Part shown: piece by piece, positions 1 through 64,000 of the stretch
Layout of the letters: every line of letters starts with the position of its first letter
Position numbering within the stretch: position 1 is the first letter of the stretch
Source: Lepraria neglecta
Lineage: Eukaryota > Ascomycota > Lecanoromycetes > Lecanorales > Stereocaulaceae
Length of the DNA: 64,000 nt
Reading direction: 5' to 3'
Assembly: GCA_033220425.1 (NCBI GenBank)
Contig: CM065653.1
Coordinates: forward strand, 3,844,001-3,908,000
Position numbers and translations under genes: made by a program
The notes under the pieces: generated by a model
What the model was told of the DNA's origin: nothing
The model's database searches: none
Seen by the model: the letters and a program-made list of their open reading frames with translations, nothing else

Positions 1-51
1 GATGAGGCAGTTAGTGATGAACTGAATGATATGGAAGATGAAGGATTGTAA
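1..51 (+). CDS. 3' end of a CDS entering from the left edge (acidic tail)
   Basis: The first 51 bases read as sixteen codons followed by TAA in frame 1. The peptide is strongly acidic (two D/E-rich patches around an SDEL motif, ending MEDEGL). It could be the disordered tail of a protein whose body lies outside the window. There is no domain to identify it, and an open stretch this short can occur by chance. Confidence 0.3.
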   Translation, partial: DEAVSDELNDMEDEGL

Positions 52-928
52 GGAGGTAAGGTGAATAGGTGTCGTAGGAGGGCCGGTGGTCATTTGAGTG
101 GTGCTGATTGACATTTTCATCTAGAAATTATGACGTTTGCACGCTTGAGCTACGAAGAAACATCCAGTCTGGAATTTTTCTTGAGTACTGTGGCACAGCT
201 TTCTGCCGTGCGGTATTCTGATGGAGGGGAAGATCTTCGATAGGAGTTTTCCAATGCAACATTGAAGAATGTTTCGAATGTTTGGGGGCCGCTGCATCTT
301 TTCGGCGGAGAATCTCGTTTTTGCTGCGCGCATGGTAAGCGAGCCAGTTAAACCCGTGGGGGAAATCACGGGGGGAACTACGGAAGTGGTATTATTGTCA
401 GGTATCTTTAAAATCATTGAAGATGAGAGCCAATTGTTGCCACTTCTTGAAGCCCAACAATTGGATTGATGCGCAGCGCCGATCATGGGCTAGATCCATC
501 GCAGGGTTGATATGCGCCTGAAATATAGTATCATGCTGGTGCCTGTTACCTCAAAGTGACAACTGCTGCTATATGGATTACATTCGTGTTAGTTTGATCT
601 TTCGCAATAAATATTTTTATCGACGTCCATCGTCTTCTCAATTCTCATCCTACTCAACGCATTTCAATATGCCTTCCATTCACTTTATAATGCTTGTTAT
701 CGTCATACGTCAGACGTGCATGGTGCCGTGTATAAGTCTACTGCATGAAAGGCCTTCGGCACGAGAAAGCCAAATAGAAGATCCCATCACACACGACTCA
801 AATGAAGACACGTTCGTCCTCCTTCAGCATCGAAGTCATTGTCTAGTATTTAATAAGCGTCTCCCAGTGGTACCCCACCGCCAGGTTCCACGACAGCATC
901 GAAGCGACAAGCTATTGCTCTGAACACA
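52..928. other. Gene-free or unassigned stretch
   Basis: No convincing gene. Open frames exist on both strands at 121-486 but show no domain. A hydrophobic ATG-led segment at 669-740 could be a signal-peptide exon of the next gene. The only splice site that would join it in phase has a poor GTCTAG donor, so I do not claim it. Confidence 0.4.
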
Positions 929-1459
929 GTGCAGCCTTCTGATACGGTCCTACACTGCATAACTGCGTCATCTGCATTGACACCTCTCAATTTGGAGAAA
1001 CGTCAGAACTACGTTACCAATCAGAACCCCGAAAGTCTTACACCGTCACAGAATCCCGAGCAGCCACAGCTGTTTAATCCTGAGGGCGTGGAATCTTCGA
1101 TTCTCGGCATCACATTTGTCGGCGTGGTTCCCGTCGCCGCACTGCTCGCTTTCGTTGCTGTCAAGATGTTCAGGTGGCAGCAACGAAAACAGAAGAGAGG
1201 CCTTGCAATTGGTGGGAATGGTGTGAAGAGAATAAATTCACAGCCTTCTCTTCAGCAGCCTTATCTCCAGCCAAAAGCCGAGCTGGACGCCGAACAAGCC
1301 AGACAAGAGATCGAAGCACGCGAGCGCCGATATGAAACGGATGGGGCAGATGCGGTTTCGGAGTTGCCAGTAGCGCATGATGGACTGCTTTCCCTTGGCT
1401 TGACGCACGAGTTGAAAGGCGATGAGCATTCAACGGAGCTTGAAGTTCCTGAACCGTGA
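929..1459 (+). CDS. Single-pass membrane protein, tandem paralogue 1 (5' end unresolved)
   Basis: The reading frame opens at a GTG, so the true start must lie in an upstream exon I could not place. A Pro/Gln/Asn-rich, probably extracellular segment is followed by one transmembrane helix (about positions 1106-1175), a basic stop-transfer patch (RWQQRKQKR) and a charged cytoplasmic tail. The tail has two motifs I know from many hypothetical single-pass proteins of Dothideomycetes: a YLQPKAELDAE...RRYE block and an HELKGDEHS.ELE end. Both recur, degraded, in the two following genes. Function unknown; the layout (signal, Cys-rich ectodomain in the sisters, one helix, conserved tail) suggests a surface protein. 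The 3' part is well supported, the 5' part is not. Confidence 0.6.
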   Translation: MQPSDTVLHCITASSALTPLNLEKRQNYVTNQNPESLTPSQNPEQPQLFNPEGVESSILGITFVGVVPVAALLAFVAVKMFRWQQRKQKRGLAIGGNGVKRINSQPSLQQPYLQPKAELDAEQARQEIEARERRYETDGADAVSELPVAHDGLLSLGLTHELKGDEHSTELEVPEP

Positions 1460-1655
1460 GGGAGAGGGACATTGTAATGAGCTTTAGTCAACTGGGCGTG
1501 GTGGGAAAGTGGGGATGGCTCCGAGTTCCTGTATATATACATCGCCACTGCATGGGGTACTTTTGCGACTGAGAGGCCAATGATTTGCTCGCATGGTGTT
1601 GTTTTAAATGCGCAAGCACTGCCCACCTCGATAGAGCCGTCGTCCTAGAAGTCTC

Positions 1656-2587
1656 ATGGGAATTCTGTTAACTTCCTTAAGCCGAGATTTTTGAGCTCCC
1701 CATTCTTCAGCAAAGTGATTCCTGTTCGAGTCTTTGGTCTCATCGCATGGGTGCTGGTAGCACAATGTTCGTGTGATTGGTGCGTACCATGTCCAGTGAG
1801 CAGTTGTGAGGGCTGCTATGTAGATGCAGGTCTTGCCACCAAGGTAGTCACAACTACTGATCTAACTCAAAAAGGGTACATTTTCCGCCCCGTCGTGGGC
1901 TGACTTGCACAAGATAACCATGATACTAGGACTCCCATTCCAACAAGCGAGAAGTGGCTAGTCATGACGGACTACACGGCCACATTCTCGGACGTTATAG
2001 CAAGCTATTGCAGCCTCGGTATCGAGTCACCGATCTTATTACCTACACCGTATTCCGTGTACAGCCCTCCTGCGGCGGACCCCACGGCGTTCTTGCGGGA
2101 GGCAAATGCTATCTTTCTTGGTTCCATGAGCCTCACAGACTGTGCTACAATCACCCAGGGGATTGCATCAATACCGACATATCTAGATTTAGCTGCAAAC
2201 GTATCCTCAGTGACAGTCCAACGAGACCCAGGCTTGGCCTCACATACATCTGCTAAAGCCGTTGCCGGTATCGCCGTTGGGATCACAATCGTTGTGTTTC
2301 TCATCGTCCTAGCTTCTCTCTTGAAACAAGAGGAGTCTGGCCACCATTAGCAATGAGCATGATACTATGCCGGATTGGCGGCCTTACCTAGATCAAAAGG
2401 CTGAGACAGAGGGGAGACAGCGATGTGAGCTAGAGGCATTGGATCTAAGATACGAAATGGAAGGAAAAACAGTAGACAAGAGCTCTGCTCAACCCAAAAG
2501 AGACAGGGAATCCAATCGCTTGGCATAACACAGGAGGCAAGAGGCGAGGATCCCTCAAGAGAAATGCCAGTTGAGCGAGACGTGTGA
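1656..2587 (+). pseudogene. Single-pass membrane protein, tandem paralogue 2, frame-broken
   Basis: From about 1691 the frame encodes a signal-like hydrophobic stretch (VFGLIAWVLVAQCSC), then a Cys-rich ectodomain (CVPCP, CEGCYVDAGLATKV). An intron at 1876-1929 has a CTGAC branch site. It joins in phase to a segment shared with paralogue 3 (TPIPTS, YTATFSDVIASYC, FLREANAIFLGS), a transmembrane helix at about 2258-2327 and a tail with WRPYLDQKAE and RYEMEG. The frame breaks three times. The only nearby ATG (1656) is out of frame by one base at a T5 run (1687-1691). The tail is one base off after an A-run near 2326. The last motif (RGEDPSREM) is again in another frame and ends at 2585-2587. Either a decaying gene or a locus with homopolymer errors. 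Confidence 0.6.
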
Positions 2588-2824
2588 GATCGAGACATGA
2601 GTTGGCAGGAAAAGAGTTCTTACGCGTTCTGGATCTTCCAAGACACAAACGGAAAGGGTAGCAGCGCATCATGCGCGCCGAGCCGAGCATCTTGTATGTG
2701 TCCTTCTCATTGCCTTTTCAGCGCCTGGAGCGGTTTAGCATCATTGAACTAGACACAAATACTCGGGGCAGGAGTAGCTTCAAGAACTTGCGTTAGCATT
2801 ATGTGGTGGAATCTCTGGCGGTGC

Positions 2825-3207
2825 TCGCTACAGTGGGACTGTGGGTTAGTGTGTCTCATGATCAGATGCGGTTTCAGCCATGCGCCATGACCATGGGCCA
2901 TAGCGAGAGATCCGTGCTTTCTGAGAGCACTACTTATATGAGCATCCCACCAGCAGTTGGCTCTTCAGTCGAGTTCATCTCTTTCAGAGCCATAGCAGTT
3001 CTTTCCCGCCCACCCGCACCTTATACATAGCCTATATATAGCCTATCTACACTCCAGGTCTATGCCGCCTAGGCATGGGAGTTTTCTAGCGCTGGGGCAC
3101 CTGTGGTGGCCTTTCTAGGCTTGCTAGCCCTGGCGTTGGACCGCCCAAGCATCTATTTACATATCCACTTGTGCCGGTGTGTATAGCTTCAGGAGTGAGA
3201 ACACTAA
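2825..3207. repeat. 383-bp dispersed repeat, copy 1
   Basis: This copy matches 22631-23013 over its whole length, both 383 bp, with seven mismatches and no gap by eye. Six of the seven are transitions. The unit carries a GGGTTAGTG near its left end (about 2841) whose reverse complement CACTAACCC sits at the right end of this copy (3202-3210). It also has a TATA-rich core (tatacatagcctatatatag, about 3022-3041). The layout resembles a solo LTR or a MITE. I found no clear target-site duplication, so the class stays open. Confidence 0.85.
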
Positions 3208-3809
3208 CCCTTGCACTAAGCCTAAAGCGGTTAGCGTAGTATTTCGCGTACGAAAAGTCTATTTACTTTCTGCACGCGACTCCATAGAGTTAGCATTAGT
3301 ATGTAATGAATATGGTTCTTCTTATACGAACTGATTAGCAAGCACATATGCTAAAGACTTGATGGTCGGATGTAAAATTAGAAAGAACGCCTAGAACGCC
3401 CGCGCTTCACGCAAGGCTGCGGCGCAGCTTTTGGCAAGCGGAGCAACCTCCAGTTTCAACTTCTCACACCATAAGCTGAAGTTATCGATATGTGTCCACA
3501 TTGGCAAAAAGTTGACGAATATGGCGCAGACAAGACACCAGTAAGGTATGGCGTACCTTGCCCGTGCCAGATTTGACAGCCGGTCTGGGGTTTAAGGTCC
3601 AAGCGGGGACAAGTATACGTGGAGGCGCAGTACAGATAATCCGAGGCATTTAGGGCCAGAAGTCCAGAACGGTGGTGGGATGTTTCTGGTGATGTTTGCG
3701 CTTGATGCTGGGTCTGGTTTTGACATTCTGTATATTATGTTGTTCGGAGTCGCGATTCTTGCTGTACTTGTTACACATTGGAATCGTGAGCACTCATCGC
3801 TTCCTCACA
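3208..3809. other. Gene-free stretch right of repeat copy 1
   Basis: No gene recognised. The stretch may hold part of the mobile element to which the 383-bp repeat belongs, but I find no coding domain, primer-binding site or second terminal copy here. Confidence 0.35.
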
Positions 3810-4658
3810 ATGGATATAGGCTTGATCTGCTTGGTTTTGGGCTTGCTGGTTGAATTGAGCGCCTCTCAAAGTTCCACGACAAGTAATGCATTGAGCGCAT
3901 GCACTGGCTGCATGGTCAACGCAGACTTTGCTACTACGATCACCACGAGCACTATCACGCCTGTGACCAGGTATGCTTGAAAAGGGCCCTGGTTTCCCAG
4001 TCATAGACTCACAGCTCCACAGAACCCATACCCCAACGAGCTTTAAATACCTGTTGTTGACGGCATACTCAGTCACTTTCCGAGAAATGATGGGGGAATA
4101 TTGCCGTACAGAAGGCCGTGCCGATGTCGACACCTTTCACTTTCTATACTCTCCTTGCTCAGCCTACGATGTTCCTGGGAGAAGCGAATAACGTTTTCCT
4201 GAGCTCGGTAGGCTTGGAAGAATGCTTGGCGACCTCATATGTGGATGTGGCCTCGGTTCCGACGGCCATGCCTCCTGCAGGGGCAACATCCCCTCCATTG
4301 GACTCATCGAAAATCGTTCTGTCTGTTACTATCGCTGTTCCGATGGTGATTGCTTCAATGTGCATATTCGGTCTGGTCATAACACGGCAATCCCAAGAAC
4401 GGAAGCGAAGGGCGGCGGGTAAATCTAACAAGGTGACCAACGGTGGAAGCAGACAAGTGTTATAATGCGAAGTCCGAGAAAGCCATGAATGAGGGCTCAC
4501 GGTGTGAGTTGGGGGTTGAAGAAATGAGTGAAGGGGCGTGGGAGGAGTACAGGCGGCAGATGGAAATGGAGGCTGCGGATAGGAGATTGGCTGCTCTTCA
4601 GACACAGTATGAGGTGATGGGAGACGAATATCTGCAAGAGCTTGAGAGTCCTGATTGA
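3810..4658 (+). pseudogene. Single-pass membrane protein, tandem paralogue 3, frame-broken
   Basis: ATG 3810 begins a clear signal peptide (MDIGLICLVLGLLVELSASQ), then a short Cys-x2-Cys ectodomain (ACTGCMVNADFAT) that aligns with paralogue 2 (CEGCYVDAGLAT). An intron at 3971-4022 joins in phase to PTSFKYLLLTAYSVTFREMMGEYC, the counterpart of the paralogue 2 segment. About position 4105 the frame slips by one base. It then continues as QPTMFLGEANNVFLSS, a transmembrane helix (about 4318-4383) and a basic patch. The conserved tail (WEEYRRQMEMEA...QTQYEVMGDEYLQELE) lies in a third frame and ends at 4658. Intron phase and position match paralogue 2, so these are true tandem duplicates. Function unknown. 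Confidence 0.6.
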
Positions 4659-4819
4659 ATATCTGGGCGACGAAAGGGTGTGATTGTTTGCTCTACTTGG
4701 AAGGGTAGCGTACAGGCTGCGGTAATTAGGCTGTGATAATACAACAATGAGATTTTTGCTGGTAGGCGTACGGGTGTATTGGAATTGGCTTATGGCCTGT
4801 CTTCGCCGCATCGGCACTC

Positions 4820-5464
4820 TCAGTCTTCGACTTCGTCGATAGCAAACTTAGCCTCCGAAGCTCGGTCCATCTGCTGAATCGTGATCCTCCCAATCCTGCC
4901 TTTCAATGGCTGTAAGAGTGCCGAATATGGAGCGACGTTTGGCCTGTCTCCTCCTAGTACTATTTCTGGCGGAGTACTAGTGACCAGATCGAGCCAACTG
5001 TCCAGAATCAAAAGGCTCTTCAGCAGCTTCTGGCTCTTCGGTCCCTTTACTTCCATAAGAGTTTCGATGAACCAATCCCACTGCTGCTGCTGTTTCGGAT
5101 AACGTGAGTCGGTTGGAAATTGAAAGCCTTCATTCATCCTGGTTGGCGATCGTTGCTTATTGGTCGTCTTGATCCGAAGACATATATTCTGTACGCGCCC
5201 GAGATGTTTCTTCAAAAAGGACCTTGTAGCAATGTCCTTCGGAACGTAGTATGGACTGGTAAGGGAGATTTGGAAGGTGTTGTTCGGGTAGTAGTACTCA
5301 GAAGCTTCCTGGTAGGTCTGATGGCAGGCAAGGAGCAAGCCGCGGACCGGGCGGTTTATGTCATCCTTGACCATGTCTTTAATGAAATTGTTGACGAGAC
5401 AGTAGGAGTATATGTTTTGGCGAATCTCCAAAGGAACTGTCAGGAGTGTGGGCGCTATGGCCAT
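4820..5464 (-). CDS. 2EXR/F-box-like fungal protein (214 aa)
   Basis: Single-exon gene with ATG at 5462-5464. It opens with the LLTVPLEIRQNIYSYCL motif, the start of the 2EXR / DUF7730-type F-box-like domain common in ascomycetes. The second family hallmark follows (LLLACHQTYQEASEYYYPNNTFQI). The remainder has no catalytic motif. Such proteins are thought to act as F-box-like adaptors, but no substrate is inferable. It looks intact: no internal stop and normal length for a short member. The neighbour on the right is a mobile element. Confidence 0.75.
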   Translation of the reverse strand: MAIAPTLLTVPLEIRQNIYSYCLVNNFIKDMVKDDINRPVRGLLLACHQTYQEASEYYYPNNTFQISLTSPYYVPKDIATRSFLKKHLGRVQNICLRIKTTNKQRSPTRMNEGFQFPTDSRYPKQQQQWDWFIETLMEVKGPKSQKLLKSLLILDSWLDLVTSTPPEIVLGGDRPNVAPYSALLQPLKGRIGRITIQQMDRASEAKFAIDEVED

Positions 5465-5852
5465 GGCTGGAACCCGAATGCACTTTATAGCAAGATAACA
5501 AGCAGTTTATCGGCTAGAGACCGTGAACTCGATACAGATTGCGGCTTAGATCGGAGCTGGCTTGGACTTTTCGAGATCAAATATGTGTGAGTGAGGATAT
5601 GTTCAGCTGCCTCAAAGATCGAAGCAACAGCAAGACGGCAAGCTCTACTAGGCTCAAAGGCTACAATTTAATGGTTAGATTGGAGACACAGTAGTATGTT
5701 TGTCAATACATAATCAAGAATCAGGCGGTTCTTGTTCGGAAAATTTGGAAGGCATAGTTCCATGTCGATAGGGCTGAGATGACGAATCTGACCTGTCGCC
5801 ATTTCCAAGGTTTGACTTCTCATCAGCCCCACCAGTTTGAGAGCGCCTCCAA
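5465..5852. other. Intergenic stretch, nothing recognised
   Basis: Separates the 2EXR-like gene from the TRIM. Its last five bases (TCCAA, 5848-5852) are the left target-site duplication of that element. Confidence 0.5.
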
Positions 5853-5993
5853 TGTTGTAATCCGTTGCTTGATTGCTTTCTATGCGATTCTAGAAGCCTG
5901 TTGCTAGCCGTTCTTTGTCTGTTTTGGCCATATATGAGGCCCTGGGGGCCCCAATTAGCTAGATCCTTCCTGGCCTATTGCCACATTGCAACA
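5853..5993 (+). repeat. 5' LTR of the TRIM
   Basis: 141 bp, TG...CA ends. It differs from the 3' LTR at roughly a dozen positions, largely transitions, so the insertion is not fresh or has been mutated by RIP. It contains a TATA-like ccatatat segment. Confidence 0.88.
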
Positions 5994-6151
5994 GGCCATG
6001 AGCCCGGACAGTGCCTATTCCGCTGCGCCTTTATGGGAAGGTTCCCTCGCAGCACGATATCTGCGTTGTATACATTCAGCCCTTGGATTTGCTTGCCAAT
6101 CGACTTACAGATATAGAGTCAGAGCTCACTGGAGGCATTATGGAGGAATTC

Positions 6152-6460
6152 GGCTCCCAGTCAGTTATTTCTGGGAGTATTTCGGTCCGGATACAGGGGA
6201 GGTAAATTTTCAGGCCTACGACGACTACTCAAGCCCTACACGGTTTTGTAGGCACGGCTCCTCAGTCAGATATTTCTAGGAGTATTTCGGTCCGGATACA
6301 GGGGAGATACATGGATTCTCAGGCCTACGACGGCCACTCGAGCCCTACACAGTTTTTTAGGCACGGCTCCTCAGTCTGTTGCTACTAAGAGCATTCACTC
6401 AAGCCCTACATCGCTGTAGGTACGGTCCCCGGTCAGTTACTACTAGGGACATTCGACTCC
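6152..6460 (+). repeat. Degenerate tandem repeat (~105 bp unit) inside the TRIM
   Basis: Units begin GGCTCC(C/T)CAGTCAG. Two full copies lie at 6152-6255 and 6256-6364. Two shortened copies follow at 6365-6422 and from 6423. They share a TATTTCTRGGAG and GGTCCGGATACAGGGGAG core and an AAGCCCTACA...GTAGG end. Non-coding. Confidence 0.8.
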
Positions 6461-6567
6461 AATCAGTTAATACGGGACTATCAACGACCTCTCGGACGCC
6501 GATAGATATTTTGGGTCCATGATTAAGGGGAGCGCTAGCAGGGATATATTTCTAGCATCAAGGGGAG

Positions 6568-6711
6568 TGTTGTGGTCCGTTACTTGATTGCTTTCTATAC
6601 GATTCTAGAAGCCTGGTGCTAGCCGTTCTTTGTCTGTCTTGGCCATATATGGGGCCCTGGGTGGCCCCCATTAGCTAGACATCCTTTCCAGCCTATTGCC
6701 ACATTGCAACA
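6568..6711 (+). repeat. 3' LTR of the TRIM
   Basis: 144 bp. Preceded directly by the purine-rich tract AAGGGGAG and followed by the right TCCAA duplication. Confidence 0.88.
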
Positions 6712-7890
6712 TCCAAGTGTGCCGTGCGTTTTGCTTCATCATCCGCCATACCCGAGAGAGGATGGGGAACCACCCGAAGCTACGGCCGAGCGCGGTTTCA
6801 ATTCAGCCTCTCAATTGCACCGTGCCGTCTTCCAAGAAGCTGGCCATGGCAACTGGTGACCAAGTACAGTCTAAGCCCCGAGCCTCTTGACTGCTGTCTC
6901 ACGCATGGCCAGGTGTCTGGAGGCTTTAAATCTCTTTCTCCTGTTAACCAAAGGAAACCTGAACCCCCGCGGACGGTCTAAGACGTCGAATGCCCATAAC
7001 TTCATCACCTACGTTGTACCGCAATATCCAGGAACCATGAAGCCACTCTCCACTAAAGCACCGCCCCCACTAGTCAAGAAGCATCTGGAAACTTGCCTAG
7101 GAAATCCCACCAACGCATTGCCAATGAACCAAATGCACTCTAACCATTTTGAGTCGACTAAGTAGCACAGAGCAATCGAAAGGACGGAACTACTTGTTCA
7201 GATCCGCGGTATATGACAGATAATTGGCTACTGACGACTTTGGCCCCCATGACCCGACCTGTAGCTGAAGCGCCCACCACGTGGAAAAAGTAGACTAAAG
7301 AAAGCCACCGCACGTGGCAGATATTGAAACAGGCGCCCATGGCTGATTCGAAGCAGGCAACTCGTTCCTAGCCTCGAAATTGACCGAAATTGGCAATGTT
7401 GCACATAGTAACTTATTGGAATATTCCGCTCGGGCCAATCTTCCGACTGCCCCCGGCCCCCAAAACGGCCCATGTTTTAAGCGAGTAAGCCCCCACGTCA
7501 ACCAAGGACGATTATTGATGTTTCACGCTTGCCTCATGTCATATCGCATGATGTAACCCTGCAATATCATCCAAGTAGCCGCGATGCCATGTGGTACCTA
7601 TGTATAGCTGTATGCGGTTTGGTCGCGTGCGTGGCTCAGACAGCACAGCTCCCATTAAATTATTGGAGCAGAGAGGTTTTGGTTTCCAGCCCCAGCACCA
7701 GATGGAAACAAAGGGCACCAAATGGGAGCAATAGATTGGTGGCTTTTACTAAGAAATGACGCTTCATAAAAGGGTCTGCAACGAATGTTATTTGAGTGTC
7801 TCGACGACACCGTGAAGATGCTCTTATTACTTTTCTCGAGTTATTCACTACCTTTCTCACTTTTCTCATATCAGTCGTCAGAGCAACCAG
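6712..7890. other. Intergenic stretch, no gene supported
   Basis: Several open frames on both strands overlap each other and show no domain, biased composition or splice structure. The last few hundred bases should contain the promoter of the gene starting at 7891. I identify no defined site. Confidence 0.45.
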
Positions 7891-9757
7891 ATGCAACCCA
7901 CTGCCGCTTCTCAGTCGAGTACGTCAATGTGTAGAAACAGAAGCTTCACAGATGATTCTTCCTATTTCAACTATACTAGATATCCGACAAGTGGATCCCG
8001 TCGACACATCTCACAGTCATCCTTAGCTACTACTCTTCTTCCAACACAATCGACGCGAAATACTGCGGGGCATATCCCTCGATCATCTCTTAGTAAACCA
8101 CTGCCCGAACCGCAACCGCCGCCAATCTATCGACTCCACCGGTCATCCATATCAGACCCGCTTTATCGATCTTACTGGACGGACCCACTGCCTGAGACTC
8201 AGCAGTATAGATCACACGATCAACGCTCCTATTCCAATTCAATCCCTCGAACACACGAGCCAAAATCACGCTCTGTTCAACCCCAATCCAACACTTTCTT
8301 TCGACCATTCCAATCGAAGCCGCAACCGCCAAAGCCAGATGTGGCACCTAGGCGATGGCCACACTTCGTTGGCCCGCTGGGTAAGCTTCCTCGAACGATC
8401 GATAGCACAAGGCCACACGAATACACGATCATCTGCACCTTGGCATTCTTAGTCCTACATCTCATGTGTTTGATGCTGGCCGCCAGATTTCCGACGCAGA
8501 CTGTCCGCGTTGCCTTTGTGTCCATCAGTGGCTTTGTATTGATAGCCATGGCCTGCATTGTGGTTGTAGATCTCGTGAAGCATAGTAAGTCGTCACTGAA
8601 GAACCAGATATCTCTGTACTCACAGCTAGACTAGGAGACCGCCCCTACAGAAGAAATTTGGGAAACACTACTTTGACTGTTTTACTTACTATTCCCATAT
8701 TGACGATGCTATACTGTTTGATCTGGTATCCGAATCTAAACAGCACAATACTGCAAACTAGCTCAGACTTTGTAGTCAGTCAACCTCGTCGTTGACAGTA
8801 GTATCAAGACTGACACTACCATTCAGGCGCAAGCTCAATTCCCCGCCCTCGCTCTTTTCCAGAGGATTGATTGGGCTTCTCAAGCGAACATTCTTCCAGA
8901 GACGAAATGCTTTCTCGGATGGGCCGTGAGCCAAGAAAACGTGACCATGTGCAGGGACCTGTCCCCGTCCTCACTTGTTCCCGGCACCGGCTGCAACTGC
9001 AGTGACAGCTGGTCCTCACAAGTCACGGAGAATTTTGTATGGCTGAACACAACATATCGCTATCTGTCTTTCACGCCTTCGTCGGCGCTCGTTGCGAGAA
9101 ACGCTACCTACCCTATGACATTGCAGGCGTTCTTCAATTGTAACATCCGCTTCAATGAGGGAGAAAAAGGGCTAACAAACGGCTAGACAACTCAACCGCA
9201 TCACTCAAAACTTCCTCGCAAACGCAAAATCCTTCTCTACACATGGCAATCTACGATCCAAGCCTCAACCTTACCTATGCCCTCCAAACCGGATATACAA
9301 GGATGGTGTTGATCAACGCAAACGGTGACAATTCAATCAATCTAGGCCTGCGATATCGTCAAAATGATGGGTGTCCGCCCGCTTATGACTACAGTGAGTA
9401 TTCTCCTCGAATCATTCTTCTAAATTTTGGCAATACCGTCAACGATACAGCTCTAACAATCTCCTCAGACCTCGAAACCACATCAACTCCCAACTTGGGC
9501 CTAGTCTGTAACACCGATGCCCTAGGCTCGTATCCGTGCTTCGTCAATTTCTTCATCCAGATGCCCACGTTTGAGCGGACCATTATTTCGCAGCAGGCTG
9601 CTATGAGTTGGTTGGTTAGTCTGCCGAATGCCCTGCATTGAGGAGTGCGATGCTAATGATCTGAAATGAATAGGATGTGGCGGCCTCAGCTGGCGGATAC
9701 TTCTCCTTCGTCCAGTTCCTGAGCTGGATCGTTTCTGGGCAGGCTGGTGCGACTTGA
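7891..9757 (+). CDS. Multi-pass membrane protein of unknown function, six exons (529 aa)
   Basis: Exons as I read them: 7891-8584, 8626-8771, 8827-9139, 9187-9393, 9469-9614, 9674-9757; all phases join. Intron 3 has GCTAACA, intron 4 CTCTAACA and intron 5 GCTAATG branch sites. Intron 4 is 75 nt and open, so an ORF caller would translate it. Intron 1 (41 nt) is unusually short and least certain. The protein begins with about 175 disordered Ser/Pro/Arg-rich residues. Three helices follow (about residues 180-200, 206-228, 243-262), then a large non-cytosolic domain with several N-glycosylation sites and Cys residues (CNCSDSW). A conserved-looking hydrophobic end includes FFIQMPTFERTIISQQ and GGYFSFVQFLSWIVSG. 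No family name comes to mind; a plasma-membrane or vacuolar location is likely. No broken frame. Confidence 0.72.
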
Positions 9758-10123
9758 GACCAACATGAGCCTGCATTGGGGATGGATTTCCCTCCGATCA
9801 GAGGATGTGACTCGCGTTGCACCACATTGCGTTTGCGGAGTATGGGGAGGTCGATATGGTGAGAGCACTGATGGAGTTGGACCATCAAGGTGACATGCTC
9901 ATGGGGAGCGAGGATAAAGGAGCATATGGCACAGGGTAAAGGCTTCGCAATGTAAACTAGAAAAGCGGCCGGTAAAACCGCACGGTCTTGTAACAACACA
10001 TACGAAACTTGTCTATCTTTCCCTGAATAATCTTACAGTAACGCCATGACATCTGGGGTTCCCGGCTACACCAATGACCCTTCCTCTCCTACAATCCTCA
10101 ACTCCAATCTCCAACCCATTCTT
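9758..10123. other. Intergenic stretch between convergent genes
   Basis: Lies between the 3' ends of the membrane-protein gene (plus strand) and the DUF423 gene (minus strand). No feature seen. Confidence 0.5.
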
Positions 10124-10594
10124 TCACGGCCCACTAAAAGCCAACAAAACCCACCCACCCATCAACATCACAACCCCCAAAGGCGTCATAGCCGCCGCAA
10201 ACCCAAACAGATTATCCCCTATCTCGTTATTACTACTAACGTCCGACGCACAAATCACCCTAAGGTAGATGGAGCCCGAGAACAAAACCATTCCGATCGC
10301 GAGTAGATATGCTGCAAGGTCGTTTCTTGGCCCTGGGAGAGTTGTGATATACCTAAGATACAAGGGGTTTGAAGTCAGCAATTTTTGTAAAGTAGGCTTT
10401 AGATCAAGAGATGGTAAAGAGGGAGTCTGGGCTTACATCAACGCCAGCGAATGGACCATCTGATATTGCGCTGCGCGGTTGAAACTCATTATATTTGCGT
10501 GTCCTTTGTGGAGGTTGGTGTGTGCGCCGTAGGCATTTATGGCGATGCAGGTTGCGGTTGAGAGGGCGCCGAATTGGTAGAGGGAGGGAGACAT
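10124..10594 (-). CDS. DUF423 (YgdD/TMEM256-like) small membrane protein (128 aa)
   Basis: Two exons on the minus strand. Exon 1 (10437-10594) starts at ATG 10592-10594 and encodes FGALSTATCIAINAYGAHT, the family's first helix with its G-A-H turn. It then reads QYQMVHSLAL, the hallmark where bacterial members have WQT..QY...HALAL. An 84-nt intron (10353-10436; GTAAGC donor, GCTGAC branch, TTAG acceptor) leads to exon 2 (10124-10352), with two or three helices (LLAIGMVLFSGSIYLRVI and MTPLGGVV-like MTPLGVVMLMGGWVLLAF). The length is normal for the family. Members are four-helix inner or organelle membrane proteins of unknown function. The call rests on motif order and is strong. Confidence 0.9.
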
Positions 10595-11233
10595 GCTGAC
10601 TGTTCGTTGGTGTGCTCGATGGTGTTGGTGGAGAGGAAGGTCTTGATTGCGGGTGTGTTTGCGCTGATACTGTTGGAGGAAAAGTGATGGTTGATTGCGG
10701 GACTGCGGGCGCTGTTCTGGCGCTGCGCGGGAAGGCTTAACTAGAGGGTTGGGTAATGAACTAAGATCGAGATCGAGATTGTGGATTTGATGGAGATGGG
10801 GGATATTTATGGATTGGACACGCGGTCCTAAAACACAGGCGCAATTGTTGTTGACTCCGGTGCGATTCGGATGTTTTTGCACCGGAGGCTGAATGTTGGC
10901 GGTTGAAGGATCAGTGATCGACAGAGCCTCGGTTGCCCTTTCAAGGAATCCTACTCTCCTTGATAGACTCTAGGTTAGCCAGCTTGCAGCATTACCTTGC
11001 AAATTGCTCTGGAGTGTAATTAATCGCGAATGCTGTAAGCAATCGGATAGACGAGTGCGGCGTATGATGCAGAGGCCAGATGTCTGGTTTTCGGGGCTCT
11101 TGCTGTGGTGTAATATAAAGCAGAAGTACTGGCTGTCTATACCTCTCACCGAGCACTCTTCTCTTTACGCCTTAACAACAGGGTTGGATCAAGTACGGAA
11201 AGTGAATAATCATAGTCCAATTGTCAATTGACA
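10595..11233. other. Intergenic stretch
   Basis: Upstream region of the minus-strand DUF423 gene and of the dehydrogenase remnant. An open frame continuing upstream of the DUF423 ATG is not conserved-looking. Nothing else seen. Confidence 0.4.
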
Positions 11234-12377
11234 GATTTGGATCGCTGCTTCGTTCTCTTCGTGTTCGACCTCTTCAGCAAAAAGTTCGATCCTAGGACTC
11301 AGATCCTAGATCTCACGCGCAAAGTAGCGGTCGTGACTGGCCCAAAGTAGGTAGCCTAGTCCATATCTCGTGGCCTGTCACTGATAAAGTTTGCGTTCAT
11401 AGCGCTGGCTAAGGTTTCTACATCGCTGAGTACCTTGCGCTCAACGGGGCAAAAGTATACTGGTGCGGTCGTACACCAGAAAAGGCACAAGCTGCCTTTG
11501 CAAAATTCAATGGTCTGCATCCGGAGCATAAGGTGAAGGGGGAGCTGATTCGCTTGGCGTTGGATTTGGTAGATCCGAGGAACGCTGGCGCTGCTGCGAA
11601 AGCAATTCTGCAGAGGGAGAAGAGATTGGACATCTTAGTTCAGCACGCTCAAAGGGTTGAAAGATGTTGATTCATGCTGAAGGCGCAACAGCCAACAATG
11701 CAACAAGGGTGCCTACCATTCCATTTGAACTTACGCCCGACGGCATCGAAACTCTCGTTGCAATCAACCACATTGGTCATTTCGTCTTTACCACTTCGCT
11801 CCTGCCGCTGCTTCAAAGGACGGCCGAGCTCCCAAATTCCGATGTTCGCGTCATCACAATCAGCTCATCTAACCATACATCGCCAACTTCAGTCGACTTC
11901 ACATCCGAGGCCGCTTTCCAACTCACCCAAGGAAAGCCCGGCGCTGTGAATATTGATAGGTTTCTCACGGCTATAGTGCGGTACAGTTATACTAAACTCC
12001 TCAACGTGCTTTTCGCCAATGAGCTGCAGCGCCGCGTTCTCGCACCTGCCAAGAAGACGGTGACGAATCCGATTGTTTCGTTGAGCCTGAATCCGGGAAT
12101 TGTTGCAACGTCGGGAGTAGTGGGTAAGTTGCCACCCTTATTGAAAGTCCCGTTACAGATGTTTTCGACCAGTGCATTGGATGGGGCGGCAACAACGTTG
12201 GTTGCCGCTACAGCACCAGTGGTGAGGCAGAAGGCTGATCGATATTTTGGCTCTTACTTGAATCCTGGTGGCGCGCTGGGAAACAGTTCGGATTTGAGCT
12301 TGGATGCCGGGAAAGCGAGAGAGCTATGGTATTTGAGTGAGAACGCCGTGGCGGATGTCTTGAAAGGAGATAGGTAG
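11234..12377 (+). pseudogene. Short-chain dehydrogenase/reductase (SDR), inactivated
   Basis: A classical Rossmann-fold SDR of the retinol-dehydrogenase/WWOX-like type. The N-terminal strand VAVVTGP is followed by an intron (11347-11402) that restores TGPNAG.GF, the TGxxxGxG cofactor loop. A TAA (11410-11412) interrupts it. Downstream come YIAEYLALNGAKVYWCGRT (cofactor selectivity loop), LALDL.D and LDILV, then a frame break near 11650-11700 where NNAG should be. From about 11700 the frame is open: NHIGHFVFTTSLLPLL, ITISSSNHTSP (catalytic Ser), YSYTK (catalytic Tyr and Lys), LNPGIVAT, and a 3' end at 12377. I find no start codon near 11234. With the stop in the cofactor loop and the later frame loss, it should be non-functional unless the sequence is wrong. 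Confidence 0.75.
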
Positions 12378-13167
12378 AAGGGGCGAAACTTACCGAGAGT
12401 TGTAGATTTCAGAATAGAGAGGTAATAATATAGGGGAGCGGAATAGCGCGACGGAACACCCAATGCATCATCACTAGATAAAACTGAATGTTATTCGATC
12501 ATTCAAGGGTGAGATAGCAGAGTCAGGACAGCTCCACACAGCAAGTGAGACAATAAATGAGATGTTGAGCCACTAGGAGACGAAGCTTACATACCATGGC
12601 TCCGGCAGGTAGCTTGATCCGGGCAAGCAGTCTAGACCCGCAGCTATGTTACCGTAGGGATACTGAGCCCTGCTCGGGCTGGTCTAGAGGTCTCATTCTA
12701 GCTCGTAATTTGAAGGCATAACGAATTGATGCTGGTAAGGATGGTGTGCACGATGTCTCGGCTCAAGCGTTGAAAAGTATAATGAGATCTTGGCTCAAGT
12801 TCATCAAACTGATCATCATAATCATAGCCTTGAATTGAATGAGAGTCAGCAGCGGTGTAGATGAGACGATTTTGAGACTTGCGGTTTGTCAAGAAAGAAA
12901 GTTGTGGATGGTAAGGTTTCTACGCGGTTTCAAAAGCGGAAAAGCGTTTCGAAAGATAGCGCGTCTTACATAAGCCGGCAATCTATTCTCACCCACCCGT
13001 CATTACTCGCTCCCTTTCCCCACTTTTCAAGTTTTCACCGCCCCAGCCCTGTATCGTAACCCCTTCGCCCACCCACTTCAGCCTCCGCTATCGTATCATT
13101 CGCCATCACCAACCATCCGATACAAGCCCATACAATACAAAACGAACCACCCCCATCGACAATCAGC
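12378..13167. other. Intergenic stretch with pyrimidine-rich promoter
   Basis: No gene. The last 180 bases before 13168 are C/T- and A/C-rich, as in many filamentous-fungal promoters near transcription starts, and precede a well-supported ATG. Confidence 0.45.
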
Positions 13168-14180
13168 ATGGGCAGAATAGGTGACGGTGACGTTCACGCT
13201 GCTTACGTCGAGTTCCGCGCAAAGGAGTCTGATAAGGTAATTGCTCCTCCCCATCACCAACATCATCACATCAACTTCATCACCGCCATCATCACCAATG
13301 CAGGGTCTTATCAATGTAACAGTGTCTCTCGGCACAATGCATCTACTGCCAATCTGTACGAGCCAAAAACACCTCCCGTCAACGCCAACACCTCCTCGAG
13401 TGTCCCAACTACCTCAGTGCCATGAAGGAGCACAACCCTGACAACCCAATCTTGCATGAATCCATTAACGGCACACCCACCGTCACGCCTGCTAAGCCTC
13501 CCAAGAAGCGGGACCATGATACTATGATCAGTGGCTTCCAGGGCGACTCCTCCGCGTCGCGTTCGTTTCCTATTCCTAAGCCGGTCCTTGAGCGTGACTT
13601 CCAGATGAGTGTCCAGTTGAACCCTAAGATCTCGGTTGGGCCGGGCATTTGGGGGCAGAGGAATTGGGTTAGCTATATCTCTGGGCATTGGAATGGACGT
13701 TGGGGGAAGGGCACTGTCGTTGTAAGTCATCAACACCCTCGTCTCTCCTTCACCATCCTCTCCTCCTTCGCAACACAACACTGACAATACCTTCTCCTAC
13801 TAGCCCGGCGGCCAAGACAAACAACTCGTCGCACCCGACCTCTCCACCCACCTCGATTCCTCCTACCTCCTTCAAACCCACGACCACCCTCCCGCCTACA
13901 TTAGTGTCAAGAATGAAGGCTGGCGCGTCGGCCCTCGCGAGGTGCTCGAGAAGCTCAATAACCCTGCTGAGGCGGACGAAGTCGACCCCAAGACTTACTC
14001 TTTCAGACTATACATCCATATGGAGACTGGCGATCAGAGGTATCTACATCTGAATACGGGGATGTGGATTGGAAGTGGGATTAGGAGGGGCACTGAGGGT
14101 ATGTGACGAGTTGGCTTCTTGTTTGGTGAAGATTGCTAACTCTTATTGCAGTCATCTACGATGCCTATCGTGTCATCTGA
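13168..14180 (+). CDS. BED-like zinc finger plus DUF3237 protein (263 aa)
   Basis: Four exons: 13168-13236, 13323-13721, 13804-14098, 14152-14180; all phases close and the stop is TGA 14178-14180. After a 23-residue first exon, exon 2 starts with a finger of spacing C-x2-C-x13-H-x3-C (CIYCQSVRAKNTSRQRQHLLEC would be the span; key residues are the two CxxC cysteines, His and last Cys). The DUF3237 fold follows: WVSYISGHWNGRWGKGTV, GGQD, AYISVKNEGWRVGPREVL, YSFRLYIHMETGDQRYLHLNTGMWIGSG and a closing VIYDAYRVI. DUF3237 is a small beta-barrel of unknown biochemistry. The finger suggests nucleic-acid or protein binding; its joining to DUF3237 recurs, as I recall, in other ascomycetes. The gene looks intact. 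Confidence 0.88.
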
Positions 14181-15008
14181 GCATCACTTTCGCCTAGCCT
14201 CATCACTCTTCGACCTTGCCTTTCGGTTCTACATTCTCCAACATCTTGCTACTTCGGCGTCGGAACTTAACGATTTCTTTTCCCTAGCCGGCCTTACCCA
14301 CGTCCGGCTTGCCAGGATGAGGAGCAGTTCATCTAGCTCACTTGCACTCTACATTCTTCGATTATCTTCTCCGCCATCGAGTTTGGAGGATTTTTCTACG
14401 ATGGCTAACCTTGCTCACGGCTCTATTAGGCTCGAATTAGGAGCGATTAGTGCCAGCTTGCTTCTATACTTGTACAAAATTTTAGGACCATGCTAGTTGA
14501 CTTCTCGTACCTTTCGACCTCAAGAATCAGAAGCTTCTTCTAATCAATTGCCCCCAGTCCCTCTATTGCGTGCCCGTGAATCGATTGAGAACGTTGCTGA
14601 CCGCTTGCCAGCCTCGCTCGTGACGCCGGCTCTACCTTGCTCACTTGCCGTGAGTCTGCTCTACCTCACTTGCGTGATCTCTGTTCTCACTTTGCTAGAA
14701 CTTGCGTGAAGCGCGCAAACTTCGCTGGATTCCCCAGGTGAAGTGTGTTAGCGTGGACTTCAACGGGTATTTAATCACATCCAGTCCTCCATCCTCCTTC
14801 CACTCCCATCACCCAAACACTCTCACCCTTCATCCACACCAAAGCTCTCCCATTCCCAATACATCTATTCCATCTTCCATCTTCTATGTCTTGTCTTGAT
14901 GTATGTCCGCATGTGTTCTCTGTTTGTGCTATATAAATAGAGCGCAGATTACTGCACACTGCTGCTATTGATCCAAACTAAGATTGTATCTCTCACATTC
15001 TCTTTCAA
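14181..15008. other. Intergenic stretch
   Basis: Open frames here are short, low-complexity (Ser/Pro/Leu) and without domain. A TATAAATAG near 14932-14940 is a plausible TATA box for the relic that follows. Confidence 0.35.
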
Positions 15009-15440
15009 CTTCTCGTCGGCGACTCCGCAAGCCGCACTTGGGAGATTCTACCGAATAGCTCTGACAAGATCTCAATTGCTTACCTCGCGCCTGACCCTCA
15101 GATTAATCTGAGGGAGGACTCTCTAGAGAAGTACAATCGCTTGTACAACCTATTGCATACGATCCAGCATACCGTGGCTCCCTTGAGACAGACATAGAAA
15201 GCTGTCTGGCTTCCGTCACATAGCGCGGACGAGACTTTGGAAGAGCTCGCATCTACGATATCCGAACTATGTGCCATCCATGCGAAACGTGACGTGTCCA
15301 CTCATAAGCTCTCACTCAAGCCATTCTCCTCCGAAAGTCTTTATCCATCGTATGGGCGAAAGCTACAAGCAACGAGAGTCAGCGGACGCAGGCGTCTTGT
15401 CAATTCTCCCATTTTCCATGGTATACCTGACCTCCCTTGA
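15009..15440 (+). pseudogene. Unidentified coding relic with one internal stop
   Basis: One frame runs 143 codons with a single TAG (about 15196). It has protein-like composition: alternating charged and hydrophobic residues such as EILPNSSDKISIAYLAPDP and LEKYNRLYNLLHTIQ, then DETLEELASTISELCA. No ATG or family is evident. The single internal stop may be a C-to-T change. I cannot say what it was. Confidence 0.25.
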
Positions 15441-18400
15441 TCTACTCACTGGCAATGTGCTTGAAGGAACCGGACTCCGCTTCATCATAGCCTGCAGCTC
15501 AACAGCGGTGCATCCTCCGCCGACTACAGAGCACATGGCATGTGATCATCTTTGCGGCAGAGTGTATGCAAATGGCCGTGGTCATTCAGCAGGACGATCT
15601 CGAATAAGTCAGAAAGTTGTACTGCTTGAAGGAGCCTTGTGGAGTGGGATGGGGAATGGGAGGAGCACGGTACCCCAGTTTCGTGAAACACTCAGATCGG
15701 TTTGGAGGAGAGCTCACTTGGACTTTGACTGATAGAATTGATTCTTTTCTTTGTCATCTCCTACGATCTAACTAACACATTGTGGTGCATACAACACGCG
15801 CTTTCATTTGAATACCATTCCCCTTATTCCAACTCACAAATTCACCGACGACTCTCCCACCTCCACACAGTACTGATCAAAACGGAGACAGCTATCGACA
15901 CCGACGTTACAGAACTCAGACGAGACTTTGCAGCAGCCTACCTTACACGACGAATGTGAACCTTTGAACTATCCATGCAAAACGCGATTTATCTGTGAAT
16001 GTTCCACACCACTCTAACGCTTCCAAACCAACGTGCCTTTCTTGTTGCGTACAACGATGAGTCGTTTATCCTTTCAAAGGTGCTAATCTACCCGGTGTGG
16101 AAATGGCAGAAAACCAAGCACATCGAATCTCTCAATGAACACACCCCACATTGAATTGAATGAGTGGTCAGAGGACATGCGGGAGCATTTGTCTTTACAA
16201 ACAGCAACGGCTTCTTAGCATCAACGAGTACAATCCACCACACATTTATTGATACTTCGAAGCAGAAATTAACAAACATGGATGCTACCCAGCATCACAT
16301 CGATAGAAGCAGTTGGTTCACCCGAATTGAAATCAATCAGGGGAGCAATTGTTTGGTGATTGTATCGTAGCTTCTAGGAAGCACATTGTGAAGAAGATAG
16401 TAGCAGACGCTAAAAGAATCGCGCCTCACTACCGCTCGCCCATCCTCCCCACCTCCAATCCTTTCTACCCTCCCAGCATCAGCGGTGAAGCACGACAGGG
16501 CTCCGCTCCGGCAGCCGAGCATACGACGAGATTCAGGCCAGCGAAGACGCTGGTCCGCCGCCTTGGAAGTCTAGTCCCTCGCCTAAGGCTCCCGCAATTG
16601 ATTACGAATCTGATCAGAGTACTACCTATCCGACCCTTTAACAGCGAATTCACATAGATATGTTCTCTGTCGTCAATGAACAGCAAGGTCGACGAGAAGG
16701 GTCAGTCTTGTCCCAAACGCTTTGCGATCGCGAGATAGACGACTTAGCGTTGGTTCAACAACCAGAACAGGCTAGGAGGTGGTATCCCTACAATCGCGGA
16801 AAGATGTCAGCTACGACTACTGGATGATTCACAAATACAAAATGTTATACCAAGATTCACTATCCGAGGTGGATTAGACTGCCCCCATTTACAACTGAAA
16901 TTCGCTGTCAAACATCGCAATCAGCCCTATGATCACGAAGTGGTGACAACTAATCCTCCTGCCTGCACCCAACTATAGAGGGGCAGACACCTCGCGGCCA
17001 ATCGCTCAGCTGGGTCGAGCAGATCCTGACCCAACCCCCCGAACATGGTGAAGCCGTTATACCTTGAAGCGGTGAACGCCATTCTCCTGAAGCCACTCGG
17101 TCACCTCAAGCTGGATGCAGTCCATGCCATTAGGTACTGTTATGCTACGATGGCTAAATACAATACAACGACAATCTCATTGACTATATTACCGGAGGAC
17201 CTGAAGCTGTTGCCAATCACGATCAGGAAATCTAGGAAAGCATTACGAAAACTGTTTTAATATGCATCTCAGCGTAGCTTCAAGAAAGGTGCAAGGTCGC
17301 TTTCATCGCTGGATGTATCACCCCGACATCAATGCGGAGCTTAGACCAAGCCGCTGGGACACCCAGCAGATGCTGGACGTGTACAAGGCAAAAACACTCG
17401 TCACGGCTGGATGCCCCTGGGAGGGCACGGTGAACTAGACATGGGACATGTAGCTCTACAATGGAGCATTATTTTTGCTCAACGGGTGGGGATGCCCTCA
17501 AAGCAGGGTTGGGACGGATCTACCCCGCCGGAAACGAAACGGCTCGTAATGCACGTGAGCTGCAGGTTGATGTTTTTGTAGCCTGGCTACATAGGTTGGA
17601 GAATGATTCCACGTACGTAGATTAGTAGCCAACCGCTGCTGATCTGCTATCATTTTCATCAGGCGAAGTTCTTCCCAAGATGCGCTTCCAGGCTTATTTT
17701 GAGTGCGAGGAACCTAACTTCTGATAACGTCACTCGTGCGCGAACCGCAGTCTCTGAAGTCATATTAATATATCGTGATGATGGGCTTGAGACTGTCAAG
17801 CAGTCAAGGCGGCTTCAAACCCATCACAACGCATTGACTTAGCCCGAGAGTCTCAAGCAACTTCTGACATTTCATGCAGCTCTACACAAAAATTCTAAAC
17901 TACCATTCAGCGTTCACATTCTTCTCCCGCACTTGAGGATTTGCTCAAAGTCATATTGAGTGAAACAGTCGATGCTGTGCTATGTTGATACAGAGTTCAC
18001 GAAGATTCAATCATTCCTCGAGGTGAGATATCAGGTCAGAAATGGGGGTGAGTGTGATACAGACCATCGACCTAACCATGCGATCAAGATGATATTGCAG
18101 GAGAGCACAGACTCGTTATCCAAGCCAGATAAATTTCGGAGGCTAGTTGCCATCCGATGAATCTCACCTTACCACTCGACTATGTTCACTTTCGTCATAC
18201 TCTTCTCTTGTATGTATTATACACATTTCCAGGATTTAGGCTTTTGTCTGATGCTTCTTGGTGCTGTTAGTGGTGCACTGCACAAGTCTAGAGGGGATCA
18301 AGATGTTTTGACGCTGGAATATCGCCATAATGACTATATCTGCACGAACACACACAACGATGGCAGGAATTTGCCGTCACACCTTGGCTATCATAAAATT

Positions 18401-21400
18401 CTTGCTTGTCTTGAATACTGTCAAACCACGTCGCGAGTTCATAGCAAAGACCTGAGCTCGAAGTTAACCTTTCTCAAGATTAAGAAGCCATATTGATAAT
18501 TGAGGTTGGGGTTGCATTGGAGCGATCGAACGTTCACGCATTATTCCGGCTCACGTTGAATACGAATCAGTAACACCCCGAATATAGGTCACGATCATGC
18601 CGTCGTAGCATCCGCAGATATAGGTGGAGCTTAGTGCTTGCCTTTCGACTCATCGCTCACTGGAACTCGGCTATTTCGTCTTCAAGCAAAGTAACCAACC
18701 AACAACATACTGGGGCCAAACAGATGGCGAGAAAGAAAGAAATTGCAAATTGAGGTAGTTGTTCGTACTCAAGACTTACAGACAGCCGTTAGTCTGAAGA
18801 TATTTTCAACATCATTCATCTACACTCACGGTACGTTTGAGCTCAGTATTAGCATTCTCAAGTACAAAGATGAGTCCTCCTGGACGGAGGGCTGCGTAGA
18901 GATGTTTCGGAGAGATTTTCGCTGTCTTTTGTTGAAATAGGAGGTGCTACGACGATGTCCCTTACCTATTCTTCGGTGATCGGCACATAGTTATCCCACA
19001 CATCATTCTCGTTCGTTTATGGGGACTCAGGAATGCTCGTTACGCGTCAGCAAATCAGATCTCTCAGAACTTCAAAGCATAATGACTCCCAAGGGGGTTG
19101 AAACTGATGCCTGTACTCATTACCTGCGCCTCAGCTACTTCGTTTATCTCCATACCCTGTTCCAGGAATTTGCACATGGCATCCTGCTAGTCTTTCCCTT
19201 GAAAGCTACAACTCGGGAGTATTGATTTAACTCATAGTGTCGCATGTGCCCTGTCAAGCGAGCTACTGCTCAGTGTATGCGAGACAAATGCCGCTTGGCC
19301 AGCTGAAAAATCGACTGGACTTGAATATCAGATTGACAACGGAGGGTACGTGTGGATTCTGACTTCTACCGGATCCTCAAACGAGGTCACATTATCAGCT
19401 CACTCTTCCTAGCCGAACGACTGTATTCCCTAGGAACGAGTCCAGTTCTCTTCTTCATCTGTGACCCGAGTATTCAGCGAACCCTGCAGTCGACTCCGGT
19501 GACGTACCGACCGCGACCGCGGAGAAAGTCCTCAAAGCGCAAGCGTGACGACGAAGTGGAAGATCCAGAGGTTGCAAAATTCAACTTAGACTCGCAAAAA
19601 CCTGACCGCTGATACTCTTTGCTAAATGCGTAGTCACTATGCTTTGCTCTTTCTGCTGTAGTACATTGAAAGCGATTGCAACATCGACATTCTGCTGGCC
19701 GCGTAGGCTTTTACTTACCTCATAGCAGTATTCTAAGGTAGGCTACATTTCATGTCCTCTACGATGGTCCACGCAAAGCAGAGGATACGAGGGATTTATT
19801 GCTCTGTTGGGAAAGTATAAATGATATCTACGTATTGTGTCGCTGGACCTATGTCAATCTTCAAGAACACGACTGCTCACTTCGAGGTACGAGCGCATTG
19901 TACTGGCACCTTTGATCATTCCCTAGTCTGAGGCAAGGTCTCAAGTTCAACCGGAGACTTCGCACGCAAATTTCCTACTTGTCGACAGACTCAAGATTGT
20001 CTAGGTAAATCTCAAGCACAATCATCAAAGACCTTTGCTCCAATGGCTACGGCATGTAGTGAATAATCACTAGCTCAGAGTGGATGATCTCACTGTGCAA
20101 GTACCCAGAGATGCAGACATTATCTGTGGCTTTACTTTTCTCGATGGTCGTCTAAAGAATGTGTGTATTTCATCTGTACCTGGTATTTTCTAGCCACTGG
20201 TAATCGTTGCTGCACATGAGCATCCCTGTTGAATCTGAAATCGTCTGTGGCTCTAGTCCCAGAGACTGAAAATGGCGAAAACCTTCCTACAAAACTTGGA
20301 AACAGGAGAAATGCACGACTTCGGGTTTTTCTCACACGCTAATTTCAATCGACGAGTAGAATATGTTTTCATACGATGCGACAGCGTATACAGACATCTG
20401 GCGCTCTGTACTTCTACCCCTTATCTTTTGTTCGACAACTCTATGTGGAAGCCTCGCAGAAACTTAAGCAACATCACCCGCAACAGCAGCAATAATTTAT
20501 GCTGCGGTGCTGATCACTAATGGCTTCCTTGTGATCTTGGAGTTGGAGGATCCAGTCAAGCAAATCGAGGTGCCTCACTATGTCAAAATGCCGGTAGAAG
20601 TTCGTCGAGTTATCTTCGGAACCAATCGCTGACGGCATTGGCTAGAAAACGCCTTACACGAGTTCCGGCAAGCTAGAACTCCAGCCAAGTGACTTCATTT
20701 TCGCACGTTGATATTACTAAGTCTCGATTTGCATTGAGCATTTGGTGGCTCCTGCGGGGACGACGGGAAAGCAGCAGGCTGAGCGGACCGGGCTTTATAA
20801 AGAGCGAACTAGAGCTCAGAGAAAGGCTTTTAGGCTTGACCGAACCCTGACTTTATGGAGACGATGCTATTATGTGCAGTACGACGGAGATGATGGAGAT
20901 GATGGCTTTCTGGCGAGCTATATCGTATCAATTGCGTTCGGTACAAGAAAAATCTCCTTAAGGCACCAAAAGACCTGATCAGCCTCCTCGAATAGCATTC
21001 CGGTATCAGGCTTTGTATCTCAAGACCTATGATGCCGCTGCTAAGCCAGAGAACCCGTTTCTCATGCCGATTGGCTTTGCTCTACCTCGCGCCGATAAGG
21101 ACATGCGAGAGAGCATCTACTCTCAAATCGCGACCTGCAACCCTACGATCTAAGCATCAAATGCGGTACGCTATGGTAGATAGCTTATAGGCGAATGGGC
21201 AAGAACACTGGCAAGACAGCAATGGCGAAGAGCGCAACAAGGGCGCAGAACAAAAGAGGTCGTCAGAGGACCTGCAGGATGCTGCAAAAATGCTTCTCGG
21301 GCATGATAAGGGCGAGGATGAGCAACCGCGCAAAATCTCAAGGACGATGACTATTTTCACATGAGCAAAGCCAACCGCCAGCATTATGAGCGGTGCAGAG

Positions 21401-22630
21401 CCCAACTAAACGGCCATCTGCAGGGGGAAATTGACCGCATTACCGCCATAACGACCATGAAGATGGAGAACGAAGCAGCGAAAATGGGCTATGCCCAGCA
21501 GGAAGTGCGGGATGCCTATGGGACAAATGTTTCCCCGTGTTCTCACGGAAGTGGAAGTCAGAGGTATTGTTTTTGATGCGAAATATAACCGCGAAATATC
21601 CGGACTCTGCATGATTGTAATACAGTATTCGACTATCGGCGGTGTGGTCGTCCGATTGACCCACAGTAGACTGGTCATTACCTTCACGGCTGCTAGCTTC
21701 TGGAAAAGACCTCGACAGAGTCAGAGCAGCCCACCATATGGCATCAACGACAGAGCTTCCAGCAGGGTGCTTGCCCGCCAACACCTCCGACACCTCACAC
21801 CACGCTGTGGCTCGACTATGGCAGACTGCTCGAGAGAAGATCTATCGCCCCAACCATTGCTCTGCACCCAATACCAAATACGGTACCGATTCCTCAGAGA
21901 AGAACAATTTGTCTACGCATGTGGAAGAAAAGCACCCGAGGCCGATCTCTAGTCACCTTTGCATTAGTAGAATTCCTCCTTTCGCAACCTTAGATGATCT
22001 GGCGAGGAGAAACTTCCGCTGTCAATGGCTGGGAGGAGCAAGAAATGGAGGAGATGCTCGAGGAGCCTCGGCGCCGAGCTTAGTCAATACAAAGCTTGTC
22101 AATCATGCCAGGAGCCGATCTCTTACCGGTGCAACTGGTACCGCAGGCTCATCTGCAAAGCCTTTGAGGCAATCAGTGCGTAAAGATCCCAGTCCCTCAA
22201 TATGCGAATTTAAACTTTTGAGCAGGTGCGTAGCCTCATCGCTTGGTTTGTTGTTAGTGTAATCCCCTGATGCTCAGATACCGGGGGAAACCGGTCAGTA
22301 CTATAGTAGAGATCTCCTCCCCGCTTGTCGCCCTGCACGAAAGTTTTCATATCAAAACGAGTGACGATGACAAGATTGTTGGAACACTTTCCAGTGCAGC
22401 CCAAAAATCAGCGTTTTATCAGCGTTGACGTTGACAGTGCTACCCTGCGCGAGCACGACTTCGAAGCTGAGGACATGGTCCGATACAAAGCCTTTTTGTG
22501 TGGAAGAAAAAGTGATTCCGCCTGTAGCTGCTAGAACACTTCTAGTTCAAGGAGTCAAACAGCCTGCCTTGAAGATATAATGCCCCAATACCTCCTTGCA
22601 AAGACCTGCCGCTAGCAACGGCGAGTCTAT
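15441..22630. other. 7.2-kb gene-poor stretch with coding debris
   Basis: No intact gene on either strand. Open frames are below about 175 codons, overlap on both strands and lack domains. Some debris looks once-coding, for example 17270-17440 (FHRWMYHPDINAELRPSRW), 19352-19612 (basic RKSSKRKRDDE patch) and 21361-21530 (a charged helical segment), but none is recognisable. A decayed transposon or gene graveyard is the simplest reading. Confidence 0.5.
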
Positions 22631-23013
22631 TCGCTACAGTGGGACTGTGGGTTAGTGTGTCTCATGATCAGATGCGGTTTCAGCCATGCGCCATGACCAT
22701 GGGCCATAGCGAGAGATCCGTGCTTCCTGAGAGCACTATTTGTATGAGCATCCCACCAGCAGTTGGCTCTTCAGTCGAGTTCATCTCTTTCAGAGCCATA
22801 GCAGTTCTTTCCCGCCCACCCGCACCTTATACATAGCCTATATATAGCCTATCTACACTCCAGGTCTATGCCGCCTAGGCATGGGAGTTTTCTAGCGCTG
22901 GGGCACCTGTTGTAGCCTTTCTAGGCCTGCTAGCCCTGGCGTTAGACCGCCCAAGCATCTATTTACATATCCACTTGTGCCGGTGTGTATAGCTTCAGGA
23001 GTGAGAACACTAA
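22631..23013. repeat. 383-bp dispersed repeat, copy 2
   Basis: Same length and orientation as 2825-3207, about 98 percent identical. The flanks differ completely from copy 1 (left ...gtctat, right tagcatcaag...), which sets the boundaries. Here the terminal CACTAACCC of copy 1 is replaced after CACTAA. Confidence 0.85.
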
Positions 23014-23987
23014 TAGCATCAAGCACCTCGTAGACGCAGACCCATGACACTCCGGCGGCTATGGATACGGACATTGCTTCCGAATTCATCTAGATATCCG
23101 CGGAGGAGCGTAGATCGATTGCAGCTCCTCCAGCGATATTGATAGTACCTGCAAAAGGTTGGTTGCCTCTCGTTCGTATGGTAGAATGGCACTCCATAGC
23201 CTATGAAGAGGGTTTCCGCTAGTTCCTCTTTTGATGCTGGTTCGACAACGCAGACCGGCATGAGATCGCTCTTGAAGGCAGTGAGGTAAGCTGTTGTGGT
23301 TCCATTGTCGATGTCGCTTCTGGGGATGGCATCCTTAGAGCCTAAGCCTGAGCGAAAGTATTATCGGGTAGCTTAAGATTTTAGCATCTTGCCAGACTTT
23401 TAGGCCCTTCTCGCCAATCTTCACGCTGGACCCTCGGACCCACTTTTTTGCCTCAAAGTTAAGCTCAAGCTATGACGTCCGGGACATCCTACAGATCTCT
23501 TAGCATCTCTGGCGCAACGTACCCTTCTCGCCACCCATTGCAACAAGTCAGGCCACGATGAAGCGCCTTGCACTTTCAAGCTTGTCAATCAAGATTGAAA
23601 ACAGGGACTTTCATGGCACAGAATGACACGCTGGCGACGCCACAAGCGCGTCCTGCAGCAACGTGTGACACCACAGGGGTTCTGCCTTGGCACAACTCAA
23701 GCAATCCAGGCTTCATGCTAATTTCTCCAAAACTCTGAATAACATCAACAAACTTGCTTCTCCCGTCTTCAGGTCCTGTTCTAGCTACTTGATACTTCAA
23801 GGCGCCATTCGCTCCGAATAATCCTTCTCGCATTTCTCACCAGACGGTCCCAAAATCTGTGATTCTCGTCGCACAAACACGACTCCATGCCCACATCGTG
23901 AAGAGACTTCTCAAGCAATCCTACTGACACAGTCTACACGCTCCACCACTCGGATCCCCAACAGCGCCCGGCTTCGATCCAGCAGCC
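23014..23987. other. Gene-free stretch before the PalI-like gene
   Basis: No gene recognised. The last 100 bases (C/A-rich, ending acagcgcccggcttcgatcc) are the likely promoter and leader of the gene at 23988. Confidence 0.4.
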
Positions 23988-24974
23988 ATGGCTCGCACTT
24001 CCCCCCTCCACTGGTAAGCCTGCCATGCACTATGCTCATTCACACTTCTCTACGCCTTTCATACCTACATTGCTAACACCAAATCAGGGTCGGCGTCACC
24101 TTCCTCTTCATCGCAGCCATCCTCCTCCTAGTAACGACCATCTCCGCTCCCGTTATCGGCGACATCGCCATCCTCAAAGTCATGCTCACTAACAAAACCG
24201 ACATACGCAATTCAAGCGTGACGTTCGGGACATTTGGCCACTGCGTACTGGACGTGCCGCCTATTCAGTGAGTGCGGCCATATTACACCAGAGATGGATG
24301 GAAGCAGATAAGGACGAAAGAGAGGAGGGAATAGCTCTTGGAATGCTTGCTGATCCTGCAACAACAGAACTGACCAAGACCTCTGCTTCCCCAAACACAT
24401 CGGCTACAAGCCCGCCGACATCATGTCAGCCGTTGACGGCACTCCATTCAGTAAAGCCACCTCCGATACGATCGACGGCCTCACAAACGCAATGGTACTC
24501 CACCCGATCGCCTGCGCTGTCGCCTTCATTGCCTTTGCGCTCAGCTGCGGTGCTGGTGTCGTTGGATCTTTACTTGGCGCGCTCGTGGCGCTGCTGGCTT
24601 GGGTGCTGACGCTCGTCGTCATGGCGATTGATTTCAGCTTGTTTGGGGTATGTCACCTTTTCCCTTTCCCCTTATGGGGTTGCTTTGCTCGAGGTTGGTT
24701 CTGACATGTTAAGGTTGTCAAAAATCACGTCAACGACCACCATGTCTCACACGCCTACTACTCCACAGGCATGTGGACAATTCTGGTCGCTATGGTTTTG
24801 TTGTTTTTCGGCATGTTCATTGTGCTGTTCACGTGCTTTAGTGCGCGCAAGGCCAAGAAGTCGGGTGGTCATGGACATAAGACGAGCCATGATACTGGCA
24901 TGTATGATAATGGTGCTGACTATACGACTACGACTACGAGGCGGACTAGGAAGAAGCGCTTTGGATTTATCTAG
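23988..24974 (+). CDS. SUR7/PalI family four-helix membrane protein (248 aa)
   Basis: Exons 23988-24013, 24088-24267, 24368-24647 and 24714-24974, all in phase, TAG stop at 24972-24974. Helix 1 is VGVTFLFIAAILLLVTTISAPVI. An external loop follows with an N-glycosylation site and the family's two cysteines (FGHCVL and DLCFPKHIGY). Two close helices (VLHPIACAVAFIAFAL, LLGALVALLAWVLTLVVMAI) and a fourth (MWTILVAMVLLFFGMFIVLFT) precede a His/Lys/Arg/Thr-rich cytosolic tail. This is the SUR7/PalI (Rim9) architecture: plasma-membrane proteins acting at eisosomes or in ambient-pH sensing. It is shorter than PalI proper, which has a long disordered tail, so it may be a PalI-like paralogue. The gene is intact inside an otherwise empty region. 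Confidence 0.85.
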
Positions 24975-27900
24975 GGTGAGCTTTTTGTGATGTAGCGAGG
25001 CGTGTTGGAGCGTGCGTTCGATTTTCTTGCGAGCTTCGCGCATATTGCGGATAATGGTAGCACTTCTAGCAACTTGGTATCATATCAGATGATCATCATG
25101 CACCAATGTTTCCGTTCCGCCAGACCGGAACTCCAATATTTTACTGCCCACTTGATCGACCTGGAGCATTTTGACTATTGCTGGGAGTGGTTTGGGAACT
25201 GCAGAGGCACACACTTCTAAAGCTGTTTTGACGGAACGCTTTAGGGACGCCTGAAACCCGGATACTCTGACATCTTCGGGGGTGCGGACGGTGAATATCT
25301 AAGTCACACTTCGAAGGATGTGAATTGAAGATGCTTAACGGCGAAATTTCCGGATCTTCCTTCATTATCTTCAACGCATTTCCATCGTGATCCAATACTC
25401 CTGGGATTGACAATATGAACTACATCTCGCTCCAAAGTTACACGACCTCACCAACTGTGTTGCAGTGAATCCTTGTATGCCCAATTTGGTCTGCGTTGTT
25501 ACTAAGGTATTTCATTATCGCGCAGATTTACCGCCAATATCCGTCGACATCTCGTGAGACCAAGGTCACACGAGACTTCACTACCTTATATACATATACG
25601 CAATCCAGGCCCAGCGTAACTTTCCCCCAGCACCACGTAACAGCTATGCCAATACAGTCGCGCAACAGAAGGAGATTCTTGACCAGACATTATTCTACAA
25701 CACACCGCTCCATACCTTACCTTGGAAGGAAGCCCAGCCCCACACGCTAACATTTGTTTAATGTAATGCCGATCAAATTACCATTCTCCAAAGCCTCGTC
25801 TATATGCAGCAGGACATCATTGCTTCTTACCGCTACTGTGCTGCCAATCAAATCTATCTCATTGACGGCTTCACGGCCATTATTGTATCACAGACCGACC
25901 ACAGCACAATTCTCCAATATGGCGCCAGCCAGTAACGAGTAGCAATTCAAGTCCTTGGTCAGCCTCTGTAAAATCCTATTGAGCTATCACAAGCACCGAT
26001 ATCGCATACCTAGCTATCTTTACGCTACCTCACTTCAAAGGTCCATTCTTTCGAGCACGTGGGAATTACTCGAAGACTGCAGATTCCTTTTAAGATTCAC
26101 GAGAGTATTCACCATGTCAGGTGCTCGCATTTGATTAAACATCTTGCTGCTCTGCTACAACAATCAAATGTCAATCTCATCTCATCTCATCTCATCGCTT
26201 GGACTCCGACGCTGACCTTAAGTCGGCGATTGTTGAGAAGTTTTAAGTGAATTCTCATGGTGGACAAGAGAGGTGAGATGTCCGTATTGAATAAGGTAAA
26301 TAGGATCATTTATTGAGTCTTATGTCTTGGGGCTTTGACACCGGAAGGGCTATGGCCCGCAGCTTTTCACCTCATTGTCATACCATCGCAATACTGGCGC
26401 GAGCCTCCCGATTATGTTACATTTACCAAGCTGTGACAAAGAGTACCGCAGAACGCCTGGAGGAGCGGTGAGCTCAGGTGGAGCGAGATGGGATACTCGC
26501 GCATGAGCTTGCAGAACAGGAAGGAACGACTGAACCTAGCGAAGCAGACTAAGCTACCAAAATTATCGAAGCATTCGAAGCCTTTAAAACTGCCGAAATA
26601 TAAGATGACATGCTTGACATGAATTTGGTTCAGAACTCAGGTTGGATCAATGCATATCGGATGGATCTTTGAAGATTGAATTCAACAGCAAACCCCCCTT
26701 CATATGCAATTACTATAAGAGACAAAACCTATATCTTGGTATAGAAACCCCTCTCAGGTCGAACAGAATTCTTGATGCTATAAGAGGTATAATCATCACA
26801 ACGCAATCAGATTCAGCGGTTTTGCAAATCCCCTCTTTTCGATTGTCTACAACTATACGATGAGCGATATTTATATGATTTAGCTGACACCCCACGTCTT
26901 TTCCAGCACATCACATCTTGCTGTGTAGCTTGTGCATTTTCTAGGGAATTCATATGCTTCACTCAATTTTATTGATTGATATCCTCCGCCTTCAAGAAGC
27001 GCGAATTACCGTTCTCCCCAGAAATCACTTTCTCTTGTCTTCTCACATCTTGAACAAGATTTTAATTGGAGGATCTGTCTTCTAGGAGGCTTTGAGCTTG
27101 CTAGCTGAAGAAACAAGCGGCAGAGGAGCCTCATCAGAAATTTCAACTCCAAACAGCATGTTGTGGGCATTCTCTAGATTAATTGCCCCAACAATGTCTT
27201 AAAATCACATTTTCTCCTTCTGTATGCGCTTCGAAAGCTCACGAAGGCCTTGATGGGGGTAGGATATATCATCAACGAAACTCAAATCAATTAAACAAGC
27301 TGGAAGCAAGTCCTCACTCGTTCCTAGCAAAATATCGATCAGACACGAATCCGATATTTGGGCGAAGGCCCGTTCCCAAATGGCTCCAGGGAACAAAAAT
27401 TTGCTATGGTGACGACATTAGTTCAATGAATAACTGAGAAGCATGTACCCGAAGCTCTTGCACTTGGCTCGCAAATCTGGAGACATCCAAGCGGAACTCG
27501 TATGCTTTGGGAACGACTCGTTCTACATCTCTACAGCCTGTAAACCTACGACTGTAGCTCCACTCCGCTCCGGAAGAGCCTTGATCTAAATTCATTTTCA
27601 TGAGAGTCTTGTCCAGCACTACAGATTCTACAGCATGTCGGAAATATTCGCAGGTTATCGAATACATTGATGAGGCAAAACTGGGACTCGCTAATCCTAG
27701 ATGTTAATATGTTCCTAGCTATAGAGTTTCCACATTTTTCAGAGAATACCTTGCTTGCGTCCATTCAAGTACTAAAAATGGCTCTCGCACTTGGGACTTT
27801 AGAACAGCCTCTACAAAGTCGCGGAAGAGCGCTCGAAGGACGTAGATTCTTAATCTGTCTGCACTTCTGGCACCTTCTATACCAGCGTTGATCGGTGTTT

Positions 27901-29317
27901 CTCAGGATATTCGAACTTAGGCGGGGGCTATTGTGCGATCAATTGCCAGAATCCATGACGCATCAGCTTTTTAATTTGGTGGCCAAGTCCACAAAGATTG
28001 CAAAGGATTTCTCCATGGCTGTGAATCAACATGAAGCCTCCATCGAGGAGATAAACCATGAGGAGGCGAGCTTAGGGGGAAAGTATGGTTTGACAGTATT
28101 TCAGACTCACGTATGATATTCGATCTAACTTCAATAGGTTACAAACATTCCGTCGCTCTCATTTCATTGCTCGTCCCTGGACTTGTGGACAAAGCTTTAA
28201 CGACTGTTCGTCAATGTCGCCTGCAAAGAGGAGACTTTGAAAAGGACTTCACGCCAAAACTAGTCCCATTAGTACGCCAAATCCTGAAAGCAGTTCTGTC
28301 GAATAAACTTAAAATCAAAGGGTCAGCGTCGAATCCTACGTCATGCACAAAGACGAGAAATGGGACAAGGAATCAACCTATGCAAGCACCTTCATATCTA
28401 CTCAACAGTCCAGCATGCAGAAAGCGACGCTACGTTTCAATAGCTTTTAGGAATCAAGCATTAGTATCTGGACTTCATCAATCGCCCCTACTCACCGGAA
28501 AAGGATCTTGAACCCAATTTCAAGCAATAGAGGGTCATCGACGAGCTCAGGCAAGACCGAATTGGTAACTCTACACGACGTACTCTGACTGAGGGGGAGC
28601 CTGACAGGCTCATCGGTAACGGAGAAGACCACGATGCGACAATCATAGTGCTAGAGAGCACGATCGAGGAGCTACAGGAAACATTGGATGCAATGCGTTG
28701 CAGGTTCGATTCTCCCTGTGGAAGGGCACTAGGTGGCTCGGGTCAGACATCGACCGCAAGGTCCAATAATTCGGTACGACGGAACTCCGCTCATGCTTTT
28801 ATTCAAAGGCTTCGTGTTCTTAAGCTCCGTTGCTGCGATCTGGAGCTTTGAATTTTCCGAGCTCATAAGATGATGACGTGATGTCATGAGCTCTGTTGAC
28901 CTCATTACCAGGTATCTCCTCTGTTTTCGGGGCGCAAGTCAAGTTATATCTTGATTGCGAAATGGGCTGCCCACAGAAGCTTTATGAGGATGAACATTCG
29001 CGGTAGATTTTTGTGCTCTTCTACGACACCATGGCGGTGGCAGAGGCTTACGAGCCTCTAAAATCTAGCGAGCTCGTTCGACTCATAACAGGGCGAACCT
29101 CCGTCCTGTATCTTGGTCTGTCTTTCGTCATATTTAGCCCAGTGGGGTCGCAGGGTTCACGTATCGGAGCACCGTTTAAGCTGAGATGTTCTTGTTGGAG
29201 ACGTCTGGCCAACGACAGTCGAGGACTGAGTGATGGTCGGATTCGCCCGACTTCTCCAAATCTAGACACAACGCTACGACATTCCCAGAGCACCAAAAAT
29301 CAGCCTTAGCGTTCGCT
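24975..29317. other. 4.3-kb gene-poor stretch
   Basis: No gene supported. The sequence is AT-richer than the coding blocks. Open frames such as 27667-27891, 27895-28116 and 28113-28511 follow one another on the plus strand and have protein-like composition (for example helical segments around LVAKSTKIAKDFSMAVNQHEASIEEI). They have no domain, no consistent splice sites and only short length. A single relic gene there is possible but unproven. Confidence 0.45.
26176..26195. repeat. Microsatellite (CTCAT)4
   Basis: Four perfect tandem copies of a five-base unit. Likely polymorphic, with no other meaning visible. Confidence 0.9.
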
Positions 29318-29845
29318 ATGAAGTTCAAGGAAAACTTCACCATCAACACCATCGACGACCGCACCTGGGAAAAGGGTGTTCCAGCATCAGAATGGCACAC
29401 CTCCGATTTCACCCTCTACAAAGCCAACGCAGAAGTCTTCTCTGGCGAGGAGGCATGGACGAAGGGTATCTCGGGAACTTATACGCCGTTCAAATCGCAT
29501 CTGCATGAGCCTAGCTTTTTGGCGTGCTGGGATACGAAGTCAGAGTATGTATATCTCCAAAGATGTCATCTCCGATGTTATCAATCTTTCAGATCGACAT
29601 TCAAGGATGCTAATCCATGACTTCAACAGTGAATCCCAGGGGATGAGCCCAAGGTCAAGGATACCAGCGGAAAGCAGTGGGATATGGTCAGCCACTCAGC
29701 TTTCCACTTCGAGTATGTCAAGGACAGTAAGGCGAAGCATGATGGTGTGCTACTCAAGAGTGCCAAAATCTTTGCCGATTCGGGACCAGTGCTCATGTTG
29801 ATGCTTAAGAGAGGGCAGCTCAATCCCGCTGATTTGGGACTGTAA
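29318..29845 (+). pseudogene. NTF2/SnoaL-like small protein, frame-shifted
   Basis: ATG 29318 starts MKFKENFTINTIDDRTWEKG, followed by SEWHTSDFTLYKANAEVFSGEEAW and YTPFKSHLHEPSFLACWDT. This is the start of a fungal NTF2-like fold protein of about 150-170 residues. An intron (29545-29629, TGCTAAT branch) leads to exon 2, whose good frame (DEPKVKDTSGKQWDMV, FHFEYVKDSKAKHDGVLLKSAKIFADSGPVL, ending LNPADLGL, TAA 29843-29845) is one base out of register. A TGA lies just before it. Part of the central strand region also seems missing. Either a 1-base deletion near the GGGG at 29639-29642 plus loss of a segment, or a misplaced intron. Activity unknown even for intact members. Confidence 0.55.
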
Positions 29846-29886
29846 GTCGATTTACGGGAGCGTGATCTCACCAGCTTTAGTCGAAG

Positions 29887-29934
29887 TCCGTTTTACAAGC
29901 TAAGAAAGCATCCGTTTTACAAGCTAAAGAAGCA
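29887..29934. repeat. 24-bp tandem duplication
   Basis: Two adjacent 24-base units beginning TCCGTTTTACAAGCTAA, differing by a one-base rearrangement near the end (AGAAAGCA against AAGAAGCA). Non-coding. Confidence 0.85.
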
Positions 29935-30110
29935 TGGGTAGTCGTTTGGGATTATGTATGCATGCATACTACATCTGAAGAGTAAGCTCATCACAACTAT
30001 TTCATATCTTCCATCATGCGACCTTTGCATTCCATTCACAAATACTCATTCCCTCAACTCTTCTCACATCACAAAATCCTCCCCAACAATATCCAAACTC
30101 ATCCCAACCT

Positions 30111-31016
30111 TCAAATACTCCAAAAAGCTGCCATCATAATCTCCATAGGGGCACTGACAAACACCACACTCTTCAACTTCCTCAGTCCCCTCTCAACTGC
30201 ACGCTCATTCGGCGGCATGTCACTTTGCCACACCCACTTCTTGCTCTGAACAGCGTCGTCGGCCATCACATGCTCCACCCTCCACTCCTTCTCCAACCTC
30301 CTTCCCTTCCAGTCTTCGAGATCACGATCCTCAGATCAGCAATGTATGCGTAGATCTTGGAGGTTGGCTGGGAGCAGGGAGCTGACCATCTTTTCTGGTG
30401 CTGCCACTATCCCGCGGTTCATTCCTTCGGTGCCGCTACCTAGAAGAATATACAATTGCACTGAGAGTAATTTCAGTGGGGTAAACGCGCGGAGTGAGCC
30501 CAGTGCAGACCCATCGGTGTGATCGTGGTTTGTATCCCAGCCTCAATGTCAACGTCTCCAACGTCCCACCCGCACCATGCCTCAAATTAGCAGCAAGCTT
30601 AGAAGGCGAGACGAGCCCACCGAGGGTTACATCCATATCACTCGCATCAGTGACAAGCCGGAAATGCTTCAGCACCCGCAGCTGCACAAACACGTGGTAG
30701 AGGTTTGTAAGACTGGTGTTTTGGCTGCAGGGCAGATGTATGTCTAGGGACTTTATGGTGGTGCTGCTGAGCGTGGGGTGTATGTGGGTTATGGTGTGGC
30801 AGAGGTTCCATACTTTCTCTTAGAGGTGGCAGTCGATTATGTGCGGGAGGTTTTGGTGGGAGGCGCTGTAGTGGGTGTAGTGAGTGTCAGGTTCACGTAT
30901 AGGAGGGTGGATGTATAGTGGTTGAGTAAGGCGAGATGGAGCTTGTCGGAGGGCATTTGGAGATGACAGCCGATGGCGAGAATGAGCTCAGTGTGGAGAT
31001 CGGTGAGTTTGGCCAT
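30111..31016 (-). pseudogene. F-box/leucine-rich protein remnant 1
   Basis: ATG 31014-31016 on the minus strand gives an F-box-like start (LTDLHTELILAIGCHLQMPSDKLHLALLNH). The frame is then lost. The rest lies in other frames with at least one stop: HHIIDCHL, VFVQLRVLKHFRLVTDASD, GGTLETLTLRLG, and MVSSLLPANLQDLRIHC. These blocks recur in the two remnants at 31.4-32.3 and 33.2-34.1 kb, which shows common ancestry. F-box proteins recruit substrates to SCF ubiquitin ligases; nothing functional seems left here. Confidence 0.55.
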
Positions 31017-31399
31017 GCTTGTGGGATGCGAATGTTGACGAAGGTTGGAGGTCAATTGCAAGATTAGGGGTTTTATACCTAGCACATTTTGGAAAAAAAA
31101 ATTATGACATTACTGTTGAATGAGAGTGTTGAGACTGGGATCAGGAAAAAGACTCACGTGGTCAATCAGACGCCTTAATCGATCAACTTTATGTGGAATT
31201 GGCAAGTTACTGTGGCGTGCTCTAGATAATACTGTCTTTCGTTGACTCTGTGTGGTTTCTGGAATAAATGAATTATTGCGTATACGACGTAATATTCTGG
31301 AAGAAATTTGGATTGGCCAATTCCACGCAGTGTTGACGAGTCTAACTTCTTGCTTAACTAAACGAAACAGCTGATAAAATATAACTCGTCCAATGGCAC

Positions 31400-32340
31400 A
31401 ATCTCAGTCAATGGATCCAAAGTGGCTGCAGTCGCCAAATCCCCACACACAACCCACTCCCTGCAAACCAAGCAATCTATCCCCTGATCCTTCAACCACT
31501 CGGACGCTATTGCCTCCCCAAAGCCTTGTCCTCCTCAGTAGAAACCACATCTATCCGATCCTTCAACCTCAGCGCCTGGTAACATGCCCCCGTACCATCT
31601 CCACTCGATTCTTCGCACACACTTACACTCGCCAGCTCGCTCATACGACGCTCTCTTCCCCTGGCTCCCTCATACGTATCTTACGTCGGGAAATCGTACT
31701 GGAAGTCGTGATGTGGAGTGCCAAAGCCTACTGCAAGGTGATTTACAATGCCGTAGATTCCGTCGTGGTATAGTCGCTTATTCTTCATGGCTTGTTCGTG
31801 GATGCCTTGGGAACAGCTATGTACGCGCAGGTACTGTAGTGAAGCTGGGAGGAGAGAGCTGAGGATGGACTGAGTCTGCATGCCCCCATCTAGCCCTGTT
31901 CCGGAGCGCGTATTGCCGAGTAGGACGTAGCTTTGGATGCACAGTCTCTTCAACTCCATGAAATTGGCTAGGCTGCCGAATGCGGAATCATCGGTGTGCG
32001 ATAAATGCTAACCAAGCACAAGCACCAGGCTTTCGATGGTATCACTGACAGAGCCCCGAAGAGCACCAGCTATTTGAGCGGGCGAAACTCGGTCATGAGG
32101 TAGAGAAGTCTGGTGCTGATCTAGAATCGGCGCAGTCATAATAAGCTTGAGGGCCTTCAGCGAGTGCAGGTTTACGAAGATTCTACATGCCTCGCCGGCA
32201 GGAGAGCAGGATGGTAGATCGTCATCTAGCTTTATGTGGATCTCTCAAGATTTTGATGGCGTGGCCAAGATTGATGTTGTTAGTGAGGAGCCATAGCCTG
32301 TCTAGTAGATCTTTTTCGCTATTTCTACTATGGGCTTGTT
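31400..32340 (-). pseudogene. F-box/leucine-rich protein remnant 2
   Basis: Minus strand, several stops. Shared blocks with remnant 1 are LHSLKALKLIMTAPI, SDTIESLVLVLG (against GGTLETLTLRLG), MELKRLCIQSYVLLG and ILSSLLPASLQYLRVHSC (against MVSSLLPANLQDLRIHC). The F-box end is not recognisable. Confidence 0.5.
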
Positions 32341-33173
32341 GGGTAGAAGTGTATTCGGTGTGGTAGTTAGAAGATGTGGAAAGAGCAGAGTATTGAGGTA
32401 TTACAATAGTGCGTGTTAAATGAGAAGTATTGTCTGCGAAGTGTCAGTGTTTTACTGTGTGAGGCTTACGTTGACACATCCCATACCCTGGTTGCGGGAC
32501 TCATTGTATGCCAAACAAGGCAATACATTTATTTTTGTCGGCAAAGAACAGACAAGATCACTGCTTCTGTTGGGGAGCGAATAGTTAAATTACCCTTACC
32601 ATGAGCAAGAACCCATCGATGTTCCACCTTTTCGCGACCTTATGTGGAGCATTCGTGCTCTAGGCTCTATGCGAAACTGTGTTCCGACAGGTGCTTCAAC
32701 TTCGCTGGAAGATCTTCTCTGACCGCTATCCAGTGGCCTTTTCGAGGAACAGAACTTCGTTTTTGGTCCCAAAGAGATGCTAGTCTGGAAAAATGCAGAG
32801 GTCGGCGTCAGCGATGCCGTTGGAAGGGACATGAATCATCCAAAGGATGAGTCTCGAGAGCAGGTTATAGAAGATTGTATGGAGCCGGTTATAATGCCAA
32901 AACGATGACTCAGATGTAGAAAGAAGAGATCAAAAGGCTTCTTCGAAGCTTATCCTGTGATGAAGAACATGTTACTAGAGCAATGATTAGACAGATCGGG
33001 GGCTACTGGATTTGGAAAGCGCACTTCTCAACCATCTTCGACGCTCTGAAGCCCTGTTAGCGAATTCAAGTGAAGTAATGATCATGACGTTACCGTCTTA
33101 GTGGTATGGGAAACAGTCCTTGCTAATTGTACTTTATCAGGAACACGAGCAACAATGTTCATATGTAGCAATT
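32341..33173. other. Stretch between F-box remnants
   Basis: No gene recognised on either strand. Confidence 0.4.
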
Positions 33174-34110
33174 TCAAAGGTTGAATGAGTAATTGTACCA
33201 ACTGTTCGCATGTTTAATATCGCTGATCCATGATGCCTCTTCTTCAGCAGTCCTATTTGGCAGGCAATGAAACCAATGTGGACACTTACACAACCATTTG
33301 ATCGCCGTGAACCCCGTCAAGCTACCCACAGCATATCCATCCGTATGAAAAGTATGGAACCCAGAATGAGCACCATGCTCTGCAGCGTCTGGCCTGCGGA
33401 AGCTTCTAATGGAGCAATTAGGCGAAAGTGCGAAATCTTGTTCCTTCGTTCCATCTGAGTTAGCTGACCTCCACCTCGGGACAATAGAAGTTGCGTTCGA
33501 CCCGTCAAGTAATACCAGGGATAAATAGCTGGATTGGTGACAAGATGGAAGTGCTTGAGACGGGGTGAAAGAGACAGTAGATTGGTCTTCTAAGGTGCGG
33601 TCGCAGGCTTGCAGATGGAGCATTAGGAAGTGTAGCACGTCCTGATAGGTTGTAGGATTCTTCATTATCCTTGTGGAAAGCTGGGAGACTGCACCAATTC
33701 AGGATCATTAATTCTCTTAAAGAGGATATTGGAGTCAAAGAAATGTCTCAATAGCCACAGAAGGTTTGGGATTGTGTTTACGTATACTATCAAGCGGGTG
33801 GCCATCTCTGCTGTACATTTTCTCATCATAGTATTCAAGGTAGCCACAGCTGCTCTATAGTTCCTTTCAATAGTCATTAGGGTCCTCTTCGCTGCTAGTG
33901 TAGATGACCTCGGATTTATTGAGTAGGATTCTGATATCTGAGTATATAATAGCAGCAATGAGGGTAGATGTACGTCGGTTGAGCGTGGTGAAGGTAGCTT
34001 ATCGGAGGGGTTTCGTAGAAATGAGCGAATTTTGATGAGAACGTCGTCGTTGCGAGTGGTAAGGATTTCCCATGTTGGAGATCTGCGAGTTCGGCACCCG
34101 GCACGTATGA
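33174..34110 (-). pseudogene. F-box/leucine-rich protein remnant 3
   Basis: Minus strand. The nucleotide sequence at about 34085-33940 aligns by eye with the F-box start of remnant 1 (GATCTCCAACATGGG... against GATCTCCACACTGAG...) but is split over frames. Further on, HFRLIAPLEASAGQTLQSMVLILGS matches HFRLVTDA...TLETLTLRLG of remnant 1. Many stops and frame changes. This is the most decayed of the three at its 5' end. Confidence 0.45.
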
Positions 34111-34645
34111 AGCTTTGAAACGATCTCAAAAGGCTTCGGGGCGTCAGGGCGCCTTGGAATATTTGATGGAAAGTCATTTGAGTGTTGTACCGGGAAGAAG
34201 AATAACAGTCGCGGACCAAACACGTACGTGCCGGAGTAAAGTTGGAAAATCGCGTGTGGAGCTAAGCAAAACACGATTATATTGAAACTTAGAGGGTCCC
34301 ACGTCTCACCCATGCGAAACCAAGATAAGAAATAACACTGAACCTTAGAGTGCTAGCAAGGTAATATTTATGTGCATAGAGATCCAGTCTCATAAAGCAA
34401 AGGTCCCTAGCTATATGCTCTTTTCTGATTGCTAGTGAATAAAGGATATAAACGGCTAAGTAGAGGTGGTTGTAGCAAACATAGCAAACTTAGGAAGTGT
34501 GCAGAGCATGGAAATACTTCTCAATATCAAACCCGGCTGATGCAAAATCAAGATAGGCATTATTAGTGGCTAGTTACCAGGACTCTCACCAACTAAGTTC
34601 CCACCGGTTACACAACGATTTTCAACCGTTTGTCTCGCTTTTCCC
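34111..34645. other. Intergenic stretch
   Basis: Nothing recognised; separates the F-box remnants from the SET gene's 3' end. Confidence 0.45.
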
Positions 34646-36040
34646 TCACCTACTCTCATCCTCTTCAACATCCATATCCTCACTACCACCCTCATCATCG
34701 GCATCATCGCCACCCTCCCCACTCCCCAGTGTTTCCTCCAGCTCCTCTAAGACCTTGTCTGCCTCATCCTTCTTCCAAGCCTCCCCCTCCTCCTTCTTTC
34801 CCTCCCATTTCCTACTACAAAAACCCTCCTCCCCACACATACACCTCCTCCCCTCATTCCAATAACCATCCCCATAATTAACCGTAACCTCCTCCCCCCA
34901 CCCAATCTCCCTACGCGCCACAACCATAATCCTCACCCTGTCCCCAAAAATAACCTGCTCAAACGTGGTACTCGCCCTACAACTATGGTTAATAAACCGC
35001 GTCCAATTTCCAACCTTCTTCGCACTAATCATAGCAATCGCTTCATGGGCTGTCTCTCCTAAGGGAGTGATGTCAAACCCGTAGACGGGGTCGGATCGGT
35101 AGAGGGCAGAGCGCAGCTCCCCGACGTATTCGGCTAGCATGGCGCCTTTATAGATGTGTTGGAGGGCGCGGATGCCGGTGCCTTTGACGCCACCGTAGTC
35201 GTGGAGTTCGAGGAGGGGTCCGGCCATGGCGGGGTTGGTGAGGGGGTCGCAGGCGCAGATATTCGTGCTATCGCAGCATACGCACGTGCCTTCGCCTGGA
35301 GGGCGGATGGTGGGATCGGAAGGGTATGGGGTGTTCCCGGGCCAGTAGCGGGGACGGTCAGTATGTTGGAAGCACTGCTCGTCGTATATGTTGTTCTCGA
35401 TGTTGGTTTGGGGGTGGCCGTCGAAAGAGGGGTGCTTTACGCCATTTTCTTCGGAGATGACCCAGGAGTGGTGTTCGCCTGGGGAGACTTCGTATCTGGG
35501 GTCGCTGAGGCTGAGGGAGCCGAATTTGAGGTATAGGGGTATGTAATCTGCTACACGTTTCAGCGATGTCTTATAGTTGAGATCTCTTACCCTCGCAAAG
35601 GCTCCAATGCTGACAGCATTGCCTCCGATGTATTCGACAAGTGTGCTCCAACTCGCGCCGTCCCAGGTTTCCGCGGCCTCGCGAAATTTGGCTGAGTGAG
35701 AGAGAATGCTTAGCAACATCAAGTTTTCACGAATGGCGAATTCTCCGTAGCGCTTGCACGTGAGCTCCTTGAACCAAAAGAGCCGTTCGGTCTTGATGCG
35801 GTTGCTGAGAGCAACGAATTCACTGGCAACGGTAGTGATGACCTCGCTGCTAAGGGAATCATTGGGTGCGCTGAGATGCGCGACGGCTGATTCTGAAACG
35901 ATATTAGCTTCTAATTCGCGAACAGGGGAGGTAAATCCCAATCCTAAGTTCGGGGTGTATATAATATATATATTGTTGTACCCAGGATCTAGCTCTTTTC
36001 TTCTCACAACACGTCTAGTGAGAGCCGGGTTCCCTCTCAT
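34646..36040 (-). CDS. SET-domain protein, probable lysine methyltransferase (464 aa)
   Basis: Single open frame from ATG 36038-36040. A helical N-terminal region (residues 1-245) lacks a known domain. A Cys cluster CVCCDSTNICACD (253-265) acts as a short pre-SET-like zinc site. The SET domain (about 275-395) shows GTGIRALQHIYKGAMLAEYVGE, the knot motif RFINHSC (NHSC at 351-354) and VNYGDGYW (387-394), where the catalytic Tyr is expected. A post-SET cysteine group CMCGEEGFC (400-408) follows, then a long Glu/Asp-rich tail. All S-adenosylmethionine-binding and catalytic hallmarks are present, so an active enzyme is likely. Substrate (histone or other) is open; it does not look like SET1, SET2, DIM5 or EZH2 by domain order. 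A possible short intron near 35570-35610 was considered but the continuous frame reads better. Confidence 0.85.
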   Translation of the reverse strand: MRGNPALTRRVVRRKELDPGYNNIYIIYTPNLGLGFTSPVRELEANIVSESAVAHLSAPNDSLSSEVITTVASEFVALSNRIKTERLFWFKELTCKRYGEFAIRENLMLLSILSHSAKFREAAETWDGASWSTLVEYIGGNAVSIGAFARVRDLNYKTSLKRVADYIPLYLKFGSLSLSDPRYEVSPGEHHSWVISEENGVKHPSFDGHPQTNIENNIYDEQCFQHTDRPRYWPGNTPYPSDPTIRPPGEGTCVCCDSTNICACDPLTNPAMAGPLLELHDYGGVKGTGIRALQHIYKGAMLAEYVGELRSALYRSDPVYGFDITPLGETAHEAIAMISAKKVGNWTRFINHSCRASTTFEQVIFGDRVRIMVVARREIGWGEEVTVNYGDGYWNEGRRCMCGEEGFCSRKWEGKKEEGEAWKKDEADKVLEELEETLGSGEGGDDADDEGGSEDMDVEEDESR

Positions 36041-36867
36041 TCCTAAGCTTGCAGCCCCGGAATGGATCTTCTAAATTTCTCTATGGTACCGACCCGAGTT
36101 TTGGACAATCGACGACAGCGCATAGCAGCTACCACAATTTTCGAAGAGTATCACGATCATTGTCGGTGATGATGCGGAGGATCTCGAGGACGGCATTTAC
36201 TTGAGGCATGAAGCAACGCCTACATCAGGCGAGGATAGGAAAGCTGTGGCGGCAAATCTTCTTAGCAGGATGCACAAGCAGGAAGGATTTGGATGTAACA
36301 AAGAGAGCTTGATTTGAGAAGTTAGCTTGATGGGGCCTTTGTGATGAGGTAAAACATACGCAAAGAAGGACAGGAACGATATTGGCGACAAGCTCGTGCG
36401 GCATGGATTGCAGTGGAAGACTGAACCGAGAGGTGGACGAAGGGACTGCAGGGTTTTACTGTCGAATCTTTGATTGCGCTTTTTACGCTGTGAAGGTCAA
36501 ATCGTCACAGGCGCGGATATCCGCATGCCAATATGTTGTATTATTACCGTTGAGACATGCACACGCAACATTATTTTCTCTCAAGACCTAGTTAGGCTAA
36601 TGGTCCAGGTACAGACTCTGTGGTATTTCTTGACTCTTTTAGTCCCATGCATGCGGTACAGCCTGCGTTGCAGCCTGACGCTACCTCGTAGTAAATCTGC
36701 AGTCATCACCTAAAATCCCGTTCTTCATTACCTGCTACATGTTCTATGCTTAATTGGCGCGCAAACATCCCTTCAACATCTCTATCTGCATTGCTCAATT
36801 CCTGAGCTGTGAAAGTGTCATTGTTGGATTACGTTGGTCTCAGGCCTTAGGCCGAATCATTCGCGCG
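36041..36867. other. Divergent intergenic region
   Basis: Between the SET gene (minus strand) and the 2EXR gene (plus strand), so it should hold both promoters. No specific site identified. An open frame extends upstream of 36868 to 36754 but opens at TTG and is likely leader sequence. Confidence 0.4.
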
Positions 36868-37608
36868 ATGGAGGATAAATCCGCCCCCACGCCGCGTGAA
36901 GATCAATCTTCAACTCTTTCGCTCGCTTCCTTCGAGCCTCATCCACCATGCCGATTCTTTGATTTGCCCATTGAATTGCGCGACAAAATCTACCGCTATT
37001 TCGTCATTAGTCGCCTCGACTGTCAATCCCACCCTCGTCTCTGGCGTCCTGTAGGCGTTGATGGCGGGATCTTTCCCATCGGTTACTTCGACCGAGATAC
37101 CGTTATACCACTTCTGCTCACATGCCACCAAATCCACGACGAAGCAGCAGCAGTGCTCTATGGTGAGAACACATTCGCTTTTCACATTTCAGGCTTAGCG
37201 GAGGGTCAGATCGCCTTCCTTGAGTGGCTAGCTCCGCGATATGTTCGACTGCTTCGACGCGTCTACATACGGACTGGATACAACGTTGACACTTATGGCT
37301 TCAGGCCCGAGGCTTCATCTCTGGGTCGCAACTATGAGGAGCCTACGCCTGAGCATAGGCAGATCAAAACATCACGAGATTTGGCTGTCTCTGTTGCGCT
37401 GATGAAGCAGGCATGGCCGGCAAAGTACAAAGCTATCATCAATACGGTGCTATATTCCTCGAGCGTCGATACTGAGATCGTGAGGAGGCAGAAGGGGAAT
37501 GACTGGCCGGCTTCCTCGTATTATTTGTGGAAGATGTTCGTAACAGACACTGAAGCGGAGAATCCGAGTAGGGAATTCAGACGCGTCAAATGGGAGAGAA
37601 GGGGCTGA
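36868..37608 (+). CDS. 2EXR/F-box-like fungal protein (246 aa)
   Basis: I chose ATG 36868 because the upstream extension has no ATG in frame. The protein starts with an acidic, Ser/Pro-rich leader, then the family motif CRFFDLPIELRDKIYRYFV. The central hallmark is PLLLTCHQIHDEAAAVLYGENTFAF and the mid-domain FLEWLAPRYVRLLRRVYI. It is the same broad family as the gene at 4820-5464, but the sequences differ, so it is not a recent duplicate. Presumed adaptor role; no partner inferable. Intact. Confidence 0.75.
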   Translation: MEDKSAPTPREDQSSTLSLASFEPHPPCRFFDLPIELRDKIYRYFVISRLDCQSHPRLWRPVGVDGGIFPIGYFDRDTVIPLLLTCHQIHDEAAAVLYGENTFAFHISGLAEGQIAFLEWLAPRYVRLLRRVYIRTGYNVDTYGFRPEASSLGRNYEEPTPEHRQIKTSRDLAVSVALMKQAWPAKYKAIINTVLYSSSVDTEIVRRQKGNDWPASSYYLWKMFVTDTEAENPSREFRRVKWERRG

Positions 37609-37969
37609 CGAAGAGAAGAAGAAGATAGTTCTGTCCTTATGAGAACGTTCAGACTTGGGCAGCACAATCGTCCTCACTGCTGGTATCAAAAAATCCATTC
37701 AGAGCTGGCGTCGTATCTTGCTATATCAGCATTTCGTAGCACTTAAGTGTTGGTGCACCATCTCAGACCCCATTTCTCCACCGTAAAATCCATCTGATCA
37801 ATGGAGATCGAGCCATCGATAATCACCATATATGATGCTGAGATTTGAAGCGGCTACAAGCGGGGGAGATTCATCCGCCTCTAGCCGCTGTATTCCATCA
37901 CAGGTTCGTTCCTACCATCAACAAAAGCATTACTTATTATCTAGCATTTCTATATCCTCATTGCGACCC

Positions 37970-39000
37970 ATGATGGGCTACATTGTTCTCCCAGCGCAGT
38001 CTTCAGATGCAGCTGACATCGCTGGTATCTCGGTTGAGGCCTTTGGAGACCAAAGTATGCTTGGTAAACTGATGTCCAAAAGTTCCGCCACGAGATCTCG
38101 AACAATTCGTTGTAATAGCTCAAGATTTACGAAGTTCATTTACAACGAGACTAGGTGAGACTCACTCACCTATCCTACCACAAATACTTTCTCATTTCTT
38201 CCTGTCTCCGTGGCTGATGGCTGATTCATACGCAGGGAACTAGTCGCCTTTGCAATACGGCAATCTCCCACATTCTGACAGTGGAGCAGAGTGTGGAGAT
38301 GAAGGCAGCAGATAAGACGAAAGAGCTACTACCCGAATGGACGAATGTGGAGTTCCGTGGGGCCTATCATGAAGTGGTCCTTGACCGACGGAGGAGAAAT
38401 TGTGACGAGACTCGAGACCACAAACAGCTGTGCTTTTTTCCGATTCATATCTTGAATCTTCACTTTGCTGTGCTGTCTGTATATGTTAAACTCTGATGAT
38501 TAAACTTTGAGCAACTGCTTTCGCAATAGACAGCGGCTTCTGATACCCCTATCCATTCGCCTTTGGGGCACGTTGTTGAGGTCTTATTGCCTAGCAGTCC
38601 ATTACCAATTTTCGCACTCATGATTGAAAACTTAGCCCCCCTATAGGATGTGCGCCGCATAGACTGACGAGATTCTGCCTAGTCCTCCGTTTTCTCGTGG
38701 TCTCCCCAAAGCACCAACGAAAAGGCCTTAACACACTACTCATACGGGAAAGCCTAGCTATCGCAAATAAACACAAAGCGAGTACCTACCTTGAGGGTCC
38801 TTTCGAATATTTCAATTTGTACCTTAGGCACGGCTTGGGAAGAGGCGGACAAGATAAGGCTCGAGCTGAAGCCAAATGGATGGTGTGAGACCTCGCTTGA
38901 AAAGGGACACGCCTTTGAGAGAGTTTGGGATTATTCGCATCAGGCAGCGGTTCAATTGGTCCAGCTCTACTATTCAGCTGACTTGAGAAGATTTTCATGA
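37970..39000 (+). pseudogene. GNAT N-acetyltransferase, inactivated
   Basis: ATG 37970 begins YIVLPAQSSDAADIAGISVEAF, the typical opening of fungal GNAT proteins. Later, out of frame, comes the acetyl-CoA loop VSPKHQRKGLNTLLIRESL (about 38700-38757), matching the Q/R-x-x-G-x-G/A motif with its final glycine replaced, and then KHKASTYLEG. At about 38838 the frame slips so that the closing part (WEEADKIRLELKPNGW) lies one base over. Between the N-terminal piece and the loop there is an intron-like break and a TAG. Multiple lesions make it a pseudogene. Confidence 0.65.
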
Positions 39001-40393
39001 CTGGCACAATATCCACAGGTATTTGGGTATTGCCGCAGAGGGGCTTGAGGCAGATTGAGTCAGTTTCACGGGGCCATGTGGAATTTTCTAGCTTATTCGG
39101 ACTGTGCGCTTGGCATTGGGCTTATTGATTTTTCACCCAAAGACCTTGTAATAAAGTCTCCGAGCCCACGTTCTTTCTACCGCACAAAAGTTCTTGCTAG
39201 CCCTCCAGAGGTCCAACAGAGGACATCTAATTCTTGATAGACAGTCATTCCCTTCAACCGTCTGCTTCATTCAAGATAAGATCGTACGCACACCTCTTCT
39301 CCATACCGGGGTTTGCAATATGGCCTTCCATGTTCTTTGCGGCCTCTGTGCCCCTGATTCGCACCAGCTATGCGAAAGAGGGATCGAAATCAGACGAGCC
39401 TGTCACGAATGTGATGAACGAGCATGTTCTGTTGCATAACCTCTGGGCAAGTGGGACAAATCAGTCTACTGGCTCGCATAACACGACGTACACCGGGCTA
39501 GGCTCAGATCCAATCAATTGGCACGACAACGATTTAGCGTGCAGTTCTTTTTTGGTGGCAGCATTAGCATGATAGGTGTCCAGCCGTATATCCACCCATC
39601 CCCAAATGCCCTCTGGATTATAAAGGCAACATAGTCGCCTGTTATTGACGTGAGCTATGGGAGACCCTGACCAAACCCCCACTCCGTCATTGTCACGGCA
39701 ACAATCTCAGACCTCCTCCAGGTCCTCCACTCCCTGCAGTTCTTCCACATCCCCAACTCGATTAGGCGACTCCTTTATACCGAAATTGTCGACGACAACA
39801 TAATCTTCGAATACTGGGAAATGAGAACCTACTACTGAAAACCCGAACAAGAACAAAAAAGGAACAAAATAACCAAAAAACAAAAAATAGGTATGGTGTC
39901 TACTGTCAACATTCAAAGTCTGCACTACATGCTTCCAGCACTAATACTCCTTCCTTTACGTCGATCCCGTATCATAGTCCATATCGATTCAACACGTACC
40001 CTCTCGGTCTCGGCATCCGGTCAGTCTGTTAGCCCCCAGCGGCACCAGCGGTGTTTGATACCGACAGGACCTCCAACGTCGATATTCGTACACATCGAAA
40101 GCGTTCGGTCAACCTGTCAACAGCCAACGGTGTCTGTTCAGTCAAACTCAACCTCCAAGGTCACGTCTGATCGACCTGTCAGCGATTTTCGTTCCATTAG
40201 ACTGGGTTTTCGCACACTCCAAGTGTTACGAGGCCTCGAGGGCGAACAGCCTTCTTGAGTAGGGGCAACTGTTACGGTTACATAGCTTAGTAATCATACT
40301 TTCTTATGTATTTCACTTGTTCAGTAGATAGCAACCCAACTCAACTACTTTTTGCGCGCATACATTTATATAGAGTCCTTACCATTACTCAAG
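39001..40393. other. Gene-free stretch
   Basis: Open frames at 39234-39572 and 39893-40258 lack ATG in a good place, domains, or both. A run of A-rich sequence at 39840-39890 is low complexity. Nothing supported. Confidence 0.45.
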
Positions 40394-41355
40394 TCATACT
40401 TTATGGACAGAAAACCACATCAACCCATTTCCTTCAGCACCGCCCCATTTTCCATCCTTCGCCAGCCCAGCAGACTTGGTCGGTTCCATCCACTCGAATC
40501 GAAGCTCAAGAGACCAACTCGTCCCAGAACTCTCCCCTATCTCTTTCCAGAACCGTCGAACAGTTTTCTCATTATGTCCAAATATCTGCGCCTCCTTGTT
40601 CGGACCTAGGGAACGAAGACCAGCCTCGTGTGCAGCAAATGTGCAACCGAAGATCACAGCATCATCTTTCCCTTGGACGACTTCCACCAGCTTCCTCGCA
40701 ATGACAAGCTGCTTCTCCCAGTCAAATAGGTGGAATAACGCGCCAGTGTGCACGATTTCAAATCCATCTTCGACTTTGAACTTCTTCATCCATTGGCTTG
40801 CTTCGTCCTTCATAGCATCGCCCTGCAAAAACGATATTTCCTCCCCGCCACTGTCCATGAACAAATCAAACCCAGCGCTAATCAATCCTGCTTCCAACTC
40901 CACTGCATAGACCCGCCCCGCAGGCACTCCATCGAAATTCAACTTTCGTTCGTCTTGTCCGAGACCGCAGCCTACATCGAGAAGGCGGCTTTTCATCTCG
41001 TTGTTGCGGAGGCGAGATAGTATTTGCGGGTAGAGAGGGTGGCGAGACATGTTTAGTTCGAGGAACATGAATAGGCCGACACATGGGTATGGCGCTGCTT
41101 TCCAAGCTTTGTTGCGCTTTGAGTCGTCAGGTTTTGCGTGTATGTAACAATTTTCCTAGTTAGTAGATAGAAAAAAGGTGCACTTACGGCTTCATTCACG
41201 TGAGGCACTACTTTATCGAGAGGCAGACCCGTACGGCTCATCAGGAGATCGAGGGCTGGTTTCGGTATCTCTTCGAGTGTGATGGTGGATTTGAACCATG
41301 ATGCTGTTGGGGTTGCAAATCCTTTGTCAGTGGGGGTAGTGTTGTTGGAAGTCAT
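40394..41355 (-). CDS. Class I SAM-dependent methyltransferase (296 aa)
   Basis: Two exons: 41188-41355 (56 codons from ATG 41353-41355) and 40394-41116, with a 71-nt intron (GTAAGT donor). The start resembles a family of fungal methyltransferases seen beside secondary-metabolite genes (LLMSRTGLPLDKVVPHVNEARNKAW, YPCVGLFMFLELNMSRHPLYPQIL). Motif I is LLDVGCGLGQDERKL, motif II RVYAVELEAGLISAG with the acidic ribose-binding residue, and then FLQGDAM. HTGALFHLFDWEKQLVIARKLVEVV is the usual post-I region. The domain is complete. Substrate unknown; no polyketide, peptide or terpene synthase sits nearby, so a cluster role is not supported here. Confidence 0.85.
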
Positions 41356-42118
41356 GATTCCTTCGGGATCGGTGGCAATGAGGGATACGCCTTAAGCCTT
41401 GAGATAGTGTAGGGTCTCTATGCCTTAGGAACAGAAGACAAGGAGATATGCAAATGTGACGGTAGAGCTGGGAAATGGAGAGTGATGGATCTGTACAGAT
41501 AAAGAGGGATGTGAATAAGGTAGTTGATTTTGCGCAAGAGAGCAGGGCTGAATGGTCATTATCCTAGTTGCAGCATCTAAAGTGAATGCCTAAAACGCAG
41601 ATCCTTCGCGGTTATTAATGACTCGTGCTCAAGGTACTTCACTCCGCTGTAGCGAGCATCGGATCTCACGCTGGCAACTAAAGAGCCTGGTAGATGACAC
41701 AAAATTGCCTGCTGCATAAGGGATATTCAATTTCATAACACAAGGTATTCTCATTGCATCATATCCCTCTTAGATGTTGTGGATTGCATTCTGTTAGGTC
41801 AGCGTCATTGGTGTGATCCATTTTTCTCGGCGTAAGTCTCATACTATAGGCTGTGCCTTAGTGTTCCCGTGCTTATCACGAATCACGAAGCATGGATAAC
41901 GTGCACATGTAATCAGATAGTGGAAGGATGCTTCAACAAAAGTCACCTGGTCTTCGAATTTCCATCTAGCCGAAGTTATTCCGCGAACCAATCAGCGACC
42001 TCACATTTGGGTGGGTCATATATGCTCCACTCTACACGAAAAAAAGCAAAACTTCCACCACGATCACACGCAAATAGTCACATCTGACGACACCTCGAAA
42101 TATGGACCCTTACCAACC
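41356..42118. other. Divergent intergenic region
   Basis: Between the methyltransferase (minus strand) and the M20 peptidase remnant (plus strand). No site or gene recognised. Confidence 0.45.
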
Positions 42119-43918
42119 ATGGAGCAAAGAGTCGGGATCCCACTTTGGCTTCACCAACAACTTTCCCATTCCACCGCGTCGCCCAAGATGAACTTTTTCA
42201 AGGAAAACTGGCATAAGATTACGCTATGCGTTGTTGCTATTGTGGTGCTATGGCAAGGTTTCGTCCACTTTGGGCCCTCTGGAAGCATGACGACTGCCCG
42301 CCATAGCTTCGATTCTTGGTGTCCCTTGCCGGAGACGGATACCTTGGTCGCCACTCAGGATAATTTAATTCCATCGTCCGAACTGACTACGGATGTATCA
42401 CTGAAGAGGCAGGTTGCCCAGCGGCAGTGGAATGTCCAACGGAGAGTTTTGATGATAATGGCGATGTGGATGTCGATCCGAGATGGAAGACTTTTGACAA
42501 ATTTCATGAAGTCTTGAAAGATTTGTTTCCGTTGGTCCATAAGAAAGCGGAACTTGACCCAGTCAACCGATATGGGCTTGTCTTCACATTGAAGGGCGCT
42601 TCTGAAAGCCTCAAACCTATCATGCTCACAGCCCATCAAGACGTGGTACCAGCGTCATCGCTCTCAAAGTGGACGCATCCAACCTTTGAGCCGTGGGGAC
42701 GGGGCTCCAGTGATTGCAAGAACAATCTCATTGGAATCATGTCAGTGGTAGAGAAGTTATTGGAGCAAGATTGGAAGCCAAGACGCACAACAGTGCTAGC
42801 ATTTGGATTCGATGAAGAAACCGGCAGTGTGAGAGGAGCTGCTCATATCGCTGAACACTTGGAAAAGATATGAGGCCACGACGGCTTCGCCATGATCCTC
42901 GACGAAGGTGGCATGGGCCTAACGACAGTCGGTGAATACGTCTACGCCCGCTCAGCCGTCGCGGAGAAAGGATATATGGATGCTGAACTCACTCTCGAAG
43001 TCTTCGGCGGCCACAGCTCGCGGCCACCATTACACAGCGGCATCGGCATCATGGCTGAGATGATCGTAGCTCTCGAGCAGAACCCTTACGAGCCTGTCCT
43101 GACGCGCACGAATCCGCTGAGAGGCTATCTGGAATGCCAAGCCAAATACACTCCTCACGAACTGGAACCATGGCTGCGGACTGCGCTCGAGCGTGATGAT
43201 GAGGGGAGTAACATCGCGGAGAGGCTTGCTGATGAGAGAGGACCGTCCATACGCTTCTCGATGCAAAACCAGCCAGGCTGTGGATATCATTCGAGGTGGC
43301 GATAAAGTCAATGCGCTTCCTCAGACTGTTTCCGCGACTGTCAACTACCAGATTGCGCCGCATGACTCGTTGAAAATCATCAAGAGCAAGATCGCGAAGT
43401 TAGTTCAGCCCATTTCTCGCAAGCACGATATAAAGTCGAGCCCTTCGTCACTAGCAACAGCTCACAACCCACCAACGATATCGGCTCCGAACCCATCGAG
43501 TCATTCCCAGGAACACTCTACCTTAATCCCTCAACGACCTCTCACCCTCCCCAATCTCACCAACTAACATCCAGAACCCCGTCTGGCGCACCTTCAGCGC
43601 TACCATCCGCCAAGTCTTCGAAGACACCAAGACCCTCGCTGGCAAAAAAGTCATTCCAGTGGGAGACATCATGCAAGGGAATACGGACACGATTCAGTAC
43701 TGGAACCTGACGAGGAATATTTATCGATTTTCGCCTGCTAGGGAGGGGACGAGGTTTGGTGTGCATACAATTAATGAGCATATTGATATGATGACGCATG
43801 TGGAGGGGACGAGGCTGTATTATGGTGAGTCCTTTTTCCATCTTGATGCGAAAGCTGGGAAGATGGGCTAATGGTGTGGGTAGATATGATACGTAACTTT
43901 GATGCCGCTGATGTATGA
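42119..43918 (+). pseudogene. M20 carboxypeptidase S (Cps1-like), inactivated
   Basis: ATG 42119; a signal anchor (ITLCVVAIVVLWQGFVHF) is followed by the catalytic domain. Zinc-site motifs are visible: TAHQDVVP (His), GRGSSDCKNN (bridging Asp), DEETGS, DEGG and, near the end, VHTINEHID (last His). Lesions: a frame slip near 42420 before PTESFDDNGDVD; TGA at 42871-42873 where the family has a conserved residue (likely Trp, TGG to TGA); a 1-base insertion in an A-run near 43270 before SQAVDIIRGGDKVNALPQ; and further frame changes at 43440-43580. The last intron (about 43826-43883) and the ending RNFDAADV remain readable. Intact relatives are vacuolar peptidases of about 550-590 residues. Confidence 0.8.
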
Positions 43919-44173
43919 AGTCGAGTCGCGCAGGGGATTGCTGTACAGGGTGGTACTGGGTCTGTTGTATATATTGATACAAAAATTGATTGAGCTGTGG
44001 AGTCCAACTCCTTAAGCAAACACTGTCGCCATTCGATGACCCGGTGAGAACTTGCGATGATGTTGCTCGCTTGGGTGGTTGTCTATCCAAGAGAGTACAT
44101 GGGTTTGAAGAGTAGCTTGCATTGGCTCCAACCCTCATTCATCCCAAGCAAAGCCATCGCATCACTCTCCATC

Positions 44174-45556
44174 CTACTCAGCATCACCCCTACACACCCT
44201 CCCAATCTTCCCCACCACCCCTCCAACAACAAGATGTGCCCAACTCTTCTCACCCTGTTCAAACCACGCCACAACCACCACCTTCCCCCCGCTCACCTCC
44301 ACCCCAATAATCTCCTCAAACCCCTCCTTCTCAACCTCAAACCGCATCATAACCAGCCTCGCACACCTCAACCCCTTCCCTCTCTCACCAAAATAATGCC
44401 CCCTCAATGAGCCAAGAACCCATGAACTAGTCCATCTTACATTATGATCAATAACATACAACTTCCCATCCCTAGTCTCAAAGATATCAGCGCCGACGGG
44501 GCCATAATAAGCTATTCCATTTACGAATTCCGCAATCGAATGAATCGTCCATGCAATTTTTCTTCTAATAGTGCTTGAGAAGCATAATCCACGCTCGTAC
44601 CCGCATACTGCGTCTCTTCCAACAAGCTGCTCGCCACAACAGTTGAACGTTCAGGTGCCACCGCAGCGCACGAAGAATGTGAGGCTGTAATTCTCCACAG
44701 TCTCAGTCCCGAGGATTAGATCCATGAGAACGAGATTACAAGGGCTTAGGTGCGCGTTTGAGGGGTTGAGGGATTTCAAATGACTGCGTAGTAGTGGCGG
44801 TAGAGTTGTGGTGCAGAGGTGTGATTTTTGGGAGGGGGTGGTGATGATGTGGACGTCGTGTCCTGAGATCTATTACGTGAATTTGAGGACGAATGGTACT
44901 GGGTAGTTGGATATCTGGCTACATAAGTTGGATACAGTGAAAGAGAGCCATGCGTTATGGATCTCGTCATCGTCAGAGGAGGAGGCGGGGAAGTCAACGG
45001 TGAGGATCTTAGACCTCGGAGCCGGGATGGGAGAGCAGGTGAGCGATTCCTTCATGAGTAGGGCGTAGGTTTTTTCTAGTGGGATGGTTAGGTGGTATAG
45101 GTCTAGGGCGTCTATGGGCGTGCAGACTGCGAGGGGGTGCTTCAAGATTCGCGCGTCTAGTGATTTGGGCTCGGTTTGGAAGATGAGCTCTGGTTTTTGC
45201 TCTGGCAGTAGCGATTACAGAGCTCGTTTCGGTTACGAGCGGAGGCTTGTTTCGTACTCAGAGTCCACGCGAGAAAGGCAAGAGTTGTCGAATACTACCA
45301 TGCCCATTTTGCCGACTGAGAAGGCCATTTGCTGTGGTATTCGTGCTTTTAGTTTTTCCTGGACGGCTGAAGGGCTGGCTCTATCGTGATCTTCATCGTC
45401 GGCGTTAGATGGACCCTGATCGATCTGATAGATTTATTTGGAGCCGTGGGCTAGTGTTGGCGAGAGAATGATGACTTCTTTGCCGTTGGCTTTGTAGAGG
45501 TCTGTGAGGGTGTTTGTGAGGGTTGTGGGTGGATTTGCGAATGCTGAGATAGTCAT
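44174..45556 (-). pseudogene. ATP-grasp protein remnant
   Basis: Minus strand, many stops. From ATG 45556 the blocks are NTLTDLYKANGKEVIILSP, then in other frames PELIFQTEPKSLDARILKHPLAVCTPIDALDLY, NYPVPFVLK (ATP-grasp lysine strand), and YGPVGADIFETRDGKLYVIDHNVRWTSSWVLGSLRGHYF. In the last, an acidic residue, D and N.R match the metal-binding end of ATP-grasp enzymes. This resembles fungal solid-state-culture-specific ATP-grasp proteins as I remember them. No intact frame exceeds about 95 codons, so it is dead. Confidence 0.6.
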
Positions 45557-46849
45557 TTTAGAGGGCAAGCTGACGAGGAAACCAGATAGAGATGTAAGAG
45601 TAATGGGTAAGAAAAGACCCACCAAAGATACATATGTAGCTGCTCGAATATTTTTGTCGTCATTGACTAGAATTTTAGCAATCTAATTAGCTCCCACCGA
45701 ACATACCCGCCAGTAAGGTGGTATCACGTGGTTGTCTCCTAGTGTTGGTCATATTGTCCATCCCAGGAAGGATTAGCATGTCTGACATATGCACAACATC
45801 GGGCCTTCCTCCTCTATTGACCTGGCGACGTACTGTTAGAGAGATTGACATGGAGTATAAAATTCAGAAAATCAGCGGGTTTGATGCTGACGACCTTTTA
45901 TTTGATTGCTGAAGAAGTTGGTCTTGCACTGTGCTCCATGTGCGATGCGAGACTCTTTGTTCATTGAAAATACAAGACTGCTCCAATGAGGTCACTGCGT
46001 ACTCAATAGATAAAAAATAACATAACAGGCAGCAATGGGTCTGTGAAGTAACGTTGTAGTGGTATGAGGCTTGCTTGTGCGCTTCCTCGATATTAACAGG
46101 AGACTTGGTCGTGTATTTCTGTAAACGGTCTTCCGTGGTATGGGAATGAATTTTGCCACAAATTTCTACTGTAGTCCCGCTTTCTGGGCTTGTAGCCGGG
46201 TATTTAAGCAGAAAGAAATGCCGAAAAAACGAGTACTGATCTTTGGAATCAACCCAAATGAGGGCTCAGTATGGTCACTCAGGCAATACAACATGTGAAG
46301 ACGAATTCCGTGACGGGGAGAAACGCACTTAATATGACGATATCAAGAACAATGTTTGCAGAGCGTGACTTATGGCAGGGCGATGCACTACTTCTGTTCG
46401 GAAATTATCCAGTGACCGGTGACCGTCAAAGGCGTTTAGTCTGTTAAATACCGTAGACTGTAATCCCTGCTCATGCTGGTGTGTTGAAGAATTCGACATC
46501 ATTTCGAACGGGCAGTAATGACGGGAATTGTGTGATTGAGGAGAAAGCCCCAGCGGGCGAGAGCGATGAAAGTGGGCTTGGCCTAATATGTTACAAATCA
46601 GATAAGAAGAGGCATGAAGCGCATGAAGAGGCAGTGAGGCAAGGTTGACTTAGCTGAACACACCTCGGTAGAGTCCTCATGAGGTCGTAGCGTAGGTTTT
46701 GTCTCCATCAACACGGTTACTACCAAACTTTTGCTCACCATATACGCATTTCGGCTAACACCAACAACATCAGATGAATCAAGAACCTACTCATGCACCT
46801 TCCCTGTGAAAATTGAGTACACATTATCATACATCCCCAATTTCCTTGC
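45557..46849. other. Gene-free stretch
   Basis: No gene recognised. The last 150 bases precede a good ATG and are the likely promoter of the next gene. Confidence 0.45.
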
Positions 46850-47670
46850 ATGATGGATCCCCCAGCAAAACCCAATACTCAGATGCCGCACCTTTCTTTG
46901 GAACTATGGAGGATGGTGTTGGAAGAAAACGGCAACACACATGAAGAGCTTATCAATCTACAGAATTCCTGTCGAAACGTTTCCAAGGCTTTCAAGGAAG
47001 AGGTCGAAGGCATCTTCGTCCCTCGTCATTTGCCTCAGACCTCGATTTGGCTTGCTCATGGAGGTAAAGGAAATCTCGAAGTGGTGATATACACGGAGAT
47101 GATGCTGACAGATTGCAAGATTGTTGTGTGTACGGAAGAGGAATCCATGATCATCCCATGAACGCATACAAGTACTATCTCGATGGATACGGCAGCGAGA
47201 ATCGTGTTTATCGAACATTGAACGATGAGAGGTTTGCTTTTGATCGTGTCTCGTCTGATGGAGAGATGGCTACCTTCAAGATATTGAGGCCAGAAGAAGT
47301 TGATGATCAGTGGCCAAAGGAACACAACGTGCTAAGAAGACTTGGTGAGGATGATGCGGAGAAAGAGATGCTGGTCAAGCCAACTCAGGTTGTCATTATC
47401 CGCGGTCATGTCGGAGACATCTATCTTCCAGGCCTTCAGGTGGATGTGGAAGAGATGACCATGGAGTTTGACTGGAAGATGCTCTTCTCGCTCTTCTTCG
47501 CAGAAGGAGGTTATCCGGGAAATTACACGATCGAATGGTCAGTATTTCCAGAAAACGAATTCCACACCAGGCTACCACCTTCAGGAATTAGAGCAAGCTG
47601 GATGACTGGCCCTCATCCTTCTTGTCGACTCCCCAATGATGAACGACAAATACAGGAGGGTCAAATATAA
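46850..47670 (+). CDS. F-box-like hypothetical protein, possibly truncated at its 3' end
   Basis: ATG 46850; exon 1 to 47063 encodes MPHLSLELWRMVLEENG and LINLQNSCRNVSKAFKEEV, an F-box-like opening. An intron at 47064-47119 (GTAAAG donor, CTGAC just inside, CAAG acceptor) joins in phase to a long exon with no known domain (HPMNAYKYYLDGYG, DIYLPGLQVDVEEMTMEFDWKMLFSLFF). The frame stops at TAA 47668-47670. The same frame is open and protein-like beyond it to 47910 (HLYPAITGHELVLNDDYLLPEKAALASIRNYQLGIDKG), so the original end may be 47910 and the TAA a C-to-T nonsense change (CAA to TAA). Alternatively a last small intron was missed. Function unknown. Confidence 0.5.
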
Positions 47671-47910
47671 TCGCAACCACTTAGGTCGAAGTGCGTGTCA
47701 AAGATCTGGCTTGCGAAGCGAAAGGTACGACGAAGTCGTCTCCAACACCTCTACCCTGCCATCACGGGTCATGAGCTCGTACTGAACGACGATTACCTTC
47801 TGCCAGAGAAAGCTGCGCTAGCTAGTATTCGTAACTACCAGCTAGGTATCGACAAGGGTCGGAGGGTTTCTAATGGCGAGTTCTCTGGACATTGGGTTTT
47901 TATCAGATAG

Positions 47911-48736
47911 GAAGCGTGTCAGACTTGAAGGGAAAAAGATATCGGGTTAGCTGCTTGGTGTTCTAGCGAAAGATTTGGTGGATGACAGCGGGAGCCTCCA
48001 ATAATATCATGACATGTAAGCGTAACAAGATTGTAGTCAGATGCCTTGTTTAAAGATTCCCTGGCATTTCGTTTCCTTTTCTCTTCATCCCACCTCAGCA
48101 GCCAATGCTATAGGAACTCTTTATTTCTATCGAGACCTATTCAAATTCAAAGGTTAGCAAGAATGCCTGAATCATGGAAAGAATTGTATGTCAGTCTCTG
48201 GCTTGCTATTTCTACGTCTTACTATGTCAAAACAAGCTACGCTTAGCTACTAACTGCAGATCATCTTTCTTGTGTTGCATCTCGACCAAACCCTCACATC
48301 GCAGATCTCCTTTCAAGAATAATAGTAACTTTTTGTGTGACTGAAGAGTAAGAAGGTTTCTATCCAATTCGCGAGTACATTGCCCTTCAAGCTGAATAGG
48401 TCGCCATGCCAAACTGGCAGAAAGTTGTTAGTCAACTCGCGATCATGCATTATTGTTGTCTTCGCATGGCTTTCTCACAACTACGAAGCTTTTCGTGGGG
48501 GTATCTGCTCACTCTTAGCTACTGAAGCTCATAAACCTTCTGTCATGGTAAGGCCTCTCGCTTCTATCCCTTTCACCACGGCGCACGTGTCCGGCAGATT
48601 GACCGTTACACAATCGAGAAAGCGACTCGCGACATGCCGACGACAATGCACTATGCGACATTATTAAAGGTAGTTACAAGTCGCAACATGGCACGCATCT
48701 TCAATTGTACTCCATTCGTTGAGTATCTTTGTCAAG
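47911..48736. other. Gene-free stretch
   Basis: Nothing recognised. Confidence 0.45.
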
Positions 48737-49568
48737 ATGCATATTACTCACTGGCGGTTGTGCTTAATCGTGCCACTTCACTGTAAAGCAGCACGTTCAT
48801 TAGACATCAACTCGACAACATTAAACGCCACGAACGCCGATCCTAGAAACCCCACATTCAAAGCACATGTGCTAGATGGTTACACATTGGCTCGACGATT
48901 GGCTCGGGGGCGTACGATATGGCTCCACGAAGTCCTAAATTGGAATGGCCCAGGGGGCAGCAGCAATCTGGCTGCCTTCACCCACATCGAACTAGACGTC
49001 ATCGTATCCAATCTCCGTCATGCAGGAAGCTTGGACATCGCTACGCTCCAAGGCGACTTTGATTGGGGCTATTAGAGAGCAAGCCTGACCGATTTCCGGG
49101 GCTTTGACCTCGCAAGAATGGACTAGTCTCTTACTGCAGACCAATTCTCAGCCGTCATAGATGCGGACGAAGCCTGGGCTCGAGTGACCGAAAGTGTGGG
49201 CGCAGCGGGCCCTTGGGTCACTATACAATTCTGCCGCCCTACCGTATTCGGTGTCCGTACTGTCTTTGCAACACCACAGCCTACCCGACGATTTTTCCCT
49301 GTTGTCGCTGAAGAGCTGAATGCGGTACAGTCTTGCAGGCTCGGGCTTCGAATATGTGCACAGCAATCCAGGCAGTGAGTGGGAAAAACAGCAGCACGAC
49401 GGCTTAGGAGGTCTCGACGTCGGCGAATATGACAGCTGCTTCGGCTCCGGCGACGCTTGCGACTTCCCAGAATGGGTTTGAAATGGCGGATCCGAGTTCA
49501 GAGGACGTGGCACGTTCGTAGTTTTGTATGGCCGAACGATTGTAGCCTCAACTGAACAGTATATCTAG
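48737..49568 (+). pseudogene. Unidentified, possibly secreted protein, frame-broken
   Basis: ATG 48737 gives a hydrophobic, signal-like start (WRLCLIVPLHC) and an N-glycosylation-rich segment, then TRRLARGRTIWLHEVLNWNGPGGSSNLAAFTHIELD. The frame stops at 49073-49075. Protein-like sequence resumes at 49150 (FSAVIDADEAWARVTESVGAAGPWVTIQF). It then changes frame near 49340 to EYVHSNPGSEWEKQQHDGLGGLDVGEYDSCFGSGDACDFPEW and GRGTFVVLYGRTIVASTEQYI (TAG 49566-49568). I do not recognise the family. At least three lesions. Confidence 0.4.
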
Positions 49569-49669
49569 ACTCATTGCCAGTACTGTCGAATTCTATAAAT
49601 TGTTTTAAGCCATCATACACATACAGGCAAGCCTGCTGGCCAAACCTTCAGCACAAGTGAGTTTGTAGC

Positions 49670-49812
49670 TGTTGCAATCCGTTGCTTGATTGCTTTCTAT
49701 GCGATTCCAGAAGCCTGTTGCTAGCCGTTCTTTGTCTGTTTTGGCCATATAAGGGGCCCTGGGGGCCCCCATTAGCTAGATATCCTTCCCAGCCTATTGC
49801 CACATTGCAACA
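49670..49812 (+). mobile_element. Solo LTR of the TRIM family (143 bp)
   Basis: Same sequence as the two LTRs at 5.85 and 6.57 kb, with perfect 9-base inverted ends TGTTGCAAT/ATTGCAACA. It sits between five-base repeats GTAGC (49665-49669 and 49813-49817). No second LTR follows within the window, so it is a solo LTR made by recombination, or a truncated element. ATGAGCCC appears 11 bases right of it (49824-49831), the same octamer as the TRIM primer site but at a different spacing; it may be chance. Confidence 0.85.
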
Positions 49813-49817
49813 GTAGC

Positions 49818-50391
49818 TGAGCTATGAGCCCAAAGACCGCTGTGGCATGGTTCCGAGATGACCCCGGAACAATTGGTGTCAGCAGGAAGTACTTATTCCT
49901 ATATTTTTGCAATTTCAAGCATTGGGTTTGGCAGATGATTCACTTCCAGCTCGTCTGTTCTCCACACGCAGAAGTCCTTGGAAGGGGCCACCTTAGCCAT
50001 CTACAGGGAGAGCTGCTACGAACAGACTCGGTAACACCGTGGGAGTACATGAACATAATGATCTAGCTCGCTGGGAACATGTGGGAAAAGGATAAAGATT
50101 ATTACTGTAAGCGCTTTCAATCCAGACATGGTTTACAAGTGTTCATAGCCGCTAGGAAAGCCTTGATGCATCAAATTCGAGGCTTGTAGCGACAGTACAA
50201 AGGAAAGAACACGAGACGCCTTCTCTCATTCCATCATAGAGACACAGGGTATGGTTGGCGTAGGAGAGTTTTTGAGGGATTAGTGCTTTACGGCGAGGAT
50301 TCGACCAGACCCCAATTGACGGTGTAGTCCATCTCTTCTAGCCTTGCCTTGACCCAGCCTCTCCAAATGCCCCGAATTTTGCCATCTGCTG
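49818..50391. other. Intergenic stretch
   Basis: 3' side of the synaptobrevin gene. No other feature. Confidence 0.5.
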
Positions 50392-51161
50392 CTATCCACC
50401 TATTAACGCTTTGTGACAACGACTGCACGGTTCTAGTCAGCGATCGGCCTGTTAACTGTCCAAAGCCTTCAGACTCACCTGGGATAATAATAAGCAACAA
50501 GAGCACAATAATGCCCACGATGATCCAGATCCTCATCTTCATGTTCTTCCACCACATCTGCTTGCGGACCCTATTCGCGCCGCGACGGAAGCCTTGGGCG
50601 GACTGGTTGAGATTCTCGGATTTGTCTTGGAGCTGGTCGATGTGCTCGCCGCGCTGGGCGACTGACTCGAGGTTCTTCTTCATTACGTTGACTGTATCAT
50701 CGATTTGCTGCAGAAAAGATGCGAGTTAGCAATTTGATCTTCGCAATGCCACGCAGACGAGAGAGGAGCCCAGAGATGACGGGCTGTTTGCTCAGTGGTA
50801 GACTGCTGGTGGCTTGAGATTCGCCCAACACTGGTCATAATGCCATCACTGGGAGCGGCTGCAAGCATTGCCACAATATTGCATCGAGATAGGAAGCCGA
50901 TAGCTTTGTGAGCTTTTCAGAGTATCGTTTGTCCCATACCAAGCTCGCCGACCAGGCAGAGCTCTCAAGCGCCACAATCGGAATCAATGCACGCCGTGAG
51001 GCAGCATCATGGAGCAGTCCAGAATCCAATCACACAGATGTCCTACGTACCGATTGAATCGCAGCAGTCCGTGTGTTTCCACCCTCATATTGTGCACTTC
51101 CACCCTGCCCTACGTTACCTGTGGGGATATAGGGGTCGTACGGCTGCTCGCGGCCTGCCAT
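50392..51161 (-). CDS. Synaptobrevin/VAMP-type R-SNARE (126 aa)
   Basis: Three exons: 51051-51161, 50479-50707, 50392-50432 (minus strand). Intron 1 is long (343 nt), intron 2 is 46 nt. A variable N-terminus (YDPYIPTGN, typical of fungal SynA/Snc proteins) leads to TRTAAIQSQIDDTV. The SNARE coiled coil follows, with the zero-layer arginine at residue 56 (VAQRGEHIDQLQDKSENL), then the basic juxtamembrane RRGANRVRKQMWWKNMK. A C-terminal anchor (WIIVGIIVLLLLIII) comes before a short luminal end from the small last exon, which is the least certain part. Role by family: v-SNARE for exocytic and endosomal vesicle fusion. An essential-type gene, intact. Confidence 0.92.
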
Positions 51162-52367
51162 TTTTGCTATTGATGTTGTAAAGTGTGTCGCGTTTTGAAT
51201 TCAAGAATTTAGAAGCCGAAGGAGATGGCCAGACTCTTGTGGGAGTGCTGGAATGTCGCGGCGAAGAAGTTGGGGTGCGGATTAGGTGTCAGCACAGAGG
51301 ACCGAGGGTCTCCAAGATTGAGGTCTGCGGTCGTTGATTAGTGATGCTTGATGCGGTAAAAAGAGCTTCGCAATGGTACTGGGTCGTCACAACTTGGTCT
51401 GAATGGAAGGAGTGATGGGGTTGATGGACTGCTGATGGAAGTACGAGCTGGCGCTGCTGATGAACCGAAATAGTTTGAGATGACTAATCACGTCGGCTCG
51501 GCCACTGCAAAACTCGTCTTTCCTCAGGCTGCAGAGATGGTTTCTCTGTTCAACATTTCAGGTTCATAGTAATTTGTATGAGGCTCTAAGATCTCTCTGA
51601 CCTCCGCTGTTTGAGGCTTGACAAGCCAGCAGAAAATCATTGGTTGAGGGTGTAGGCCAAAACGCTGGCAGTGGGTCTCATGTCTGTTGTCTGTTGCGAA
51701 GGTAAGCATCTTTGAAGCATTCCGTGACAAAGCCGGAATGCTTCAAAGATGCTTACCTTCGCAACATAAGAAATTTATCACTCCTACATACATACATTCA
51801 ACCATTCAATTTCTTTGTCTATGAGGTTCAAAGGAAACATCAAAACATTGTTGGGGCTGAGCCAAGTGTGACGCCTTATCAATTTGCCCCCTAGCCTACT
51901 AGCAACCCGACGTTACCGCCCGACGCGTAATCTCAAAGCAGGGAATCTCGTATCTTCGTATCTTGCAGGGTGTTCAACCCCGTCAACCACTCACTTGTAC
52001 ACTCCTACAACTCTCCGATACTATCACTGCACACGCTGCGGTGCTGTCCATTCGTTCAGCTGAACAGTCACTCGCTCGAAAAGAGGAGCCAGGCGTTTGC
52101 GACACAAAGCCGAAGCCTCGCCACGCGTCAAGGGAACGTCAGAAGTAGAAAAGAGCAGGAATATAATAATATTTGGGGAATCGGGAGGAGGAAAACATCG
52201 CCAGACCACCTGGCTATCGAGATAATAGGCATTTGACGACTTCAAGCTTCGAGGCCACGAATAAGGAAATCTCTAAGTCCCAAGCCTCAGCCTCAATCTT
52301 GGGAGAGGATCATTAAAAGGCCGCATCACCTACCGCTGTTAAACGGCTTGGCCCACTTTCACTCATC
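51162..52367. other. Divergent intergenic region with a perfect hairpin
   Basis: Contains the promoters of synaptobrevin (left) and the GH76 gene (right). The 33-bp inverted repeat at 51692-51766 is described separately. Otherwise nothing recognised. Confidence 0.5.
51692..51766. repeat. Perfect 33-bp inverted repeat with 9-base loop
   Basis: Left arm 51692-51724 (starts TGTTGCGAAGG, ends CATTCCG); right arm 51734-51766 is its exact reverse complement; loop TGACAAAGC. It is not followed by a T-run and lies more than 500 bp from either gene. No target-site duplication seen. Could be a cruciform-forming palindrome, a tiny foldback element, a small-RNA precursor or an assembly fold-back. Confidence 0.9.
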
Positions 52368-53886
52368 ATGCGGCTTGTGCTTGGCCGTGGAAGCTCATGC
52401 CCATCATGGGCACTGAGCACGTCTCTCTCAATACTCGTTGGCAGCACCCTCACTGCCGGTCTCACCCTAGATCTGACTGATCCTAGTAAGCCGACGTTTG
52501 ACCCGGCTTTAGAAACATCGCCGATCGGAAAGTCATTTGGCTAACGATGACTTCTGCAGACTCTATCAAAGCCGCTGCGAGCAATCTAGCCTACAATATG
52601 ATGACATACTACACCGGAAACCACACAGGAGACGTACCCGGCAATTTACCAGCACCGTACTATTGGTGGGAAGCAGGGGCCATGTTTGGAGCCTTAATCG
52701 ATTACTTCTACTACACAAACGACAGCACCTACAACGATGTGGTGACACAAGGGATGCTGTGGCAGGCGGGCCCAGATAACGACTACATGACACCCAACCA
52801 GACCAAGACTGAGGGTAATGACGATCAAGGATTCTGGGGCATGGCTGCCATGGCTGCTGCAGAGCAGAAGTTCCCAGATCCGCCATCAGATAAACCTCAG
52901 TGGCTGGCTCTGGCGCAGGGTGTGTTCAACGATCAGGCCTCACGATGGGACTCGCAATACTGCAATGGTGGCCTGAGATGGCAGATCTTCACCTTTAATA
53001 CCGGATACGACTACAAGAACTCGATTTCTAACGGATGCTTCTTCAACCTTGGGGCTCGTCTAGCTTTGTATACTGGCAATGACAGCTACGCGCAATGGGC
53101 TGACAAGACGTTCAATTGGACGGAATCTGTCGGTTTAATGGACGAAAATTACCACTTTTACGACGGAGCCCATACAACACTTAACTGCAGCGACATCAAC
53201 AAGCTCCAATGGACGTACAACCCGGGAGTGTTTCTACTTGGTGCAGCTGTTATGTACAATTACGTATGATTTATCGACTTCTGACAAGTCCCAAGCTCAT
53301 GCTAACATTCTTCCCACAGACCAATGGTTCCCCTCTCTGGGAGACACGAATCAATGGTATCCTCAACGCCACCAACATTTTCTTTCATAACGGTATCATG
53401 TTCGAAGTCGCCTGCGAACCCACCGGCACCTGTGACACCGACAACTACTCCTTCAAAGCCTACCTCTCCCGCTGGATGGTCGCTTCCATCAAATACGCTC
53501 CCTTCATAACGGGCACCGTGATGCCACTCCTCCAGACCTCAGCTAAAAACGCTGCGCTCCAATGCTCAGGTGGTCCCAACAACCAAATGTGCGGTCAGAA
53601 ATGGACGGCTGGTGCAACATGGGATGGAACGATGGGTGTGGGGCAGCAGATGAGCGCTTTGGAAGTCATACAAGCCAACCTCATTGATCTAGTGCCCGTT
53701 CCCGTCACGAACAAGACCGGCGGTACGAGTCAGGGCAATGTAGCTGCTGGAGGAGGATCAGGGGGCTCGTCTAATCCGGCTCTCTCGCAAAATCCCATAA
53801 CTGGGAAGGACAAAGCTGGCGCTGGAGTGCTGACGACTTTGGTTCTGATATCTGTGATCGGAGGTGCTTGGTGGATGATTTCTTAG
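52368..53886 (+). CDS. GH76 mannan endo-1,6-alpha-mannosidase, DFG5/DCW1 type, GPI-anchored (462 aa)
   Basis: Exons 52368-52485, 52560-53263, 53320-53886; introns of 74 and 56 nt, both with GCTAAC. An N-terminal signal peptide ([22 protein letters not shown]) is followed by the GH76 fold: [33 protein letters not shown], and [12 protein letters not shown] with the catalytic Asp pair at about residues 126-127. Then come [33 protein letters not shown] and [18 protein letters not shown] Gly/Ser linker and a hydrophobic end ([22 protein letters not shown]) give the GPI-anchor signal. The family cross-links GPI-mannoproteins to the cell wall. Intact, family-normal length. Confidence 0.92.
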
Positions 53887-54701
53887 AATCCATAACAGGG
53901 ATCGAATATGTTTATGGGCTTATTTAATGTCTTTCCTTAATGGCATCGATAGATGGTTGGAGCTTGGAAGGTTTCCCAGACAGCATATGCCTCCTCTTGT
54001 GGAGGGCTTGAGGGCTCGGGCGTTCTTTGTACGCATTTTCAGGCGACTTGGGAATGCATAGTCAGTGCTTGATTGATTTCATGGCCGAAAAATAGATACT
54101 CAAGGCTTGATGCCCTTGCTTTTGACTCAATTGGTTCCTAGAAGTAGCTGTATTTGTGATTGGTGTGCCTTCAAGGTCCAATGGGGAGCTCGTTCCCTAA
54201 ACTTCGGCGGGAAACGCCCGGATTGACTATTTCTTACCCACGCTTCTATTCACCCAACACTTTACAACAAAATACCTGCCCCTCCTAGCTGTCCCCTGAG
54301 GCACATTCCATCATGTTGTATAGATCAATGGTATCCGCCATTGATCTACCATCTCCCAGTGGCATGCTCCAGACGCGAGCACACCTGCCTAGTTAAGAGC
54401 AGTTGGGAAGCGATGAGGCTGAAGGCAGGCTTCTGGATCGCTACGCCTCTCTGCTCTCCACTCTGCAGCTTACATGTTACAGGTTGAACTGAGACAAGGA
54501 TGACTGATATTGTTGCTGTCGCAGCTGAGAGATCTAAGGCATTGTGGCTGCTATGATCACGAGACAGGATCGAAGAGCCCATGTCCACGCAGCGTAACCA
54601 CACTGCAGGAACGTCCGCGCTGGGTCCAATCCTCGACTCCTACCAGTCTGCAGCTCCAGAGAAAATCAGTCTATACCGACCCAGCCAGGTAATCCTCAAA
54701 T
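53887..54701. other. Intergenic stretch
   Basis: 3' end of GH76 and promoter of the NLR-like gene. No further feature recognised. Confidence 0.45.
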
Positions 54702-57700
54702 ATGGCGTCGAAATCCCAGACGACTGCACAGCTCCCTCTGAGAAGCCAGCCCAACACCACGGGCACCTCCACCAGTAATCCCACCGATCCCTACACCCTC
54801 GAGACCATCTACAACGAAGCCCTTCAAGAAGTGAAAACACTCCATGCCTCCGGCAAGCTGTCTCAGGTATATTACGATATCCTTACCACCACCAAGACAC
54901 CCCAGGACCTGCTCTCTATCGTCGACGGAGTGAATGAGAGACGAATGGAGAAGCAGTCCCAGTCCAAGCACACTTTATACAATGCCGTCTCCTCTACGGT
55001 CAAGAGATTGGACAGATATGCGGGTGCTATCGATATGCTTGCCCAATCCTCGCCACCAGCATTCGGGCTGAATATCGTGGGATTGATCTGGGGGTCGTTG
55101 AAAGTGCTCTTGGTCGTGGCCCAGGATATAGTCGATACCCTTGAGTTGGTCGTGCAGACCCTCAAACATGTGGAATCGTCGTTGCCAGTACTCGAGTTAT
55201 TGACGAAGATATACGGCTCGTCCGAGATTCAATTACTGCGACAGCCTTTGTTTGATATTTACTCGGCTATCGTATCACTTGGGCTCGGTTTTGTGAGGTT
55301 GTGTAAGCTTGGCTCACTACGTACCCTTGGTCGGTCGACATGGACGTCTTTGCAGAGCGAGTTCAACGCGACAGTGGCAAAGTTGCGACGGGCAGCACAG
55401 CTGGTTCGGCAAGCTGCACAGGTCGAGCATATGTATAGTACGGAGAAGATTTGGAACGCCTTAGATCTCGAGAGTGGAAGGCAGCAACACTTCCGTCGAG
55501 GTAAGTCACAGGTATCTTCTCGACTTACCTGTGTTTCGCAGAATATAAAGAGAAATCTCATTGTAGATCGACTACTTGAAAACCTGTGAAGAGGATATAG
55601 TTTCTCATGGCCTTCTATGCTGTCGCTCTATCTGGAGCCCGTTCGTGACTTTGGTCGCTTTCTGACGTACTACAGAAATCCGGACCAATATGAGGCAGCC
55701 CATTGAGCGCGGTCCAAAAGATCGTATCGTACCATCTAACGGCGCACCTCTCGGGTTCCTAGCCCCTCGATTCACCAGTCGAGGAGTGGAGCTCGCACAA
55801 TTGAATTCAGTATTAAGCCGGCGTTCAGACGGTTTGCCTGCCCGTTGTTCGATCGTAGGCATGCCTGGCTTGGGAAAGACCCAGCTTGCTCTGAAGTACG
55901 CTTCTCAAATCTTCAATCAACTCAATGGCCCTATGATATGTGGACATCTGCTGCCACGAGCGAGAAATTGACCCTAGGATATTGCGAGATTTTGAATTTG
56001 GTGGACCATGTTGATCGAGACCACACTGACCAGGGTCTGAAACTGAGAACTGCTCGGCGGTGGCTGGAAGGCACAGACCAGCAGCAAGCTTTGCCCTGGC
56101 TTTTGATTTTCGACAATGTCAACGAAAACACGGTACCATTTTTGCGAGAATATCTAATGAGAACGTGGCCATACTTTTTACTATGCGTAGCAATGATGTT
56201 GCCAAAGCCCTGATGAACCCTGCTTCGTCCGCCAAGGTTCAAGCTATGTTGCACTTAGAAGTCCCCAACCTAGTCGACGCGAAAGGTCTCCTTCTAGCAG
56301 AGCTCGAGGCGCCCAATGAAGAGGACACCGCATCACAAGTTGCAAAAGCTGAGACGCTAGTCAAAAGCGTTGGCTGCCTGACACTTGCTATCAACCAAGT
56401 GGCCTCTTTTGTCAAACAACATTCGAAGAATCTTGACTACGTTCTAAATCTATATCAAAGCCAACGCCAAATGGATATCATGAGCTGGGACAATCAGCTC
56501 TCGACGTACCAGCAGCGATCTGTGATGACCACGTTTTCGTCCACGCTTGATGAGTTGGCAAAGGATTCACCTGTGGCAAACCTTCTCCTCCCGCCCTTGT
56601 CCTTCTTCGATCCAGAGAGCATAGCTTTAGACATGATCGTAGACGGTGCATATCCAATCTGTGATTTGCGAGCATATTCCGAAGAGAGGAAGCCAAAGCT
56701 GTCGGAGCCTCCAATTCTAACACGACGATTGATGCACAAATTACAACACAAATTACTTCGCCGATCAAGCAAGGTTTCGAAGAAAGCTGTGGGACAGTTG
56801 GACCATACAACCCCTACAATCAACCTACAGGATCAGAACAGAGACGACTCGTGGGCCCTAAAGGTTTCCGAACTGCTGAAAGATCCTGTCGAGTGCCCTA
56901 AGGCCATAAAATAGCTCCGGCTGTTGGCCTTTGTATCTCATCACTCTGATGCAGACGGTGAGACTATACGAGTTCACGATCTGGTACGCTCAGTGATCCG
57001 GTATAACGCAAGACGGAGCATCCTCGATCCTCTTTGTTATCGGATGGCAGCTGCGATTTTGGACTATGCGTTCCATATTCTTGATAATCGCTGCTGGAAC
57101 GCTTTAGAACCTTTGTCTCAATACGAAAAGATTCTGCCCCATTATCGCTCGCTGGTGATGTTTCAAGGAGTGCTAGACGGATGTAATACTGAACTTGTAA
57201 GGGCGTCTAGAGCAGTAGCTGTATATCTTAACCTCAGAGGTCGTCATAAAGAAGCTGCAAAAACAATTGAAGTGGTGTTGGTCCTTCAGCACAAGCATCT
57301 AGGAATTACAGATATAGACTATTTAGCAAATTTGACCGAACTAGCTAAAACTCATGCTCTTCAGGGAAATTGGCAAGAAGCCGAAGGCCTCTTTCAGCAG
57401 GTCTTGAAGGTGAGACAAGAAATGCTAGGAGCAACGCATCTAGACACTCTTGCGGCGATGGAAGAGCTTGCGCACCAGTACGCAGCGCAGGGCCGATACG
57501 AAGAATCCTCTTCGCTGCAAGAGATGGTCTTTAGCGGCACGAAGGAAAGGCTTGGTGCTGACCATGCTCATACCTTGTTGGCGCAGGGCGACTTAGCAGA
57601 GATCTACGAAGGGCAGGGGAGATTTGTGGAGGCAGAGTCGATGTATGAAGAAACGCTGAGATCAATGGAGAAGACGTTAGGCAGCTCGAACAGCAGTACC

Positions 57701-58729
57701 CTGAAGACCGTCTTCAACCTAGGCCAATTGAAACGCAGGTTGCAGCGTTTAGATGAAGCGGACACATTGCTCACTCGTGCACTAGCTGGTTTGTCCAAGG
57801 AAGGTGGTTTTAACCCATGGATTGTAGTGCTTGCAGAGCGGGAACTTGGCGTGTTGCGCAAAGTTCAAGGTAGATATTTGGAGGCGGAAGTTCACTTCAA
57901 GACTTGCTTGGCAGGGACGGAATTGTTACATGGGACAGACCATATTATGACAGCCATCCCACTGGAAGACATTGCAGGGCTTTATATCGATATGGATCGT
58001 TTTGCTGATGCCGAACGGCTGTTCCGACGCGCGGCGAGCATACTCGAGTCAAGTGATGCACCTAGGGGTAGTAGGGCCCTTGACACCTACGAGTATATTG
58101 AGTTGGCATTTACAATTGAGCAGCAAAGTCGTCTCGCCGAGGCAAAGGCGTTCTATAGACAGGCGCTAGACAAATCCCTTCAACATCCTGATCCACACCC
58201 TATCGACATCGTTCTATGTACAGAACCTTTGTCCCGTGTTCTGTTCATACAAGAACACGAACACGCACAAGAAGCGGAATTTCTCCACGAGCACGCATTG
58301 AAGAATCTGGAAGGAGCCCTGAAATCGCTCTACAGGAATGGTATATATAATACGCAAGAATGGTGGCACAGTCTCGTCACAATAGGCCGCACCCTAGAAG
58401 ATGAAGAGATGTCCAGGATAGCGCTCAAAGTGCAGGAGGAGAAGCTGGGCTTTACGCATCCAGTAACGCAACGGACTTTGCAGGCCTTGGTTACCATCTT
58501 GCACGGTAAAGGGAACGCAGAAGAAGAGGAAGCACTCCTGGAGCGTTGCAAGGAGGCAGGCATAGAGATACGTCTGCCAGCAGACGAACAAGTTCCGGCG
58601 CCAGAAAGTGGAGATGATAGAGTGGTCAGTGCCGGGCAAGATGTCCAGACAGTCCAGATAGACAAAGCTGTTAGTGGCAAATTCGTGCATCGTCTACGCG
58701 TCAGTGAGGAGATGGCAGCGGGCAGATGA
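54702..58729 (+). pseudogene. NLR-like STAND protein (DUF7708-like, NB-ARC, TPR), disrupted
   Basis: ATG 54702. Exon 1 (to 55500) encodes a DUF7708-like helical N-terminal domain with a hydrophobic core (LNIVGLIWGSLKVLLVVAQDIVDTLELVVQ). A 175-nt intron (55501-55675, CTGAC branch) joins in phase to the NB-ARC part: FTSRGVELAQLNSVL, Walker A GMPGLGKTQLALKYAS (about 55858-55905), Walker B-like PWLLIFDNVNE, and FTMRSNDVA. The NB-ARC is broken by one-base shifts near 55930 and 56155. A TAG in frame at 56912-56914 precedes HHSDADGETIRVHDLVRSVIRYN. From there to 58729 a 600-residue TPR array is intact, with about 40-residue units (LAKTHALQGNWQEAEGLFQQVLKVRQEMLG, and HTLLAQGDLAEIYEGQGRFVEAE). Such STAND proteins act in fungal non-self recognition and cell death. 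It may be a pseudogene, or functional if the two indels are errors. Confidence 0.8.
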
Positions 58730-59568
58730 CGGGGACACGGGAGGGAAATATAACCGCTGCCATGGCAGCCGTCTCTCTCGATAGAGAAAGCCGCGAAATT
58801 GGTGACCTTGCGGCATAAGTTGACTGTGGGGAATGTTCATAGAATTACTTGAGCACAGCTACTGAGGTGTCATGCCTGGCGGTCAGACCTAATACTGCTA
58901 GATCATGTAAGACGCTGGATTGTTTAAGTTGTAAAGGAACGAGCATATGCTGGCGTGAGCTTTCTTGATACCATTTGCCAGTGCCACATGTAAGCGATAG
59001 TTACAGAAGAGAACATCAGGTCCTTGTTGCTCAATCAACATAGTCATGACGCCAATTAGACATCGATATTTTAGAATCTTAAAGATTTATATTGAAATTG
59101 CATGACCACTGATGGCAGCACCTCAGCCCAACCATTCTTTCGTTGCTTATTGGCGAGATTGCAATGACCTAGGCCCAATCTGTATAGCTTTTAGCTCTGT
59201 AGAAGTTGTAGCCATGTCATATCTTCTAATCTGGTGAAAGTCTTCGATTGATAGCCCTACCTCGTCGTTTGGCAAACGGTGTTTTTGTGCCCTCGGTTCC
59301 ACTTGCCAAATTCAACGCTTCGGATCGGCTCGGCGGATCCTACCTCAGCCGCATGTTGACTTTCGTAAACTTACGTGCCAAGGAAGAATTACCATAACCC
59401 ACCACTTGCATGTCTCTATCAAATAAAGTGCATACAATACCAAGCATCCGTTCAGCAAAATTTTGTTCATTATCAATTTACACCGCTATTCATGTATTGT
59501 TGCTGAGAAAACAACTGCAAACCTTTGCCTTCAAAAATCTCTCGCCACAGCCACACCCGCAAGAACCC
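58730..59568. other. Intergenic stretch
   Basis: No gene. The frame of the next gene extends upstream to ATG 59410, but that stretch reads unlike a protein start; I treat it as leader. Confidence 0.45.
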
Positions 59569-61326
59569 ATGACCGACACACCATCTAGCCAAAATTCACG
59601 GAGGCAAGCAGAGGCGGATATAGTATCCAGGCATCTGCCATCCGGCTACACCGCCGAGCCTGATGTAGTGGCAAGCGGTGGTGGCGATGCGTCGGCATCT
59701 GCGCCCGACCTCACATCTCCTGAACAACTGGAGGACTCGCTGAAGCTGCAGGGCGGCGACGTGCACCGCGAAATTTTCAAGATCAGCGCCAGAGCTAAAC
59801 TCCCGCAAAGATCAGCCACTTTTGCACATCCTAGCGTTCGCAGGTCCAGCACTTTTGCTCCTACAAGGGATCACGTCACATCCAGCGAACAGCGCGCTCC
59901 AGGGGGATTCCGCCGCCAATTTATGCTAAGGCAGCGAGACCGGCTTAGTAGTGTGACAACGCCTGTGACTAAAAATTTTGTCTCCTTTCTCGACCTCTAT
60001 GGGAGTTTTGCGGGCGAGGACTTGGCAGAGTCGGAGGATGAATCTACCATCAACAGCGCGGATGACGAGGCGGAAGCTCAGCCTAGCGAGACGAGACCAC
60101 TGCTCGGCCGGCGGAAGAGCTCTCGACGACCAGCAAGGCCAGGTGATGCGAAGGTCGTCAAGTCCTTCTTCACCTTGCTGAAGGCGTTCGTTGGTACGGG
60201 AATCATGTTCCTGCCTAAAGCTTTCCGGAACGGCGGCATACTCTTCTCCTCGATAACTCTAGTGACCGTCTCGATACTCTCGTGTCTATGTTTCCATCTT
60301 CTTTTGCAGTGCAGGAAGCGGTACGGTGGCGGCTATGGTGAGCTAGGCGCTGCAATCGGAGGGCCGAAATTCCGCGCCTTGATACTCGCATCCATCACCA
60401 TATCACAAATCGGCTTCGTCTGCGCGGGAATCATCTTCGTAGCCGAGAACCTTTTCTCCTTCCTCGACGCCGTCACCCCAGCCCAAGTCTCTCCGCTCGG
60501 ATCAAACGCGCTCATTGGACTTCAACTCATCATCCTAATTCCGCTGGCTCTAATCCGCAACATCTCGAAACTCGGTCCCGCAGCCTTGCTCGCCGACGTC
60601 TTCATATTCTTCGGTCTAATCTACATCTGGTACTACGACATCGCCACTCTCTCCTCCCAAGGCCTACACCCCACCGTCGAACTCTTCAATCCAAACGCCT
60701 TCACACTAACAATCGGCTCCGCAATCTTCACCTTCGAGGGCATTGGTCTCATTCTGCCCATCCAATCATCCATGGCTGAACCAGAGAAGTTCTCCCGCCT
60801 GCTTTACATTGTGATGGTCATCATAACCGTCACCTTCACCTCCATCGGCGCCCTCTGCTACGCCACCTTCGGCGACCAAACACGCGTCGAAATCATCTCT
60901 AATTTCCCTCAGACGAGCAAACTCGTCAACGCGGTACAATTCCTCTACTCGATGGCCGTGCTAGTCGGAGGTCCAGTCCAACTCTTTCCTGCCGTACGTA
61001 TCCTTGAGACCTCACTTTTCGGGGATCGCGCATCGGGGAAGCGGCCCTCGACGTTGAAGTGGAAGAAGAATGGTTTTCGTACGGGGTTGACGCTGTTGTG
61101 TGGGATCATCGCGATTCTGGGGGCGAGTGATCTGGATAAGTTTGTGGCGCTGATTGGGAGCTTTGCTTGTGTGCCGCTGGTGTATATTTACCCTGCTTTA
61201 CTGCATTACAGGGGGATCGCGGAGGCGCGGTGGGTGAAGGTTGGGGATGGATTGGTGATGGCGGTGGGGCTTGCGATGATGGTTTATACAACTGTTATTA
61301 CTGTTTCGAATTGGATCAGGGATTGA
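59569..61326 (+). CDS. Amino-acid transporter of the AAAP/SLC36 type, vacuolar AVT3-like (585 aa)
   Basis: Single exon. I prefer ATG 59569 (MTDTPSSQNS) over 59410 because the typical disordered, Ser-rich cytosolic N-terminus starts there. Residues 1-190 are disordered with an acidic patch (LAESEDESTINSADDE) and an RPLLGRRKSSRR dileucine-like sorting signal. Residues about 192-580 form the Aa_trans domain: KSFFTLLKAFVGTGIMFLPKAF (hallmark of the first helix), GGGYGELG, SQIGFVCAGIIFVAEN, FTFEGIGLILPIQSSM and GGPVQLFPAVRILE, about eleven helices in all. By family, it exports neutral amino acids from the vacuole in yeast (Avt3/Avt4). Intact. Confidence 0.92.
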   Translation: MTDTPSSQNSRRQAEADIVSRHLPSGYTAEPDVVASGGGDASASAPDLTSPEQLEDSLKLQGGDVHREIFKISARAKLPQRSATFAHPSVRRSSTFAPTRDHVTSSEQRAPGGFRRQFMLRQRDRLSSVTTPVTKNFVSFLDLYGSFAGEDLAESEDESTINSADDEAEAQPSETRPLLGRRKSSRRPARPGDAKVVKSFFTLLKAFVGTGIMFLPKAFRNGGILFSSITLVTVSILSCLCFHLLLQCRKRYGGGYGELGAAIGGPKFRALILASITISQIGFVCAGIIFVAENLFSFLDAVTPAQVSPLGSNALIGLQLIILIPLALIRNISKLGPAALLADVFIFFGLIYIWYYDIATLSSQGLHPTVELFNPNAFTLTIGSAIFTFEGIGLILPIQSSMAEPEKFSRLLYIVMVIITVTFTSIGALCYATFGDQTRVEIISNFPQTSKLVNAVQFLYSMAVLVGGPVQLFPAVRILETSLFGDRASGKRPSTLKWKKNGFRTGLTLLCGIIAILGASDLDKFVALIGSFACVPLVYIYPALLHYRGIAEARWVKVGDGLVMAVGLAMMVYTTVITVSNWIRD

Positions 61327-62614
61327 GGAGTGGCGGAGCCATCGACTCGGTCCGTGGAAGAACGTGGCTTTTCTAGAGCTGAACTCTGGCCAAGGTGGAA
61401 TAGACGATAGGGTGTAAGATCGCTTAATGAATTATGTATATAAAAGCAACTTTATAAACTGGCGCAGCTCCGTGCAAGCTGCGTTTCTGTTTTGCTCACA
61501 AGGTTTCTGTATTATCAACGCCAAAAGCACTTATTGACAATCGGATTGACTATACCACCAACGATTATTTCACTCGTGAAGCCCGTAAGGGAGGCTGCCC
61601 CAATTAACTCGCGTAGCATTAATGATAGCGTGCATCTATATGAATGTGGTCTTCGGAAACTTTGGGAAAAGGGTTGAGTGGGTCACGAATCAAGCTGCAA
61701 TTGTCCGATCTTTACTACTCTTTTGCCCACAATCAATGCCAAAGTGGACGAGGCACAACAAAATTGGCGTTGGGGGATTAGATGTCTCCTGGCCACTAAA
61801 GCAGCGTAGTCGGGCATCGAAAATGGTACCAGCCCGAAATAGCCTGAATTTGTAATGTAGATTATTTAAAGCGAGTGTCATAACGAATGACATAGGAGCT
61901 GGCGAAAACTCAATGGTACATGAACGGGAGCGTCGAAGGCTACGGAATTGAGCCACAGGGTTGAGAAACGGCCTCATGTCTGGGGGTATAGAAGCTGGTC
62001 AAACGCCGAATGTACTGGGATAGGGGCGTTCGAGGGTACGATATCAGGGCAGATAGTCAAGAAAGAAGCTCATATCACATGGTGTAGGAAAAGATCCTAA
62101 GGGCAAAATGCCCGTAGAGAGGGTCATATCAGGAGATGTAGGGGCCGGAAAAGCACTGAATACACACGGATAGGGGCGGCAGATACATCGAATATCGCAT
62201 GAAAACAGTGTCGTTCCCGCTATTCTATGCCCTATGTAAGCGAACAACGTGCGCATTCCAAACTCCTTCGCTCCTATGCCCGCACTTCCCTGAACTTCCC
62301 TGCCCTCCACCTATAAACAGCACACGAAACGGAGCGCGCGACGCAAGCTTCTCTGGTGTCTACCCATGCGGGATTCGTTTCCGCACCCAAAAATGATAGG
62401 CGGTGGAGGTGGCATGTCCAAGAATTGAGAAACATGCACCACGGATATCTTGATATCTACTCTGCTCAACGATCACGCAAACGGCGATTGAATGCTTGCC
62501 TAAGGAGCTGATTATGTTCGTTCCTCCGCTACGTACTGATGCATTCTGCGTCCTTTGGAAAATTGGTAGCAAGCGTTAGAACCAATTCCAGCTTCTCAAA
62601 TAGGCATCGACTTC
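61327..62614. other. Intergenic stretch with degenerate direct repeats
   Basis: No gene. Between about 61891 and 62190 a motif of the form CAT..(T)AGG.GC(T)GG.(C)AAAA...GAATGTAC..GGATAGGGGCG recurs about three times in weakened form (61891, 61975, 62124), suggesting an old minisatellite. Confidence 0.4.
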
Positions 62615-63185
62615 CTATTCCAAGTGCGGTAACAATGACTTCACTTGCTGCCCTGTTCTTTCGACTGATCTCAGCTCCTCACCCATGTTTCCTGTCATAG
62701 CTACCAGCTTCTCTAGGATATCAGCTTGTGCGATAGTGTGCTCCCGTAGCCGCTGTACCAAATTCTGGTAGCTTTCTTTGTCTGAACTCGGGGTGCTTGG
62801 TGTGCTTTGTGGACCAAGTATCTCAATCTCGCTGCGAGGCAATCCAAGCCGTAGCCTTTCTTCGTCCGTCAACCCGCCAGGGGTCCTTTTCGCAACTATA
62901 TTATGATAGAACCCCCCTGGCTTGACTATGCAGGTCAATTGAAAGAACGGGAACCCCTTGGTAGTCCTTTATTACGCAGAAGGCCATCTCGGCATGCCTT
63001 CTCCAAGACCAAAGATCGCACCAGCTAACTTCGCTGACTCTGATGACTCCCGAGTATCTACCATCCTTGAAACCGCAAGGCATGTCATATACCAACTTCA
63101 GAAATTTGCGGTCCCTAAATGATATTTGAAGTCTATGCCAATCTTGCGAGAGATCTTCGCGTCGAAGAGAATTTGGACCAGCCAA
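62615..63185 (-). pseudogene. Unidentified protein fragment in two overlapping frames
   Basis: Minus strand. The upstream frame (63185 to about 62940) encodes LSQDWHRLQISFRDRKFLKLVYDMPCGFKDG and WCDLWSWRRHAEMAFCVIKDYQG. The next frame takes up exactly at GFPFFQLTCIVKPGGFYHNIVAKRTPGGLTDEERLRLGLP and ends with a coiled-coil-like segment (SYQNLVQRLREHTIAQADILEKLV), stopping at 62615-62617. Composition and smooth continuation across a one-base slip within AAGGGG (about 62950) indicate one former or mis-sequenced gene. No domain recognised. Confidence 0.45.
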
Positions 63186-63604
63186 ACGTCTACTTCACAC
63201 TGGTCGCCCACTCGCTCTTGCTGACAATCACCACACTAAACACCGTGGTAATCGCTTAACACATGATCCCCAGGATAGGATGTTATTGAGAATGGCGGAA
63301 CGTAGCCTGAAGACCCGTCCCGAAAAGTTCCCATTCTTAAAGGGGTTGTTTGTCTTTTGTAGTCTATTGACTTGGAATTCGAAAAGGTGTACCTTCAGGA
63401 TTACGACAATTGGAAAGGCGCAACCACTCAGCACTGACAAATAGATCTGCCGAGATTCAACCGAAAGATGACGATTTCTGGAGAAGTGGAGCAACTGAAA
63501 TCCCGTCAGAGCTTCAAGCTCTTCATTGCACAGAAGTTATTGTCAGAGTGATACCTTACTTCGCTCAATTGAGATCCTCTCGTACTTTTCATGAATTGCT
63601 AGAG

Positions 63605-64000
63605 ATGTCCTCTCTATTGAGGACTGTCAATCGAACCACATCCCGGCAGCTGCAGCAGAGATCCTGCTCTCGCTACTTGGCCGGCAGGAGCAACCTACCA
63701 CCCCCGCAACAGCCTACACGAACCTCGATAGTATATCAGTCCCCTAAAATTCGGAGCACATTTTCAACAATGGCTGTCTTAAAGTCCAATGCCCCCGCTA
63801 CGGGCGGTGTTAGAGAGTTCGACCCAGAGATCAAATACATGGCCAGCTACATCCACAATTACAAAATCGACTCAGATCTTGCAGTATGTGATTCTCATTT
63901 CAAACTAGCTTAACAGGCCCAGAATTGACTCTTTACTTGCCTTAGTTCGAAACAGCCCGCTACGTCTTCCTCGACACCATTGGGTGCGGCCTCGAAGCCC
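63605..64000 (+). CDS. 2-methylcitrate dehydratase (PrpD/MmgE family), 5' part
   Basis: ATG 63605; exon 1 to 63883, intron 63884-63945 (GTATGT donor, TTAG acceptor), exon 2 cut by the window end. The N-terminus is a basic, Ser/Arg-rich mitochondrial presequence (SLLRTVNRTTSRQLQQRSC). The MmgE/PrpD start follows: REFDPEIKYMASYIHNYKIDSDLA, then FETARYVFLDTIGCGLEA, with the conserved D-T-x-G-C-G segment. The enzyme dehydrates 2-methylcitrate in the mitochondrial methylcitrate cycle that clears propionyl-CoA. Complete as far as seen. Confidence 0.88.

Follow-up and report, generated by a model that had tools for sequence, protein, structure and literature searches.

A family of miniature LTR retrotransposons in a fungal genome with predicted half-tRNA priming and a likely Copia helper

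The 859-bp element at positions 5853-6711 of the window (the whole stretch of DNA analyzed here, 64,000 nucleotides) belongs to a genuine family of miniature LTR retrotransposons (TRIMs). We consider it very probable that this is a TRIM family with predicted half-tRNA priming that is moved in trans by Copia elements, most likely those of the group denoted family A below. In the cycle proposed here, the TRIM would be transcribed from its own LTR and its RNA packaged in a Copia particle, most likely that of family A. Minus-strand DNA synthesis would be primed at the primer binding site (PBS) by the annealed 5' half of the initiator tRNA, whose end lies in the anticodon arm, and plus-strand synthesis by the GAGGGGAG tract. 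The Copia integrase, acting in trans, would read the TGTTGCAA...TTGCAACA ends and insert the cDNA with a 5-bp duplication, and many copies would later collapse to solo LTRs.

The window element and its copies in the genome

A first-pass annotation made from the window sequence had described a complete TRIM at 5848..6716, and the LTRs, the target site duplication (TSD), the PBS and the purine tract of such an element are all present there. The features of the window that belong to the family are as follows.

5848-5852, + strand: left copy of the TSD, TCCAA, read in the window sequence
5853-5993, + strand: left LTR, TGTTGT...GCAACA, 141 bp, from repeat comparison in the window
5994-6007, + strand: PBS GGCCATGAGCCCGG, 2 changes relative to GGTTATGAGCCCGG, complement of the anticodon arm of the initiator-tRNA-Met-like gene L093
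5998-6005, + strand: ATGAGCCC, inside the PBS stretch
6018-6029, + strand: TTCCGCTGCGCC, exact complement of the D-arm sequence GGCGCAGCGGAA of tRNA gene L093, a weak lead
6151-6376, + strand: internal tandem repeat, period 109, 2.1 copies, from a repeat scan
6560-6567, + strand: polypurine tract (PPT) AAGGGGAG, directly adjoining the right LTR
6568-6711, + strand: right LTR, 144 bp, from repeat comparison in the window
6712-6716, + strand: right copy of the TSD, TCCAA, read in the window sequence
49670-49812, + strand: solo LTR of the same family, 143 bp, with GTAGC at 49665-49669 and 49813-49817

The direct repeats with TG...CA ends, initially put at about 143 bp, thus measure 141 and 144 bp in this copy, 143 bp being the commonest length among the copies; the identical TCCAA flanks and the purine tract before the right LTR are as first described. 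The LTRs differ by 11 substitutions (9 transitions and 2 transversions) and 3 gap positions and enclose an interior of 574 bp. The PBS is placed at +1, with no gap after the left LTR, because the usual family sequence, GGTTATGAGCCCGG, begins immediately after the LTR. Elsewhere in the window, Pfam matches include DUF7730, DUF7708 and Aa_trans; DUF7730 and DUF7708 are fungal domains, and the two DUF7730 matches lie at 4823-5506 (- strand), directly left of the TRIM, and at 36754-37605 (+ strand).

The family was searched for in the 42.0-Mb assembly of 11 contigs, whose size and gene content point to a filamentous fungus. The LTR 3' end is found at 193 places genome-wide (21-nt pattern, up to 3 mismatches), compared to 0 for the reversed pattern. 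We took 54 loci, which represent part of all copies, namely 37 from a whole-element search (40 of 166 candidates scored) and 17 from an LTR search (40 of 199 candidates scored). Pairing of LTRs in the window and these loci yielded 30 two-LTR copies and 33 unpaired LTR records. A 5-bp TSD is exact in 26 of the 30 two-LTR copies, contains one mismatch in three (L041, L058 and L075) and is lacking in L057; among the unpaired records, 23 of 33 are flanked by a TSD that is exact or has a single mismatch, one record at the edge of a locus having been passed over. One record counted as unpaired, L070, appears by eye to have two LTRs as well, the right one damaged, and the TSD TATAG. The PBS immediately follows the LTR with no more than one mismatch in 25 of the 30 copies (17 with exact GGTTATGAGCCCGG, 8 with one mismatch); it carries two changes in the window copy, lies slightly further in in L041 and L048, is truncated in L046 and is missing in L044. 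The PPT GAGGGGAG is found in 27 of the 30, a count that partly reflects selection since the pairing script required a loose PPT match.

The first-pass annotation had named copies with other boundaries or devoid of TSDs as grounds for refuting its reading; the copies examined share the same boundaries and mostly carry TSDs, in favor of that reading. The presence of internal tandem repeats might suggest that the 143-bp repeat was duplicated in tandem, or that this is some other dispersed repeat, with no retrotransposition involved. Given the uniform boundaries, the predominance of exact TSDs, the PBS and PPT in their places and the dispersed unpaired LTRs that carry TSDs of their own, such an origin is extremely improbable, and tandem duplication without element structure is refuted by the TSDs of the copies.

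The copies range in length from 361 bp (a deleted copy) to 3712 bp, and the longest two, L043 and L065, contain inserts. Repeat units of 69, 74 and 105-109 bp vary in number among the window copy and four other scanned copies, and L074 contains an additional 56-bp unit. The earlier description of the interior as non-coding holds for the window copy, where ORFs overlapping the element (ATG, GTG or TTG starts; ORFs starting before the last bases of the element) reach at most 97 aa and the 97-aa ORF has no Pfam match, but extends less well to the family: in 12 of 30 copies, the longest forward stretch free of stops is longer than the 95% level obtained from mononucleotide shuffles. A leader ATG-ORF of 27 to 246 aa is present in 17 of the 30, and the 246-aa ORF of L039 has four Pfam matches below the cut-off (best E 1.8e-5). 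We read the long stop-free stretches as chance openness from repeat units: because the 69- and 105-bp units are multiples of three, open units grow in number with the array, and the 74-bp units shift the reading frame. The data also leave room for small repeat proteins, which these stretches may encode.

Several loci show secondary rearrangements. In L045 (G000:C2), two solo LTRs (1001-1143 and 1982-2124) in opposite orientation have crosswise-matching flanking 5-mers (CCAAG exact; CAATA/CAATG with one mismatch), as expected after inversion by recombination between both solo LTRs. The 2.6-kb insert within the TRIM copy of L043 (1371-3980; G000:C1) contains a reverse ORF of 257 aa without a Pfam match. 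Since the full query finds one other place at 94%, and the two ends of the insert find many short ones, a nested mobile repeat with short derivatives is favored here, and gene capture is less likely. The copy in L065 harbors a second, short LTR-type element (approximately 1418-2823; G000:C6) with repeats of about 105 bp, TTAGCA...TGCTAA ends, the PBS AGGGTTATGAGCCCGG and purine tracts. The LTR end and PBS form of this nested element recur before one Copia place (L099, before L010), and AGGGTTATGAGCCCGG with a nearly identical LTR end is also found before another (L104, before L012).

Targeting of tRNA genes was considered and rejected, as Rfam gave no hit in the 54 loci (147,837 bases) at gathering score, and no strong target consensus was apparent by eye in 52 sites. 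Clustering was analyzed for 94 of the 193 LTR ends (those on contigs C1-C6 among 100 listed), merged to 85 insertions, and is weak: 5 neighboring pairs lie within 5 kb compared to 1.1 expected, with 6 of 1000 simulations reaching 5, and the corresponding numbers of simulations at 2 kb, 10 kb and 50 kb are 53, 68 and 335 of 1000.

The primer binding site and the initiator tRNA

All 14 nt of the usual PBS, GGTTATGAGCCCGG, are complementary to CCGGGCTCATAACC of the tRNA gene L093, and the window PBS is complementary to the same gene at 12 of 14 nt. The complementary stretch is the anticodon arm, so that the match to the initiator tRNA-Met anticodon arm proposed from the window alone is borne out and is even closer in the usual family sequence. 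The tRNA at positions 1476-1545 of L093 (G000:C2:547742-547831) is recognized by Rfam with 46.5 bits, and three pattern or DNA searches turned up no other initiator-tRNA-like gene. ARAGORN did not call this gene, although Rfam did, and its 5' acceptor strand pairs poorly with the 3' strand; L093 may be a pseudogene, an odd single-copy gene or a sign of incomplete assembly. The fit of the PBS to the anticodon arm, together with the presence of Copia elements with the same PBS, is consistent with the Copia/Ty5-like half-tRNA priming suggested previously, which we predict for the TRIM family from this complementarity.

Colinear with the PBS, TTCCGCTGCGCC at 6018-6029 complements the D-arm of the tRNA. 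The exact 12-nt match is found in the window copy, L057, L066 and L068 and, by eye, in L070, and matches of 10-11 nt are present in the three family-A leaders tested. The commonest TRIM leader, TTTCGCTGTACC, which accounts for 15 of 31 leaders, among them those of 6 of the 8 copies whose two LTRs are identical, shows no significant Watson-Crick match to the D-arm where tested, and the match is not significant in Copia families B, C and D either. The D-arm is a possible second primer contact, a weak lead that took shape after the sequence had been seen.

Copia relatives and the chimeric copy

The Copia reverse transcriptase domain, RVT_2, was detected at 52 places in the genome, 30 of which were examined as loci. 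Seven of the 30 (L011, L022, L027, L028, L029, L030 and L032) constitute family A, the LTRs of which begin with TGTTGCAATCTGGTTGCCTGATTGCTCTTTATGCGATTCCATTG or a similar sequence, each preceded by CTCGAGGGGAG. The LTR start of L022 is 77-86% identical to TRIM LTR starts over 37-51 bp, the LTR middles of TRIM and family A are unrelated, and the whole-length LTRs of L022 and TRIM are unlike. The LTR 3' end CCATTGCAACA is present in L022, and mutated versions of it occur in the left LTRs that precede L029 and L030 (L097 and L098). The PBS, the PPT, the LTR ends and a leader motif are common to TRIM and family A, which is therefore the likely helper as judged from sequence features. The first-pass annotation had proposed a search for an autonomous Copia element with shared LTR ends and primer site. 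Family A shares both, but all seven RVT_2 stretches examined carry stop codons, so that no working family-A helper is seen among them. A probable further family-A place is C7:3200355, with a family-A-like leader (92%) and, downstream at C7:3202949, a stop-free partial RVT_2 match covering 103 of 244 positions. Derivation of the TRIM interior from the family-A gag is unsupported by shuffle tests against four TRIM interiors: L107 matched no better than shuffles (359-956 of 1000 reached the score), and L106 did slightly better, its score being reached by 3-49 of 1000 over a stretch of about 18 nt.

One chimeric TRIM/family-A copy was found.

C2:2585773-2586530, minus strand: chimeric copy L046, 758 bp, with TRIM LTRs and AGCAG on both sides

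The LTRs of L046 differ by 3 transitions. The first ~350 nt of its interior comprise a family-A leader followed by the first part of an open frame, which begins with MEEGRGLFAFAKLKGPDNFKTWW and is read as the gag start from its position only, the gag-like fragment having no Pfam match; this part matches 14 other places in the genome (76-92%). The remainder corresponds to the 3' part of TRIM, with identities of up to 99% to other copies of the family, and at the right breakpoint family A has CTGCCCGACTGGG where TRIM has GGATACAGGGG. In the simplest reading, L046 would have arisen by template switching between two RNAs co-packaged in a single particle, and the hybrid suggests that the TRIM family has made use of the machinery of a larger Copia element. 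Alternatively, a family-A copy could have converted a TRIM at the DNA level, in which case L046 would be uninformative on shared particles; this could account for the 7-nt deletion at the LTR/PBS junction and for the short, inconsistent similarity at the 3' breakpoint. We consider conversion unlikely because homology at the breakpoints is only short, both LTRs and an exact TSD are present, and template switching has been reported for complex LTR elements of Triticeae (PMC1950507). Locus L105 (G000:C6:3985640-3986700), examined on the same grounds, contains a TRIM LTR and PBS followed by unrelated sequence and is either a truncated copy or another junction.

Three other Copia families have a PBS in common with TRIM: B (L099 and L104), C (L094, L096, L102 and L103) and D (L100 and L101). 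The LTR 3' ends beside the PBS are unrelated to TRIM in all three, and a wider LTR stretch, compared for family C only, had no match in the window.

Mutation, helper candidates and known TRIMs

Among the 28 elements for which LTR pairs were compared (L041 and L044 were left out), 8 pairs are identical, and therefore part of the TRIM family moved recently; the divergence of the window copy, 0.078, is the third highest. The pairs differ by 105 transitions and 17 transversions, and 75 of the 105 transitions are in CpA context compared to 32.7 expected, an excess that carries the signature of repeat-induced point mutation (RIP). Dating by LTR divergence was dropped for this reason, and no ages were computed. 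The TpA/ApT ratio is at least 1.2 in 7 of 30 TRIM copies (L041, L048, L057, L059, L060, L062 and L064) and, RIP-like, 1.20-1.65 in the seven family-A RVT_2 stretches, compared to 0.71 in the window; it is 0.63-0.73 in L009, L010, L013-L015 and L017, and 0.89 in L016.

Damage in all seven family-A stretches examined, alongside identity in 8 of 28 TRIM LTR pairs, raises the alternative that recent TRIM copies were moved by a less damaged Copia element with the same PBS, from family C (L013-L015 and L017) or D (L009 and L016), family A being a past helper only. In these families GGTTATGAGCCCGG immediately follows an LTR-like end in CA, the RVT_2 stretches of L013-L015 are stop-free, and the above ratios of L009, L013-L015 and L017 show no RIP-like bias. 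Their LTR 3' ends and leaders are nevertheless unlike those of TRIM, and the sole chimera found joins TRIM to family A; we regard a family C or D helper as somewhat unlikely and retain family A as the likely one. A more elaborate and rather improbable scenario would combine several of these elements: the TRIM would have outlived a co-packaged Copia helper, indicated by L046, that was disabled by repeat-directed C-to-T mutation; the short, little mutated copies would last have been moved by another Copia with the same half-tRNA PBS; and the primer contact would be bipartite, involving the anticodon arm and the D-arm, both in the 5' half of the tRNA.

Plant TRIMs are small, gene-less elements with LTRs, a PBS, a PPT and TSDs, and their PBS mostly fits the 3' end of tRNA-Met. 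The present family is similar to them in size, lack of genes, LTRs, PBS, PPT and TSDs, and differs in that its PBS fits the anticodon arm and its interior contains tandem arrays of varying length. A paper on plant TRIMs is PMC4717578. Priming from the anticodon region of tRNA-iMet, at an internal tRNA end, is described for yeast Ty5 and Drosophila copia, which are of the Copia superfamily (PMC5371799, PMC10886601); half-tRNA priming of the same kind is predicted for the TRIM family from its sequence, whereas Ty5 and copia are autonomous elements with studied primers (PMC5371799).

The statement that TRIMs are little described in fungi stands only in part, since they have been reported in ascomycetes (PMC4112212, PMC4646964) and basidiomycetes (PMC5689174). 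In the ascomycete Cochliobolus heterostrophus, 7 Copia-related and 2 Gypsy-related TRIMs and 3 Copia solo LTRs are described (PMC4112212). Copia-related TRIMs and solo LTRs are thus shared with the present family, whereas the part of that paper available to us holds no PBS or chimera detail of the kind given here. TRIMs have also been counted in Boletales (PMC5689174) and named in Venturia (PMC4646964), and Pseudocercospora was screened for them (PMC13041039). The closest likeness is to Helenus, TRIMs of rusts and some Agaricomycetes described in 2024, which have an anticodon-loop iMet PBS and Copia as the proposed helper (PMC10886601). The present family has in common with them that it is a fungal TRIM with an anticodon iMet PBS and a proposed Copia helper. 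What defines Helenus is a tRNA-derived sequence within the LTRs (PMC10886601), and none was found in the window element: Rfam gave no tRNA match in the window (gathering score) or in 5801-6760 (E up to 5), and ARAGORN, which also missed L093, found none either. The text of PMC10886601, as far as available, does not mention ascomycetes, Aspergillus, Penicillium, Talaromyces, chimeras or a template switch, and the accessible parts of PMC3562529 and PMC3248453 contain nothing specific to the TRIM family. A literature search made without the species name found no paper naming this family, which is a weak indication. As fungal TRIMs with an anticodon-loop iMet PBS and Copia as the putative helper are published under Helenus, we consider the family new and its kind already known.

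One genome thus contains a well-populated fungal TRIM family that includes young copies, together with a candidate helper and a natural chimera. Such a genome suits tests of TRIM trans-mobilization by Copia and of half-tRNA priming, as well as of RIP-like mutation of long helpers versus short parasites. Of most interest are the chimera that points to the helper and the juxtaposition of a mutated helper with young TRIM copies.
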